A program made the translations under genes and the position numbers. Shown one piece after another: positions 1-50,275 of a stretch of DNA of 50,275 nt. Within the stretch, counting starts at the first letter, position 1. Every line of letters starts with the position of its first letter. Location of the stretch: assembly GCA_018063245.1 (NCBI GenBank), contig JAGPBS010000007.1:1-50275 (forward strand), written 5' to 3'. The notes beneath the pieces were generated by a model. It was given only the letters and a program-made list of their open reading frames with translations, ran no database searches and was not told where the DNA came from. Source of the DNA: Alphaproteobacteria bacterium. Lineage in GTDB: Bacteria; Pseudomonadota; Alphaproteobacteria; JAGPBS01.

Positions 1-224
1 GGATCAAAAGCAGAATGCAGAAACCATTATGGCGCATAGATGCCGAATATATGACAGCTTCAATTCTCCTTATACACATCGCTTTCGATTTTTTTCTTGT
101 ATTATCATCGGCGTCCATATATGACGAGAACTACTCCAGATTTCGTTTTTGTAGCAGTCCTATTGTACACGCGACGATGTTTTTCTTTTTCAGACGTATG
201 TTGTGTCCTCGCCTCGAAATTCTC

Positions 225-253
225 TTGAGTCGGTCAAGTTACAAGTTTAAAAT
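225..253 (+). promoter_or_regulatory. Putative sigma70-type promoter for the LRR/pepA unit
   Basis: TTGAGT at 225-230 and TAAAAT at 248-253 are separated by 17 bases, close to the consensus housekeeping promoter. A start of transcription near 260 would leave a short leader before the preferred LRR start at 297. It also argues that the long in-frame extension upstream of 225 is not translated. This is prediction from sequence only. Confidence 0.4.
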
Positions 254-296
254 AGAGGAATCTTTGTTAATGCGCATTCCAAAAGGAGCTCTTACA

Positions 297-1610
297 ATGC
301 CTAAATCCTCTCCATATCAAGTCTCATCAAAACAAATCATCATCGGCGTTGCCTTTATCATTGGGCTTATTGCAGTTTCCATCATTGTGACCAATTCGCC
401 TCCTGCAAACACGCCTGAATCAGCGGCATCCGCTGAGCTCCAAACAATCTCAAATTCTATTCTTGAAAATCTCTCAAAAGAAACAAATCTCTCAATCAAA
501 GACCTACAAAAGAACCTCTCACGTGATCAATTCAAATCAACGGAAGAATTTAACAAACATGTTCGTCGCTTCAACAAAGAAGTAAATCGTGTTAACCAAA
601 TCCTTGAAGACAGTAAAAAAATCACACTCAGTGACGCTTATAAAGCTTACGCAGCCGCACGTGAATTGATTTTGAAAGAAGATGCAACAACAGAATCATT
701 TGAGCTCAAAGAAAATTTAATCATGCTCCCTCCTGAAATGGACCGTTTTACAAACATAAAAACACTGCGCCTCTCCGGAAACCACTTCATTGCTTTTCCA
801 AAACCAATCACAAGCCTTAAAAGTCTAACTCATCTTGAAATCAATGCCAATCATCTGACAAGCCTTCCTGATGAAATAGGCGAGCTCTATGCTTTAGAAT
901 ATCTAGATCTAACGGATAATCTGCTCACAACTTTACCTACAAGTTTTTGCCAGCTTTCAAGCTTAAACATCTTGATGCTCGCCAATAACCAATTAGCATC
1001 TCTACCAGATGAATTCGGAAACCTTAATGCACTCAGTGAATTAACTCTGTCAAACAATAGCCTGATAGCCCTTCCGGATAGTGTCTCTCAACTTAAAAAC
1101 TTGACATCATTGAACGTAACTAAAAATCAGATTGATAATTTACCTTCAGGTATTGGCGATTTGACAAATTTGGCCCAATTGAACTTGTCATTGAATTCTT
1201 TTCGATCTTTACCTATGCAGATCAAAAACCTCACAAACCTCACTAGTCTTGAAATGTCTGATAACCCTTTCACAATGCTTGATACTGAACTAGAAGATCT
1301 TTTTCCACGTGTGAGATTGCTTCAAAGACTAGACTTGGCCAATACAAATTTGACGCTTGTTCCGGAGCAAATCACAATGCTGGAAAATATCGAATACTTA
1401 GATCTATCCCGCAATCAAAATCTGGAACTTTATCTGTCAACACTTCTGCCCCTCAAAAAGTTGCAATATGTCAATTTGACTGACACATCAGTCTATGCTG
1501 ATGATGCTCTCCCGATTCTCAGACAGAATGGCACCGAGATTGATATCAATATGACTGCAACCGATATGATAGAGCAGCTCATCCCTGATGCAGAATTAGA
1601 CACAGAGTAA
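297..1610 (+). CDS. Membrane-anchored leucine-rich-repeat protein
   Basis: Predicted 437-residue protein with an N-terminal hydrophobic segment at about residues 13-32, a polar and partly helical region to about 135, then some eleven leucine-rich repeats to about 410. The repeats are of the 23-residue type with the LPxxI/LPxx pattern (for example LTSLPDEIGEL), as in bacterial and eukaryotic LRR proteins that bind other proteins. The single membrane segment suggests an inner-membrane anchor or uncleaved signal, with the repeats in the periplasm or outside. The open frame continues upstream to 15, but ATG at 297 has AAGGAG eight bases before it and lies after a promoter-like sequence; ATG at 270 is the alternative. 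It lies 31 bases before the aminopeptidase and is probably co-transcribed with it. The binding partner cannot be told from sequence; a host-interaction role is inference. Confidence 0.75.
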   Translation: MPKSSPYQVSSKQIIIGVAFIIGLIAVSIIVTNSPPANTPESAASAELQTISNSILENLSKETNLSIKDLQKNLSRDQFKSTEEFNKHVRRFNKEVNRVNQILEDSKKITLSDAYKAYAAARELILKEDATTESFELKENLIMLPPEMDRFTNIKTLRLSGNHFIAFPKPITSLKSLTHLEINANHLTSLPDEIGELYALEYLDLTDNLLTTLPTSFCQLSSLNILMLANNQLASLPDEFGNLNALSELTLSNNSLIALPDSVSQLKNLTSLNVTKNQIDNLPSGIGDLTNLAQLNLSLNSFRSLPMQIKNLTNLTSLEMSDNPFTMLDTELEDLFPRVRLLQRLDLANTNLTLVPEQITMLENIEYLDLSRNQNLELYLSTLLPLKKLQYVNLTDTSVYADDALPILRQNGTEIDINMTATDMIEQLIPDAELDTE

Positions 1611-1641
1611 GCCACTCAAGGCTCAATAAAGGAAATAAATA

Positions 1642-3045
1642 ATGCCGCTATATGAACTCAATATCATTGCAGACAGTAACGATGCCATCCCTATTCACAT
1701 CGTCAATACCGACAATTTTCAAACGGCACCATTAAGCAAAAAAGAAAGACAATGGTGTAAAACGCAGAATTTTGAAGCCAAACCGGGCCAGATGATTATA
1801 ATCCCTGATGAAGATGGCTCTTTATCACAAGTACTCCTTGGAATTGAGACAGACCCAAAATTAGCTCAATCCTATGAGGCGATTTGGTCAATGGGAGATC
1901 TGCCCCTCCGTTTACCGGCTGGCACCTATAGGCTTGAATCTGACTTACCAACCGAATACCAAAAATTGCTCTGTCTCTCTTGGATCCTGGGCAGCTATCA
2001 GTTCACCAATTTCAAAACAAAAGAGCCTCTGAAAACTCAATTAACTTGCCCGAAAGCCGTCTCTATTGACTCTTTAAAAACAATGGCATCTGCTATTTAT
2101 AAAGTCAGAGATCTCATCAACAGACCCGCTAATGACCTGACTCCTGAGAAAATTTGGATAGAAGCAGAAAAATTAGCAAAACACCATAAAGCCAAAGCAA
2201 AATCGATTAAAGGCAAAGATCTTCTTGCGAAAAATTTCCCAGCCATTTATGAAGTTGGCAAAGCTGCCGAGGCTGACCCTTATTTTATCGAATTAACATG
2301 GGGAGATAAATCGCACCCTCATCTCATTCTGGTTGGTAAGGGCGTCACCTTTGATTCAGGAGGCCTTGATATCAAGCCATCTTCAAACATGCGTCTTATG
2401 AAAAAAGATATGGGTGGCGCTGCCCATGTTTTAGGCCTTGCACATCTCATCATGGCAAACAAAATGCCTGTAAACCTAACCGTTTTGATTCCATCGGTTG
2501 AAAATGCGATTTCAGGCAATGCTTACCGCCCCTCGGACATCATTCCATCACGCAAGGGACTTTCCATTGAAATCGGCAATACGGATGCTGAAGGCAGAGT
2601 CATCCTTGCAGATGCCCTTTCTTATGCTGATGATATGAAACCGGATCTGATCATTGATTTTGCAACGCTCACTGGTGCTGCACGCGTGGCTCTAGGGACA
2701 GAAGTGCCGGTTCTCTTCTGCAACAAAGATGCCGATGCACAGGCTTTAGCAGAAGCCTCTTTTGCTGTCAAAGATCCTCTCTGGCGCCTTCCCCTCTGGA
2801 CTGGATACAATAATGAGTTAGATACACCTTTTGCTGATATAACCAACAGCGGAAATGGGGGATATGGGGGCGCTATCACGGCAGCTCTCTTCTTAGAACG
2901 TTTTATTTCAACAGAAAGCGTTCCTTGGATCCATTTTGATCTCATGGCCTGGAATTTGAGAAAAAAACCTGGACGTCCAGAAGGCGGAGAAGCCATGGCG
3001 ATCAGAGCCATCTATCACTTTTTAGAAAAACGATATCAAGCCTAA
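1642..3045 (+). CDS. Leucyl aminopeptidase (M17 family)
   Basis: Cytosolic metallo-exopeptidase that removes N-terminal residues from peptides. The 467-residue length fits the single-chain M17 proteins of Alphaproteobacteria. The signature is intact: GKGVTFDSGG with Lys233 and Asp238, KKDMGGAA with Asp256, and NTDAEGR with Asp315, Glu317 and Arg319, matching the two-metal site and its catalytic Lys and Arg. The N-terminal ~150 residues are the less conserved macrodomain-like part. AAAGGA lies before the ATG. The gene follows the LRR gene closely and is followed by a strong hairpin terminator. It could be called pepA or pepB; family membership is firm but the paralogue is not. Confidence 0.93.
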   Translation: MPLYELNIIADSNDAIPIHIVNTDNFQTAPLSKKERQWCKTQNFEAKPGQMIIIPDEDGSLSQVLLGIETDPKLAQSYEAIWSMGDLPLRLPAGTYRLESDLPTEYQKLLCLSWILGSYQFTNFKTKEPLKTQLTCPKAVSIDSLKTMASAIYKVRDLINRPANDLTPEKIWIEAEKLAKHHKAKAKSIKGKDLLAKNFPAIYEVGKAAEADPYFIELTWGDKSHPHLILVGKGVTFDSGGLDIKPSSNMRLMKKDMGGAAHVLGLAHLIMANKMPVNLTVLIPSVENAISGNAYRPSDIIPSRKGLSIEIGNTDAEGRVILADALSYADDMKPDLIIDFATLTGAARVALGTEVPVLFCNKDADAQALAEASFAVKDPLWRLPLWTGYNNELDTPFADITNSGNGGYGGAITAALFLERFISTESVPWIHFDLMAWNLRKKPGRPEGGEAMAIRAIYHFLEKRYQA

Positions 3046-3052
3046 AAGAGAT

Positions 3053-3101
3053 ATTACCATTTTAAATCGTAGCTTTTTGATTTGAAATATGGTAATTTTT
3101 T
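3053..3101 (+). terminator. Rho-independent terminator after the aminopeptidase
   Basis: The arms ATTACCAT (3053-3060) and ATGGTAAT (3089-3096) pair, and pairing continues inwards with TTTAAATC against GATTTGAAA, leaving a small bulge. The right arm runs into six T residues (3096-3101). This separates the LRR/aminopeptidase unit from accA. Confidence 0.6.
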
Positions 3102-3133
3102 GTAAATTTCTCTGGTGTAAAAGGATAAAACCA

Positions 3134-4087
3134 ATGCTGAGCTACTTAGATTTTGAAAAACCAATTGCAGAACTAGAAGGCAAACTCCGTGAGCTACGCC
3201 ACCTCTCTGGCTCTAATGGTGCACTTGATATTGTTGAAGAGCTTTCAACCCTTGAACAAAAGCTTGAAAAACTTCTAAAAGCAACTTACGAAAAGCTCAC
3301 ACCGGCTCAAAAAGTTCAAGTTGCAAGACATCCTCAGCGTCCACATGCAAAAGACTATATTCAAAATCTTATCACTGATTTTCAGCCTCTTGCTGGCGAT
3401 CGTTATTATGGCGAAGATTATGCTCTTATTGCTGGCCTTGGTCGTTTCGAAGGTCAATCTGTTGCTATTCTTGCTCAAGAAAAAGGATCAGACACTGAAT
3501 CCAGAATGCATCACAATTTTGGTATGGCTCGCCCAGAAGGCTATCGAAAAGCAAATCGCATCATGGATTTAGCTGAAAAATTCAATATTCCAGTTCTTAG
3601 CTTTGTGGATACATCTGGCGCCTATCCTGGTATTGATGCAGAAGAACGTGGCCAAGCTGAAGCGATTGCACGCGGCATTGAAAAATGCCTCACAATCCAA
3701 ACACCATTTATCAGTGTTGTGATTGGCGAAGGTGGATCTGGCGGGGCAATCGCGATTGCGGCAGCTGATCGTGTTTATATGCTTGAACATGCAATTTACT
3801 CTGTCATTTCACCAGAAGGCTGTGCTTCTATTCTATGGCGTGACGGCACAAAATCAAAAGAAGCAGCTGCAGCTTTAAACATCACAGCGCAAGATCTTCT
3901 GAAACTCAGAATTATTGATTCTATCATTTCTGAACCTTTAGGCGGTGCTCATCGTGACCACGCAGCAACAATGAGTAGTACAGCTGACTGCATTCGCAAA
4001 GGATTTTCAGGTCTTTCTCAGATCGATTCCAAAACACTCACCAATCATCGATTTGAAAAATATGTCGCCATGGGACGTCAATTTTAA
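3134..4087 (+). CDS. accA: Acetyl-CoA carboxylase carboxyltransferase subunit alpha
   Basis: Alpha half of the carboxyltransferase that moves the carboxyl group from biotin to acetyl-CoA to give malonyl-CoA, the committed step of fatty-acid synthesis. The 317 residues match the usual AccA length (about 319 in E. coli). The N-terminal helical region (LDFEKPIAELEGKL) is followed by the crotonase-fold core with RPEGYRKANR, FVDTSGAYPG and the GEGGSGGAIA glycine loop. The frame opens at 3089, but ATG at 3134 has AAGGA at 3121 and begins exactly where AccA homologues do. It stands alone after a terminator. BirA, encoded at 5746-6513, would biotinylate the carrier subunit of the same enzyme. Confidence 0.96.
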   Translation: MLSYLDFEKPIAELEGKLRELRHLSGSNGALDIVEELSTLEQKLEKLLKATYEKLTPAQKVQVARHPQRPHAKDYIQNLITDFQPLAGDRYYGEDYALIAGLGRFEGQSVAILAQEKGSDTESRMHHNFGMARPEGYRKANRIMDLAEKFNIPVLSFVDTSGAYPGIDAEERGQAEAIARGIEKCLTIQTPFISVVIGEGGSGGAIAIAAADRVYMLEHAIYSVISPEGCASILWRDGTKSKEAAAALNITAQDLLKLRIIDSIISEPLGGAHRDHAATMSSTADCIRKGFSGLSQIDSKTLTNHRFEKYVAMGRQF

Positions 4088-4180
4088 GGAAACGAAACGA
4101 TCATACTAACGTAAGTTGCTTTTAGCACATATTTTTACTTCATATTTTGTTTACTGACTTTTTATTGAAAGGAAACAACC

Positions 4181-5467
4181 ATGTCATTGGTTAAATTTTT
4201 ACTACCCCCTCAATCAACAGAAAAACCTGAAGAAAAAAAGCCTCTTGATCTCAAGATGGAAAGACCTGAATCTAAATTGCATCTTGCTCTCCTCAGCCAA
4301 TATGCAGCTGAATTTAGGGAAAAACCTCTTGCTGAAAGAACAGTATACCTCAAAGCTTTTGCAGATGCCTCCTCTCCTACTTTAATAGAAGCACTCTCCC
4401 GTGCACTCGATATGGAATTGAGATTAATGCAACATGAAGATACAGTTTTAGACATTTTTACTGAAATGAGCGCCCTCTGTTCAGCTGACAATACCGTTGC
4501 AATTGAAATCTTTAATTCAATTTTTAAGCCAATCATCCAAAGCGCAGCAGCTCTCAATAAAACAACGATATTTTTTCAATCCTTTCAACAAATAATAAAT
4601 CTTTGTGCTGGAGACCCAGTACTCTGTGAAATGATAGGACTTTGGTATGAATGCAAAATACAAAATCCTGCAGTACTCGGAGCTACATTACAAATACCTT
4701 CTTACATCAAACATATAGATATTTGCACATTAAATGACGAGGAGTTCATGAACTTCATTGAAGCTCTTAAAAAGAACACAACCCTCAAAAGTTTAACTCT
4801 TCAAGGTATTGACACTGATAGAGTCATCGCTCTCGCTGAAATTCTTAAAGAAAATAAAACTCTCATAAGTCTTAATCTATCACATGTTAATGTGAGTGAT
4901 TTTGGTATTGAATCACTCGGTGAATCACTTAAAATGAACAAGACGTTAAAGGAACTTCATCTTAATTCTACCACTATTGAATATGGAATAAGATGGATTG
5001 CTCAAGCCCTTATACTCAATCAAACACTCTCAAGCCTCGACCTTAAGTCTTGCAAGATACCTGATGTCGGCATCAAATGTATCGCATCTGCTCTTACCAA
5101 AAACACATCTCTTCAAAAACTGAACCTCTCCAGCACAAATCTGAACAATGAAGGATTAAATGCTCTCGCTGAAGCTCTCAAAGTAAATAATGTGCTCGAG
5201 AGTCTTGATCTTAGTCATAACAATATTGATTCCGCAAACGCAACATTCATCGCTGAATCTCTGAAAGTCAATAAATCGCTAAGGTCCCTCAATCTGTCTG
5301 GCAATAGGATCACTGATGCTGGGGCATTTGCACTTGCTGAAGCGATCACACTTAATCCATCTCTTACGCGTCTTGAGATAAGGGGCAACAGTATGAGTGA
5401 CATCTCTAAAAGAGCGCTTGAAGAAGCCTTCGCCCAAAACCCATCAATCGCAAGTATAGATACTTAA
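4181..5467 (+). CDS. Leucine-rich-repeat protein, ribonuclease-inhibitor type
   Basis: Predicted 428-residue soluble protein. Residues 1 to about 175 form a helical region without a recognised domain. From about 180 to 420 there are roughly eight consecutive 28-residue repeats of the form LxxLxLSxNxIxDxGxxxLAEALKxNxx, the pattern of ribonuclease-inhibitor and NLR-type LRRs, which are much commoner in eukaryotes. No signal peptide or membrane segment is visible. GAAAGGA precedes the ATG. It differs in repeat class from the LRR protein at 297-1610, so the two are not simple duplicates. Such proteins in host-associated bacteria are often secreted effectors, but nothing here shows secretion. Confidence 0.8.
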   Translation: MSLVKFLLPPQSTEKPEEKKPLDLKMERPESKLHLALLSQYAAEFREKPLAERTVYLKAFADASSPTLIEALSRALDMELRLMQHEDTVLDIFTEMSALCSADNTVAIEIFNSIFKPIIQSAAALNKTTIFFQSFQQIINLCAGDPVLCEMIGLWYECKIQNPAVLGATLQIPSYIKHIDICTLNDEEFMNFIEALKKNTTLKSLTLQGIDTDRVIALAEILKENKTLISLNLSHVNVSDFGIESLGESLKMNKTLKELHLNSTTIEYGIRWIAQALILNQTLSSLDLKSCKIPDVGIKCIASALTKNTSLQKLNLSSTNLNNEGLNALAEALKVNNVLESLDLSHNNIDSANATFIAESLKVNKSLRSLNLSGNRITDAGAFALAEAITLNPSLTRLEIRGNSMSDISKRALEEAFAQNPSIASIDT

Positions 5468-5482
5468 CTTATCAAAGCATTG

Positions 5483-5741
5483 TGAGACTGCTGCGAAAGT
5501 CAAACACCATCACTCAGAGGCTCCTATAGAAGTCCGCCTGTCAGGCAGAAGATCTCATCGTAGTTTCAGCGAAGACGGATGGGCGTAGGCTGATGGCTAT
5601 CCCCTCTTCAAAAACAATAAGATTGCCGCGTCAGCCTTCGGCTTCCTCGCAATGACGTTTTTATTGCACTATTATAGGCACCCAGATATGGCGGAAAGAG
5701 ACCCTTGTTCTGCTTTCATTATGACTTTTGTAGCAGTCTCA
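5483..5741. mobile_element. MITE-like element with 19-bp terminal inverted repeats
   Basis: TGAGACTGCTGCGAAAGTC at 5483-5501 is matched in inverse orientation by GACTTTTGTAGCAGTCTCA at 5723-5741, 17 of 19 positions. The 259 bp between and including these ends contain no plausible gene. Inside is a copy of a short palindromic unit (5623-5656) ending GCAATGACG, with the stem GCCTTCGGC. The element fills the space between two convergent genes and stops five bases from the birA stop codon. No clear target duplication is seen. It looks like the non-autonomous derivative of an insertion sequence; no transposase lies in the window. Confidence 0.6.
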
Positions 5742-5745
5742 ACAC

Positions 5746-6513
5746 CTAAACATTCAGCAACACATCGCCTGCGTGAATGGTCATAATGTGCTTTGCTTCA
5801 TTCAATGACCGAATCTGCAAAGCACCGCTCTCTGTAAGCGTTTCAAATGTGCCCACAATCTTTTTATCTGATTGAATGGTTATTTTTGAACCCAATTCGT
5901 GTGCTGAATGAGCAAGCCAATCTGCTCTCAACCTTTCAAAACCATTTTCTAACCACTGATTATATCGCGCTGTGAAATAAGATAGAAACTTAGATAAAAG
6001 AACATCCAGATCATGTTCCTTTTTTGTAATTTTGGCAATATAAGTTGCAGGATAAGGTAAGTTATCTGGTGCATGAAATACATTCAAACCAACACCTAAC
6101 AGAATCCACTTCACATGAGCTGCTGAGTCAGCATCACTTTCCATCAAAATGCCTGATACTTTTTGGCCTTGAACCAACACGTCATTCGGCCATTTCAGCT
6201 TCGGCTTTAGATGATATTCTTCAAGCAAATCCACAAGGGCAAGCGAGGCTACAAAATTAATCTGTGTTGCTTGACTGAGCAAGCAGTTTGGCCTCAAGTA
6301 GATTGAAAAATATAAATTCCCTTCATCTGAAACCCAAACCTTACCACGACGGCCACGACCGTTCTGCTGTGTTTTCGCAAGAATAACTGTAAACTCAGGC
6401 GTCTCAGGCAATTTCACAATTAAGCGTTTCAACTCATCCATCGTACTATCTACAACGGCAAAACGATGAATATGATATTTTTCATTCATTGCAATATTGA
6501 TATCAGATCCCAT
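5746..6513 (-). CDS. birA: Biotin--[acetyl-CoA-carboxylase] ligase
   Basis: Activates biotin with ATP and transfers it to the biotin carrier protein of acetyl-CoA carboxylase. The 255 residues contain GRGRRGKVW (52-60) for biotinyl-AMP binding, KWPND (107-111) and GVGLNV (140-145), followed by a short C-terminal SH3-like domain with TLTESGALQI. There is no N-terminal helix-turn-helix, so it is the monofunctional form without repressor activity. The start at 6513 has GAAAGG upstream. The gene lies 27 bases after nuoN; nuoN-birA is a common alphaproteobacterial arrangement and co-transcription with nuo is likely. Confidence 0.94.
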   Translation of the reverse strand: MGSDINIAMNEKYHIHRFAVVDSTMDELKRLIVKLPETPEFTVILAKTQQNGRGRRGKVWVSDEGNLYFSIYLRPNCLLSQATQINFVASLALVDLLEEYHLKPKLKWPNDVLVQGQKVSGILMESDADSAAHVKWILLGVGLNVFHAPDNLPYPATYIAKITKKEHDLDVLLSKFLSYFTARYNQWLENGFERLRADWLAHSAHELGSKITIQSDKKIVGTFETLTESGALQIRSLNEAKHIMTIHAGDVLLNV

Positions 6514-6540
6514 CTTTATGCCTTTCTTCGCAAATTGAAT

Positions 6541-7986
6541 TTAACCTACCACAAAAAGTGCCTTTGCACCATGCATAGCAAAGTTTAACACAGGATTTGC
6601 AAACAAAAAGAAAAAAACCACAACAAAAATGCTAATCAGCAAAATTGGTCTTAATTCTGGGTCAGAATACAAGACTGAATCTTCTGGAGGCCTATCAAAA
6701 TAAATCACCTTGATAATCCATAGATAATAGTAAGCCGCTACTACTGAAGCGAGAACACCCAAAATCGCAACCGTATATAACTCAGCATGAATAACTGACA
6801 TAAAGACGTAAAATTTTGCAAAAAACCCAGCCAATGGCGGAATCCCTGCCATCGAGAACATCAATACAGTCATCACAAAAGCTAGCATCGGGTTTGTTTT
6901 TGAAAGCCCCGCGAGTTCGTCAATCCGCGTGATATATTTCCCATCACGACGCAATGAGAGAATCACACCAAAAACACCTGCATTCATAAAGAGATAGATG
7001 ACTAAATATAAAAGTAAGTTTCTCACGCCTTCTTCTGTACCTGCAACCAAACCCAAAAGAGCAAAGCCCACGTGCCCAATTGAGCTATAGGCCAAAAAGC
7101 GTTTGATATTTTGCTGACGCAATGCGCCTAGTGAACCAACAAACATAGATAAAACAGATCCCCATATCAGCAAGACCTGCGTTTCAGAAAAAGCTTCAGC
7201 AAAAGGTTCCATAAAAACACGAACAAACATGCCCATCGCTGCAATCTTAGGCGCCATGGAAAACAAAGCTGTTACAGGCGTTGGCGCACCTTCATAAACA
7301 TCAGGCGTCCACATATGGAAGGGAACCACAGAAATTTTAAACACCAAGCCAGCCAAGACAAAGACAACACCTAAATAAACACCCTGCCCCATTTCATTGG
7401 CAACAAAAAAATGGTTCAAATCTGTAAAGTTTGTTGTACCTGTAAAACCATAAATCAACGATGCACCGTACAGAAAGAGCCCTGAAGACAATGATCCCAA
7501 AATAAAGTACTTAAGACCCGCTTCACTTGATTGAACATCATCACGCATAAAAGCAGCAATCACATACAATGAAAGACTTTGCAGCTCTAGCCCTACGTAA
7601 AGAGACATCATATCATGGGCTGAGACCATCATCATCATTCCAATTGTTGCAAAAAGAAGCAATACCGGATATTCAAACCGATTCATCCCCGCATATTCAT
7701 TGAAGTTCAAGGATAGATAAAGCGAAATTGAAACAGCAGCGACAATCAAGATCTTAAAAAAGTAAGAAAAGTGATCCATCACAAAATACTGCTTAAACAG
7801 AAAATGCTTATGACTCATATCAAGCCCAACCAATATCGCCATAAAAGCAACCAGAGCAATCACAGTAAGCCAACTGATCATCCGCACAGATTGATTCCCT
7901 CTAAAGACCCCAAGGATCAAAAAGAACATTCCCATAAAGGAGAGACCAATTTCTGGCAAAGCCGGTAATAATAACGCAAAAGACAT
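6541..7986 (-). CDS. nuoN: NADH-quinone oxidoreductase subunit N
   Basis: One of the three antiporter-like proton-pumping subunits in the membrane arm of complex I. The 481 residues are almost wholly hydrophobic, with the proton-antiporter core seen in YVGLELQSLSLYVIAAF, FKISVVPFHMWTPDVYEGAP and the SIGHVGFALLG helix. Conserved charged residues in the broken helices (Glu in VGLELQ, Lys in FKISVVPFH) are present. Length fits bacterial NuoN (about 480). It is separated from nuoM by an unusual 212-base gap that holds a possible small ORF. Confidence 0.96.
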   Translation of the reverse strand: MSFALLLPALPEIGLSFMGMFFLILGVFRGNQSVRMISWLTVIALVAFMAILVGLDMSHKHFLFKQYFVMDHFSYFFKILIVAAVSISLYLSLNFNEYAGMNRFEYPVLLLFATIGMMMMVSAHDMMSLYVGLELQSLSLYVIAAFMRDDVQSSEAGLKYFILGSLSSGLFLYGASLIYGFTGTTNFTDLNHFFVANEMGQGVYLGVVFVLAGLVFKISVVPFHMWTPDVYEGAPTPVTALFSMAPKIAAMGMFVRVFMEPFAEAFSETQVLLIWGSVLSMFVGSLGALRQQNIKRFLAYSSIGHVGFALLGLVAGTEEGVRNLLLYLVIYLFMNAGVFGVILSLRRDGKYITRIDELAGLSKTNPMLAFVMTVLMFSMAGIPPLAGFFAKFYVFMSVIHAELYTVAILGVLASVVAAYYYLWIIKVIYFDRPPEDSVLYSDPELRPILLISIFVVVFFFLFANPVLNFAMHGAKALFVVG

Positions 7987-7989
7987 ATC

Positions 7990-8196
7990 CTAGTTCCTTA
8001 CATTCATTTCATGACAGTATCTTGTTGTAAACAGTGACACCAATTTATTAACCCAAAACCGTACTTTTAATTTCCTTGAAGACCTGGGAATCTCACAATA
8101 CAAGATTGATTGCATTTCAAAAGCACGCATCTGACGCTCAACCTCTAGCCTCAGATTCACTGCATTTTTAAAAACTGAACAATCAATATGTCTCAT
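7990..8196 (-). CDS. Possible small basic protein between nuoM and nuoN
   Basis: A 68-codon ORF whose ATG lies two bases after the nuoM stop, with GGGGAG six bases upstream inside the end of nuoM, so coupled translation is possible. It ends three bases before nuoN. The peptide is basic and Cys-containing (ILYCEIPRSSRK, LFTTRYCHEM), lacks membrane segments and resembles no complex I subunit I know. Its middle part contains GGGAATCTCACAAT on the + strand, faintly like the palindromic repeats elsewhere in the window, so it may be a degenerate repeat instead. Real-gene status is uncertain. Confidence 0.3.
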   Translation of the reverse strand: MRHIDCSVFKNAVNLRLEVERQMRAFEMQSILYCEIPRSSRKLKVRFWVNKLVSLFTTRYCHEMNVRN

Positions 8197-8198
8197 GA

Positions 8199-9719
8199 CT
8201 ATCTCCCCAAAAACCCAATCTGAATGCCGTGAGACGTATCCAAAGCAAATTCATACGATTGAATCAAATGACCAACTGATACATCCATAATGTGCAAAAA
8301 GGGCTTAGGGTAAAATCCCATCCAGAAAACCATGAGGATCAAAGGTGCAAAAATAGCCATCTCTCTCCATGATAAATCTTCAAAGGCTGCAACAGCTTTA
8401 TTATGAATTGTTCCGAAGATCACACGGCGATAGAGCCAGAGCATATAGGCCGCACCCAAAATCAGCCCAGTTGCCGCAACAAAGGCCACCGTATTATTGA
8501 CTCTAAAAGCACCCACCAGAACCAAGAACTCACCAATAAATCCACTCGTTCCAGGTAAGCCAACTGACCCAAGCATCATAACCATAAAGACAAAGGCATA
8601 GCGAGGCATGACTTTGACAACACCTCCATAATCACCAATCTCACGGCTATGAAGACGATCATAAACAACGCCCACACACAGGAATAAAGCTGCTGACACA
8701 ATTCCATGTGACAACATTTGGAAAATGGCGCCTTGAATCCCCTGTTGAGTCATGGTGAAAATACCAATCGTCACAAAGCCCATATGGGCAATCGATGAAT
8801 AGGCAATCAATTTTTTCATATCTGATTGAGCAAGTGCCACAAGCGACGTGTAAACAATCGCAATCATACTAAGTCCATAAATGATCGGTGCAAAAAATTC
8901 AGAAGCATCCGGGAAGAGCGGAATGGAAAATCTCAAAAATCCGTACCCACCCATCTTCAAGAGTACACCCGCCAAGATCACCGATCCAGCTGTAGGCGCT
9001 TCGACGTGCGCATCAGGCAACCATGTATGAACTGGCCACATTGGAACCTTCACCGCAAAAGACGCAAAGAAAGCCAAAAAGAGCCAAAATTGAACCGCAG
9101 GATCAATCTTGAAGTTCATCAGAACAGACATATCAGTTGTCTCGGCCATCACATAAAGGCTGATCACGGCAACCAACATCAAGACAGATCCCAAAAGCGT
9201 ATAAAGGAAAAATTTAAAAGAAGCATAAACCCGTCTCGGCCCTCCCCATACACCAATGATCAAGAACATCGGCAGCAATACCCCCTCAAAGAAAATGTAG
9301 AATACCAAAAGATCCAAAGCACAGAACATTCCAACCATCATGGTTTCTAAAATCAAAAAGGCGATCATATATTCACGCACACGATCCTTAATGGATGCCC
9401 AGCTTGCCAAAATACACAATGGGGTCAAAAAGGTTGAAAGCAACACAAACAAAACCGAAATACCATCCACACCCATTACATAATTGATGTTGAATCCTTT
9501 GAGCCAAGTCACATTCTCAACCAACTGAAAATCTGTAAGACCTGCATCAAAAGAACGCATCATCACAAGAGACACAGCAAAAGTCACAAGCGATGTCCAT
9601 AAAGCAATTTGCTTTGACAGTCTTGATGTTAACTCTTGTTTTCCTGGCAAAAGTAAGATTCCCAATGCACCAACAAGCGGGAGGAAAGTTATGATCGATA
9701 ATATTGGCCAGTCACTCAT
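8199..9719 (-). CDS. nuoM: NADH-quinone oxidoreductase subunit M
   Basis: Second antiporter-like membrane subunit of complex I, 506 residues, usual length. Recognisable are the helices around [18 protein letters not shown] (conserved Glu), [25 protein letters not shown] split by the key Lys, and [14 protein letters not shown]. The start at 9719 has AAAGGAAG upstream. It lies 34 bases after nuoL. No damage to conserved residues is visible. Confidence 0.96.
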
Positions 9720-9753
9720 GTCGTCTTCCTTTTTTTGTCACCAAATCAACAGG

Positions 9754-11694
9754 TTAGTATTGATAGAATTTAATTGTTACATAGATCATCAAAGCCAAAA
9801 GGCCTAGAATCATCGCAAAAGCATAATGATAGACATATCCAGTCTGCAAGCGGACCATATTTTTCGCAAAGTTACGCACGAATGATGAAGTCCCATCTGG
9901 CCCCACACCATCGATAATCGCCTTATCACCACCAAGCCAAAACATCTTACCCAAAAACTTTGATTGCTGAACAAAGACATAATCATAGAGCTCATCAAAA
10001 TACCATTTGCGATAAAAGAGTCTGTACAAAGGCGAGAAAAGTTTCGATATCATTTGAGGGCCTGTTGCAAAAGGTCCATAGAACAAAATTGCCATTACAA
10101 TACCCAAAAGCGAAATCCCCAAAGGTGCATATTTCACAAGCATAGAAACATGATGTGCAGCCTCAACTGTATCGTGACCTTGCGCTACAAAAATCGCACT
10201 TCCCCAGAAAGCAGCTCTGCCTTCACCAACAAAATATTCATATCCCCACATGCCCGCAAAGACAGATCCCAAACCTAACACAATCAATGGAATCATCATC
10301 ACTAACGGAGACTCATGAACATGAGCCATCACTTTTTTATCCGCCCTCGGCTTGCCATGGAAGGTCAACATAATCAAACGCCATGAATAAAATGCCGTCA
10401 TAAAAGCAGCAATCAGACCAAGACAATAGGCAAAAAATCCATAATCTGTGCCTGAGGCATAGCTCACCTCTAAAATCATATCCTTAGAGTAAAAGCCTGA
10501 AAAGATTGGAATCCCCGCAAGAGCCAATGAACCGATCCACATTAACGCATAGGTCGCTGGTATTTTTTTCCAGATTCCACCCATTTTACGCATATCTTGC
10601 TCGTGCGAGAGTGCATGAATCACAGATCCTGCACCTAAAAACAAAAGCGCCTTAAAGAAAGCATGTGTAAATAAATGGAAAATCGATGCACTATAGGCAG
10701 AAACACCTGCCGCAAAGAACATATATCCAAGCTGACTCATTGTTGAATAAGCAATCACACGTTTAATATCAAATTGAGTAAGACCAATACTCGCAGCCAC
10801 AATTGCTGTTAAAGCCCCCACAATCGTTACAACCAACAGAGCCGCTGGTGCATATTCAAAAAGAGGAGAAAGACGCGCAACCATAAAAACACCCGCAGTC
10901 ACCATTGTTGCCGCATGGATCAATGCAGACACAGGTGTTGGCCCTTCCATCGCATCAGGAAGCCAGGTATGTAGACCAAGCTGGGCTGATTTACCCATAG
11001 CGCCAATAAACAGAAGCATACAAGCAAAAGTCAATCCATGGAAACTATGGCCTAAAAACAAGATTTCAAAATCCTTCACATTCACAACTTGCGAAAAAAC
11101 TGTTTTGAAGTCAACAGCGCCAAACAGATAGAAAATTGTACAGATACCAAGCGCAAATCCAAAATCCCCACACCGATTTACAAGGAAAGCTTTAATCGCT
11201 GCTGCATTCGCGCTATCTTTTTCATACCAGAAATTAATCAGCAAATAGGACGCAAGCCCAACCCCTTCCCAGCCAAAGAACATTTGGATGAAGTTATTCG
11301 CGGTTACCAGCATCAGCATCGCAAAAGTAAAAAGGCTCAAATAAGACATGAACCTTGGCTTATGCGGATCATCTGACATATAACCAACTGAATAAATATG
11401 AACAGCTGTTGACACATAGGTCACAACAACAAGCATCACCGCAGATAGCGTATCAATTTTAATCGCCCAATCAACATGGAAATGACCACTTTCAATCCAA
11501 GGGAGTAGAATATATTCAACAGGCTGACCACCCAGCGCGACTTCCTTAAACATAATTGTTGAAAGCACAGCAGAAACAATCAAGCCTAAGCAAGTCACAA
11601 ATTGCGAGCCTCTGTCTTTTAAGATTGTACCACCAAAGCCTGCGAGCGATGCACCCAAAAGCGGGGCCAATAGGATCCATAAAGCCATCGTCAT
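9754..11694 (-). CDS. nuoL: NADH-quinone oxidoreductase subunit L
   Basis: The largest antiporter-like subunit of complex I, 646 residues, at the distal end of the membrane arm with the long lateral helix near its C-terminus. Family landmarks are FFGWEGVGLASYLLINFW, GKSAQLGLHTWLPDAMEGPTPVSALIHAATM in two parts, and KRVIAYSTMSQLGYMF. The ATG at 11694 has GAGGTG five bases upstream, which decides it over the second ATG two codons later. It starts 47 bases after nuoK. Confidence 0.97.
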   Translation of the reverse strand: MTMALWILLAPLLGASLAGFGGTILKDRGSQFVTCLGLIVSAVLSTIMFKEVALGGQPVEYILLPWIESGHFHVDWAIKIDTLSAVMLVVVTYVSTAVHIYSVGYMSDDPHKPRFMSYLSLFTFAMLMLVTANNFIQMFFGWEGVGLASYLLINFWYEKDSANAAAIKAFLVNRCGDFGFALGICTIFYLFGAVDFKTVFSQVVNVKDFEILFLGHSFHGLTFACMLLFIGAMGKSAQLGLHTWLPDAMEGPTPVSALIHAATMVTAGVFMVARLSPLFEYAPAALLVVTIVGALTAIVAASIGLTQFDIKRVIAYSTMSQLGYMFFAAGVSAYSASIFHLFTHAFFKALLFLGAGSVIHALSHEQDMRKMGGIWKKIPATYALMWIGSLALAGIPIFSGFYSKDMILEVSYASGTDYGFFAYCLGLIAAFMTAFYSWRLIMLTFHGKPRADKKVMAHVHESPLVMMIPLIVLGLGSVFAGMWGYEYFVGEGRAAFWGSAIFVAQGHDTVEAAHHVSMLVKYAPLGISLLGIVMAILFYGPFATGPQMISKLFSPLYRLFYRKWYFDELYDYVFVQQSKFLGKMFWLGGDKAIIDGVGPDGTSSFVRNFAKNMVRLQTGYVYHYAFAMILGLLALMIYVTIKFYQY

Positions 11695-11741
11695 TGTATC
11701 ACCTCATGCGCATGTACTATGTCAAATACTCCAATCATCCG

Positions 11742-12050
11742 TTACCCCTTCATCGCCTGCATATCATCCACAGCAATCGATCCCCTGTTTCTGAAATATG
11801 TCACCAAAATCGCAAGTCCAATCGACGCTTCTGCCGCCGCAACTGTTAAAATAAACATCGCAAAAGCTTGCCCCGTTAGATCATGTAAAAAGGCTGAAAA
11901 TGTTACCAAATTGATATTCACTGACAAAAGAATCAACTCGAGTGACATCAATAGAACAATCACGTTTTTCCGATTCAAGAAAATGCCCAAAATACCTAAG
12001 CAAAATAAAATCGCCGCAACTGTGAGAAAATGATAGATTCCAATTTCCAT
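11742..12050 (-). CDS. nuoK: NADH-quinone oxidoreductase subunit K
   Basis: Small membrane subunit of complex I (102 residues, three transmembrane helices) that forms part of the proton path. The two buried glutamates known to matter in the family are present, in [12 protein letters not shown] and in [12 protein letters not shown]. Length and hydropathy are typical. It follows nuoJ after 24 bases. Confidence 0.96.
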
Positions 12051-12074
12051 CTTACATATCTCCTTTTAAAAGAT

Positions 12075-12692
12075 TCATTCTGTAATCCCCGCACCAATTT
12101 CTACTTTTTTCACACTGAGAATGTCCTCAGCTCTTGCATTCACTTGAGCTGAAATATTCTGACGCTTTGCTTGTTTTTTATCACGGAGCGTCAAAACAAT
12201 CGCCCCAATCATCGCAACCAACAAGATTAATCCTGAAACCCAGAACAAATAGATAAGATCTGTATAGAGAATCATACCAAGCGCTTCTGTATTGGTCACC
12301 TGCTCTAAAACTGGCATTTGGAACTGCGCCTTAACCATGGCAGGATCAATCTTCCAAGCTGAAAAGACCATGAAAAATTCAGCCAGAATAATACCTGATA
12401 CCAAAAGCCCAAAAGGTAAATAGCGGATGACACCGCGCTTGACAGTACTCATATCAACATCAAGCATCATCACAACAAAAAGAAATAAAACCGCAACGGC
12501 TCCAACATAGACGACAACCAAAATCATCGCTAAAAATTCAGCACCTAAAAGCACAAAGAGACCTGCAGCATTAAAGAAAGCAAGGATCAAATAAAGAACG
12601 GAATAGACCTGATTTTTAGCCGTGATCACCATGAGTCCAGAGACAACCAAAAGCGTTGCAAATAAATAAAAAATAAGTGCTTGGATCACCAT
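12075..12692 (-). CDS. nuoJ: NADH-quinone oxidoreductase subunit J
   Basis: Membrane subunit of complex I with five predicted helices, 205 residues. The family segment around LGAEFLAMILVVVYVGAVAV, with the pi-bulge helix, is well preserved, followed by LFLFVVMMLDVD. The C-terminal 40 residues are a polar tail. GAGGTG lies before ATG at 12692. A 121-base gap to nuoI upstream is longer than the others in this operon and carries a promoter-like sequence. Confidence 0.95.
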   Translation of the reverse strand: MVIQALIFYLFATLLVVSGLMVITAKNQVYSVLYLILAFFNAAGLFVLLGAEFLAMILVVVYVGAVAVLFLFVVMMLDVDMSTVKRGVIRYLPFGLLVSGIILAEFFMVFSAWKIDPAMVKAQFQMPVLEQVTNTEALGMILYTDLIYLFWVSGLILLVAMIGAIVLTLRDKKQAKRQNISAQVNARAEDILSVKKVEIGAGITE

Positions 12693-12768
12693 TGAATCAC
12701 CTCATTTTGTCTTTTTCTTTTTTGAACAGTATACATTTTATTTGCGTCTTATCTTTCTTTTTGTTTCT

Positions 12769-12797
12769 CGAATATCAATTTAAGCCCAAGCTGTCAA
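12769..12797 (-). promoter_or_regulatory. Possible internal promoter upstream of nuoJ
   Basis: In the 121-base nuoI-nuoJ spacer the minus strand has a perfect TTGACA (12792-12797) and, 17 bases on, TATTCG (12769-12774), a weak -10. It could give extra transcription of nuoJKLMN. The -10 is poor, so confidence is low. Confidence 0.22.
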
Positions 12798-12813
12798 CCA
12801 ATATTTTTTATTT

Positions 12814-13302
12814 TTATCTGTAAGGAGCATCCTTTACAAGATTTGCAGCAATCAGACCTTCCCAGCGATCACCATTGTCAATTAGTTTTGCTTTCGAATA
12901 AAACAATTCTTCACGCGTTTCGGTTGAAAATTCGAAATTTGGCCCCTCAACAATAGCATCCACAGGACAAGCCTCTTGGCATAGCCCACAATAAATGCAC
13001 TTTGTCATATCGATATCATAACGCGTTGTACGCCGTGATCCATCATCTCTCGGCTCTGCTTCAATCGTAATCGCAAGGGCAGGACAAACAGCCTCACATA
13101 ATTTACAAGCGATGCAACGCTCCTCGCCATTCATATAACGACGTAAAGCATGTTCACCGCGAAAACGAGCACTGAGCGGCCCCTTCTCATTCGGATAATT
13201 AAGTGTCACAGCTGGCCGAAACATATAAGAGAAAGTAAGCCTCATCCCTTTGAGAATCTCTATCAAGAAAAAAGATCTGAAAAAATCTGTAATGCTTCTC
13301 AT
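12814..13302 (-). CDS. nuoI: NADH-quinone oxidoreductase subunit I (two 4Fe-4S clusters)
   Basis: Electron-transfer subunit linking the peripheral arm of complex I to quinone. Two ferredoxin-type cluster motifs are intact: [12 protein letters not shown] (Cys 63, 66, 69, 73) and [12 protein letters not shown] (Cys 102, 105, 108, 112). The frame is open to 13347, but ATG at 13302, one base after the nuoH stop, gives the usual 162-residue protein starting [10 protein letters not shown]. This tight spacing suggests translational coupling to nuoH. Confidence 0.96.
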
Positions 13303-13303
13303 A

Positions 13304-14323
13304 TTACGCCCCCATATTCGGCAAAAGATCAAAGTAAAGCAACGCACCTGCTGTCAATACAACCCACAATAAAGAAAATGGTAAAAAAACTTTCCATCCA
13401 AGACGCATCAATTGATCATAACGATACCTTGGCACAGTCGCTCTCACCCATATAAATAAGAACAACATGAATGAAATCTTCATCCCAAACCAGACAATCC
13501 CGGGAATCCAATTGAATGGTGCAATATCTAAAGGAGGCAACCATCCGCCCAAAAATAAAACAGATGTCATGCCGCTCATTAAAATCATATTGGCATATTC
13601 ACCCAAGAAAAAGAGCGCAAAGGTCATGGCAGAATATTCAACGTTATAACCACCAACCAACTCAGATTCACCCTCAGGCAGATCGAACGGTGTTCTGTTT
13701 GTTTCCGCCAAGGCAGAAATAAAGAAAATCACAAACATTGGAAAGAGTGGAATGCAAAACCAAATCTTTTTTTGCGCCAAAACAACATCGGTTAAATTCA
13801 AGGACCCCACACAAAGAAGCACAGACACAATCACAAATCCCATGGAGACTTCATATGAAATCATCTGAGCTGCCGACCGAAGACCACCCAGAAATGCGTA
13901 TTTTGAATTGGAGGCCCAACCCGCCATGATAATGCCATAGACACCCATTGATGAAATGGCGAAAAGATACAAAACACCAACGTTAATATTGGCCAGAACC
14001 ATTCCTTCACCGAAGGGAATCACAGCCCAAGCAACGAGTGAAAGCATAAAGGTCAACATTGGCGCCATTACAAAAACAAATGTATTAGCCCCTGTTGGAA
14101 TAATTGTCTCTTTCGAAAATAGCTTTAAGCCATCCGCAAAAGGCTGTAACAAGCCGAAGGGCCCCACCAAATTAGGCCCTTGACGCAATTGCATCGCTGC
14201 CATCACTTTGCGTTCAGCGTAAGTCACATAAGCAACGGCTACCAATAAAGGAACGACAATCGCCAGAATCTTGATCAAAATAAAAAGAAAAGGCCATCCA
14301 AACTGATTCCAAAACTCAAGCAT
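13304..14323 (-). CDS. nuoH: NADH-quinone oxidoreductase subunit H
   Basis: Membrane subunit of complex I at the quinone site, 339 residues with eight predicted helices. The most conserved loop is intact: [20 protein letters not shown] in two overlapping halves, then [20 protein letters not shown]. The N-terminal region has [17 protein letters not shown]. Length is typical. Between it and nuoG upstream lies a 203-base gap filled largely by a palindromic repeat. Confidence 0.97.
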
Positions 14324-14389
14324 AGAAATCTCCTTTTTTCGTTACAAGATGAAGTAATTTACTGAAATCAATATCAAAATTTAAAGAGC

Positions 14390-14513
14390 CGTCACTCAGA
14401 GCCCTCCTTCTAGGAGGGCGTGGAGTCTCCTGAAAACAAGAAATCAGTGCAGCATTAGTTGATGCTTTGCAGAGATTCCACGTCGCCCCTTGTGGGGGCG
14501 ACTCTGAATGACG
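14390..14513. repeat. Palindromic CGTCAYTCAGAG repeat inside the nuo operon (nuoG-nuoH gap)
   Basis: The element begins CGTCACTCAGAGCC and ends, in inverse orientation, GACTCTGAATGACG. Each half carries its own hairpin (CCCTCC..GGAGGG near 14407-14424 and CGCCCC..GGGGCG near 14483-14500) and an inner GTGGAGTCTC / GAGATTCCAC pair. It is transcribed within the nuo mRNA, where it would fold strongly. Relatives lie at 28264-28385 and 36357-36505. Confidence 0.7.
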
Positions 14514-14526
14514 ATTTTCGAATAGG

Positions 14527-16584
14527 TTAAGCTGCTTTGTCATTTGCATCCTCCATCAGAAAGGATTTCACACAATCTGCCATTGTTTTTGACGCTCTGC
14601 AAATGACGTTGGTCATGTAATAATTCTGAATCGGTAAGGTAAATGGCTTTTTCAACATTTTCCCCTCAGCACCGAAATCCTTCATTGGCCGCTTTTTCAA
14701 TCGATTCATCTCTGCAAACAACGGATAGCTCTTTGTAAGCGCAGCCCATAATTCATGCTCATCATCATAAGCAAGCGGCATGTCTAATGCTTGCGAAAGA
14801 GCTCTGATAATCCGCCAATCTTCTTTTGCCTCACCCACAGGAAAGACAGCACGTCTTGTCTGTTGAACGCGGCCTTCACAATTCACGTAGGTTCCACGCT
14901 TTTCAGAATAAGCACAGCCCGGGAAAATAACATCTGCAATCATTGCACCTGCATCTCCATGATGGCCTTGATATATCACAAAACAATCCTTGAGTTTAGA
15001 CATATCAACTTCATCCGCTCCCAACAAGTACACGGCTTTAATTTTACCTGATGCGCAGTCACTCAACAGATCCTCAAGCGATCTTGTTTTTTGCTTCGGA
15101 ACAAAGCCAATTTCTAAAGCCCCAACCCTGCTTGCAGCTGTCTGCAACACATTGAAGCCATTAAAATCGTCTTTGATCATTTTGTATTTCTGTGCAATCT
15201 CAGCACATTTATATTGAATGGCTTTTGCATCATCACGTTGCAAAGCGCCCATGCCAACAATGATCATTGGATTCTGTGCATCTTTTAGCACTTTTGAGAA
15301 AGCGTTTTTACCAGATAAAACCTCATCCAGAATCTGAACATCACCTCCTAAGTGATTGACTGGATAAGTTAAATCAACTTCTTCACCAATCAGAGCCACT
15401 TTGAGATCAGTCTGTAAATATCTTTTGCGAATACGCGCATTGATCAGCGTCGCTTCATGTCTTGGATCAGTGCCAACAAGTAGAATTGCATCAGCTTTTT
15501 CAATGCCTGCGATCGATGTATTGAACAGATAACCAGACGGTTCTGACACATCAAATTGTGCCCCATCAACGCGGCATTCCAAATGAGTTGAGCCCAATTC
15601 AGTCATTAAATCCTTCAAGGCAAACATCGATTCAACATCAGCCAGATCCCCAGCGAGAGCTGCGATTTCTTTCCCATCAAAGGCCTTTAACTTTTTTGCA
15701 GCAAAAGCAAGCGCCTCTTCCCAACTCACAGGCTCAAGCTTGCCCTTTTTGCGAACATAAGGTTGATCCAAGCGTTGATTTTTAAGTCCATCATAAACAA
15801 AGCGTGTTTTATCTGAGATCCATTCTTCATTGATATCTTCATTCAAGGTCGGCAAAATACGCATGACTTCACCACCACGGACATCCATCCGAATGTTCGA
15901 ACCCACCGCATCCATTACATCTACAGTCTCACATTTACGAAGTTCCCAAGAGCGAGCTCTAAAAGCATAAGGTTTCGATGTCAAAGCACCAACTGGACAG
16001 ATATCAATCATATTCCCTGATAATTCAGATGAAATGGCCTTTTCAACATAGGTTCCAATTTCCATATGTTCACCACGATAGGTCGCACCCAGCTCATTGG
16101 TTCCGGCGATTTCTTCAGAAAATCGCACACATCTTGTACAGTGAATGCAGCGAGTCATAAAGGTTTTGATCAAAGGACCAAAGTCTTTTTCTTCCACCGC
16201 ACGTTTTGGTTCAGAATAACGGCTCTCATCATACCCATAGGCCATGGCTTGATCTTGCAAATCACACTCACCACCCTGATCACAAATAGGACAATCAAGC
16301 GGATGGTTGATCAATAAAAATTCCATCACACCTTTACGCGCTTTTTTCGCCCGCTCACTTTTGGTGTGAATAATCATCCCCTCACCACAAGGCATTGCAC
16401 AGCTTGCAACCGGCTTTGGTGAGTTTTCCATATCAACCAAACACATGCGGCAATTGGCGGGAACAGAGAGGCGATCGTGATAGCAAAAACGTGGCACTTC
16501 AATTCCAAGCTGTTCGCAAGCCTGCAAAATTGACATCCCTTGTTCAACTTCAATTTCCATCCCATCTATTTTTAACTTTGGCAT
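14527..16584 (-). CDS. nuoG: NADH-quinone oxidoreductase subunit G
   Basis: Large iron-sulfur subunit of the NADH arm, 685 residues, typical of alphaproteobacterial NuoG. The N-terminal 2Fe-2S domain has Cys34, 45, 48 and 62; then come the 4Fe-4S ligands in CPICDQGGECDLQD and the ferredoxin-like pair CIHCTRC and CPVGAL. The remainder is the molybdopterin-oxidoreductase-like domain, which has no molybdenum cofactor in this family. The N-terminus MPKLKIDGMEIEVEQG matches homologues. It starts 30 bases after nuoF. Confidence 0.96.
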   Translation of the reverse strand: MPKLKIDGMEIEVEQGMSILQACEQLGIEVPRFCYHDRLSVPANCRMCLVDMENSPKPVASCAMPCGEGMIIHTKSERAKKARKGVMEFLLINHPLDCPICDQGGECDLQDQAMAYGYDESRYSEPKRAVEEKDFGPLIKTFMTRCIHCTRCVRFSEEIAGTNELGATYRGEHMEIGTYVEKAISSELSGNMIDICPVGALTSKPYAFRARSWELRKCETVDVMDAVGSNIRMDVRGGEVMRILPTLNEDINEEWISDKTRFVYDGLKNQRLDQPYVRKKGKLEPVSWEEALAFAAKKLKAFDGKEIAALAGDLADVESMFALKDLMTELGSTHLECRVDGAQFDVSEPSGYLFNTSIAGIEKADAILLVGTDPRHEATLINARIRKRYLQTDLKVALIGEEVDLTYPVNHLGGDVQILDEVLSGKNAFSKVLKDAQNPMIIVGMGALQRDDAKAIQYKCAEIAQKYKMIKDDFNGFNVLQTAASRVGALEIGFVPKQKTRSLEDLLSDCASGKIKAVYLLGADEVDMSKLKDCFVIYQGHHGDAGAMIADVIFPGCAYSEKRGTYVNCEGRVQQTRRAVFPVGEAKEDWRIIRALSQALDMPLAYDDEHELWAALTKSYPLFAEMNRLKKRPMKDFGAEGKMLKKPFTLPIQNYYMTNVICRASKTMADCVKSFLMEDANDKAA

Positions 16585-16614
16585 TTTGTGTCCTATTCTT
16601 TCAAACTTCTTTTC

Positions 16615-17895
16615 TTACGCAGCCTTAGCCGTTTTCCGATAAGTCATAATGCGATCTTCCATCTCATCCCTAAAGTGACGAATCAGTCCTTGAATTGGCC
16701 AAGCAGCCGCATCACCAAGAGCGCAAATTGTATGGCCTTCAATCTGTTTTGTGACATCGAGCAATTGATCAATCTCATCAATCCGAGCCTGACCTCTCAC
16801 CATGCGTTGCATCACGCGCCACATCCAACCTGTTCCTTCTCGGCAAGGCGTACATTGTCCACAACTCTCATGCATATAGAAATGCGATAAGCGTGCAATC
16901 GCTTCAATCACATCTGTTGACTTATCCATCACGATAACGCCCGCTGTTCCAAGACCTGTTCCAACTTCTTTGAGACCATCAAAATCCATCAAGACAGATT
17001 CACAAATATGCTTTGGAAGCATCGGCGTTGAAGATCCACCAGGAATCACTGCTTTGAGATTATCCCATCCACCACGGATACCACCTGCATGCTTTTCAAG
17101 AAGCTCACGCAGCGGAATACTCATTGATTCTTCAACATTACAAGGCGTATTGACATGACCAGAAATACAAAAAAGCTTTGTCCCTGAATTTTTAGGACGA
17201 CCAAATTGTAAAAACCAATCAGCTGACCGACGTAAAATTGTCGGAACAACAGCAATACTCTCAACATTATTCACTGTTGTTGGGCATGAATAAAGGCCCG
17301 CATTCGCTGGGAAAGGAGGTTTATTTCGGGGCTGCCCCTTCTTGCCTTCTAGGCTTTCAAGCAAAGCAGATTCTTCACCACAAATGTAGGCTCCTGCGCC
17401 TCTGTGAAGATAGACATCAAAATCCCAACCACTTCCTGCAGCATTTTTACCCAAGAATCCAGCATCGTAGGCCTCATCAATTGCCTTTTGAACCGCCAAA
17501 GCTTCATGATAAAACTCGCCACGAATATAGATGTAAGCTGTATGTGCATTGATAGCAACGCCAGCAAAAAGACAGCCTTCAACCAATTTATGAGGATCAT
17601 AACGTAGAATATCTCTATCTTTGCATGTCCCTGGTTCACTCTCATCCGCATTCACAACAAGGTAATGTGGCTTCGCTGATGGTGGTGGCATAAAGGACCA
17701 TTTCAACCCTGTTGGGAAACCTGCGCCTCCTCTACCACGTAAGCTTGATTTTTTAATCTCTTCAATAATCCACTCACGGCCTTTTTTAACCAATTGACCT
17801 GTTTGATCCCAATCGCCTCGGCGCTGCGCTGCTTTTAAATCAGCACTTTCAAAGCCGTAGAGATTTGTAAATATCCGATCCTGATCTTGTAGCAT
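16615..17895 (-). CDS. nuoF: NADH-quinone oxidoreductase subunit F (NADH/FMN binding)
   Basis: Binds NADH and FMN and starts electron transfer in complex I. The NADH-binding [10 protein letters not shown] is at residues 54-63, the FMN region [19 protein letters not shown] lies in the middle, and the N3 4Fe-4S cluster ligands are in [11 protein letters not shown] near residue 350, with the fourth Cys in [12 protein letters not shown]. The 426-residue length is typical. It is separated from nuoE by a 170-base gap with a tandem/palindromic repeat. Confidence 0.97.
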
Positions 17896-17910
17896 CTATC
17901 TATCCCCTAC

Positions 17911-18036
17911 CTGAACGTCGTACATGTCATGTCCAACGCCGCACATGTCATGCTGAACATCGAAAATATCATCCTGAACTTGTTTCAGCATCCCTCTACT
18001 TTTCCTCATAGATCCTGAAATAAATTCAGGATGACA
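17911..18036. repeat. Short tandem and palindromic repeat between nuoE and nuoF
   Basis: Three degenerate units of 21 bases (about 17911-17973) share the core CATGTCATGYYGAAC, and lead into ATCCTGAACTTGTTTCAG. The end is the inverse sequence CTGAAATAAATTCAGGATGAC (18014-18034, one base over a 20-base stretch is split by its own palindrome). The TCATCCTGAAC type of intergenic repeat differs from the CGTCATTCAGAG family in this window. It is inside the nuo transcript. Confidence 0.55.
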
Positions 18037-18065
18037 AGATTGATCATATTGAAAATTCATTCCGT

Positions 18066-18815
18066 TCACCCATTCGCCTTTGAAACTTTAGCTCTTTTAG
18101 AAGAAGGGATACTCGTTTGCCCTTGCTGCACGTGATCCTTCAAGGATGTTGGCCCAGTCACAGCGCATGAACCTGAACGACTCAATTGTGAACCCATCTG
18201 AACCTTTTTACCTGCTTTGAGATCTGCAAGAATCGCCTCAAGGCGCTCTTCATTGAGATCTTCAAAAAAGTCATCATTGATCTGAACCATCGGTGCATTC
18301 ACACAAGCGCCCAAGCATTCAACTTTGGTCAATGTAAAAAGACCGTCCTCTGTTGTTTCACCGGCTGAAATACCTAACTTACGTTCTATTAAATCAACCA
18401 ATTTGTCCGATCCGCAAAGCCAGCATGGCGTTGTTTGACAGAGCTGAATATGAAACTCACCAACAGGCTCTTTGTTGAACATTGTATAAAAAGTTGCAAC
18501 TTCATAGACACGCACTTTCGGCATTTCCAAAATCTCAGCAATTCTATCCATAGCAGCTGTACTGACCCAATTGCCATTTTGTCTTTGCGCCAAATCCAAC
18601 AAGGGCAAAACAGCACTTTGCTTCTGAGCCTCTGGATATTTTTTCAAGATCTGAGCAATTTTTTTCTGATTCTCAGCATTAAAGTCAAAGCTGTCATCCT
18701 TGCTTGACATCTTTTTCGCACCGCCACTCTCTGTCTTTTTTATGGCACTTTTAGGTGCTTTAACTGAAATCTTCTTTGTCTTTTCCATCTTTTTATCCGC
18801 TTCTAATCCAGTCAT
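18066..18815 (-). CDS. nuoE: NADH-quinone oxidoreductase subunit E with charged terminal extensions
   Basis: The 2Fe-2S subunit that partners NuoF. Ligands Cys126, 131, 167 and 171 are present in [10 protein letters not shown] and [10 protein letters not shown]. The ATG at 18815 overlaps the nuoD stop as ATGA and has GGGGAGG seven bases upstream, so the 249-residue form is well supported. That form has about 40 extra Lys/Ser-rich residues at the N-terminus and a basic, Ser-rich tail of about 50 after the conserved domain, ending RAKVSKANG. Both extensions look disordered. ATG codons at residues 10 and 36 are alternative starts, with weaker signals. Confidence 0.93.
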
Positions 18816-19996
18816 CGATCAACCTCCCCGAACACAATGTCAATCGACCCAATAATCGCAACGACGTCCGCAAGCATGTGCTTTTTAGACATCATATCCA
18901 TAGCTTGCAAATGCGCAAAACCTGGGGCTCTAATCTTACAGCGATAAGGCTTGTTTGTCCCATCTGAAACCAAATAAACACCGAATTCACCTTTCGGTGC
19001 TTCTACAGCCGTGTATGTCTCACCCTCTGGCACGTGATAGCCTTCTGTATATAATTTGAAGTGATGAATCAAAGCCTCCATTGACTGCTTCATCTCATCA
19101 CGCGGTGGCGGTGTGATTTTATGATCTTGAACCTTGACAGGCCCTTCTTTTGGCATTTCACGTAAACATTGACGGATAATGCGATTTGACTGACGCATCT
19201 CTTCAACACGTACCAAGTACCGTGCATAACAGTCACCCGTTGTCGCAACAGGCACATCAAAATCGATCTTGTCATAGACATCATATGGCTGAGATTTTCG
19301 TAAATCCCAAGCAACGTTCGAGGCTCTGAGCATCGGACCTGAAAAGCCCCAGTTGATTGCTTCTTCTTTTGTGACAACGCCAATACCGACCGTTCTTTGT
19401 TTAAAGATTCTGTTCTCAGTCAGCAGCCCTTCAAGCTCATCTACAAATTTGGGGAAAGTTTCTGTATAGGCCCAAATATCTTCAGCAAGTCCAGCTGGCC
19501 AATCTTGCGATACACCGCCAGGTCTAAAATAGTTAGCATGAAGCCTTGCACCACAAACACGCTCATAAAATTCCATCAACTTTTCACGCTCTTCAAATCC
19601 CCAAAGGGCTGGCGTAATCGCACCTACATCAAGCGCATAAGTTGTTAAATTCAGAATATGATTCAAAATTCGCCCAATTTCTGCAAAAACAACACGAATA
19701 TATTGCCCTCTCGGCGGGGGAGCAATGCCTAATAGTTTTTCAGTTGCAAGCGCAAAAGCATGCTCTTGGTTCATCGGCGCAACATAATCAAGGCGATCAA
19801 AATAGGGCAAAGCTTGCATATAGGTCTTATATTCAATCAATTTCTCAGTACCACGATGCAAAAGACCAATATGAGGATCCGCTCTTTCAACAACCTCACC
19901 ATCAAGCTCTAAGACAAGACGCAACACACCGTGAGCCGCAGGATGCTGTGGTCCAAAATTGATCGTGTAAGGTTTAATATGCTTATCTTCTGACAT
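18812..19996 (-). CDS. nuoD: NADH-quinone oxidoreductase subunit D
   Basis: The 49-kDa subunit that, with NuoB, forms the quinone-binding pocket of complex I. Landmarks are [19 protein letters not shown] with the conserved HPAAHG loop, [27 protein letters not shown] and the C-terminal IKAPGF-like [10 protein letters not shown], and the protein ends [12 protein letters not shown] as in homologues. It is a separate gene and not fused to NuoC. The 394 residues are the usual length; the stop overlaps nuoE by four bases. Confidence 0.97.
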
Positions 19997-20036
19997 TCTT
20001 TTTCCTAATGTTTCTCTTGAGTCTCATACCTTTACG

Positions 20037-20690
20037 TTACTGATTCTGCGCATAGGCTTTTTCATCACCTGGCAGCAAGTAGTCTTGCTGAATCCGATCC
20101 GTCATGCCTTCCCATGGGCTTAAGAAATCAAAATTCCTAAAGTCCTGCTTCAATTGAACAGGCTCATAAGCAACACGCTTTTGCTCACCATCGTATCGTA
20201 ATTCCACATAACCTGTCAGCGGGAAATCTTTCCGCAGAGGAAAGCCTTCAAAACCATAATCTGTGAGGATGCGGCGCAAGTCTGGATGATCATCAAACAA
20301 AATACCAAACATGTCGAATACTTCACGCTCGAACCATCCTGCTGTTGCATAGAGTTTTGTGGCCGTTGGCAAAGAAACAGTTTCTGACACAGCAACTTTC
20401 AAACGAACACGACGATTAAAAGACATGCTCAGAAGGTGATAAACAACTTCAAAACGCGCAATCCTGTCAGGGAAATCAACACCGCAAATATCCATCAATT
20501 GCGTAAACTTGCACCGAGAATCATTCTTCAGAAAAGTCAATAAAGGCAAAAGATGTTGTGCTGGAACCATTAGCGTCAGCTCATCTTGAGCAAAATAATG
20601 CTCATCAATAAAAGAACCAACCTTTGAGAGCAAATAAGCATCAAGCTCTTCCATCTCAGCTTTTTTCTTTTCTCGCAATTCATTAACCAT
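20037..20690 (-). CDS. nuoC: NADH-quinone oxidoreductase subunit C
   Basis: The 30-kDa peripheral subunit of complex I, 217 residues. The family signature [29 protein letters not shown] is clearly present (read in two halves around FGI), followed by [19 protein letters not shown]. It lies 25 bases after nuoB and 40 before nuoD. The extra N-terminal Lys/Glu stretch ([15 protein letters not shown]) is longer than in some homologues, so an internal start such as ATG at residue 12 is possible. Confidence 0.95.
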
Positions 20691-20715
20691 CTGTCTATTC
20701 CTTCACTGACATCAA

Positions 20716-21300
20716 TTACAAAGAAAGGCTTTTCGCACGTTCAGAACGATCAATTGTCTTACGACCCTTAATCTTTTTTTGCAATTGCATAATCCCATAG
20801 ACCAAAGCCTCAGCCGTTGGCGGACAACCCGGCACATAAATATCGACAGGAATAATACGATCACATCCCCTTACAACCGAATAAGAATAATGGTAATAGC
20901 CTCCACCATTCGCACAAGAACCCATTGAAATCACCCACTTTGGATCAGCCATCTGGTCATAAACCTTGCGCAAAGCTGGTGCCATTTTATTTGTTAAAGT
21001 CCCTGCAACAATCAATACATCGGCTTGACGTGGACTTGGACGCGGAATCACACCGAATCGATCCAAATCATAGCGGCTCATATAGGCATGAATCATTTCA
21101 ACCGCACAGCAGGCAAGGCCAAAAGTTAATGGCCAAAGTGATCCTGTTCTGGCCCAATTGAGCAGATCTTCAAACTTCGCTGCAACATAGCCCTTGTCTT
21201 GAATCTCATCATTCACAGACTTCATATAGGCTTCTTTGAGAGCTTCTATCCCAGGTGCTTGACCGTTCTCTATTTCTGTCTTGGGCAAAATCACTCCCAT
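20716..21300 (-). CDS. nuoB: NADH-quinone oxidoreductase subunit B (N2 cluster)
   Basis: Carries the terminal 4Fe-4S cluster N2 that reduces quinone. Ligands are the adjacent Cys64-Cys65 in LACCAVEM, Cys129 in GSCANGGG and Cys159 in [10 protein letters not shown]. The frame opens at 21321, but ATG at 21300 has AAGGAG seven bases upstream and gives a normal 194-residue protein. The chosen start overlaps the end of nuoA by ten bases, which suggests coupled translation. Confidence 0.96.
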
Positions 21301-21662
21301 TCTAAAGCTCCTTTTTTCCACTCATAAATGAATCCAACTGTCAGAATGACCAAAAAGCCAAACATCGACCAAAAACCAAAGCCCCCAATTTTACCAAGAC
21401 TCACAGCCCAAGGAAATAGGAAAGCCACTTCAAGATCAAAAATAATAAAAAGGATAGCAACCAGATAAAAGCGAACATCAAAACGACGTCTCGCATCACC
21501 GAATGCTGGAAAACCACATTCAAAAGCAGAGAGCTTTTCGCTATCAGGATTTTGCTTACCAACAAGCAGTGAGGCACCAACCATTACGATCGAAAGGCCT
21601 GCTGCAATGCCCAGAAATATTAAGATAGGGAGATATGGAGATAGAAAAAATTCTTGTGCCAT
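21291..21662 (-). CDS. nuoA: NADH-quinone oxidoreductase subunit A
   Basis: First gene of the complex I operon, a 123-residue membrane subunit with three helices. The conserved loop [22 protein letters not shown] (seen in two overlapping parts) and the helix [16 protein letters not shown] are intact. It is the first gene after the promoter at 21720-21747. The ribosome binding site is weak (GAGAAC upstream of ATG). Confidence 0.96.
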
Positions 21663-21719
21663 TTGTTGTTCTCTACTTCTTTTTTCTTATATTATTTTTC
21701 ACTTGAATCAGACAATTTG

Positions 21720-21747
21720 ACTTTACACTTTCTAAAAGCATTGTCAA
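21720..21747 (-). promoter_or_regulatory. Putative promoter of the nuo operon
   Basis: Minus-strand TTGACA (21742-21747) is followed after 16 bases by TAAAGT (21720-21725), a fair -10. It lies in the 128-base gap between the terminase gene and nuoA and would give a leader of about 50 bases. Confidence 0.42.
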
Positions 21748-21790
21748 CAAGTTCTATTGAAAAATAATTAAGGCAAAGCATTTTTTTCCA

Positions 21791-23245
21791 TCAATCCCGC
21801 GCCATCCTTTTTGCTCTCAAATGCTTCTCAAACAAGTCACTGAATGTATTCTCTTTTTTGCCCCTCAATCCTGGATCATTTCCCGTGATCATTTTATCGA
21901 GCATTCTGCCGAAAAGACTTAGGACATCTACCTGATCATCATGTTTTCCTTGTGGAAATGAAATAATTTCAGCAATCAAATCATGGCACCAAAGAGCATT
22001 TTTTGGCACATAAATCTTCCCCATTGCCATGCGCGCTTGAATCGCGCGTGCTCTACTCGCCTTATCAATTGCCGATACAAATTGTTCCCGGTATCCGTAG
22101 ATTCTTTTTTCCTGCTGGCGTTTTTGAATAAAAGGCCCCAAAGACTTTGAGATTTGTCCTGCTTCTTCTGCCCACATAATAGGCTTATATTGATTCATCA
22201 AATCAAGAAACACCTCGACCCAAACATCTGTATTGGTTTGCCCACGCCACCAATCCAGCAGAAAAATGTCATCATTGGCATTTACACCAATGACACCGTG
22301 CACTGTATAGTCACCGCCATTCGAGCTAATCGCATAGTCACTCGCACCATAAATCTTCATGCTTGAAAGATCAGGCATCTCATCATAATACCGAATCCAA
22401 TCTTCTTTAAAATAGGCACCTTCATCTGGCATTGGATTTTGCTGATAAAGGGCAGACCAATTCCGCGTTGATTGAATTTTTTTCTCAACCAATAATTGAT
22501 CGATCGACATCCACTCTGGCCACAAAGCCTCTCCCGCAGCCCGGCCCAATGGATCATTCTCTTCCGCAATCGCTTTTAAACAGACGACATCCCACTTCTC
22601 ATCTTGATGATATTTCAGAATCCGTCCTGCCAAATCATCTTCATGCCAGCGTGTTTGAATCAGAACAATGCCTGCATCTGGCTTAAGCCTTGTTCGCAAA
22701 TCAGCCAGATACCACTCCCAAATGCGATCTCTCATCAATTGCGAATCCGCCTCAACTCGCCCTTTAAGCGGATCATCAATCACAACAAAATCAGCACGTC
22801 GTCCGGTCACTGATCCCCCAACACCAACGGCAAAATACTCACCCCCTTTTTCCGTATCAAAACGCCCAGAGGCACGACTGCTTTGCGACGATGAAAAGCC
22901 AAACAGATTTTTAAAAGTTGGACTTTCGATCATACTCCGAGCTCTGCGCCCGAATCTCTCAGAAAATTCCTGCGTATGACTCGCTGAAATCACTGAATGG
23001 GTTGGATGACACCCCATGTAAAAAGGCACAAAAAGTAAATTTCCGTACGTACTTTTTGCATGTCCTGGCGGCATAAAAACCATGAGACGCTTCAGCTTTC
23101 GATCAGCCATCAATTGTAATTTTTGAATCAAATACAGGTGATGCCGAGCTGGTTTTAGCTCACCTGCATACTCACAAAAATAACGAAAGCCCTTACGGGC
23201 TCGACGTCTTTGATAAAGCTCTGTCAGAATTTTCTTAGCACTCAT
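21791..23245 (-). CDS. Phage-type terminase large subunit (ATPase and nuclease)
   Basis: DNA-packaging motor protein, 484 residues. The N-terminal ATPase has a Walker A variant PPGHAKST (59-66), Walker B VVIDDP (154-159) and the coupling motif LIQTRWHEDD (195-204). The C-terminal RNase H-like nuclease shows Asp303 in YGASDYAIS, Asp312, and HDDQVD (435-440). It resembles the phage terminases with the C-terminal domain first named in archaeal phage psiM2 (TIGR01630 type). All motifs are intact, so this is not an obvious pseudogene. Its ATG overlaps the stop of the small gene upstream by four bases. No portal, capsid, tail or integrase gene is near: nuo lies downstream and a Sel1 gene upstream. 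It could be a prophage remnant, part of a dispersed gene-transfer-agent set, or domesticated. Confidence 0.88.
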   Translation of the reverse strand: MSAKKILTELYQRRRARKGFRYFCEYAGELKPARHHLYLIQKLQLMADRKLKRLMVFMPPGHAKSTYGNLLFVPFYMGCHPTHSVISASHTQEFSERFGRRARSMIESPTFKNLFGFSSSQSSRASGRFDTEKGGEYFAVGVGGSVTGRRADFVVIDDPLKGRVEADSQLMRDRIWEWYLADLRTRLKPDAGIVLIQTRWHEDDLAGRILKYHQDEKWDVVCLKAIAEENDPLGRAAGEALWPEWMSIDQLLVEKKIQSTRNWSALYQQNPMPDEGAYFKEDWIRYYDEMPDLSSMKIYGASDYAISSNGGDYTVHGVIGVNANDDIFLLDWWRGQTNTDVWVEVFLDLMNQYKPIMWAEEAGQISKSLGPFIQKRQQEKRIYGYREQFVSAIDKASRARAIQARMAMGKIYVPKNALWCHDLIAEIISFPQGKHDDQVDVLSLFGRMLDKMITGNDPGLRGKKENTFSDLFEKHLRAKRMARD

Positions 23246-23550
23246 TCTGCACCCTGCTCCTCAATCAATCCCAAAAGCTCCTGATCACTCAAGGCTTCTA
23301 ACTTATTCATCGTTGTTTCTTCAGATACCTTTGTAGTCCCTGATCCTTTTTTATCGCTCTTGCCCCAAAGGCGATCTAAAAGAGAATTGGCTGCTTGCAG
23401 GCGAATATTTCCAGTCAACTCAGAATCAAGGGTAAGCTCATAGAGAATGCGTAATGCTGTTTTGGCATATTCGGCCTTTTCACGCTCTTGTACAATCAGT
23501 CCCTTTTTGCGTGACTTTAGCACAGTCTTTTGTTTTCCAGTCTTCTCCAT
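23242..23550 (-). CDS. Small protein paired with terminase, possible terminase small subunit
   Basis: A 102-residue charged protein with a basic N-terminus (KQKTVLKSRKKG), a helical middle (KTALRILYELTLDSELTGN, LQAANSLLDRLWG) and an acidic end. It has a very strong ribosome binding site (GGGGGAGGAG) and overlaps the terminase ATG by four bases. Its position and size fit the DNA-recognition small subunit, but no helix-turn-helix is evident and I do not recognise the sequence. Function is inferred from context only. Confidence 0.6.
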   Translation of the reverse strand: MEKTGKQKTVLKSRKKGLIVQEREKAEYAKTALRILYELTLDSELTGNIRLQAANSLLDRLWGKSDKKGSGTTKVSEETTMNKLEALSDQELLGLIEEQGAE

Positions 23551-23682
23551 TTTCTCCTCCCCCTCTATTTAATATAACAGATAATTTATTTTGAATGTTA
23601 ATTTTTATTCATAAAATATTGACACTTCTATTTTGGAATGGAAAGAAACCCTCAAAATCACTTCTTCCTTATGGAGAGTCAT

Positions 23683-25818
23683 ATGTCTTCTATACAGCCC
23701 ATCACTCTTTATACCTATAGAAAAACAGCTCAATCTCAGCCTTGCGTTGTTTTAAAGCACACAATTCTGCGCAATCAATTTACATTCTTTTTAAGCATCA
23801 AAAATAAGAATCTTCTGGAAAGACACATCATCTATTGTCCCAATCCCTTACCTGCTGACATTTCACCTCTTTGGCGAAGATATATTGAAGCCTGTGCTTA
23901 TGCGCTCAACTCATCACATCTGAATCAATATGTTGATCCTGAACATCAAAAAGCTGAACCAATGAGTCTTGCAAAAGCACATGAACGCTTGACTGAGCTG
24001 CACACAGATCTTTTCATCAGATATGGTCGATACGGCAGCAAACCCAATGATCATTTTTTAGAAACGCTCACAACGCACATGATTGGCATGCTCACGATGA
24101 ATTCAACTGACTCATCAGGGGACCGGGCATTTGCATTCTTTAAATTAGCCTCTAGATGCGGACATAGCGATGCTCAATATCATGTGGCTGAGTATTATGG
24201 CATAGGCCTCAGGCGCGAACAAAATTTTGAAAGAGCTTTTCATTATTTTAATCGCGCTGCGGATCAAGGTCATCCTGAGGCACTTATCAATTTGGGGTGT
24301 TTTTATTTTAATGGATTCAGAACCCAAAGAGATCTCGAAAGAGCAAAACATTACTTTCATCTGGCTGCCGCGCAAAATCACCCCCTGGCCATTCAGAATC
24401 TCAGCCTCTGTTATACAGAAAAGATAAATGTTCCAGAAAGTTTAGAAGAATCCCTTGCGCCCTATCAAAACCTGATTGTAATCTCAGGCCCAGATCATGA
24501 TCGAAACGGCATATTACAATTTTGCGAATTGCTAGCAAATGCAATGCTTAAAGGTATAAATGGGCAGAAAAACATAAGATGCGCTATCGGTCTTTTAAAT
24601 ATTGTCATTGCACATAATGCACAGTCAGAAACGCCAGGTAATATTTATCACTCAGCTTGTTTATCTTTAGCAAAACTTTATCAAAGAGGATTTCAAAACC
24701 GCTATTTCTTTTTAAAGCCGCAGCGCGATAAGGCTTACCAACTCTTCTTAAAAGCCTTCCCACTTCCAGAGGCTTTTTACCGATGCGCTCACCTCTCAAG
24801 AGCACTGATGAGAGATCATGAAAATCTCATCATCCCTATCAATCCCCGGAACTTTCTTACATATCTAATTAAAGCAGCAGACTTAGGCTACAAAAAGGCG
24901 CAATTTGAACTTGGAGAGATTTATGCACCACAAGATATAAAGAATTCACTGCATTATTATTCTCTGGCTGCTGCACAAAATCATCCTGAATCTATAAACA
25001 TTCTAGGATGCGTCTATTATTATGGCACTGGTAAAAAAGTCAATTATAAAAAAGCCTTTTCTCACTTTGTCAGAGCTGCAGAATTGGGGCACGATTACGC
25101 ATTTGCAAGTCTAGCGATATGCTATGAGCATGGTCATGGAGTCCCTAAAAATCTTGAAACAGCTCTCCATTACTTTAGGTGTTTTGCTCAAATCTCACCC
25201 AGAAATGCACGGCATGAACAGCTTGATGTAAACTGTAAAATTTCTCTTGCTAGAGCCTATCAAACGGGTGATGCTGGTCAAATTCATTTTCAAAAAGCTC
25301 TCCAACTTTTAACAGAAGTCACTCAGATCAACACTCCCATCAACAAAAATTACAGTGCTTTGGCAGAAGCGCACGCAGCTCTTGCAGATATTTACACCAA
25401 CGGTCATTTTGATCATACCTTTACGCTCCCAATTGATCAAAAAAAGGCTGTGTCTCACATTCAAAAAGCTGTTGAATTTTATCAAGATATCCAACCTTCT
25501 GACCCAGAAGTCCAAAGGAAAAAGTCTTCTTTTCAGTTCAGGCTTGCCCTTTTATACTTAACAGGTGTGGGCACAGAGGGAGATATCTTGCCACGTGACC
25601 TTGATCAATATATCCACTATCTGGAACAAGCGGCAATCAATGGAAATTCAAGTGCTCAATATCAGCTCGCTTTTCATTACGAAAATGGACTTCCAGAAAT
25701 TATTGAATCAAATCAGTTAGTTGCTACAATTTATTATTTATCTGCTGCAACTCAAAATCATGATGAGGCCTTCGCCTGGATCGATCAAGTCATGCCAAAA
25801 AAAGAACAGAATTCCTGA
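23683..25818 (+). CDS. Large Sel1-repeat protein
   Basis: Predicted 711-residue protein with tandem Sel1-like (TPR-type) helical repeats, 35-40 residues each. A first block lies at about residues 148-250 (for example FERAFHYFNRAADQGHPEALINLGCFYFNG), a second at about 405-510 (NYKKAFSHFVRAAELGHDYAFASLAICYEHGHG) and a third near 615-700. The N-terminal 140 residues show no known domain. ATG at 23683 has GGAG six bases upstream; the frame is open to 23638 where spacing is poor. No signal peptide is seen. Sel1 proteins act as scaffolds and are frequent in bacteria living with protists; any role here is inference. It is followed by a smaller Sel1-like gene on the same strand. Confidence 0.8.
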   Translation: MSSIQPITLYTYRKTAQSQPCVVLKHTILRNQFTFFLSIKNKNLLERHIIYCPNPLPADISPLWRRYIEACAYALNSSHLNQYVDPEHQKAEPMSLAKAHERLTELHTDLFIRYGRYGSKPNDHFLETLTTHMIGMLTMNSTDSSGDRAFAFFKLASRCGHSDAQYHVAEYYGIGLRREQNFERAFHYFNRAADQGHPEALINLGCFYFNGFRTQRDLERAKHYFHLAAAQNHPLAIQNLSLCYTEKINVPESLEESLAPYQNLIVISGPDHDRNGILQFCELLANAMLKGINGQKNIRCAIGLLNIVIAHNAQSETPGNIYHSACLSLAKLYQRGFQNRYFFLKPQRDKAYQLFLKAFPLPEAFYRCAHLSRALMRDHENLIIPINPRNFLTYLIKAADLGYKKAQFELGEIYAPQDIKNSLHYYSLAAAQNHPESINILGCVYYYGTGKKVNYKKAFSHFVRAAELGHDYAFASLAICYEHGHGVPKNLETALHYFRCFAQISPRNARHEQLDVNCKISLARAYQTGDAGQIHFQKALQLLTEVTQINTPINKNYSALAEAHAALADIYTNGHFDHTFTLPIDQKKAVSHIQKAVEFYQDIQPSDPEVQRKKSSFQFRLALLYLTGVGTEGDILPRDLDQYIHYLEQAAINGNSSAQYQLAFHYENGLPEIIESNQLVATIYYLSAATQNHDEAFAWIDQVMPKKEQNS

Positions 25819-25890
25819 ACCATCAGAGATTAACAATTCACCTCTTATTCTAAATTTGATATCATTATACAAAACACGAGGAGATTCAAG

Positions 25891-26496
25891 ATGACAAACC
25901 TGGCCATACAAAAAAATAATCATATTCAATCAAACAATGAAACTGATCCAATTTACCTGTTCCAGTCTTATACTGTGAGATCATGGTCACCTCTTAAGCT
26001 CAATAAATCAGTTGAAACACTGCAACTACGAGCATCAGAGATAAAACCTTATTTTGGCGCCAATCATAAAACGATTTTCGATTATGTCATTCTTGCACCT
26101 GATCAAGATCAAAGTGAGAAGCTTGGTTATTGTTGGAACATCTATTCCATAGCCTGCAAGACACTCACAAAACGAAAGCACGTAAAAAAAGAGGACCAGG
26201 ACACTTTTTTCACACTCCTTGAAGTGATTCATGAATATAGTAAAACAAGTAAATTTTCATCTCCGCTTGATCATTTTCTTTTAGGCCTTGTCCACTATCA
26301 CCTTGCTTATTGTAATGCCAATGGCATTGGGACACAGAAAAACAAAACCAAAGCGCTTAAAAACTTTATATCCGCATCTAAATGTGGTATTTCCCAAGCA
26401 ACAGAGTTTCTGACTTTTGCTGAACAACTTGGATTAGTGAGCCCTCCTACTAAAAAAAAGCACCACGTCCGAGCAATTTGCACCGACACAAAGTAA
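25891..26496 (+). CDS. Small Sel1-like repeat protein
   Basis: Predicted 201-residue protein. Near the C-terminus one Sel1-like unit can be read, FLLGLVHYHLAYCNANGIG followed by TKALKNFISASKCGISQA; the N-terminal 110 residues are not recognised. GAGGAG precedes the ATG by about seven bases. It lies 72 bases after the large Sel1 gene and may share its transcript. The order and related repeat suggest a functional pair, but nothing shows what they bind. Confidence 0.65.
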   Translation: MTNLAIQKNNHIQSNNETDPIYLFQSYTVRSWSPLKLNKSVETLQLRASEIKPYFGANHKTIFDYVILAPDQDQSEKLGYCWNIYSIACKTLTKRKHVKKEDQDTFFTLLEVIHEYSKTSKFSSPLDHFLLGLVHYHLAYCNANGIGTQKNKTKALKNFISASKCGISQATEFLTFAEQLGLVSPPTKKKHHVRAICTDTK

Positions 26497-26703
26497 AGTA
26501 AATGTACTCTATCGCCTAGGACTCTGATATCTCAGAAAAGCCATTTATGACTACACAAGGCAGGGAATCAATTGGATGCTGATCGCTGCTTTTCCATGAT
26601 GATGTCTATTTAACCCGATCGATGCGATTAACGAACTCTCTATTCATTCCTCAGCAAATATGGTAGGCTTAGGCTTTCTCACATTTCTATAAAAGAACAT
26701 CCA

Positions 26704-27315
26704 ATGACATCTTTTGACACTATCAACCAAAACCCCTTTGACTGGTTTCGCACCTGGTTCAGTGAGGCTGAACTCAAAGAGCCACGGGACCATAATGCCA
26801 TGGCTCTTGCGACATCGAATGCAAAAAATGAACCCTCTGTGCGCATGGTCTTGCTCAAAGAATGGGGACCTAATGGTTTTGTCTTTTATACCAATACAGA
26901 TTCACACAAAGGCCAAGACCTTTCCGAGAACAAACGCGCATCTATTTGTTTTTACTGGAAATCTTTATCAAGACAAATCAGAATCGATGGAGATGTTTCT
27001 CTTGTAACGCCTCATCAAAGCGATGCTTACTTTGCCTCAAGACCAAGAGATGCACAGGTTGGCGCTTGGGCTTCTCAGCAGTCTAGGCCCATGGAACATA
27101 TGGATGATTTACAAAAAGCGATTGCAAAAATAGAGACTCAATATGCGGGCAAACCAATTCCGAGACCTCCTTATTGGCAAGGCTATTGCATTGTCCCGAG
27201 CCATATTGAATTTTGGGAAGAAGGTCTTTTTCGGCTTCACCAACGTGTTTTATACCAGATGACAAAGTCAGCTAAAGGTGACTGGTCATGGACAAGCACA
27301 CGACTTTATCCATAG
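26704..27315 (+). CDS. pdxH: Pyridoxamine/pyridoxine 5'-phosphate oxidase
   Basis: FMN enzyme that oxidises pyridoxamine or pyridoxine phosphate to pyridoxal phosphate. Family segments are NAMALAT, SVRMVLLKEW, FVFYTNTDSHKGQDL, SICFYWKSLSRQIRI and VGAWASQQS; the C-terminal substrate-binding FRLHQR and the final W-STRLYP are complete. The 203 residues are slightly short for the family because the N-terminus is trimmed. The product is the cofactor of ornithine aminotransferase encoded nearby. The next gene begins eight bases after the stop. Confidence 0.95.
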   Translation: MTSFDTINQNPFDWFRTWFSEAELKEPRDHNAMALATSNAKNEPSVRMVLLKEWGPNGFVFYTNTDSHKGQDLSENKRASICFYWKSLSRQIRIDGDVSLVTPHQSDAYFASRPRDAQVGAWASQQSRPMEHMDDLQKAIAKIETQYAGKPIPRPPYWQGYCIVPSHIEFWEEGLFRLHQRVLYQMTKSAKGDWSWTSTRLYP

Positions 27316-27323
27316 GACATAAA

Positions 27324-28238
27324 ATGAGCTTCACACACACCGATGATCATCAAAAATTGCGCATATATGCAAGCATTGCAAGCGTGACGATTGCAACCAT
27401 TTTGGTCCTGATGAAACTCTATGCCTATGTGGAAACAGGATCGATGACTGTTCTTTCTGCACTGATTGATTCAAGTGTTGATCTCATGACCTCAAGCATT
27501 ATTTTTATCGGCATTCGGAAAGCACTCAAACCAGCAGATCAATATCATCGTTATGGACATGGGAAAGCGGAATCTCTTGTTGCTCTTGTCCAAGCCTCAT
27601 TTATTGTTGGCTCTTGTGTCATTTTGCTCTATGAAGTTGTGAATAATCTTTTGCATCCCAAAGAAATGCAAGCACCCGAAGTTGGAATCATTGTCATGGT
27701 CATTGCCGTTATTTTAACTCTTTGTCTGCTTCTTTTTCAAAATTATGTTATTAAGCACACCAATTCCGTTGCGATTAAAGCCGATCGCTTGCATTATCGC
27801 GGTGATTTATTCATGAACTTTTCGGTGGTTATTGTATTGATTATTTCTGGGGAATCTGGCATTTGGTACTTGGATCCGCTTTTTGCGATTGGCGTTGCAA
27901 CATTCCTGATTATCGGAACAAAATCTTTGGTGAAAGATGCCTTAAACATCTTGATGGATCACGAACTCTCGCCCGATGAGCGGACGCAAATAAAAAATAT
28001 TGTCATGAGTCATCCTTCCGCCAAGGGACTTCACGATTTACGATCCCGGTATGATGGCATGTATCGATTCATCGAATTTCATTTAGAGCTCTCACCCGAT
28101 CTAACTTTGTGGCAGGCCCATGAAATCACAGATGAAATTGAACAGAGACTCAGAGCTCATTTTGTCCATGCAGAAATTTTAATTCACCAAGAGCCTGAGG
28201 GCCTTGATGATGATAGATTGGATCATAAATTGGGGTGA
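27324..28238 (+). CDS. Cation diffusion facilitator (FieF-like) metal efflux protein
   Basis: Inner-membrane proton/metal antiporter of the CDF family, 304 residues, six helices and a C-terminal cytosolic domain. The metal site of the FieF/YiiP type is intact: Asp49 and Asp53 in LIDSSVDLMTS, His157 and Asp161 in RLHYRGD, plus HRYGHGKAE in the first loop. The two acidic/histidine pairs match the zinc/iron transporters. The open frame begins at 27288, inside pdxH, but ATG at 27324 has AGGA upstream and matches the family's N-terminus. Metal specificity cannot be settled from sequence. Confidence 0.9.
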   Translation: MSFTHTDDHQKLRIYASIASVTIATILVLMKLYAYVETGSMTVLSALIDSSVDLMTSSIIFIGIRKALKPADQYHRYGHGKAESLVALVQASFIVGSCVILLYEVVNNLLHPKEMQAPEVGIIVMVIAVILTLCLLLFQNYVIKHTNSVAIKADRLHYRGDLFMNFSVVIVLIISGESGIWYLDPLFAIGVATFLIIGTKSLVKDALNILMDHELSPDERTQIKNIVMSHPSAKGLHDLRSRYDGMYRFIEFHLELSPDLTLWQAHEITDEIEQRLRAHFVHAEILIHQEPEGLDDDRLDHKLG

Positions 28239-28263
28239 GATCCACTTTTGAGATTCAAACAAT

Positions 28264-28385
28264 CGTCATTCAGAGCCACCTCCTTAAGAGGTGGCGTGGA
28301 ATCTCTGCAATGTAATAATATAAACTGCACATATGTTATGCCCTAGAGACTCCACGCCCTCCTAAAGGGATGGCTCTGAGTGACG
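28264..28385. repeat. Palindromic CGTCATTCAGAG repeat after the CDF gene
   Basis: Begins CGTCATTCAGAGCCACCTCC and ends GGCTCTGAGTGACG in inverse orientation. The half sites carry hairpins (CCACCTC..GAGGTGG; CCCTCC..GGGA) and GTGGAATCTC against GAGACTCCAC. It lies between two convergent genes (CDF and hpd) and may act as a two-way terminator. Same family as 14390-14513 and 36357-36505. Confidence 0.72.
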
Positions 28386-28400
28386 ATACTAAATGATCTA

Positions 28401-29420
28401 TTACGATCGTGAACTCAGCTGCTCCCTCTCAACCGACTTAAACAAGGCGGTAATGTTTCCTTCACCAAGGCCTTTTGCGCCTCTACGCTCAATCAATTCA
28501 AAGAAAATGGGGCCGAGCAATTCTTTGGTAAAAATCTGAAGCAAATAATGACGCGCACTATCATCCCCATCCAAAAGCAAATTATGTTTTTGCAAATAAG
28601 CAATGTCTTCGCCATGATTCATCAGTCTTTCCTTGAGATCTTGGTAATAGCTCTCAGGCGTTGGCTGAAAAGCAACGCCCTTCTGCTGAAATTCCGTCAC
28701 AGCATGAACAATATTCTTTGTTTCAAAAGCTACATGCTGAAGCCCCTCGCCTTGAAAGCGATCTAGAAAAGAATTGATCTGCGAGGAAGCATCACGACTG
28801 CGAGACAAAACAAACTGTAAATCTGAATCCCCAAGCCTGAAAGAAGTTGTTTCAAAAGATGTTTTTGCCCCGAATATCTCAAAATCTTGCTGGGCTGTAA
28901 AACCCATCACTTTTTCAAGAAAATCCTTATGCTTTTCAAAATGATCTTTGAAGATATTAAAAGCCAAATGATCAATGCTGCACAGATTCCCAAGTCTAAA
29001 GTCATAAGATTTATGGAAACAAGATTCAATCTGTTTCTGATGCCTCTCATCCAGAAAATAAAAAATAACATCTCCAATACCAACAATGCCATCAAGTGAA
29101 AACAATTCTCCGATACGATGAGCTGGCGCAGCTACAGCTCCTTTCTTGAGGGCTTCGGCATAAGCATTGATTGCATTATCAACCTTAAGGCCAATTGCAC
29201 AAATACCTGCTTGATGCGTTGACTCAAAAGCAGTTTTAAAATGATCTTCTTCATTCACATGAAAACAAAGAACATCATTAGCTTGATAGGCCTTTACATT
29301 ACCTTGACTTAAAAAATCAACCGGATTTAAAGATATTTTAGAAAAGAGAGACTCAAGATTTTCGCAGCTACCTGCGAACTCCAGAAAAAAAACTGACTGA
29401 ATAGAAAGTGGATTTAACAT
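28401..29420 (-). CDS. hpd: 4-Hydroxyphenylpyruvate dioxygenase
   Basis: Non-haem iron enzyme that converts 4-hydroxyphenylpyruvate to homogentisate in tyrosine breakdown. The 339 residues form two VOC domains. The three iron ligands are visible in order: His in SIDHLAF, His in GLQHVAF and Glu in FFELIERRG. The C-terminal GLGEGNITALFKSVEREQ is the family hallmark. No homogentisate dioxygenase or other tyrosine-pathway gene is in the window. No good ribosome binding site lies before ATG 29420. It diverges from the arginase gene across 75 bases. Confidence 0.92.
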   Translation of the reverse strand: MLNPLSIQSVFFLEFAGSCENLESLFSKISLNPVDFLSQGNVKAYQANDVLCFHVNEEDHFKTAFESTHQAGICAIGLKVDNAINAYAEALKKGAVAAPAHRIGELFSLDGIVGIGDVIFYFLDERHQKQIESCFHKSYDFRLGNLCSIDHLAFNIFKDHFEKHKDFLEKVMGFTAQQDFEIFGAKTSFETTSFRLGDSDLQFVLSRSRDASSQINSFLDRFQGEGLQHVAFETKNIVHAVTEFQQKGVAFQPTPESYYQDLKERLMNHGEDIAYLQKHNLLLDGDDSARHYLLQIFTKELLGPIFFELIERRGAKGLGEGNITALFKSVEREQLSSRS

Positions 29421-29495
29421 TTTATGATGACTTTATTTTTATAATAGGGATAATAGCAGATATAGCACCTTTGTATTGTAAATGGAATCCTCAAC

Positions 29496-30407
29496 ATGTC
29501 TAGTCAAATTTCAACCCTTATTGAAAAAGCAACAAATCTGAAAGATGCTTTTGAACCCATTGGTTGCGCTCAGAGTTTTGGCGCAAAATATCTGGAAACA
29601 CAATTTGGCCCTGCTGCGATTTTACCCCAAAATTTGATTATCAATTGTGAGTGTGATCCGGAGATCTCTCTTGCAGAACGCCTTACAAATTCAACTGAAC
29701 GAGACATCTTATTTTCTTATTTTCAAGAAGTTGGCGATAAGGTTGAGACAATTTTGAGTCAGCAAAAAAGACCTCTGGTGATTGGCGGCGATCATTCTTT
29801 ATCAATCGCCACAGTCTCTGGTTTCAAAAAACATCACCCCTCCTCAGATATTGCTCTTGTTTGGGTTGATGCTCATCTTGATTCACATACGCCAGAAACA
29901 AGTCCGTCTCAGAATTTACATGGAATGCCACTGGCTGTTTTAATGGGACATGGCCATAAGGACCTTTGTAATCTCTATGAGCTTGGGACAAAATTAAAGC
30001 CTGAGAACCTATTCATTATTGGCGCACGCTCATACGAGCAAGGAGAGTTTGACCTTCTTAAAAAATTAAATGTACGCGTTTATTTTAAAGAAGAAGTTGA
30101 TAGCCGCGGCTTTGAGAATTGCTTTGCAGAAATTCTCTCTATTCTCTCTCAGAAAGCGCTGCCATTTGCTGTAAGTCTTGATTTAGATGTTATGGATCCT
30201 TCATTTGGATCAGGCTTTGGATCGCCAGAAGCAGGTGGAATCTCTCCTGATGAGTTATATTCAATTATGGAGAAGCTTTCTCTTGAGACTTTGTGTAAAA
30301 TGGTAGAAATTGTAGAATATAATCCGACACTCGACGAAGAAGGAAAAACAAAAAATGTCATCACCAACCTCATCAACCATCTCACACATGCACGATCATC
30401 TCTCTAA
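29496..30407 (+). CDS. rocF: Arginase
   Basis: Ureohydrolase with two Mn ions that hydrolyses arginine to ornithine and urea. Metal-ligand motifs are intact: GGDHS with His100, DAHLDSH with Asp125, His127 and Asp129, and SLDLDVMDP with Asp229 and Asp231. The 303-residue length is typical for bacterial arginases. Agmatinase or formimidoylglutamase are the alternatives within the family; the overlapping ornithine aminotransferase gene favours arginase. The ribosome binding site is weak. The 3' end overlaps the next gene by 53 bases. Confidence 0.88.
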   Translation: MSSQISTLIEKATNLKDAFEPIGCAQSFGAKYLETQFGPAAILPQNLIINCECDPEISLAERLTNSTERDILFSYFQEVGDKVETILSQQKRPLVIGGDHSLSIATVSGFKKHHPSSDIALVWVDAHLDSHTPETSPSQNLHGMPLAVLMGHGHKDLCNLYELGTKLKPENLFIIGARSYEQGEFDLLKKLNVRVYFKEEVDSRGFENCFAEILSILSQKALPFAVSLDLDVMDPSFGSGFGSPEAGGISPDELYSIMEKLSLETLCKMVEIVEYNPTLDEEGKTKNVITNLINHLTHARSSL

Positions 30408-31605
30408 GTCACTCGAGATTATTGAAGCAGAATCACATTATTGCGCCCATAACTACCACCCTCTTCCCGTTGTGATTGACCACGGACAAGGTGTTTGGCT
30501 TTATGATGTTGAAGGTCGCAAATATCTTGATATGATGTCAGCTTATTCTGCCGTGAGTCATGGGCATAGTCATCCTGAGCTTGTCAAAGTTGCGCAAGAT
30601 CAAATTGCCAAACTTTGCATCACCTCAAGAGCCTTTTACACAAGTAAACTTGGTCCTTTCTTAGCCAAAATCTGCACCCTATCAGGATTGGATATGGCAT
30701 TGCCGATGAACACAGGCGCAGAAGCTGTTGAAACAGCTATCAAAGCCTCACGACTCTGGGGATATGAAGTTAAAAAAATACCGGAAGGCAAGGCTGAGAT
30801 TATTGTTGCTACAAACAATTTCCATGGCAGAACAACCACGATTGTTGGATTTGCTTCTGAAGAAATTTCAAGACACCATTTTGGCCCTTTCACACCTGGT
30901 TTTATCCAGGTTCCTTTTGGTGATATTGATGCGATTAAAAAAGCAATCACGCCTCATACATGCGCTGTTCTTTTTGAACCAATGCAAGGTGAAGCCGGCA
31001 TTATGATTCCGGATGCAAACTTTCTCAAAGAACTCAGAGCCATCTGCGATCAAAACCGTGTTTTGATGATTCTTGATGAGGTTCAAACAGGCCTTGGGCG
31101 CACAGGCAAACTCTTTGCTTTTGAGCATGCGAATATCCGCCCAGATGGATTGATTCTTGGCAAAGCCTTAGGTGGCGGGATTTTGCCTGTTTCTGTTTTT
31201 GTTGGGAAGAAGGAAATCCTCTCTCTTTTCACTGCAGGATCGCATGGATCTACTTTTGGTGGGAATCCTCTTGCAGCAACAATTGGTCTTAAAGCGCTTG
31301 AACTCATCGAAGAATTGAAACTTGTTGAAAACTCTGCTAAAATGGGACATTACTTTAAAGAACAGATTTTGGCACTAGACTCTCCAGTCATCACCGAAAT
31401 CAGAGCAGCAGGTCTTTGGATTGGTGTTGATCTTGATCCGGCTAAGATTACAGGGCGTCAATTTGCAGAAAGGCTTCTAAAGAAGGGCATTCTGACCAAA
31501 GATACACGCAAGCAGACACTCCGTTTTGCACCGCCGCTCATTATCACAAAAGCTGAAATCGATCTTGCCATCACAGCTATGGCTGAGGTATTGAAAGACA
31601 TTTAA
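30355..31605 (+). CDS. rocD: Ornithine aminotransferase
   Basis: Pyridoxal-phosphate enzyme of class III that transfers the delta-amino group of ornithine to 2-oxoglutarate, giving glutamate semialdehyde. The 416 residues contain NTGAEAVETAIKASR, the cofactor aspartate region ILDEVQTGLGRTGK, and the Schiff-base Lys270 in LGKALGGG. GNPLAATIGLKAL follows. ATG 30355 has AAGGA about ten bases upstream; an ATG 11 codons on has none. The 53-base overlap with arginase suggests coupled expression of the two steps of arginine use. Confidence 0.92.
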   Translation: MSSPTSSTISHMHDHLSKSLEIIEAESHYCAHNYHPLPVVIDHGQGVWLYDVEGRKYLDMMSAYSAVSHGHSHPELVKVAQDQIAKLCITSRAFYTSKLGPFLAKICTLSGLDMALPMNTGAEAVETAIKASRLWGYEVKKIPEGKAEIIVATNNFHGRTTTIVGFASEEISRHHFGPFTPGFIQVPFGDIDAIKKAITPHTCAVLFEPMQGEAGIMIPDANFLKELRAICDQNRVLMILDEVQTGLGRTGKLFAFEHANIRPDGLILGKALGGGILPVSVFVGKKEILSLFTAGSHGSTFGGNPLAATIGLKALELIEELKLVENSAKMGHYFKEQILALDSPVITEIRAAGLWIGVDLDPAKITGRQFAERLLKKGILTKDTRKQTLRFAPPLIITKAEIDLAITAMAEVLKDI

Positions 31606-31608
31606 CCC

Positions 31609-33786
31609 ATGATCACGCCTGAAGAACTCGTTTCCCGTATCAAAGCCTATGATGAACAAGCCGATGCTGAAGTTCTGTTAAAAGCTTACGACTATGCTCA
31701 GGAAAAACATTCTAAGCAAATTCGCTCATCCGGTGAACCATACTTTTCACATCCGCTTGCTGTTGCTGGCATTTTAGCGGAAATGCGCTTAGACACCGCA
31801 TCAATCATCACAGCTCTTTTACATGATGTTGTTGAAGATACAGAAGCCAGCATTGAAGAAGTTGAGAAGCTCTTTGGCCCTTCAATCGCAAAGCTTGTTG
31901 ATGGTGTTACAAAACTCACAAAGCTAGAGCACCAGAGCGATGATACAAGCCAAGCTGAAAATTTCCGGAAACTTGTTCTGGCTATGTCAAAGGACATTCG
32001 TGTTCTGCTGGTGAAACTGGCTGATCGCCTGCACAATATGCGGACACTTCACTTCATTAAAAATCCACTCAAGCGCGCGCGGATTGCCCGTGAAACACTT
32101 GAGATCTACGCTCCCCTTGCAGAGCGTATTGGTATCCAAAAAATGAAGGACGAATTACAGGATCTCGCTTTTGATGTTTTGAATCCTGAAGCACGCGAAT
32201 CAATTTTAAACCGCCTCTCTTTTCTCAACAAAGAGCGAGGCGATCTCATTGAAAAGATTATCAAAGAGATTGAAGAAACCTTTAAAGACAATGGTCTTCA
32301 TAACTTTGTGGTTCAGGGCAGACAGAAATCAGCCTACTCCATGTGGGAAAAGATGCAAAAAAAGAACGTCACTTTTGAGCAAATCTCTGACATCATGGCC
32401 TTTCGTGTTATTGTTGAAAAAATTGAAGATTGCTATCAAGCTTTAGGAATTGCGCATAGTTCATACTCCGTTGTGCCTGGTCGCTTTAAAGATTACATTT
32501 CAACACCAAAGAAAAATGGCTACCGCTCTATTCATACAGCCGTCATTGGTCCATTCCAGCACAAGATTGAAATGCAGATCCGGACCTTTGAAATGCATGA
32601 GATCGCTGAGCTTGGTGTTGCCGCTCACTGGGGATATAAACAATCTCACGAACCTGGTAAGCACAAAGACTATGAGTGGATCCGTGAAATTTTGGACATC
32701 ATGGAAAATGCTCAAAAGCCTGAAGAATTTTTGGAACACACAAAACTTGAACTGTTCCAAGATCAAGTTTTTTGCTTCACCCCCAAAGGCGTTCTGATTT
32801 CATTACCCGTTGGAGCAACGCCAGTTGACTTTGCTTACGCCGTTCACTCTCAGCTTGGGGATAGATGCGTTGGCGTCAAAATCAATGGACGCATGATGCC
32901 TCTAAGGACTCTTCTTGAAAATGGGGATCAGGTTGAGATTCTCACCTCAAAAACACAAATGCCTTCTCCTGCTTGGGAACGCTTTGTGGTTACAGGAAAA
33001 GCAAAAGCGCGTATCCGCAAATTTATCAGAACACAGCAAAAAGATCAATATATCAGCCTCGGTAAAGCAATGATTCAAAAGCTTTTCCGTGAAGAGGGAT
33101 ATGATTTTACAGAAAAAGCCATCGATGGTGTTTTAACGAAATTAAAACTCCCTAAAGCTGAAGATGTCTATGCCAATATTGGATCCGGTATTCTGTCTGC
33201 CCGTGAAGTTTTTCATGCCATTTTCCCTGGACATAAAACAAAAGTTAAAGATCTTGAACAGCTCAAAGATGATATTCATATGGGCTCTGAGCCTGACAAG
33301 GACTCGCAAAAATCTGGCACAAGAAAAAGGCATGCTTTACCCCTGAAGGGGCTCATTCCTGATATGGCTTACCATTTTGCCAAATGCTGCCACCCCCTAC
33401 CCGGCGATCGGATTGTTGGCATTATCACAACAGGCAAAGGCGTGACGATCCACACGATTGATTGCGATACACTCGAAAATTACACAAATGTTCCTGAAAG
33501 ATGGATCGATGTCGAATGGGACAAAAAACAAATTGAAAACATTGGATTTGTTGGTAGAATTGTCATTTCTGTTGCAAACCAAGTTGGGAATCTGGGTACT
33601 TTATCAACAATCATCGGCAAGAATGGCGGGAATATCACGAACATCAAAATCGTCAATAGAAGTGTTGATTTCTTTGACATTCTCATTGATGTCGTCGTGC
33701 CAGATAACAGGGTTCTTTCTAATATCATGGCGGCCTTACGCGCCACACCCATTATTACGTCAGTTGAGAGAATGAGAGGCAAATAA
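31609..33786 (+). CDS. rsh: Bifunctional (p)ppGpp synthetase/hydrolase
   Basis: Stringent-response enzyme, 725 residues, that makes and degrades (p)ppGpp. The hydrolase domain is intact, with His48 in FSHP and HDVVED (72-77). The synthetase domain contains RFKDYISTPKKNGYRSIHT (in its parts) and EMQIRTFEMHEIAE; the RFKD form is that of bifunctional Rel/SpoT enzymes, not RelA. TGS follows at about 385-445 (CFTPKGVLISLPVGATPVDFA, read in part), then the zinc-finger-like CCHPLPGD and a C-terminal ACT domain. It begins three bases after rocD and overlaps acpS by one base. Gene name could also be spoT. Confidence 0.95.
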   Translation: MITPEELVSRIKAYDEQADAEVLLKAYDYAQEKHSKQIRSSGEPYFSHPLAVAGILAEMRLDTASIITALLHDVVEDTEASIEEVEKLFGPSIAKLVDGVTKLTKLEHQSDDTSQAENFRKLVLAMSKDIRVLLVKLADRLHNMRTLHFIKNPLKRARIARETLEIYAPLAERIGIQKMKDELQDLAFDVLNPEARESILNRLSFLNKERGDLIEKIIKEIEETFKDNGLHNFVVQGRQKSAYSMWEKMQKKNVTFEQISDIMAFRVIVEKIEDCYQALGIAHSSYSVVPGRFKDYISTPKKNGYRSIHTAVIGPFQHKIEMQIRTFEMHEIAELGVAAHWGYKQSHEPGKHKDYEWIREILDIMENAQKPEEFLEHTKLELFQDQVFCFTPKGVLISLPVGATPVDFAYAVHSQLGDRCVGVKINGRMMPLRTLLENGDQVEILTSKTQMPSPAWERFVVTGKAKARIRKFIRTQQKDQYISLGKAMIQKLFREEGYDFTEKAIDGVLTKLKLPKAEDVYANIGSGILSAREVFHAIFPGHKTKVKDLEQLKDDIHMGSEPDKDSQKSGTRKRHALPLKGLIPDMAYHFAKCCHPLPGDRIVGIITTGKGVTIHTIDCDTLENYTNVPERWIDVEWDKKQIENIGFVGRIVISVANQVGNLGTLSTIIGKNGGNITNIKIVNRSVDFFDILIDVVVPDNRVLSNIMAALRATPIITSVERMRGK

Positions 33787-34196
33787 TGATTCTCGGCATT
33801 GGCACAGATTTGGTTCATATTGACCGTATCCGAAAAATTCAGGAGCGCAAACCTGGGCTTTTTTCTAAGAAAATCTTCACCAAAACAGAGCGCGATTATT
33901 GCGATGGAAAATTTGACCCGGCCATTAGTTATGCCTCACGCTATGCCGCAAAAGAAGCTGTTCTGAAAGCTTTAGGATATGGTATGAGAGAGGGTGTTTC
34001 TTGGCAAGACATTGAGATTGTAAACGATGACTTAGGAAAACCAGAACTCACTTTATCAAAAAATATCTTGGCAATTGCTGAAAAGAGATTTAATCTTTCT
34101 AATAAATTAATCAAGATCGACTTATCTTTAACAAACGAACGAGAATATGCACTTGCATTTGTCGTTATATCCTGTATGAATATGACATCAGATTAA
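33786..34196 (+). CDS. acpS: Holo-[acyl-carrier-protein] synthase
   Basis: Transfers the phosphopantetheine arm from CoA to acyl carrier protein. The 136 residues contain ILGIGTDLVHIDRI with the Mg ligand Asp8, the FTKTERDYC segment and the second signature RYAAKEAVLKALGYG with its Glu. The start overlaps the rsh stop by one base (TAATG). Order rsh-acpS-lepB is usual in Alphaproteobacteria. Confidence 0.94.
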   Translation: MILGIGTDLVHIDRIRKIQERKPGLFSKKIFTKTERDYCDGKFDPAISYASRYAAKEAVLKALGYGMREGVSWQDIEIVNDDLGKPELTLSKNILAIAEKRFNLSNKLIKIDLSLTNEREYALAFVVISCMNMTSD

Positions 34197-34219
34197 CAGA
34201 AATAAGATTAGGAAAACAT

Positions 34220-34936
34220 ATGAAAGCCTTAAGTGAAACCGTTAAAACAATTATTATTGCCCTCTTTTTAGCACTCCTTTTCAGAAGCTTTGCGTTTGAA
34301 CCATACACTGTTCCAACTGGCTCGATGATTCCAGAAATTGATATTGGAGATCACCTCTTCGTTTCAAAATATGCTTATGGCTACAGCCGTTACTCATTCC
34401 CTTTCAGCTTACCAATCATTGAAGGCAGAGCCTTTCATAAATTACCATCTATTGGTGATGTGGTTGTCTTTAAGCTGCCGAAAGATACTGAATCAAATTA
34501 CATCAAAAGAATTGTGGGTCTTCCTGGTGATAAAATTCAAGTTCAACGGGGTGTTCTCTACATCAATGGCAATCCTGCAAAACTTGAAAAAGTTGAAGAT
34601 TATCAGTTTGATGATGGCTCAGGACAAAAGAAAACAATGTATCTTGAAACATTACCAAATGGCGTGAAACATCATATTTTACAAGATGATATCTATAGCC
34701 CACAACAAAACACAGGAATTTACGAAGTGCCGTTAGGGCATGTGTTCGGTATGGGTGATAATCGTGATAATTCCAAAGACTCTCGTTTTCTTGATGATGT
34801 CGGTTATATACCAGAAGAAAACCTCATTGGTAGAGCAGAGCTTTTCTTTTTCTCTATCAAACCGGGCGATAGTTACTGGCCACAAGATTTGAAAGAGCGT
34901 ATTCGCTTCGATAGAATCCTGAAAAAAGTCGACTAA
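34220..34936 (+). CDS. lepB: Signal peptidase I
   Basis: Membrane serine protease that removes signal peptides from exported proteins. One N-terminal helix (residues about 9-22) is followed by the catalytic Ser35 in PTGSMIPEI and Lys96 in YIKRIVGLPGD, and the C-terminal box GMGDNRDNSKDSR. The 238 residues are typical of alphaproteobacterial LepB with a single anchor. A clear terminator follows, so rsh-acpS-lepB ends here; rnc and era, often next in this class, are absent. Confidence 0.95.
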   Translation: MKALSETVKTIIIALFLALLFRSFAFEPYTVPTGSMIPEIDIGDHLFVSKYAYGYSRYSFPFSLPIIEGRAFHKLPSIGDVVVFKLPKDTESNYIKRIVGLPGDKIQVQRGVLYINGNPAKLEKVEDYQFDDGSGQKKTMYLETLPNGVKHHILQDDIYSPQQNTGIYEVPLGHVFGMGDNRDNSKDSRFLDDVGYIPEENLIGRAELFFFSIKPGDSYWPQDLKERIRFDRILKKVD

Positions 34937-34952
34937 GAGACATTTCAAACAA

Positions 34953-34990
34953 GGTTCCTCTTATAACGGAGGAACCCTTTGTATTTTTAA
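34953..34990 (+). terminator. Rho-independent terminator after lepB
   Basis: The stem GGTTCCTC (34953-34960) pairs perfectly with GAGGAACC (34969-34976) over an eight-base loop, followed by the T-rich CTTTGTATTTTT. It separates lepB from purA. Confidence 0.65.
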
Positions 34991-35008
34991 ACAAAGGACC
35001 TTTTTAAC

Positions 35009-36289
35009 ATGACACAAACGAATCAAACAATTATTGGCCTTTCTTGGGGCGATGAAGGCAAAGGCAAGATTGTCGATGTTTTGGCTGAAAAAGTGGATTA
35101 CGTTGTTCGCTTCCAAGGCGGACACAATGCAGGCCATACACTTGTCATTGGTGATCAAGTTTTAAAATTAAGTCTTGTTCCTTCTGGGATTGCCCGCAAG
35201 GGAGTTCGATCCGTTATCGGAAATGGCGTTGTGCTAGACCCATGGTACTTCAAAGAAGAAGTAACGCGTCTGAAACAAGCGGGGATCGATGTTTCACCTG
35301 AAAGACTCCATTTATCAGACACTTTGCCTTTTATTCTTCCATTCCATAAAACTCTCGATCAGCTTAAAGAACGCAAAGCTGGCGATCAGAAAATTGGCAC
35401 AACAGGCAGAGGTATTGGTCCTGCTTACGAAGATAAAGTTGGGCGTCGCTCTATTTATTTGATGGATCTTAAAGATGAAAAACGCCTTGAAGCCAAGCTT
35501 GAGAGTCTTGCTTTTCAGCACAACCCATTCTTATTATCCTGCGGTGAAAAAGCAATTGATGTCCCTGCGCTCATGGCTGACTTAAAATCAATCGCAGACT
35601 TTATCCTACCTTATGAAACATGTGTTTGGAAACTCCTTGAAAAAGCTGAGAAAGAGAATAAACGTGTTCTATTTGAAGGCGCTCAAGGAATCTTGCTTGA
35701 TAATGATTTTGGCACACTCCCTTATGTAACCTCATCCAACACATTGCCAGCGCAAATTCCTCTTGGCACAGGTGCTTCAATCAAACAAATTGGTCACGTA
35801 ATGGGTGTTTTAAAAGCCTATGTAACGCGTGTTGGTGAAGGCCCATTCCCAACCGAACTCTTCAATGAAGAAGGCTCTTACATTGCAAAGCAAGGTCATG
35901 AATTTGGCACAGTGACAGGCCGGCCTCGCCGATGCGGATGGTTTGATGCTGTTCTTGCGCGTCAAGCGATTCGAGTCTCCTCTGTTGATTCCATCATTAT
36001 CACAAAACTTGATGTACTTGATGGTATGAAAGACGTTAAAATCTGCACACACTATATGGTTGGCAATCAAAAATTTGACCATTTCTCTTATGATCCATCA
36101 CTCTGGTCTCGCCTTGAACCTATTTATGAAACACTCCCAGGCTGGAGCGAACCAACAGCTCACGTGAAAAGTTTCGACCAACTCCCTGAAAATGCGAAGA
36201 CATTCGTGAATCGGATAGGCACTCTGTGCGGCGTTCCGATTCAGATGATCTCAACTGGCCCTGATCGCGATGATGTGATTGCTCTGTGA
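35009..36289 (+). CDS. purA: Adenylosuccinate synthase
   Basis: Joins IMP and aspartate using GTP, the first step from IMP to AMP. The 426 residues have the P-loop-like SWGDEGKGKIVD near the N-terminus, the catalytic His in GGHNAGHT, QKIGTTGRGIGPAYEDK (in parts), and VTGRPRRCGWFD. Length and motifs are complete. It is a monocistronic gene between a terminator and a repeat-bearing spacer. Keeping purine synthesis would suggest limited dependence on a host for nucleotides, though one gene does not prove the pathway. Confidence 0.96.
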   Translation: MTQTNQTIIGLSWGDEGKGKIVDVLAEKVDYVVRFQGGHNAGHTLVIGDQVLKLSLVPSGIARKGVRSVIGNGVVLDPWYFKEEVTRLKQAGIDVSPERLHLSDTLPFILPFHKTLDQLKERKAGDQKIGTTGRGIGPAYEDKVGRRSIYLMDLKDEKRLEAKLESLAFQHNPFLLSCGEKAIDVPALMADLKSIADFILPYETCVWKLLEKAEKENKRVLFEGAQGILLDNDFGTLPYVTSSNTLPAQIPLGTGASIKQIGHVMGVLKAYVTRVGEGPFPTELFNEEGSYIAKQGHEFGTVTGRPRRCGWFDAVLARQAIRVSSVDSIIITKLDVLDGMKDVKICTHYMVGNQKFDHFSYDPSLWSRLEPIYETLPGWSEPTAHVKSFDQLPENAKTFVNRIGTLCGVPIQMISTGPDRDDVIAL

Positions 36290-36356
36290 TGAAACACAAG
36301 ACCAAGTTACAATTAAAGCATTCACCTTCATCATTCCAAACCTAATTAACAGGTAC

Positions 36357-36505
36357 CGTCATTCAGAGCCACCTCCATAAGAGGTGGCACCTGTCCCGCC
36401 GAAGCTTTAGCGTAGGAGGATGGAATCTCATCAATGTAAATACTAAGAACATTCTTATTGATATATCGCAGAGACTCCACGGGCCTTTCGGCCCTCTGAG
36501 TTACG
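36357..36505. repeat. Composite palindromic repeat between purA and secD
   Basis: Within the 341-base gene-free spacer 36290-36630. It opens CGTCATTCAGAGCCACCTCC and ends CTCTGAGTTACG, as in the copies at 14390 and 28264, but about 30 bases are added after the first hairpin (36389-36421, CCCGCCGAAGCTTTAGCG..GGAGGAT), itself a separate palindromic unit. The right half has the hairpin GGGCC TTTC GGCCC near 36481-36494. The rest of the spacer shows no gene; the short peptide frame over it is a by-product of the repeat. Confidence 0.7.
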
Positions 36506-36630
36506 CACTTGGCGAGTAACTGTTTTAAACAAACTCTCATCTTTGCACTTGTGGCAATACTAAGAAGAGATTATACTGCTGTCATTACCATGTGTTCTGC
36601 CTAATAAATAAAAGATAAGTGAGGTCTCTC

Positions 36631-38211
36631 GTGTTAAATTATCCCCGTTGGAAAATGATCTTTGTCATGATTTTGTGTGTGATGGGTGTTATCTACTCAA
36701 TCCCAAATTTTGTCTCTAAAGAGGCTCAACAAAGCATGAGCAATTGGTCAACTCTTTTACCAGGGAAAACCATTAACTTTGGCCTTGATTTACAAGGAGG
36801 CTCGCAACTTCTACTTGAAGTTGATATCAATGCTGTCATGAAAGAACGCATGGAAGCAACAATGGACACTTTGCGAAAAGAATTCCGTCGCAATGCTGTT
36901 GGCTATGTGAACATGCGCATTTTATTGCGTGACAATGCGAAGGCTATTTCATTTGGCATTAGAGCTGGCGATGACTGGACAAAGGTTTCAAAATTAATCA
37001 AACAGGTCGATGGCGATCTCAGTGTTTCAATGAGTGAAGGTGTTGCGTATCTCTCTTACCCTGATACCTTTTTGAAACATCATGAAGATTTAGTGATGGA
37101 TCAGTCCATTGAAATTGTTCGCCGCCGTGTTGATGAAACCGGGACAAAAGAACCTTCTATTCAACGTCAAGGAAAAGATCGTATCCTTCTTCAATTGCCT
37201 GGCCTTGAAAACCCTGATGAACTCAAAAAGCTTTTGGGTAAAACAGCAAAATTAAAATTCCAATTGGTTGACTTAGAAGCAAGCAATGAAGTTATGTCTA
37301 CCGGTAAAGTCCCATTGGGCAAAACAGCTCTTCCTCTTCAAGAAGATCCAAATCAGAACATTGTTGTTGAGGCACCTGTTATCATCACAGGTGATATGCT
37401 TGTGGATGCTCAGCCAAACTTAAATGAAGGCAGGCCCGTTGTTTCATTTCGCTTTGATTCAATTGGAGCAAAGCGCTTTGGTGAAGCAACCACTGCCAAT
37501 GTTGGACGCCCTTTTGCCATTATCCTTGATGATGAAGTTATAAGCTATCCGCGTATTTCACAACCCATTCTATCTGGTAGTGGTATTATTACAGGCAGCT
37601 TCACTGTTCAAGAAGCACATGACCTCGCCCTGCTCTTACGCTCCGGTTCCCTTCCAGCGCCAATTACCGTGATTGAAGAACGCACTGTTGGTCCAGGATT
37701 AGGCGCTGACTCTGTGAAAGCTGGTACACTTTCTGGCCTTGTTGGGTGCGGTCTTGTGATTGCCTTTATGTTAATTTCTTACGGCTTTTTTGGGATTTTG
37801 GCCAATCTTGCACTTATATTCAATATCTTTTTCATCATCGCTCTTTTATCTGCGTTTCAGGTCACCCTCACCTTACCTGGGATTGCTGGGATCATCCTCA
37901 CAATCGGGATGGCCGTTGATGCAAACGTGCTTATTTATGAGCGCATTCGGGAAGAGTTAAAACTAGGAGCAAAACCAATCGCCTCGATTGAGGCAGGCTT
38001 TAGCAGAGCACTCAGCGCAATTATTGATGGAAACCTGACCACATTGATTGCAGCCTTTTTGCTTGCTTACTTTGGATCAGGTCCTGTTCGAGGATTTGCT
38101 GTGAACTTATCCGTTGGTATTATCACCTCAATGTTCTCAGCCATCATGATCACAAGACTTTTGATTGTTCTCTGGTTCTCATATAGAAGACCAAAGACAA
38201 TTCATCTATAG
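36631..38211 (+). CDS. secD: Protein translocase subunit SecD
   Basis: Inner-membrane RND-type component that uses proton motive force to help SecYEG export proteins. The 526 residues hold the N-terminal helix, the motif GLDLQGGSQLLLEVD, the periplasmic P1 region, FRFDSIGAKRFGEAT, the ERTVGPGLGADSV segment and the six-helix C-terminal block with TIGMAVDANVLIYERIREE. GTG at 36631 has GAGG six bases upstream and starts MLNYPRWK as in homologues; GTG 36619 is the alternative. secF, usually adjacent, is not downstream, where a tRNA gene follows. Confidence 0.95.
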   Translation: MLNYPRWKMIFVMILCVMGVIYSIPNFVSKEAQQSMSNWSTLLPGKTINFGLDLQGGSQLLLEVDINAVMKERMEATMDTLRKEFRRNAVGYVNMRILLRDNAKAISFGIRAGDDWTKVSKLIKQVDGDLSVSMSEGVAYLSYPDTFLKHHEDLVMDQSIEIVRRRVDETGTKEPSIQRQGKDRILLQLPGLENPDELKKLLGKTAKLKFQLVDLEASNEVMSTGKVPLGKTALPLQEDPNQNIVVEAPVIITGDMLVDAQPNLNEGRPVVSFRFDSIGAKRFGEATTANVGRPFAIILDDEVISYPRISQPILSGSGIITGSFTVQEAHDLALLLRSGSLPAPITVIEERTVGPGLGADSVKAGTLSGLVGCGLVIAFMLISYGFFGILANLALIFNIFFIIALLSAFQVTLTLPGIAGIILTIGMAVDANVLIYERIREELKLGAKPIASIEAGFSRALSAIIDGNLTTLIAAFLLAYFGSGPVRGFAVNLSVGIITSMFSAIMITRLLIVLWFSYRRPKTIHL

Positions 38212-38224
38212 AGAAAAACTTCAG

Positions 38225-38263
38225 ATTCCTCTCATTTTTTTATTGCGTAAAGATGAGAGGAAT
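38225..38263 (+). terminator. Hairpin after secD
   Basis: ATTCCTCTCAT (38225-38235) pairs perfectly with ATGAGAGGAAT (38253-38263) over a 17-base loop. No T tract follows, so it may be a terminator of a Rho-assisted kind or an mRNA 3' stabiliser. Confidence 0.4.
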
Positions 38264-38317
38264 GGTATCTCTAATGCAGACTGAATATCTCGCAAAATTT
38301 AGTCTTGAAAAATAAAA

Positions 38318-38392
38318 GGGCGCGTAGCTCAGCGGGAGAGCACTACGTTGACATCGTAGGGGTCACTGGTTCGATCCCAGTCGCGCCCACCA
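38318..38392 (+). tRNA. tRNA-Val (anticodon GAC)
   Basis: A complete cloverleaf: acceptor GGGCGCG (38318-38324) pairs with CGCGCCC (38382-38388); D stem GCTC/GAGC; anticodon stem CTACG/CGTAG with loop TTGACAT giving GAC; T stem ACTGG/CCAGT with loop TTCGATC. The discriminator is A and CCA is encoded. It reads GUC and GUU valine codons. It lies in the spacer between secD and kup. Confidence 0.95.
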
Positions 38393-38512
38393 TTTTCAAG
38401 CTTCATCAAAAGTGCCACACAATTGGCAACACATCAAATAAATCATGATTCATTAATAAAAATCGCCTATTCTATGTACATGTCAATAATTTTATAGAGT
38501 GCAGATAAACAT

Positions 38513-40390
38513 ATGAATACTCTCGTCGATCAAAATCCAGATAAAATCAAATGGGGACTGATGATTGGTGCTATCGGCGTTGTTTATGGCGACATCGGTA
38601 CAAGCCCTTTATATGCGCTTAAAAGTACATTCATCATGGGCGGCCTCAATGTAACAAATATGAACGTACTCGGCCTCTTAAGTGTTTTCATCTGGACGCT
38701 CATCATGATTGTCTCCGTCAAATATGTGAGCCTTGTTTTAAAAGTTGACAACCATGGTGAAGGCGGAATTCTTGTTTTATCTTCTCTCTTTGAAAGACTT
38801 AAAATCAAACGCGTTGGTCATTTCCCAATGGTTCTTGGCATTATTGGCGCGGCTCTTTTCTTTGGAGATGGAAGCATAACACCAGCGATTTCTGTTCTAT
38901 CGGCTCTTGAGGGATTGCATTTAATCTCCCCTACGCTCTCAAACAACGTCGTTTTCTTATCAATTGTGATCTTGACTCTCCTTTTTGCTATCCAAAAAAC
39001 AGGCAGCGGTAAATTAGGTAATTATTTTGGCCCCATCATTTCACTCTGGTTTATTGTCATCGCCCTGTTAGGTGTCATACAGATATACCAAAATCCACAT
39101 GTGCTACTGGCGCTAAATCCTTATTATGCCCTTCATTTTCTGACACATCATGGACTTGCTGGATTTGTGATTCTCGGCGGAACAATTCTTGTGGTCACAG
39201 GGGCTGAAGCGCTTTATGCTGACATGGGACATTTTGGACGCAAACAAATTGAACTCTCATGGACTTTTTTTGTTTTGCCTTCATTGGTCCTCAATTATCT
39301 AGGACAAGGTGCACTCCTTCTCTCTCAACCTGAAGCAATTTCTAATCCATTTTATAATTTAGTACCTCCAGTTTTTCTTTATCCAATGATCATCCTTGCA
39401 ACGCTTGCAACGATTATCGCCTCTCAAGCTGTGATATCTGGTGTTTTTTCAGTCGCTTGGCAGGCAATCATGCTTCATTATTTACCACGCATGCAAGTCA
39501 TGATGACATCAAACGATCAAATGGGCCAAGTCTATGTTCCTGTTGTGAATTATATTCTGTACTTTATGACAATTGGCGCTGTGTTGCTTTTTAAAACATC
39601 TGATAATTTAGCTGTGGCTTATGGACTGACTGTTGCAGGACTCATGCTCATTACAAGTGTTTTAATTTATTTGCTTGCTCATCATGAATGGCACTGGAGT
39701 AAATTAAAACTTTGTCTCGTTTTTATACCTTTAATCGCAATTGATGCAATCTTTGTTTTATCTAATATGATCAAAATTGTTGAAGGCGCCTGGTACTCTT
39801 TCTTAATCGCGCTTGCAGGCTCTTATGTCGTATGGGTTTGGGTTCAAGGCAATCGAGCCAGGAATGATCAGCGTCTTCCGATGCAACGCAATCTAAAAGC
39901 TTTTCTGCATCATCACGCACAGCTTCATCATGAAAGAATACCCAATACAGCCATTTTCATGTGTCGTTCTCCTAAAATTGTGCCTGACTCTTTAACAGTA
40001 CATCTCACGCACAATAAGTTTTTGCATGAAAAAATGATCTTTATTTCAATTCTAACAAAATCAGTTCCCTACATCCCAAAACGTGAAAAGTTTTCTTATG
40101 AACATATTGAAAAGAATGCCTACCAAATCGTTGCAAACTTCGGGTTTAAAGAAGTACCTGATCTGCACAAAATTGTTTTCTGGGCACGAGAGAAAGGCAT
40201 TTTGTCTCCTGATGAAGAGGTCTCGTTCTTCTTGAGCAAATATATCCCGATTGCCTGTCATCATTATAGGCTCAGCGGCTTTAATGAAAAATTCTTTATG
40301 TTTCTTTCCAAAAACTCTGTTCCGAACTATGACTTCTTTGAAATCCCGCATGAAAAAGCTTTAGAGCTTGGAATCAGGTACCGCATATAA
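38513..40390 (+). CDS. kup: Low-affinity potassium uptake protein Kup
   Basis: Inner-membrane potassium importer of the KUP/HAK/KT family, 625 residues with about twelve helices and a C-terminal cytosolic domain. The signature GDIGTSPLYA is at 26-35; ALFFGDGSITPAISVLSALEG (split) and VTGAEALYADMGHFG follow, the latter with the conserved Glu. Length is typical (E. coli 622). The gene converges on the RND gene with only five bases between stops. Confidence 0.95.
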   Translation: MNTLVDQNPDKIKWGLMIGAIGVVYGDIGTSPLYALKSTFIMGGLNVTNMNVLGLLSVFIWTLIMIVSVKYVSLVLKVDNHGEGGILVLSSLFERLKIKRVGHFPMVLGIIGAALFFGDGSITPAISVLSALEGLHLISPTLSNNVVFLSIVILTLLFAIQKTGSGKLGNYFGPIISLWFIVIALLGVIQIYQNPHVLLALNPYYALHFLTHHGLAGFVILGGTILVVTGAEALYADMGHFGRKQIELSWTFFVLPSLVLNYLGQGALLLSQPEAISNPFYNLVPPVFLYPMIILATLATIIASQAVISGVFSVAWQAIMLHYLPRMQVMMTSNDQMGQVYVPVVNYILYFMTIGAVLLFKTSDNLAVAYGLTVAGLMLITSVLIYLLAHHEWHWSKLKLCLVFIPLIAIDAIFVLSNMIKIVEGAWYSFLIALAGSYVVWVWVQGNRARNDQRLPMQRNLKAFLHHHAQLHHERIPNTAIFMCRSPKIVPDSLTVHLTHNKFLHEKMIFISILTKSVPYIPKREKFSYEHIEKNAYQIVANFGFKEVPDLHKIVFWAREKGILSPDEEVSFFLSKYIPIACHHYRLSGFNEKFFMFLSKNSVPNYDFFEIPHEKALELGIRYRI

Positions 40391-40395
40391 GCATA

Positions 40396-42732
40396 TTACT
40401 TTGCAGCGAATTTCATTCCGATAGTCTGGCAACGATTTACAATCCAGCCCTTCACTTGATCTAAAACAACATGAATAATCGGCAGAAAAATGAGAGCCCC
40501 TAACATATTTGCAAAAAACATAAAGCTAAGCAGACGCCCCATATCTGATTGAAACTTCAATGGTGAAAAATTCCAGATTAAGGTTGAAAGAGACAAAGTA
40601 ACACCCGTGAAAAAGATCGCAGCCCCTGTTGTTTGAACGGCTTTACGATAGGCAGATGGGAAAGGATCTCCTTCTTTCAAAAAGCGTTGTAATTGAGCAT
40701 ATAAATATATGCCATAATCCACACCAATACCAACACCAAGCGCTGCAATCGGCAAGGTCGAAATTTTAAGCCCAATATCCATCATCCCCATTAAAGCATT
40801 CGTCATCAATGAGACCAAAACCAACGGCAGCAGAATTGATATAACACCAATGATCGATCTAAATGAATAATAACAAATAACAAAAACAGCCAGATAAATG
40901 CCAAACACGATACTAAATTGTGCATCACGCACTACATCATTCGCACTTTTCAAAACAGTAAGGTTGCCGCCTCCCACTTCAAAGTGAACCAAATCGCTCT
41001 GATGATTTTTTAAATAAGAATCGATATAGGCGTAAATGTTTTCAATTGTTTCGTATTTATGATCCTTTGCATAAAGCGTAATCGGCATAACAGAGCAATC
41101 TTCATTAAGCAGTCCTGAGGATGTCTCAATTGATGAAATCGAGCGAACCAAAACGTATTTATTGCGCACAAGAGAGTTCCATTTTACAAAACCCTCATTC
41201 CACCCCATTGTTGATCTCTTCATAATATTTGGCAATGAATAAGAATTTGTCACAAGGGGATGTCCACGCAAAAACCACTCAAACCTATCAATTTCTTTAA
41301 CAATCGGATATTGAATACAACCATTCGCTTCTGTTTTTGCATAGATCTGAACCGTGTCAATACCAATATTAAATTTTTCATTAATGAAAAAAACATCTTG
41401 ATTATAAATGCTATTCTTGTGGAACTCTGGCGTTCCAATACCCTGATCCCCAATTTTAACTTCGCCAGCCTTATAGTATGAAACACCCAACAAAACGATA
41501 AAAAGCAGAAAAATAATATAGCGAGAAGAATGATTCAATAATTTTTCCATCCATGATAATGGGTAGTTAATAAAAAGATCTTCTAGATGAATCCCTGATT
41601 TAACAGGACAAAAACTCAAAATCAACGGCAATAGAAATAGGTTAGCAACAAGAATGCACGCAATACCAAGAGTGGCTGTATAAGCAAGGTTTTGCAAAAT
41701 AGGAATCGGGATGAGATCAATGGCCAAAAAGCCAATACCATCTGTTAAAAGCGCCATTGAGCCTGGGAAAAAAAGCTCTTTAAAGCTTTGTTGCGCTGCC
41801 TCTATTTGACTCAGCCCATCTTCACGTACTTTATGAACATACTTATTAACCATTTGCAACCCATGGCTAACAGCAATAGCAAAAATAAGAAATGGCAACA
41901 AGATTGAAAAAGGGTCGAACCAAAAATTAAAAAAACACATAAGGCCAAACTGCCAAACCAATGCTATCATTCCAATAAAAACAAGCACTAAAGGGAGCAC
42001 GAACGACCTTATGTAAAAATAGAGAAGCCCAATTGTCATCACAACAGAAAGAGCAAAAAAGATAAAAATACTTGTCTTTGCATTCGACAAGCTCCCTAAT
42101 ATTTTTGTAAAGCCGATCATATGCATTGAAATAGTAGGCCCCGTATATTTAACTCTCAGCTGATCCAATTTTGATGATAAATCAACATAGTCAATATTTT
42201 TTGATTCACCCAAATCGATTGAGATCATCGCTGATGTAAAATCTTTGGACACCAGAAACCCAAGATACTGAGATTTCATAATATTGCTTTTGACAATCTC
42301 AAAATAATCAGATGTGGGCTGAAAATCAGCAGGTATCAAGTTGCCTCCAGCAAAACCATCTTCAATCACTTCAATAAATCGAGCATTCGGTGTAAAGAGT
42401 GATAGAATACGGTCTCTCTCAACATAGGGCAGATAATACATTTCGTCCGTTAGACTCTTAAGGACATTCATAAAGTTCGGCGTAAAAATTGTTCCTTCTT
42501 TCGAATGGAGTGCAATCAGTATTTTATTAGCCCCGCCAAAATCAGCGCGATATTTTTTAAAAACATCAATCATCGGATGGTTTTTTGGCAACTGTTGATC
42601 GAACCCCTGATTGACAGTTAAATGTAGACTTTCATAAAAGCAAAAAAGAGTGAAAACAAGAAACAGACCTATAATTATAGACCTAAATTTTAACAAAAGC
42701 GCAGCAATTGCATTCAAGGAGATTCGTTTCAT
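40396..42732 (-). CDS. RND-superfamily (MMPL/HAE3-like) transporter
   Basis: Large inner-membrane transporter, 778 residues, with the two-fold RND plan: a helix at about 13-33, a periplasmic domain, about five helices between 205 and 400, a second helix and periplasmic domain after 405, and five helices from about 605 to 760. The second block contains LGVGIGVDYGIYLYAQLQRF, typical of MMPL/HAE3 proteins, which move lipids and other hydrophobic molecules rather than drugs. Its ATG overlaps the stop of the YCF48-like gene (ATGA). No membrane-fusion protein or TolC gene accompanies it, which distinguishes it from tripartite drug pumps. The substrate is unknown. Confidence 0.85.
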   Translation of the reverse strand: MKRISLNAIAALLLKFRSIIIGLFLVFTLFCFYESLHLTVNQGFDQQLPKNHPMIDVFKKYRADFGGANKILIALHSKEGTIFTPNFMNVLKSLTDEMYYLPYVERDRILSLFTPNARFIEVIEDGFAGGNLIPADFQPTSDYFEIVKSNIMKSQYLGFLVSKDFTSAMISIDLGESKNIDYVDLSSKLDQLRVKYTGPTISMHMIGFTKILGSLSNAKTSIFIFFALSVVMTIGLLYFYIRSFVLPLVLVFIGMIALVWQFGLMCFFNFWFDPFSILLPFLIFAIAVSHGLQMVNKYVHKVREDGLSQIEAAQQSFKELFFPGSMALLTDGIGFLAIDLIPIPILQNLAYTATLGIACILVANLFLLPLILSFCPVKSGIHLEDLFINYPLSWMEKLLNHSSRYIIFLLFIVLLGVSYYKAGEVKIGDQGIGTPEFHKNSIYNQDVFFINEKFNIGIDTVQIYAKTEANGCIQYPIVKEIDRFEWFLRGHPLVTNSYSLPNIMKRSTMGWNEGFVKWNSLVRNKYVLVRSISSIETSSGLLNEDCSVMPITLYAKDHKYETIENIYAYIDSYLKNHQSDLVHFEVGGGNLTVLKSANDVVRDAQFSIVFGIYLAVFVICYYSFRSIIGVISILLPLVLVSLMTNALMGMMDIGLKISTLPIAALGVGIGVDYGIYLYAQLQRFLKEGDPFPSAYRKAVQTTGAAIFFTGVTLSLSTLIWNFSPLKFQSDMGRLLSFMFFANMLGALIFLPIIHVVLDQVKGWIVNRCQTIGMKFAAK

Positions 42733-43772
42733 TCTATCACATCCCTCACCATCGGAAGGGATGAGAGATGAACTTTTTCAATACCACCATCTCCACAAAC
42801 AAGTGCTAAATCCGGGCTCAGCAAAAAAACATCTGAGAGATTTTGACTTGATGCTAATTGATGAGCTGAAAAACTTTCATCATCAACTGATCCCATATAT
42901 AAATGGCCTGAGGCACCTACCAAGATTTTTCTGCCCTTCATCTGATCATAACCAAACAAAGAAGAAGCAGGCTCTAATGTCTGAGATTGAAACGCATTTG
43001 TTGTGAGATCATAAAAAGATAAATTTCCTTGTAGCCCCAACAAAACAAATCGTCCCTCACGCTCAGGATAGATCCCAAAAATTGATTTTTTATCAAGGGC
43101 ATGGATTTCTGTAAAAGTAAACTCACCCTCTGGAGACAAAACTGCTTTTCTGATCGAGCCCATTTCACCAACCAACAAAAATTCATCATTTCCAAGTGGT
43201 GTCATATCATACAAATGAGCATTATCAAAAGGTAGCTTAATTCTTGACCAAGACTCACCTTCATCATGCGAAACTAAGAACAGGCCATAGGCCCCAATCG
43301 CAATCACGTACTTCTCAAATGGATAGATTTTAAAAATGGGCTGTTCCCAGTCTGGAGCTTGATGAACAAGGCTCCAATTTTTGCCACCATCTTCTGTTTT
43401 TAAAATTTGACTATCATAACCTGCTGCAAAACCCACTAAAGGAGTCTTAAAACAAATTGTTGTCAAAGTTTGTTCTGTTGGTGTTGATTGACTATGAATC
43501 CAGGTTTCACCGAGATCTTCTGTTGATAAAATCGTTCCGAACTCACCTACTGCCCAAATTTTTTGAGTTGTTTCATCTTGCAAGGCAAAAGATAGGATCA
43601 TTGAATGTTCAGGATTTCTCTCATCATGTTTGGCTTGATCAGAATGATTGAAAACACCTGAGACGTGCGCAAAAGACTGAATTGGAGTTACGACCAAAAA
43701 CAAACCCAAAACCAAAAAATAGGTTTTCAGATGCTTTATTCTTAATCCATATCCTCTATAAAATCGATTCAA
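42729..43772 (-). CDS. Exported YCF48-like beta-propeller protein
   Basis: Predicted 347-residue exported protein with a signal peptide ending near the start (hydrophobic YFLVLGLFLVV, then QSFA-H). At least seven repeats of a BNR/YCF48 kind can be read, for example AVGEFGTILSTEDLGETW, AAGYDSQILKTEDGGKNW, AIGAYGLFLVSHDEGESW and LVGEMGSIRKAV, suggesting a seven-bladed propeller. There is no ATG before the signal peptide; TTG at 43772 has GGAG six bases upstream and is chosen over TTG 43784. The photosystem role of plastid YCF48 does not apply; here it sits with DUF1302, DUF1329 and RND genes, probably as a periplasmic scaffold. Confidence 0.78.
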   Translation of the reverse strand: MNRFYRGYGLRIKHLKTYFLVLGLFLVVTPIQSFAHVSGVFNHSDQAKHDERNPEHSMILSFALQDETTQKIWAVGEFGTILSTEDLGETWIHSQSTPTEQTLTTICFKTPLVGFAAGYDSQILKTEDGGKNWSLVHQAPDWEQPIFKIYPFEKYVIAIGAYGLFLVSHDEGESWSRIKLPFDNAHLYDMTPLGNDEFLLVGEMGSIRKAVLSPEGEFTFTEIHALDKKSIFGIYPEREGRFVLLGLQGNLSFYDLTTNAFQSQTLEPASSLFGYDQMKGRKILVGASGHLYMGSVDDESFSAHQLASSQNLSDVFLLSPDLALVCGDGGIEKVHLSSLPMVRDVIE

Positions 43773-43801
43773 TCCACACTCCAAACAATATCTGACACAT
43801 A

Positions 43802-45247
43802 TTACCTTAGTCCGGCACGACGTAAAGTCTCTGGCTTAAAGTCTGCCGCTGTTACATTTGTGCTATAATTATAAACAGGCTCTTGGTTATCAAATCCATT
43901 GGCTGTGTATCGACCTGATCTTAGGTCATACACGACTTCAAGTGTTGTCCAAAAAACCGGGACTTCATAATAATTGATACAATGAGCCTCCGCAACGCGC
44001 CAAATCGTGCCCCTACTATCATAATGATCTGCGACGAGTATCGACCAGCTGTCTTCATCAATTAAAAAAGTTCTTTTTGAATAAATGTGGCTTGTTCCAG
44101 ACTTTAAAGTTCCTTCCACAACCCAAACACGATGCAATTCATACCGCATATGCTCTGGGTTTAAATGACCGGGCTTGATAATGTCATCATACTTTAATTT
44201 GTCTGAATGAACCTTATATGCATTATAAGGAACAAACATTTCTTTACGTCCTAAAAGCTTCCATTCGTAACGATCTGGTGCCCCATTAAACATATCCAAT
44301 TGATCATTGGTCCTAAGACCATCTGATGCTGTGCCTGGGTTATCATAAGCAATATTTGGCGCTCTACGAACGCGTCGTTGGCCCGGGTTGTATGTCCAAG
44401 AATGGCGAGGCTCTTTAACTTGATTGATTGTTTCATGAATCAGCAAAATCTCACCTGAAAGCCTTGCAGGTTCAACAATTCTCTGCGTAAAGAAAGCAAA
44501 GATATTATCCCCTTCTTGATAGCTATCTAGGGCATAATTCATGAGCAAATCGTCTTCAAACATGATCATTGTATATGAACCGCTTGGCGTTGGGTTGGCT
44601 TGCCCTGAACGTCTTTTTACTTTTTCACCGCGATATCGAAGCAAATGGTTCCAAACTGCCTCTAATCCATCTTTTGGATTTGGAAAAGGCGATGTGATTC
44701 TAGCGCCTGAAACACCATTGCCATCTTCAATCAGCTTTGCCTTTTGCGCGTTCACTGCAACGGCCTCATAAACCTTTTGTGGATAGGCTGTACTCCGATG
44801 CGTTGGATAGATATTCATATAGTAAGTAGGGTATTTTTTGAACATTTCAATTTGCCCAGGCGACAACTTATCTTGATATTGATCAACCGTGGCACCAGTG
44901 ATTTTAAACAAAGGTTTTTCGCCATCAAAAGGATCTGGATGGTGATCACCTTTTTTATACCCTGGAATTGGCTTTTGAATGCCGCCATCCCATACAGGAA
45001 TCGTTCCTTCTGCATTTGCATTTTTGATTGCCCCAAGTGCATTTTCAACAATAGGCTCAACCTCAGCGACTTGCTCTTCTTCTACAACAGGCATTTCTTC
45101 TTCAATACGTGCTTCTGTTGTTGCTGTTAAAGGCTGATCCTCAGCAAAAACAACAGCAGAAAATGAGCATGATACAATACCCAATAGCAAAGCTAATAAT
45201 ACAGGCTGTTTACAAGTTTTGAGATCTTGATTCTTCTCTATTGTCAT
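43802..45247 (-). CDS. DUF1329-family exported protein
   Basis: Predicted 481-residue periplasmic or outer-membrane-facing protein. A signal peptide (LLALLLGIVSCSFSAVVFA-ED) is followed by an unusual Glu/Val-rich linker of about 35 residues, then the DUF1329 domain with GTIPVWDGGIQKP, PNPKDGLEAVWNHLLRYRG, RRAPNIAYDNPGTASDG and a C-terminal RRAGLR. The family has a LolB-like fold by established analysis, consistent with lipid binding. AGGAAC precedes the ATG. It follows the DUF1302 gene by 35 bases; the two families are nearly always neighbours. Confidence 0.88.
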   Translation of the reverse strand: MTIEKNQDLKTCKQPVLLALLLGIVSCSFSAVVFAEDQPLTATTEARIEEEMPVVEEEQVAEVEPIVENALGAIKNANAEGTIPVWDGGIQKPIPGYKKGDHHPDPFDGEKPLFKITGATVDQYQDKLSPGQIEMFKKYPTYYMNIYPTHRSTAYPQKVYEAVAVNAQKAKLIEDGNGVSGARITSPFPNPKDGLEAVWNHLLRYRGEKVKRRSGQANPTPSGSYTMIMFEDDLLMNYALDSYQEGDNIFAFFTQRIVEPARLSGEILLIHETINQVKEPRHSWTYNPGQRRVRRAPNIAYDNPGTASDGLRTNDQLDMFNGAPDRYEWKLLGRKEMFVPYNAYKVHSDKLKYDDIIKPGHLNPEHMRYELHRVWVVEGTLKSGTSHIYSKRTFLIDEDSWSILVADHYDSRGTIWRVAEAHCINYYEVPVFWTTLEVVYDLRSGRYTANGFDNQEPVYNYSTNVTAADFKPETLRRAGLR

Positions 45248-45282
45248 GTCAGTTCCTATAATTTCGTCCCTAATTCAATTGA

Positions 45283-47025
45283 TTAAAAAGAATATTTCAC
45301 TTCTGCAGAAATGTGATCCCTGTCACGTAAAAGATGGTAGCGTCCCGCTCCAAAATAATTTGTGTACTGTACATTAAACTGCCAACTATTTTGCCATGTT
45401 GAATCAAAACCAATCGAAATCGCTTTTTGCCTTTCCCTAAAAGTAGCCAAAGGATTTGGCGTTATTCCAGAAACGTCATGCCGAAAAGAAAGCTTCGGAT
45501 AAACATTTATATCACTGAAAAGATTAAGATATTCTAACTTTGTCGCAAGAACATATCCCCAAGAAAAGGCTGTTGGAAATGCGCTTGATCTTTCAACACC
45601 TTCAGCGCCTGCTAAAACTGGGTTTCCGCCTCTGAATGTTCCTAATGCATCAAGACGTAACTTTGATTTACTTGGCATATCATTGATATAGTTAAAGCCG
45701 ACCTCACCCACAAGAGTCACTTGATCTGCCTTTAAATTAGGCCCCAAAACTTTCGAGAGGGTTGTTTGCCCTGTGACAACGTCATATCGCTTATAACCAT
45801 GCATTGTTGTATTTTGTAAAGCATTAATACCACCCAATGTGTTAATTCCTCTATCGCGCAAGACTTGATTGGTTGCAAGAGCGGCAACAGGCACACCCAT
45901 AAATGCACTCAGTGGACTCAATCCAGCTTGAATCAATTCAATCGAATGGATTTGCAGCGGTTGATCTTGACGATAATTCACCTCGCCTTGCCAAGCAAGT
46001 CCTAATGAGCCAATCTCTGTATTAAAACTCCCGCCATAGGTTTTGATATCTTCTGGATATTCTAGAAAATAACGTGAGCTTGAAATAATTGTGGCTGGAA
46101 CACCAGATCCTATTCTCGCTCCAATCACTGGAAAACGACTGTGATAGCGAGTATGATAAAAGGCGAATTCAGTATTATTAATCTCTGGAGAAAAATATCG
46201 AAGGGCAATCCCATATTGCCCAAAATCAGATGGATTATCTGGTCTTCCTTTTCTCAAAAAGAGATTGTTACTTGTTCCAAAACCCAAATATATTCTCTCA
46301 CCGCCAGGACTTGCAAAGTTGTTTGTACTGAAAAGTGTCCCTCGTGCTTCAAGCTCTGATTTTTCCCACTGAAATTGATAGAATCCTTCGACGCTCAGAT
46401 TCTCAGTAAGCCCTGCATTCACATTCAGTACCGGAAAGGGCAAAAGAGCATCCCTCACTTCCGAACCAGGTGTTCTGATTTTTGTTGCATCAACTGGATT
46501 AAAGTTATTAATCCCGTTTCGTATAAAGGTACTTTCTCCCCAATTGATCGCCTGATTCCCGAATTTAAAAGCGAGCTTATGCGTCTCAGCAACTTCCGTA
46601 TTCAAATAAACAAAATGATCCAGTAAATCGATATTGTGCGCAATTCGTTCCTTGGCCTCGTCTACGAGTTGCGATTTTTCATTATTATATGGATCGAATA
46701 AGTAAGTAAACCGTGCAAAAGCACCAAATTTCTCTCTCGTTTCAATATTTAATTCATGCGTTGCTTTAAATACAGTTGCGGCAATGCCTCGGTGATAATT
46801 TAGGTCCCCCTCATCTGAATTGAGAGAAGGTGCTGTCCCACCATTTGCAATCCCAATAAGATCTTTATCTCTTTTGGCGACTCTGGCAATTGAGCCGAAT
46901 GAAACAGTTGAATCAAATGTTACTTTTGTATTTTCATCTGTCCAAGTTGCAGCATTTGCAATAAAAGGAGAGACCGCCGATAAAAGAAAAGTAAAACCAG
47001 ATATAATGTTAATTTTTTTAGACAT
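45283..47025 (-). CDS. DUF1302-family outer-membrane protein
   Basis: Predicted 580-residue beta-barrel protein. A signal peptide (KINIISGFTFLLSAVSPFIANA-A) is followed by alternating amphipathic strands and ends in AEVKYSF, the terminal aromatic pattern read by the Bam machinery. Features such as NWGESTFIRNGINNFNP and RYFSPEINNTEFAFYHTRY are characteristic of DUF1302. The frame is open to 47082, but ATG 47025 (MSKKINII) starts directly at the signal peptide with AAGG upstream. It is the first gene of a four-gene operon and diverges from the SDR gene. Confidence 0.86.
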   Translation of the reverse strand: MSKKINIISGFTFLLSAVSPFIANAATWTDENTKVTFDSTVSFGSIARVAKRDKDLIGIANGGTAPSLNSDEGDLNYHRGIAATVFKATHELNIETREKFGAFARFTYLFDPYNNEKSQLVDEAKERIAHNIDLLDHFVYLNTEVAETHKLAFKFGNQAINWGESTFIRNGINNFNPVDATKIRTPGSEVRDALLPFPVLNVNAGLTENLSVEGFYQFQWEKSELEARGTLFSTNNFASPGGERIYLGFGTSNNLFLRKGRPDNPSDFGQYGIALRYFSPEINNTEFAFYHTRYHSRFPVIGARIGSGVPATIISSSRYFLEYPEDIKTYGGSFNTEIGSLGLAWQGEVNYRQDQPLQIHSIELIQAGLSPLSAFMGVPVAALATNQVLRDRGINTLGGINALQNTTMHGYKRYDVVTGQTTLSKVLGPNLKADQVTLVGEVGFNYINDMPSKSKLRLDALGTFRGGNPVLAGAEGVERSSAFPTAFSWGYVLATKLEYLNLFSDINVYPKLSFRHDVSGITPNPLATFRERQKAISIGFDSTWQNSWQFNVQYTNYFGAGRYHLLRDRDHISAEVKYSF

Positions 47026-47071
47026 ACTTGAGAACCTTACTTTATGTTTATTTCTTTTTACTTTTTTCACA

Positions 47072-47100
47072 TTTTTAACCATGAATCAAGTAAGATTCAA
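47072..47100 (-). promoter_or_regulatory. Putative promoter of the DUF1302 operon
   Basis: On the minus strand TTGAAT (47095-47100) is followed 17 bases later by TAAAAA (47072-47077). It lies in the 105-base divergent spacer and overlaps the inverted repeat at 47082-47099. Confidence 0.33.
47082..47099. promoter_or_regulatory. Possible operator: inverted repeat in divergent spacer
   Basis: TGAATC, six bases, GATTCA forms a perfect 6+6 palindrome between the divergent DUF1302 and SDR genes and covers the putative -35 region of the former. It has the size of a site for a dimeric regulator, but no regulator gene is adjacent, and a short palindrome can occur by chance. Confidence 0.3.
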
Positions 47101-47130
47101 CTATGCAAACAAAGAAAAGGAAGAATCCAA

Positions 47131-47883
47131 ATGTTTAAAAACAAAACGATCATTATCACTGGAGCCGCAACTGGTATTGGATATGCCTGCGCAGAGATAT
47201 TTGCTGAGGCTCACGCAGTCGTTTACCTACTCGATATTGACACTGAAAAAGGTTCACAAGCAGCAAAAAAACTCTCCGAGCTTTATTCAACATCTGTTCA
47301 CTTTAAACAGGTCGATGTCTCTCAAGAAACACAAATCAATGACTTTGTAAACTCGCTTTCAGACATTCATGTTTTAGTGAATAATGCAGGCACCATTTTT
47401 TCAGCTGATTTTTTAACACTAAGCTCCCAAGATTTTGACAGAGTCCTCTCCGTTAACCTAAGAGGAGCCTTTCTGATGGGACAAGCAGTTGCTAAAAAAA
47501 TGGTTGCAAATGACATTAAAGGATCGATTGTCAACATGTCATCAGTCAATGGCGTCATGGCGATTCCAAACCAAGTCCCTTATGTTGTCTCAAAGGGTGG
47601 CCTCAATCAGCTTACAAAAGTCATGGCCTTATCCCTTGCACCACATGGTATCAGAGTCAATGGTGTTGGGCCTGGTTCTATTCTCACAGAGCTTCTGAAG
47701 GTTGTTATGACTGATGAAGCCGCCCAAAAAAGAATCCTTTCGCGAACCCCAATGGGTCGATGTGGTGAGCCTTCAGAAATTGCAAAAGTTGTGAGATTCT
47801 TGGCAAGCGAGGATGCCTCTTACATGACAGGCCAAACAATTTATGCAGATGGTGGGCGACTTGCTCTTAACTATGTTGTTTGA
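47131..47883 (+). CDS. Short-chain dehydrogenase/reductase (SDR)
   Basis: Classical SDR of 250 residues. TGAATGIG (10-17) binds the nucleotide; Asp35 after the second strand suggests NAD rather than NADP. NNAG (84-87), Ser138, Tyr151 and Lys155 (YVVSK) complete the catalytic set, and the C-terminal MTGQTIYADGG is typical. The frame is open from 47044 but ATG 47131 has AAGGAAG upstream. The substrate, a secondary alcohol or ketone, is unknown; divergence from the DUF1302 operon hints that it may act on the compound handled there. Confidence 0.85.
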   Translation: MFKNKTIIITGAATGIGYACAEIFAEAHAVVYLLDIDTEKGSQAAKKLSELYSTSVHFKQVDVSQETQINDFVNSLSDIHVLVNNAGTIFSADFLTLSSQDFDRVLSVNLRGAFLMGQAVAKKMVANDIKGSIVNMSSVNGVMAIPNQVPYVVSKGGLNQLTKVMALSLAPHGIRVNGVGPGSILTELLKVVMTDEAAQKRILSRTPMGRCGEPSEIAKVVRFLASEDASYMTGQTIYADGGRLALNYVV

Positions 47884-47956
47884 CACAAACTCTCTTTACA
47901 GATGAATGGAAGAGATTTATTTTCAAATGACAGTTAAATAAAAAAAGGACTTATAA

Positions 47957-49096
47957 ATGATTACGATTGGCGTTCCAAAAGAGATTAAAAACCATGAATA
48001 TCGCGTTGCCCTTACACCTGATTCAGCACAAGAACTCACTCAAGCAGGTCATAAAGTCATCATCGAAACAAAAGCAGGCGATGCAATTGGTCTAACGGAT
48101 GAAATGTACAAGAAGGCCGGCGCAACAATTATGCCTGATGCAAAAAGCATCTTTAGCGCAGCAGATATGATCATCAAAGTGAAAGAACCTCAACCTCAAG
48201 AATGTAAAATGCTAAGAGAAGGCCAAGTTCTCTTTACATACCTTCATCTCGCTCCAGATCCAGAGCAAGCGAAACTCCTCAAAGAATCGAAATGTATTGC
48301 CATTGCCTATGAAACAGTCACTGACCAAAATGGACAACTCCCTCTGCTAGCACCCATGAGCGAAGTTGCAGGACGCATGTCTATTCAAGCTGGCGCTCAT
48401 TGCCTTGAAAAAGCACAGGGAGGACGTGGTGTTCTCTTGGGCGGCGTACCTGGTGTTGCACCGGGGAATATTCTCATCATTGGTGGCGGTGTTGTTGGAA
48501 CACATGCAGCTCAAATTGCAATTGGTATTGGAGCCAACGTAACAATTCTTGATCGCTCACTCAAAAGACTAAAGGAACTTGACCAAATTTTTGGTGGCAG
48601 AGCCAAAACACTCTACTCAAACTCTGGAACCATCGATGCGTGCCTTAAAGAAGCTGATCTTGTTGTTGGCGCTGTTCTTATTCCTGGCGCGAACGCCCCG
48701 CGCCTCATTAAAAAAGCACATCTCAAAACAATGAAGCCTGGTTCTGTTATTGTTGATGTGGCAATCGATCAAGGTGGCTGTGCTGAAACATCAAGAGCGA
48801 CAACGCATCAAGATCCAACCTATGTGGTGGATGGGATTATCCATTATTGTGTTGCCAATATGCCTGGCGGCGTTGCCTCAACATCAACTTTTGCTCTTAA
48901 TAATGCAACCTTGCCTTTCAGCCTTGCCCTTGCAAATAAAGGATACAAACGCGCATTGTTAGAAGATCCACACTTGATGAATGGCCTCAATGTCTATCGC
49001 GGACAAATCACTCATGCCGCTGTGGCTGAAGCCTTGGGTGAAAAATTCAGAGATCCATACAAACTTCTGGATGAAACCTTAACAAAATGCGCTTAA
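47957..49096 (+). CDS. ald: Alanine dehydrogenase
   Basis: NAD enzyme interconverting L-alanine and pyruvate plus ammonia, 379 residues. Active-site residues known from the family are all present: Arg16, Lys76, His97 and Asp271 (in VDVAIDQGG). The Rossmann motif GGGVVG is at 176-181. AAAGGA precedes the ATG. It would let alanine feed pyruvate metabolism and supply NADH for complex I. The 3' end overlaps the next frame by ten bases. Confidence 0.94.
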
Positions 49097-50154
49097 GTCC
49101 AATGCGAAAAGAGCCCCTTATAGCGACTGTTCAATACATTATGGATAAAGCACCTGAACAGGGTGTTCCTTTTGAACTTCGAGATTGGCTTTACTGGACA
49201 CGCCTTCCCCTTCCCTTTGCACTCAATCATGTCAATATTTGGGCGCTAAAGGGATCGAAAGGCTGGTGTTTTATCGACTTTGGCATCAACCGACCTGTTG
49301 TTCAAGAGATGTGGAGCACATTACGAAAAGGAATTTTCGAAGGCCCTATTGAGGCGATGATTGCAACCCATTTCCACCCTGATCACGTCGGAAACGCAGG
49401 TTGGCTCTATGATCAGCTTTCTGAAAAGCCTCCCTTTTACATGAGTCAGATCGAATTTTTGTTCACGCGCATGATTTCACTTGATTCTGATGAGATCTAT
49501 CGTGAGCGCTTCGAAAAATATTACGGCGCTATGGGTCTTGCACCTGACATTATCGCTGAGCAAATGGAGATGGGCAATGCCTACGCACGGAATATAACAC
49601 CTGCTCCCATGCCATTCAACCGTCTAAGTGCAGGAGAAATCATCCGCTTTGCTGATCGCGACTGGCGTATTATGATTGGTGAAGGACATGCGCCTGAGCA
49701 TGTGTCTCTATATTGCGCAGCTGAAAATATCCTGATAGTGGGTGATCAAATTCTACCAAAAATCACGCCCAATATTTCGATCTGGCCTCATGAAACCTCA
49801 GCAAATAATTTAAAAGCATTTTTCAAGACGCTACCTCAATTTAAAGAGCTCCCTGAAAATGTGCTTGTATTGCCTTCACACGGCATTCCATTCACGGGAC
49901 TTCATCAGCGCATCAATGAACTCTATCATCATCACAATGAAAGATTGCAGCATATCCTCGATTTTTGTGATCATCCTGTTAATGGCGCTGAGGTGATGGC
50001 TTCACTCTTCCCTATCACGCTTGATAAGCATCAAATTTTCTTTGCTGCGGGCGAGACGATTGCTCATTTAAACTATCTCACGGACAAAAGAGATCTTTAC
50101 CGTCATGAAAATGCGCAAGGTGTATTCCTATATTGTCGAGAAAATTGTTTCTAA
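49087..50154 (+). CDS. MBL-fold metallo-hydrolase
   Basis: Metallo-beta-lactamase-fold protein of up to 355 residues. The metal motif THFHPDH shows His95, His97, Asp99 and His100; further ligands are likely in GEGHAPEH and VGDQI, and the C-terminal LPSHGIPFTGLHQRI is typical of the glyoxalase II-like branch that acts on thioesters and similar bonds. The start is unsure: ATG 49087 overlaps ald by ten bases, ATG 49102 and 49141 are alternatives, and none has a good ribosome binding site. Substrate unknown. Confidence 0.83.
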   Translation: MRLSPMRKEPLIATVQYIMDKAPEQGVPFELRDWLYWTRLPLPFALNHVNIWALKGSKGWCFIDFGINRPVVQEMWSTLRKGIFEGPIEAMIATHFHPDHVGNAGWLYDQLSEKPPFYMSQIEFLFTRMISLDSDEIYRERFEKYYGAMGLAPDIIAEQMEMGNAYARNITPAPMPFNRLSAGEIIRFADRDWRIMIGEGHAPEHVSLYCAAENILIVGDQILPKITPNISIWPHETSANNLKAFFKTLPQFKELPENVLVLPSHGIPFTGLHQRINELYHHHNERLQHILDFCDHPVNGAEVMASLFPITLDKHQIFFAAGETIAHLNYLTDKRDLYRHENAQGVFLYCRENCF

Positions 50155-50198
50155 GGAAACCCTTTTGCTCTATAACATAAAAAACAATAGGGCTCTAT

Positions 50199-50275
50199 AT
50201 GTCTCATCTTCTCTCAACAATGCCACCGCATATTTTTTCAGATAAAGACTGCTTCCCGATGGGGGTGACTTATCC
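50199..50275 (+). CDS. Start of an unidentified gene, cut by the window edge
   Basis: An ATG at 50199 opens a frame with no stop to the edge (MSHLLSTMPPHIF, then SDKDCFPMGVTY). It lies 44 bases after the MBL gene on the same strand. The ribosome site (AGGGCT) is weak. Too short to identify. Confidence 0.35.
   Translation, partial: MSHLLSTMPPHIFSDKDCFPMGVTY

Follow-up and report, generated by a model that had tools for sequence, protein, structure and literature searches.

Structure of the locus

The window, i.e. the whole stretch of 50,275 nucleotides analysed here, contains a block on the minus strand (40396-47025) with genes in the order DUF1302 barrel, DUF1329 protein, YCF48 propeller, HAE3/MMPL RND protein, and a divergent gene of a short-chain dehydrogenase (SDR). 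All five open reading frames were found intact at the coordinates of Table 1. The co-directional arrangement of the four envelope genes described in the first-pass annotation, with short gaps and an ATGA overlap, was confirmed: DUF1302 and DUF1329 are separated by 35 bp, DUF1329 and YCF48 by 17-29 bp, and YCF48 overlaps the RND gene by the 4-bp ATGA. No terminator-like sites were observed in a sequence scan of the three intergenic gaps of the cassette, and the terminator scan at the locus gave results at chance level. The frequency of promoter-like sites near 47026-47130 does not exceed that in shuffled sequence.

The start of the DUF1302 gene is more likely at 47025 than at the longest-ORF start 47082, as judged by the canonical signal peptide downstream. 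The likely start of the SDR gene is 47131, with AAAGGAAG immediately 5' of it. The YCF48 gene probably starts at the TTG codon at 43772 rather than at the longest-ORF start 43784. The 39-bp overlap of the DUF1302 and SDR ORFs seems spurious, since the likely starts leave a 105-bp spacer. Other neighbours of the cassette in the window encode Kup, alanine dehydrogenase and a metallo-beta-lactamase-fold protein.

Table 1. Candidate genes and regulatory region of the locus (window coordinates).
Feature	Coordinates	Strand	Evidence
AmeD-like HAE3/MMPL RND inner-membrane transporter	40396..42732	-	Pfam, NCBIfam, profile
AmeC-like YCF48-type exported beta-propeller	42729..43772	-	Pfam, family profile
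AmeB-like DUF1329, exported LolA-fold carrier	43802..45247	-	Pfam, AF2 model, Foldseek
AmeA-like DUF1302 outer-membrane beta-barrel, signal peptide	45283..47025	-	Pfam, AF2 model, Foldseek
105-bp divergent spacer, probable bidirectional control region	47026..47130	.	start codons and RBS seen in the sequence
Divergent short-chain dehydrogenase (SDR)	47131..47883	+	adh_short_C2

Protein families

The AmeA protein matches only the Pfam family DUF1302 (E=4.7e-148). Its AF2 model is a barrel (pLDDT 84), and the Foldseek matches of this model are porins, Occ channels and AlgE. The AmeB protein belongs to DUF1329 (E=1.5e-155). It had initially been annotated as having the LolB fold; this was replaced by the LolA fold, as AmeB exceeds the cutoff of Pfam LolA_like PF17131 (40.1 bits vs 30) and its AlphaFold model (pLDDT 86) matches LolA3 (9tp6, E=1.5e-16, TM-score 0.85 by target) and the DUF1329 structure 4z48 (E=5.7e-16) in Foldseek. 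The acidic N-terminal segment of AmeB, approximately residues 29-65, is lineage-specific and predicted to be disordered. AmeC matches PSII_BNR (E=3.7e-14), and its family profile matches the solved Ycf48 structures (E=4e-35). AmeA, AmeB and AmeC have hydrophobic N-terminal signal segments, read by eye from the sequences, and are predicted to be exported. Most family-invariant residues are retained: 63 of 68 in AmeB (invariant across 36 relatives), 95 of 120 in AmeD, 24 of 28 in AmeA and 18 of 20 in AmeC.

AmeD contains the MMPL membrane domain (Pfam, E=4.7e-19), as expected of a polytopic protein of the inner membrane. Its best NCBIfam match is HAE3 (E=9e-44), but below the cutoff of that model, and the score against the HpnN equivalog is far from the cutoff (46.9 vs 751.85 bits). 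The AmeD family profile matches the structures of MmpL5, MmpL4 and HpnN. A search of the genome with AmeD yielded only AmeD itself among the matches listed. Loss of the proton-relay residues had been named as an argument against a transport role. The Asp-Tyr pair is present in TM10 (D672-Y673), whereas TM4 carries a Ser-His pair (S289-H290) in place of the Asp-containing pair of the HpnN/MmpL transporters. However, the Ser-His pair is invariant in all 13 aligned members of the family, and thus it was not counted against function. The TM10 pair is invariant in the family as well. AmeD shares the HAE/MMPL membrane domain with HpnN and MmpL, transporters of lipid-like substrates, but DUF1302, DUF1329 and YCF48 partners, all three of which accompany AmeD, have not been described for HpnN. 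The partners of HAE1 tripartite systems, a membrane-fusion protein and a TolC-type channel, are absent from the cassette, their place being taken by the LolA-fold protein, the propeller and the porin-like barrel.

Similarity to known systems

By its architecture, that is, by the composition of protein families and the gene order, the cassette is assigned to the type of AmeABCD of Castellaniella defragrans 65Phen. Both have the same four families in the same order: a DUF1302 barrel, a DUF1329 protein of the LolA superfamily, a YCF48/COG4447 propeller and an HAE3 RND protein (PMC6394551). However, AmeABCD belongs to a free-living betaproteobacterium, where it resides in an island for monoterpene degradation (PMC6394551), whereas the window cassette has unrelated neighbours in an alphaproteobacterium of the intracellular type. 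AmeABCD has been interpreted as an exporter of apolar monoterpenes: its deletion decreases monoterpene tolerance and alters accumulation of Nile Red, although real-time efflux of Nile Red by the mutant is near-identical to that by the wild type, and the mutant grows normally on acetate (PMC6394551). In Pseudomonas putida, PP_0765/PP_0766 and PP_2018/PP_2019 supply the DUF1302, DUF1329, periplasmic and RND components found here and share a phenotype: they are required for the use of Tween 20 as carbon source, and published co-folding connects the carrier, the propeller, the RND protein and the barrel (PMC10866462). Unlike the single operon of the window, these components are distributed over two loci (PMC10866462). 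Given these phenotypes, the initial description of DUF1302 and DUF1329 as having no settled function is outdated, although databases still name both families as unknown. The "Nanopod" cluster of benzene degraders (ORM2a) likewise combines porin-like, DUF1329, YCF48 and MMPL proteins, but contains additional stress-protein genes, and benzene is its proposed cargo (PMC13101534).

Conservation of the cassette

The A-B-C-D order on one strand is retained in 62 of the 66 loci with sufficient flanking sequence, so the expectation that the envelope genes are conserved together elsewhere holds for the four-gene cassette. Intact cassettes were observed in Alpha-, Beta- and Gammaproteobacteria, Desulfuromonadales and Opitutae. 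At 27 gammaproteobacterial loci the cassette occupies a fixed site, with pepN on one side and NAD-glutamate dehydrogenase/pyrD on the other. The distribution within Alphaproteobacteria is patchy.

In the RND tree, constructed without AmeD of C. defragrans, the window protein groups with RND proteins of cassette-bearing Alphaproteobacteria. In the concatenated tree the window cassette lies among alphaproteobacterial cassettes, nearest to that of genome G100 (support 0.93), on a long branch of approximately 1.1 substitutions per site. Gammaproteobacteria are not favoured as its source, as it clusters with the alphaproteobacterial cassettes. No further genomes of the order of the window organism were observed among the relatives found.

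The genome of the window organism is reduced (2 Mb) and encodes two ATP/ADP translocases. The latter support the earlier suggestion of host association, and this bacterium seems to be intracellular and to draw on the ATP of the host cells. The cassette had been called unexpected in such a genome. Indeed, among 43 sampled alphaproteobacterial genomes with strong translocase matches, only that of the window organism has an RND orthologue. The presence of an Ame-type cassette in a bacterium of the intracellular type is the sole unusual point, as cassettes of this type are widespread and have been described already.

Linkage to fatty acid genes

Genes of acyl-CoA ligase and beta-oxidation (FadA/B/D/E) or of a VolA-like lipase lie within 6 kb of the cassette in 17 of the 53 informative non-core loci and are absent nearby in the other 36. 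The arrangement is mostly operon-like, and the domains were checked. Of 188 near neighbours, 8 carry the 3HCDH_N domain, versus at most 1 of 106 distant neighbours. In G100, 18 bp separate the end of the AmeD gene from a convergent FadD gene, whose product is 52% identical to the sole FadD of the window genome. The latter genome also contains a fadA-fadB-fadE cluster and a patatin gene. This genomic linkage, new here, points to acyl lipids as the probable cargo. The cassette has so far been discussed chiefly in connection with monoterpenes, aromatics and Tweens, and its linkage to lipase, acyl-CoA ligase and beta-oxidation genes over several phyla provides a directly testable class of cargo. 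Points against import of fatty acids are the published interpretation of AmeABCD as an exporter of monoterpenes, the 36 informative loci lacking such genes nearby, and the window itself, where no fatty acid gene adjoins the cassette.

A possible functional analogue is the FadL/FadD uptake system, which pairs an outer-membrane barrel with an acyl-CoA ligase. However, FadL belongs to PF03349 and AmeA to DUF1302, and the cassette further involves a periplasmic carrier besides the RND protein. The genome of the window organism contains no FadL (PF03349). Replacement of FadL by the cassette was also considered, but the class-wide comparison of Alphaproteobacteria showed no mutual exclusion, and thus the cassette is not a simple FadL substitute.

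Possible function

The initial proposal of a conduit between the inner and outer membranes for a hydrophobic compound is supported by the conserved four-gene cassette, the LolA-fold and barrel models, and the published work on homologues. The following scheme is our inference as to what is carried, in which direction, how transport is energised and how the parts assemble. AmeD, driven by protons via Asp672-Tyr673 of TM10, would exchange a hydrophobic molecule with the periplasmic carrier AmeB. The AmeC propeller may dock this carrier onto the pump, and on the other side of the periplasm AmeB would meet the AmeA barrel. The cargo may be long-chain fatty acids or closely related amphipathic acyl compounds, linked to FadD and the beta-oxidation enzymes of the organism. 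We consider the chances about even that the cassette is such a trans-envelope transporter of the AmeABCD type, with long-chain fatty acids or related acyl compounds as the most likely cargo and uptake somewhat likelier than export.

One possibility, which is less probable, is that the cassette is a tolerance pump as proposed for AmeABCD, with AmeD clearing the membrane of toxic hydrophobic compounds (terpenes, free fatty acids, antimicrobial lipids of the host), to be expelled via AmeB, AmeC and AmeA. In favour of this are the effects of the deletion in C. defragrans, including that on Nile Red accumulation, the regulation of betaproteobacterial homologues with solvent or aromatic stress and the match of the family profile to exporters such as MmpL4, MmpL5 and HpnN. 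On the other hand, the unchanged real-time efflux of Nile Red, the dependence of Tween 20 use on the P. putida homologues and the absence of HAE1-type partners argue against it, and neighbouring lipase and beta-oxidation genes suggest use of the compound rather than disposal. It is rather improbable that the cassette is a housekeeping shuttle maintaining the envelope by moving membrane lipids or hopanoids between both membranes. The fixed pepN-flanked site in Gammaproteobacteria resembles that of a core gene set, the hopanoid transporter HpnN falls within HAE3, and LolA-fold proteins participate in envelope traffic; however, the alphaproteobacterial distribution is patchy, the AmeABCD mutant is normal on acetate, and the HpnN score is far too low.

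The long branch and the reduced genome with ATP/ADP translocases could also indicate a decaying relic of a free-living ancestor, with no present role. This is very unlikely given the four intact ORFs, their translational coupling and the retention of most family-invariant residues in all four proteins. Still less credible is a single pathway of all five genes, with the SDR modifying the cargo, as had been suggested. The SDR gene does start divergently 105 bp away, and SDR-like genes occasionally occur near other DUF1329 or RND loci. However, in none of the 80 related loci does a recognised SDR homologue adjoin the cassette, the lone match (L135) being approximately 6 kb away. The SDR is generic: it matches adh_short_C2 (E=3.5e-62), but no NCBIfam equivalog cutoff is reached among the matches listed, FabG included (199 bits, cutoff 296). 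Lacking synteny, it was rejected as a fifth component.

A more far-reaching version of the fatty acid reading, which we regard as tentative and on balance unlikely, is that the barrel, LolA-type carrier and RND protein form a FadL-independent fatty acid importer general across Gram-negative phyla, with which the ATP-parasitic alphaproteobacterium takes up fatty acids of its host. If import were true, fatty acids would be moved from the outer to the inner membrane by an RND-driven system, through which this energy parasite might also obtain lipids of its host. Lipids may be exchanged between the bacterium and its host. Elsewhere, homologues of the cassette lie among genes related to monoterpenes, benzene and phenol, and therefore the cargo may differ among subfamilies.

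Operon structure and conservation

The cassette is a real operon of an already known kind, widely conserved. As described in the first-pass annotation, the four genes are co-directional; the YCF48 stop and the RND start share an ATGA and the remaining gaps are short, so that one transcript is likely. Between the end of the cassette and kup, which is convergent with it, lie 5 bp. The short-chain dehydrogenase (SDR) gene, in opposite orientation (best start 47131; 105 bp separate it from where DUF1302 probably begins), had been wrongly counted as part of the system: no adjacent SDR homologue was observed in 80 loci. Downstream of it lie alanine dehydrogenase and metallo-beta-lactamase-fold genes (10 bp overlap), shortly before the contig end.

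Features of the window and related loci (window coordinates unless stated)
Feature	Coordinates	Strand	Basis
DUF1302 (AmeA)	45283-47025/47082	minus	ORF, Pfam
DUF1329 (AmeB)	43802-45247	minus	ORF, Pfam
YCF48 (AmeC)	42729-43772/43784	minus	ORF, Pfam
MMPL/HAE3 RND (AmeD)	40396-42732	minus	ORF, Pfam/NCBIfam
kup	38513-40390	convergent with cassette	Pfam
Alanine dehydrogenase, metallo-beta-lactamase fold	47957-50154	plus	
Two leucine-rich-repeat proteins, one Sel1-repeat protein	15-1610, 4181-5467, 23638-25818		
Terminase large-subunit-like	21791-23245	minus	PF03237, PF17289
ATP/ADP translocase, same genome	C21:17850-19316		PF03219, E 2.7e-177
ATP/ADP translocase, same genome	C4:12213-13688		PF03219, E 3.3e-160
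Tandem DUF1329 pairs	L140:5345-8805, L166:5285-8827		
Repeat-rich ORFs, nearest cassette relative (G100)	L176:12205-18978		

The 80 loci, the best of more than 580 candidates in a profile search and thus descriptive of the best matches, not of the whole family, come from Alpha-, Beta- and Gammaproteobacteria, Desulfuromonadales, Opitutae and one Nitrospirota MAG. Among them, 62 of 66 with enough upstream sequence have all four genes on a single strand, arranged A-B-C-D; one of the four exceptions, L129, has all four genes and was excluded by the strict coordinate rule. Tandem DUF1329 pairs occur within the cassettes of a Wenzhouxiangella MAG and a gammaproteobacterial MAG. The window proteins are 55-58% (AmeB), ~45% (AmeA), ~42% (AmeD) and <30% (AmeC) identical to their closest orthologues, and retain 63/68, 24/28, 95/120 and 18/20 family-invariant residues, respectively. 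The window's closest partner is G100, its nearest cassette relative, both in the tree of AmeD alone (support 0.94) and in the four-protein tree (0.93); in each, the pair falls among alphaproteobacterial cassettes. In 27 gammaproteobacterial loci (within L121-L170; Shewanella, Pseudoalteromonas, Rheinheimera, Colwellia and relatives) the cassette occupies one core-genome site, pepN to NAD-glutamate dehydrogenase/pyrD (names assigned by eye from cluster representatives). This fixed site suggests a general role.

Candidate cargo

The function had been considered unknown, overlooking published work on homologues. The Castellaniella defragrans operon AmeABCD, encoding DUF1302, DUF1329/LolA superfamily, COG4447 and HAE3 RND proteins (PMC6394551), has the identical gene order; its authors describe the make-up and organisation of the operon as conserved across the AmeD lineage (PMC6394551). 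What is of interest here is the link to acyl lipids and the unusual host of the cassette.

The proposed hydrophobic cargo is broadly upheld. Outside the fixed core-genome site of Gammaproteobacteria there are 53 loci. In 17 of them a gene for an acyl-CoA ligase, for a protein resembling FadB, thiolase or FadE, or for a VolA-like lipase (PF12262) lies no more than 6 kb away, in most cases in an operon-like arrangement. PF12262 lipases are associated with VolA and with extracellular release of fatty acids; in six loci the lipase gene precedes AmeA by 5-18 bp. Ligase, FadB and thiolase follow AmeD, in that order, in L095, L099 and L101. The beta-oxidation domain 3HCDH_N was found in 8 of 188 near neighbours and is absent from the families listed (at most one) for 106 distant ones. 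In G100 a convergent FadD gene lies 18 bp from the cassette end, its product 52% identical to the sole FadD of the window's genome. The latter genome also has fadA-fadB-fadE, acetate-CoA ligase and patatin, and no FadL. Taken together, these data favour fatty acids or similar acyl compounds as cargo, and use over disposal, with the direction left unproven. FadL is neither enriched nor excluded among cassette-bearing genomes of the alphaproteobacterial sample.

Export is the reading of the AmeABCD authors: deletion impaired growth on non-functionalised monoterpenes and slightly increased Nile Red accumulation in CCCP-treated cells, yet real-time efflux was almost identical in the two strains (PMC6394551). 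In P. putida four homologues, distributed over two loci, are each required on Tween 20 (PMC10866462). A benzene degrader co-expresses a related gene set (PMC13101534), and other such sets are members of regulons for aromatic compounds. Contexts of this sort, monoterpene as well as aromatic, speak against one fixed cargo.

Protein components

The AmeB model (pLDDT 86) matches Porphyromonas gingivalis LolA3 and a solved DUF1329 protein, which makes a role as carrier of a hydrophobic ligand reasonable. Its acidic N-terminal segment (residues about 29-65, EEEMPVVEEEQVAEVEP) is predicted to be disordered and is missing in 36 relatives. AmeA is modelled as a barrel (pLDDT 84), nearest to porins, Occ channels and AlgE with just moderate TM-scores; the AmeC family profile matches solved Ycf48 structures. 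Proton coupling by AmeD is plausible, as Asp672-Tyr673 is retained in TM10 and the equivalent TM4 pair, Ser289-His290 (profile alignment of both halves), is invariant in 13/13 aligned sequences. Published co-folding of the P. putida proteins predicted weak carrier-barrel and carrier-RND contacts and strong propeller-RND contacts (PMC10866462).

Host context

The genome (1.99 Mb, 91 contigs, 100% complete; the window is one whole contig of 50,275 bases) is assigned to the Alphaproteobacteria on the basis of its relatives and of the trees. It encodes two strong ATP/ADP translocases; its owner is probably an intracellular energy parasite. Such translocases together with leucine-rich-repeat and Sel1-repeat proteins, here candidate host-interaction proteins, are typical of this lifestyle. 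Translocase matches (E<1e-60) were found in 43 of 385 alphaproteobacterial genomes, sampled at one per species; no genome of the window's order turned up. When the two lists were compared by hand, a single one of these 43, the window's genome, proved to match AmeD as well (E<1e-60), which justifies the initial surprise at finding the cassette in a host-associated genome. G100 had no translocase match in this search; upstream of its cassette are repeat-rich ORFs, ankyrin-like by eye. The terminase-like gene of the window, beside the complex I (nuo) operon, is a possible prophage or gene-transfer-agent remnant.
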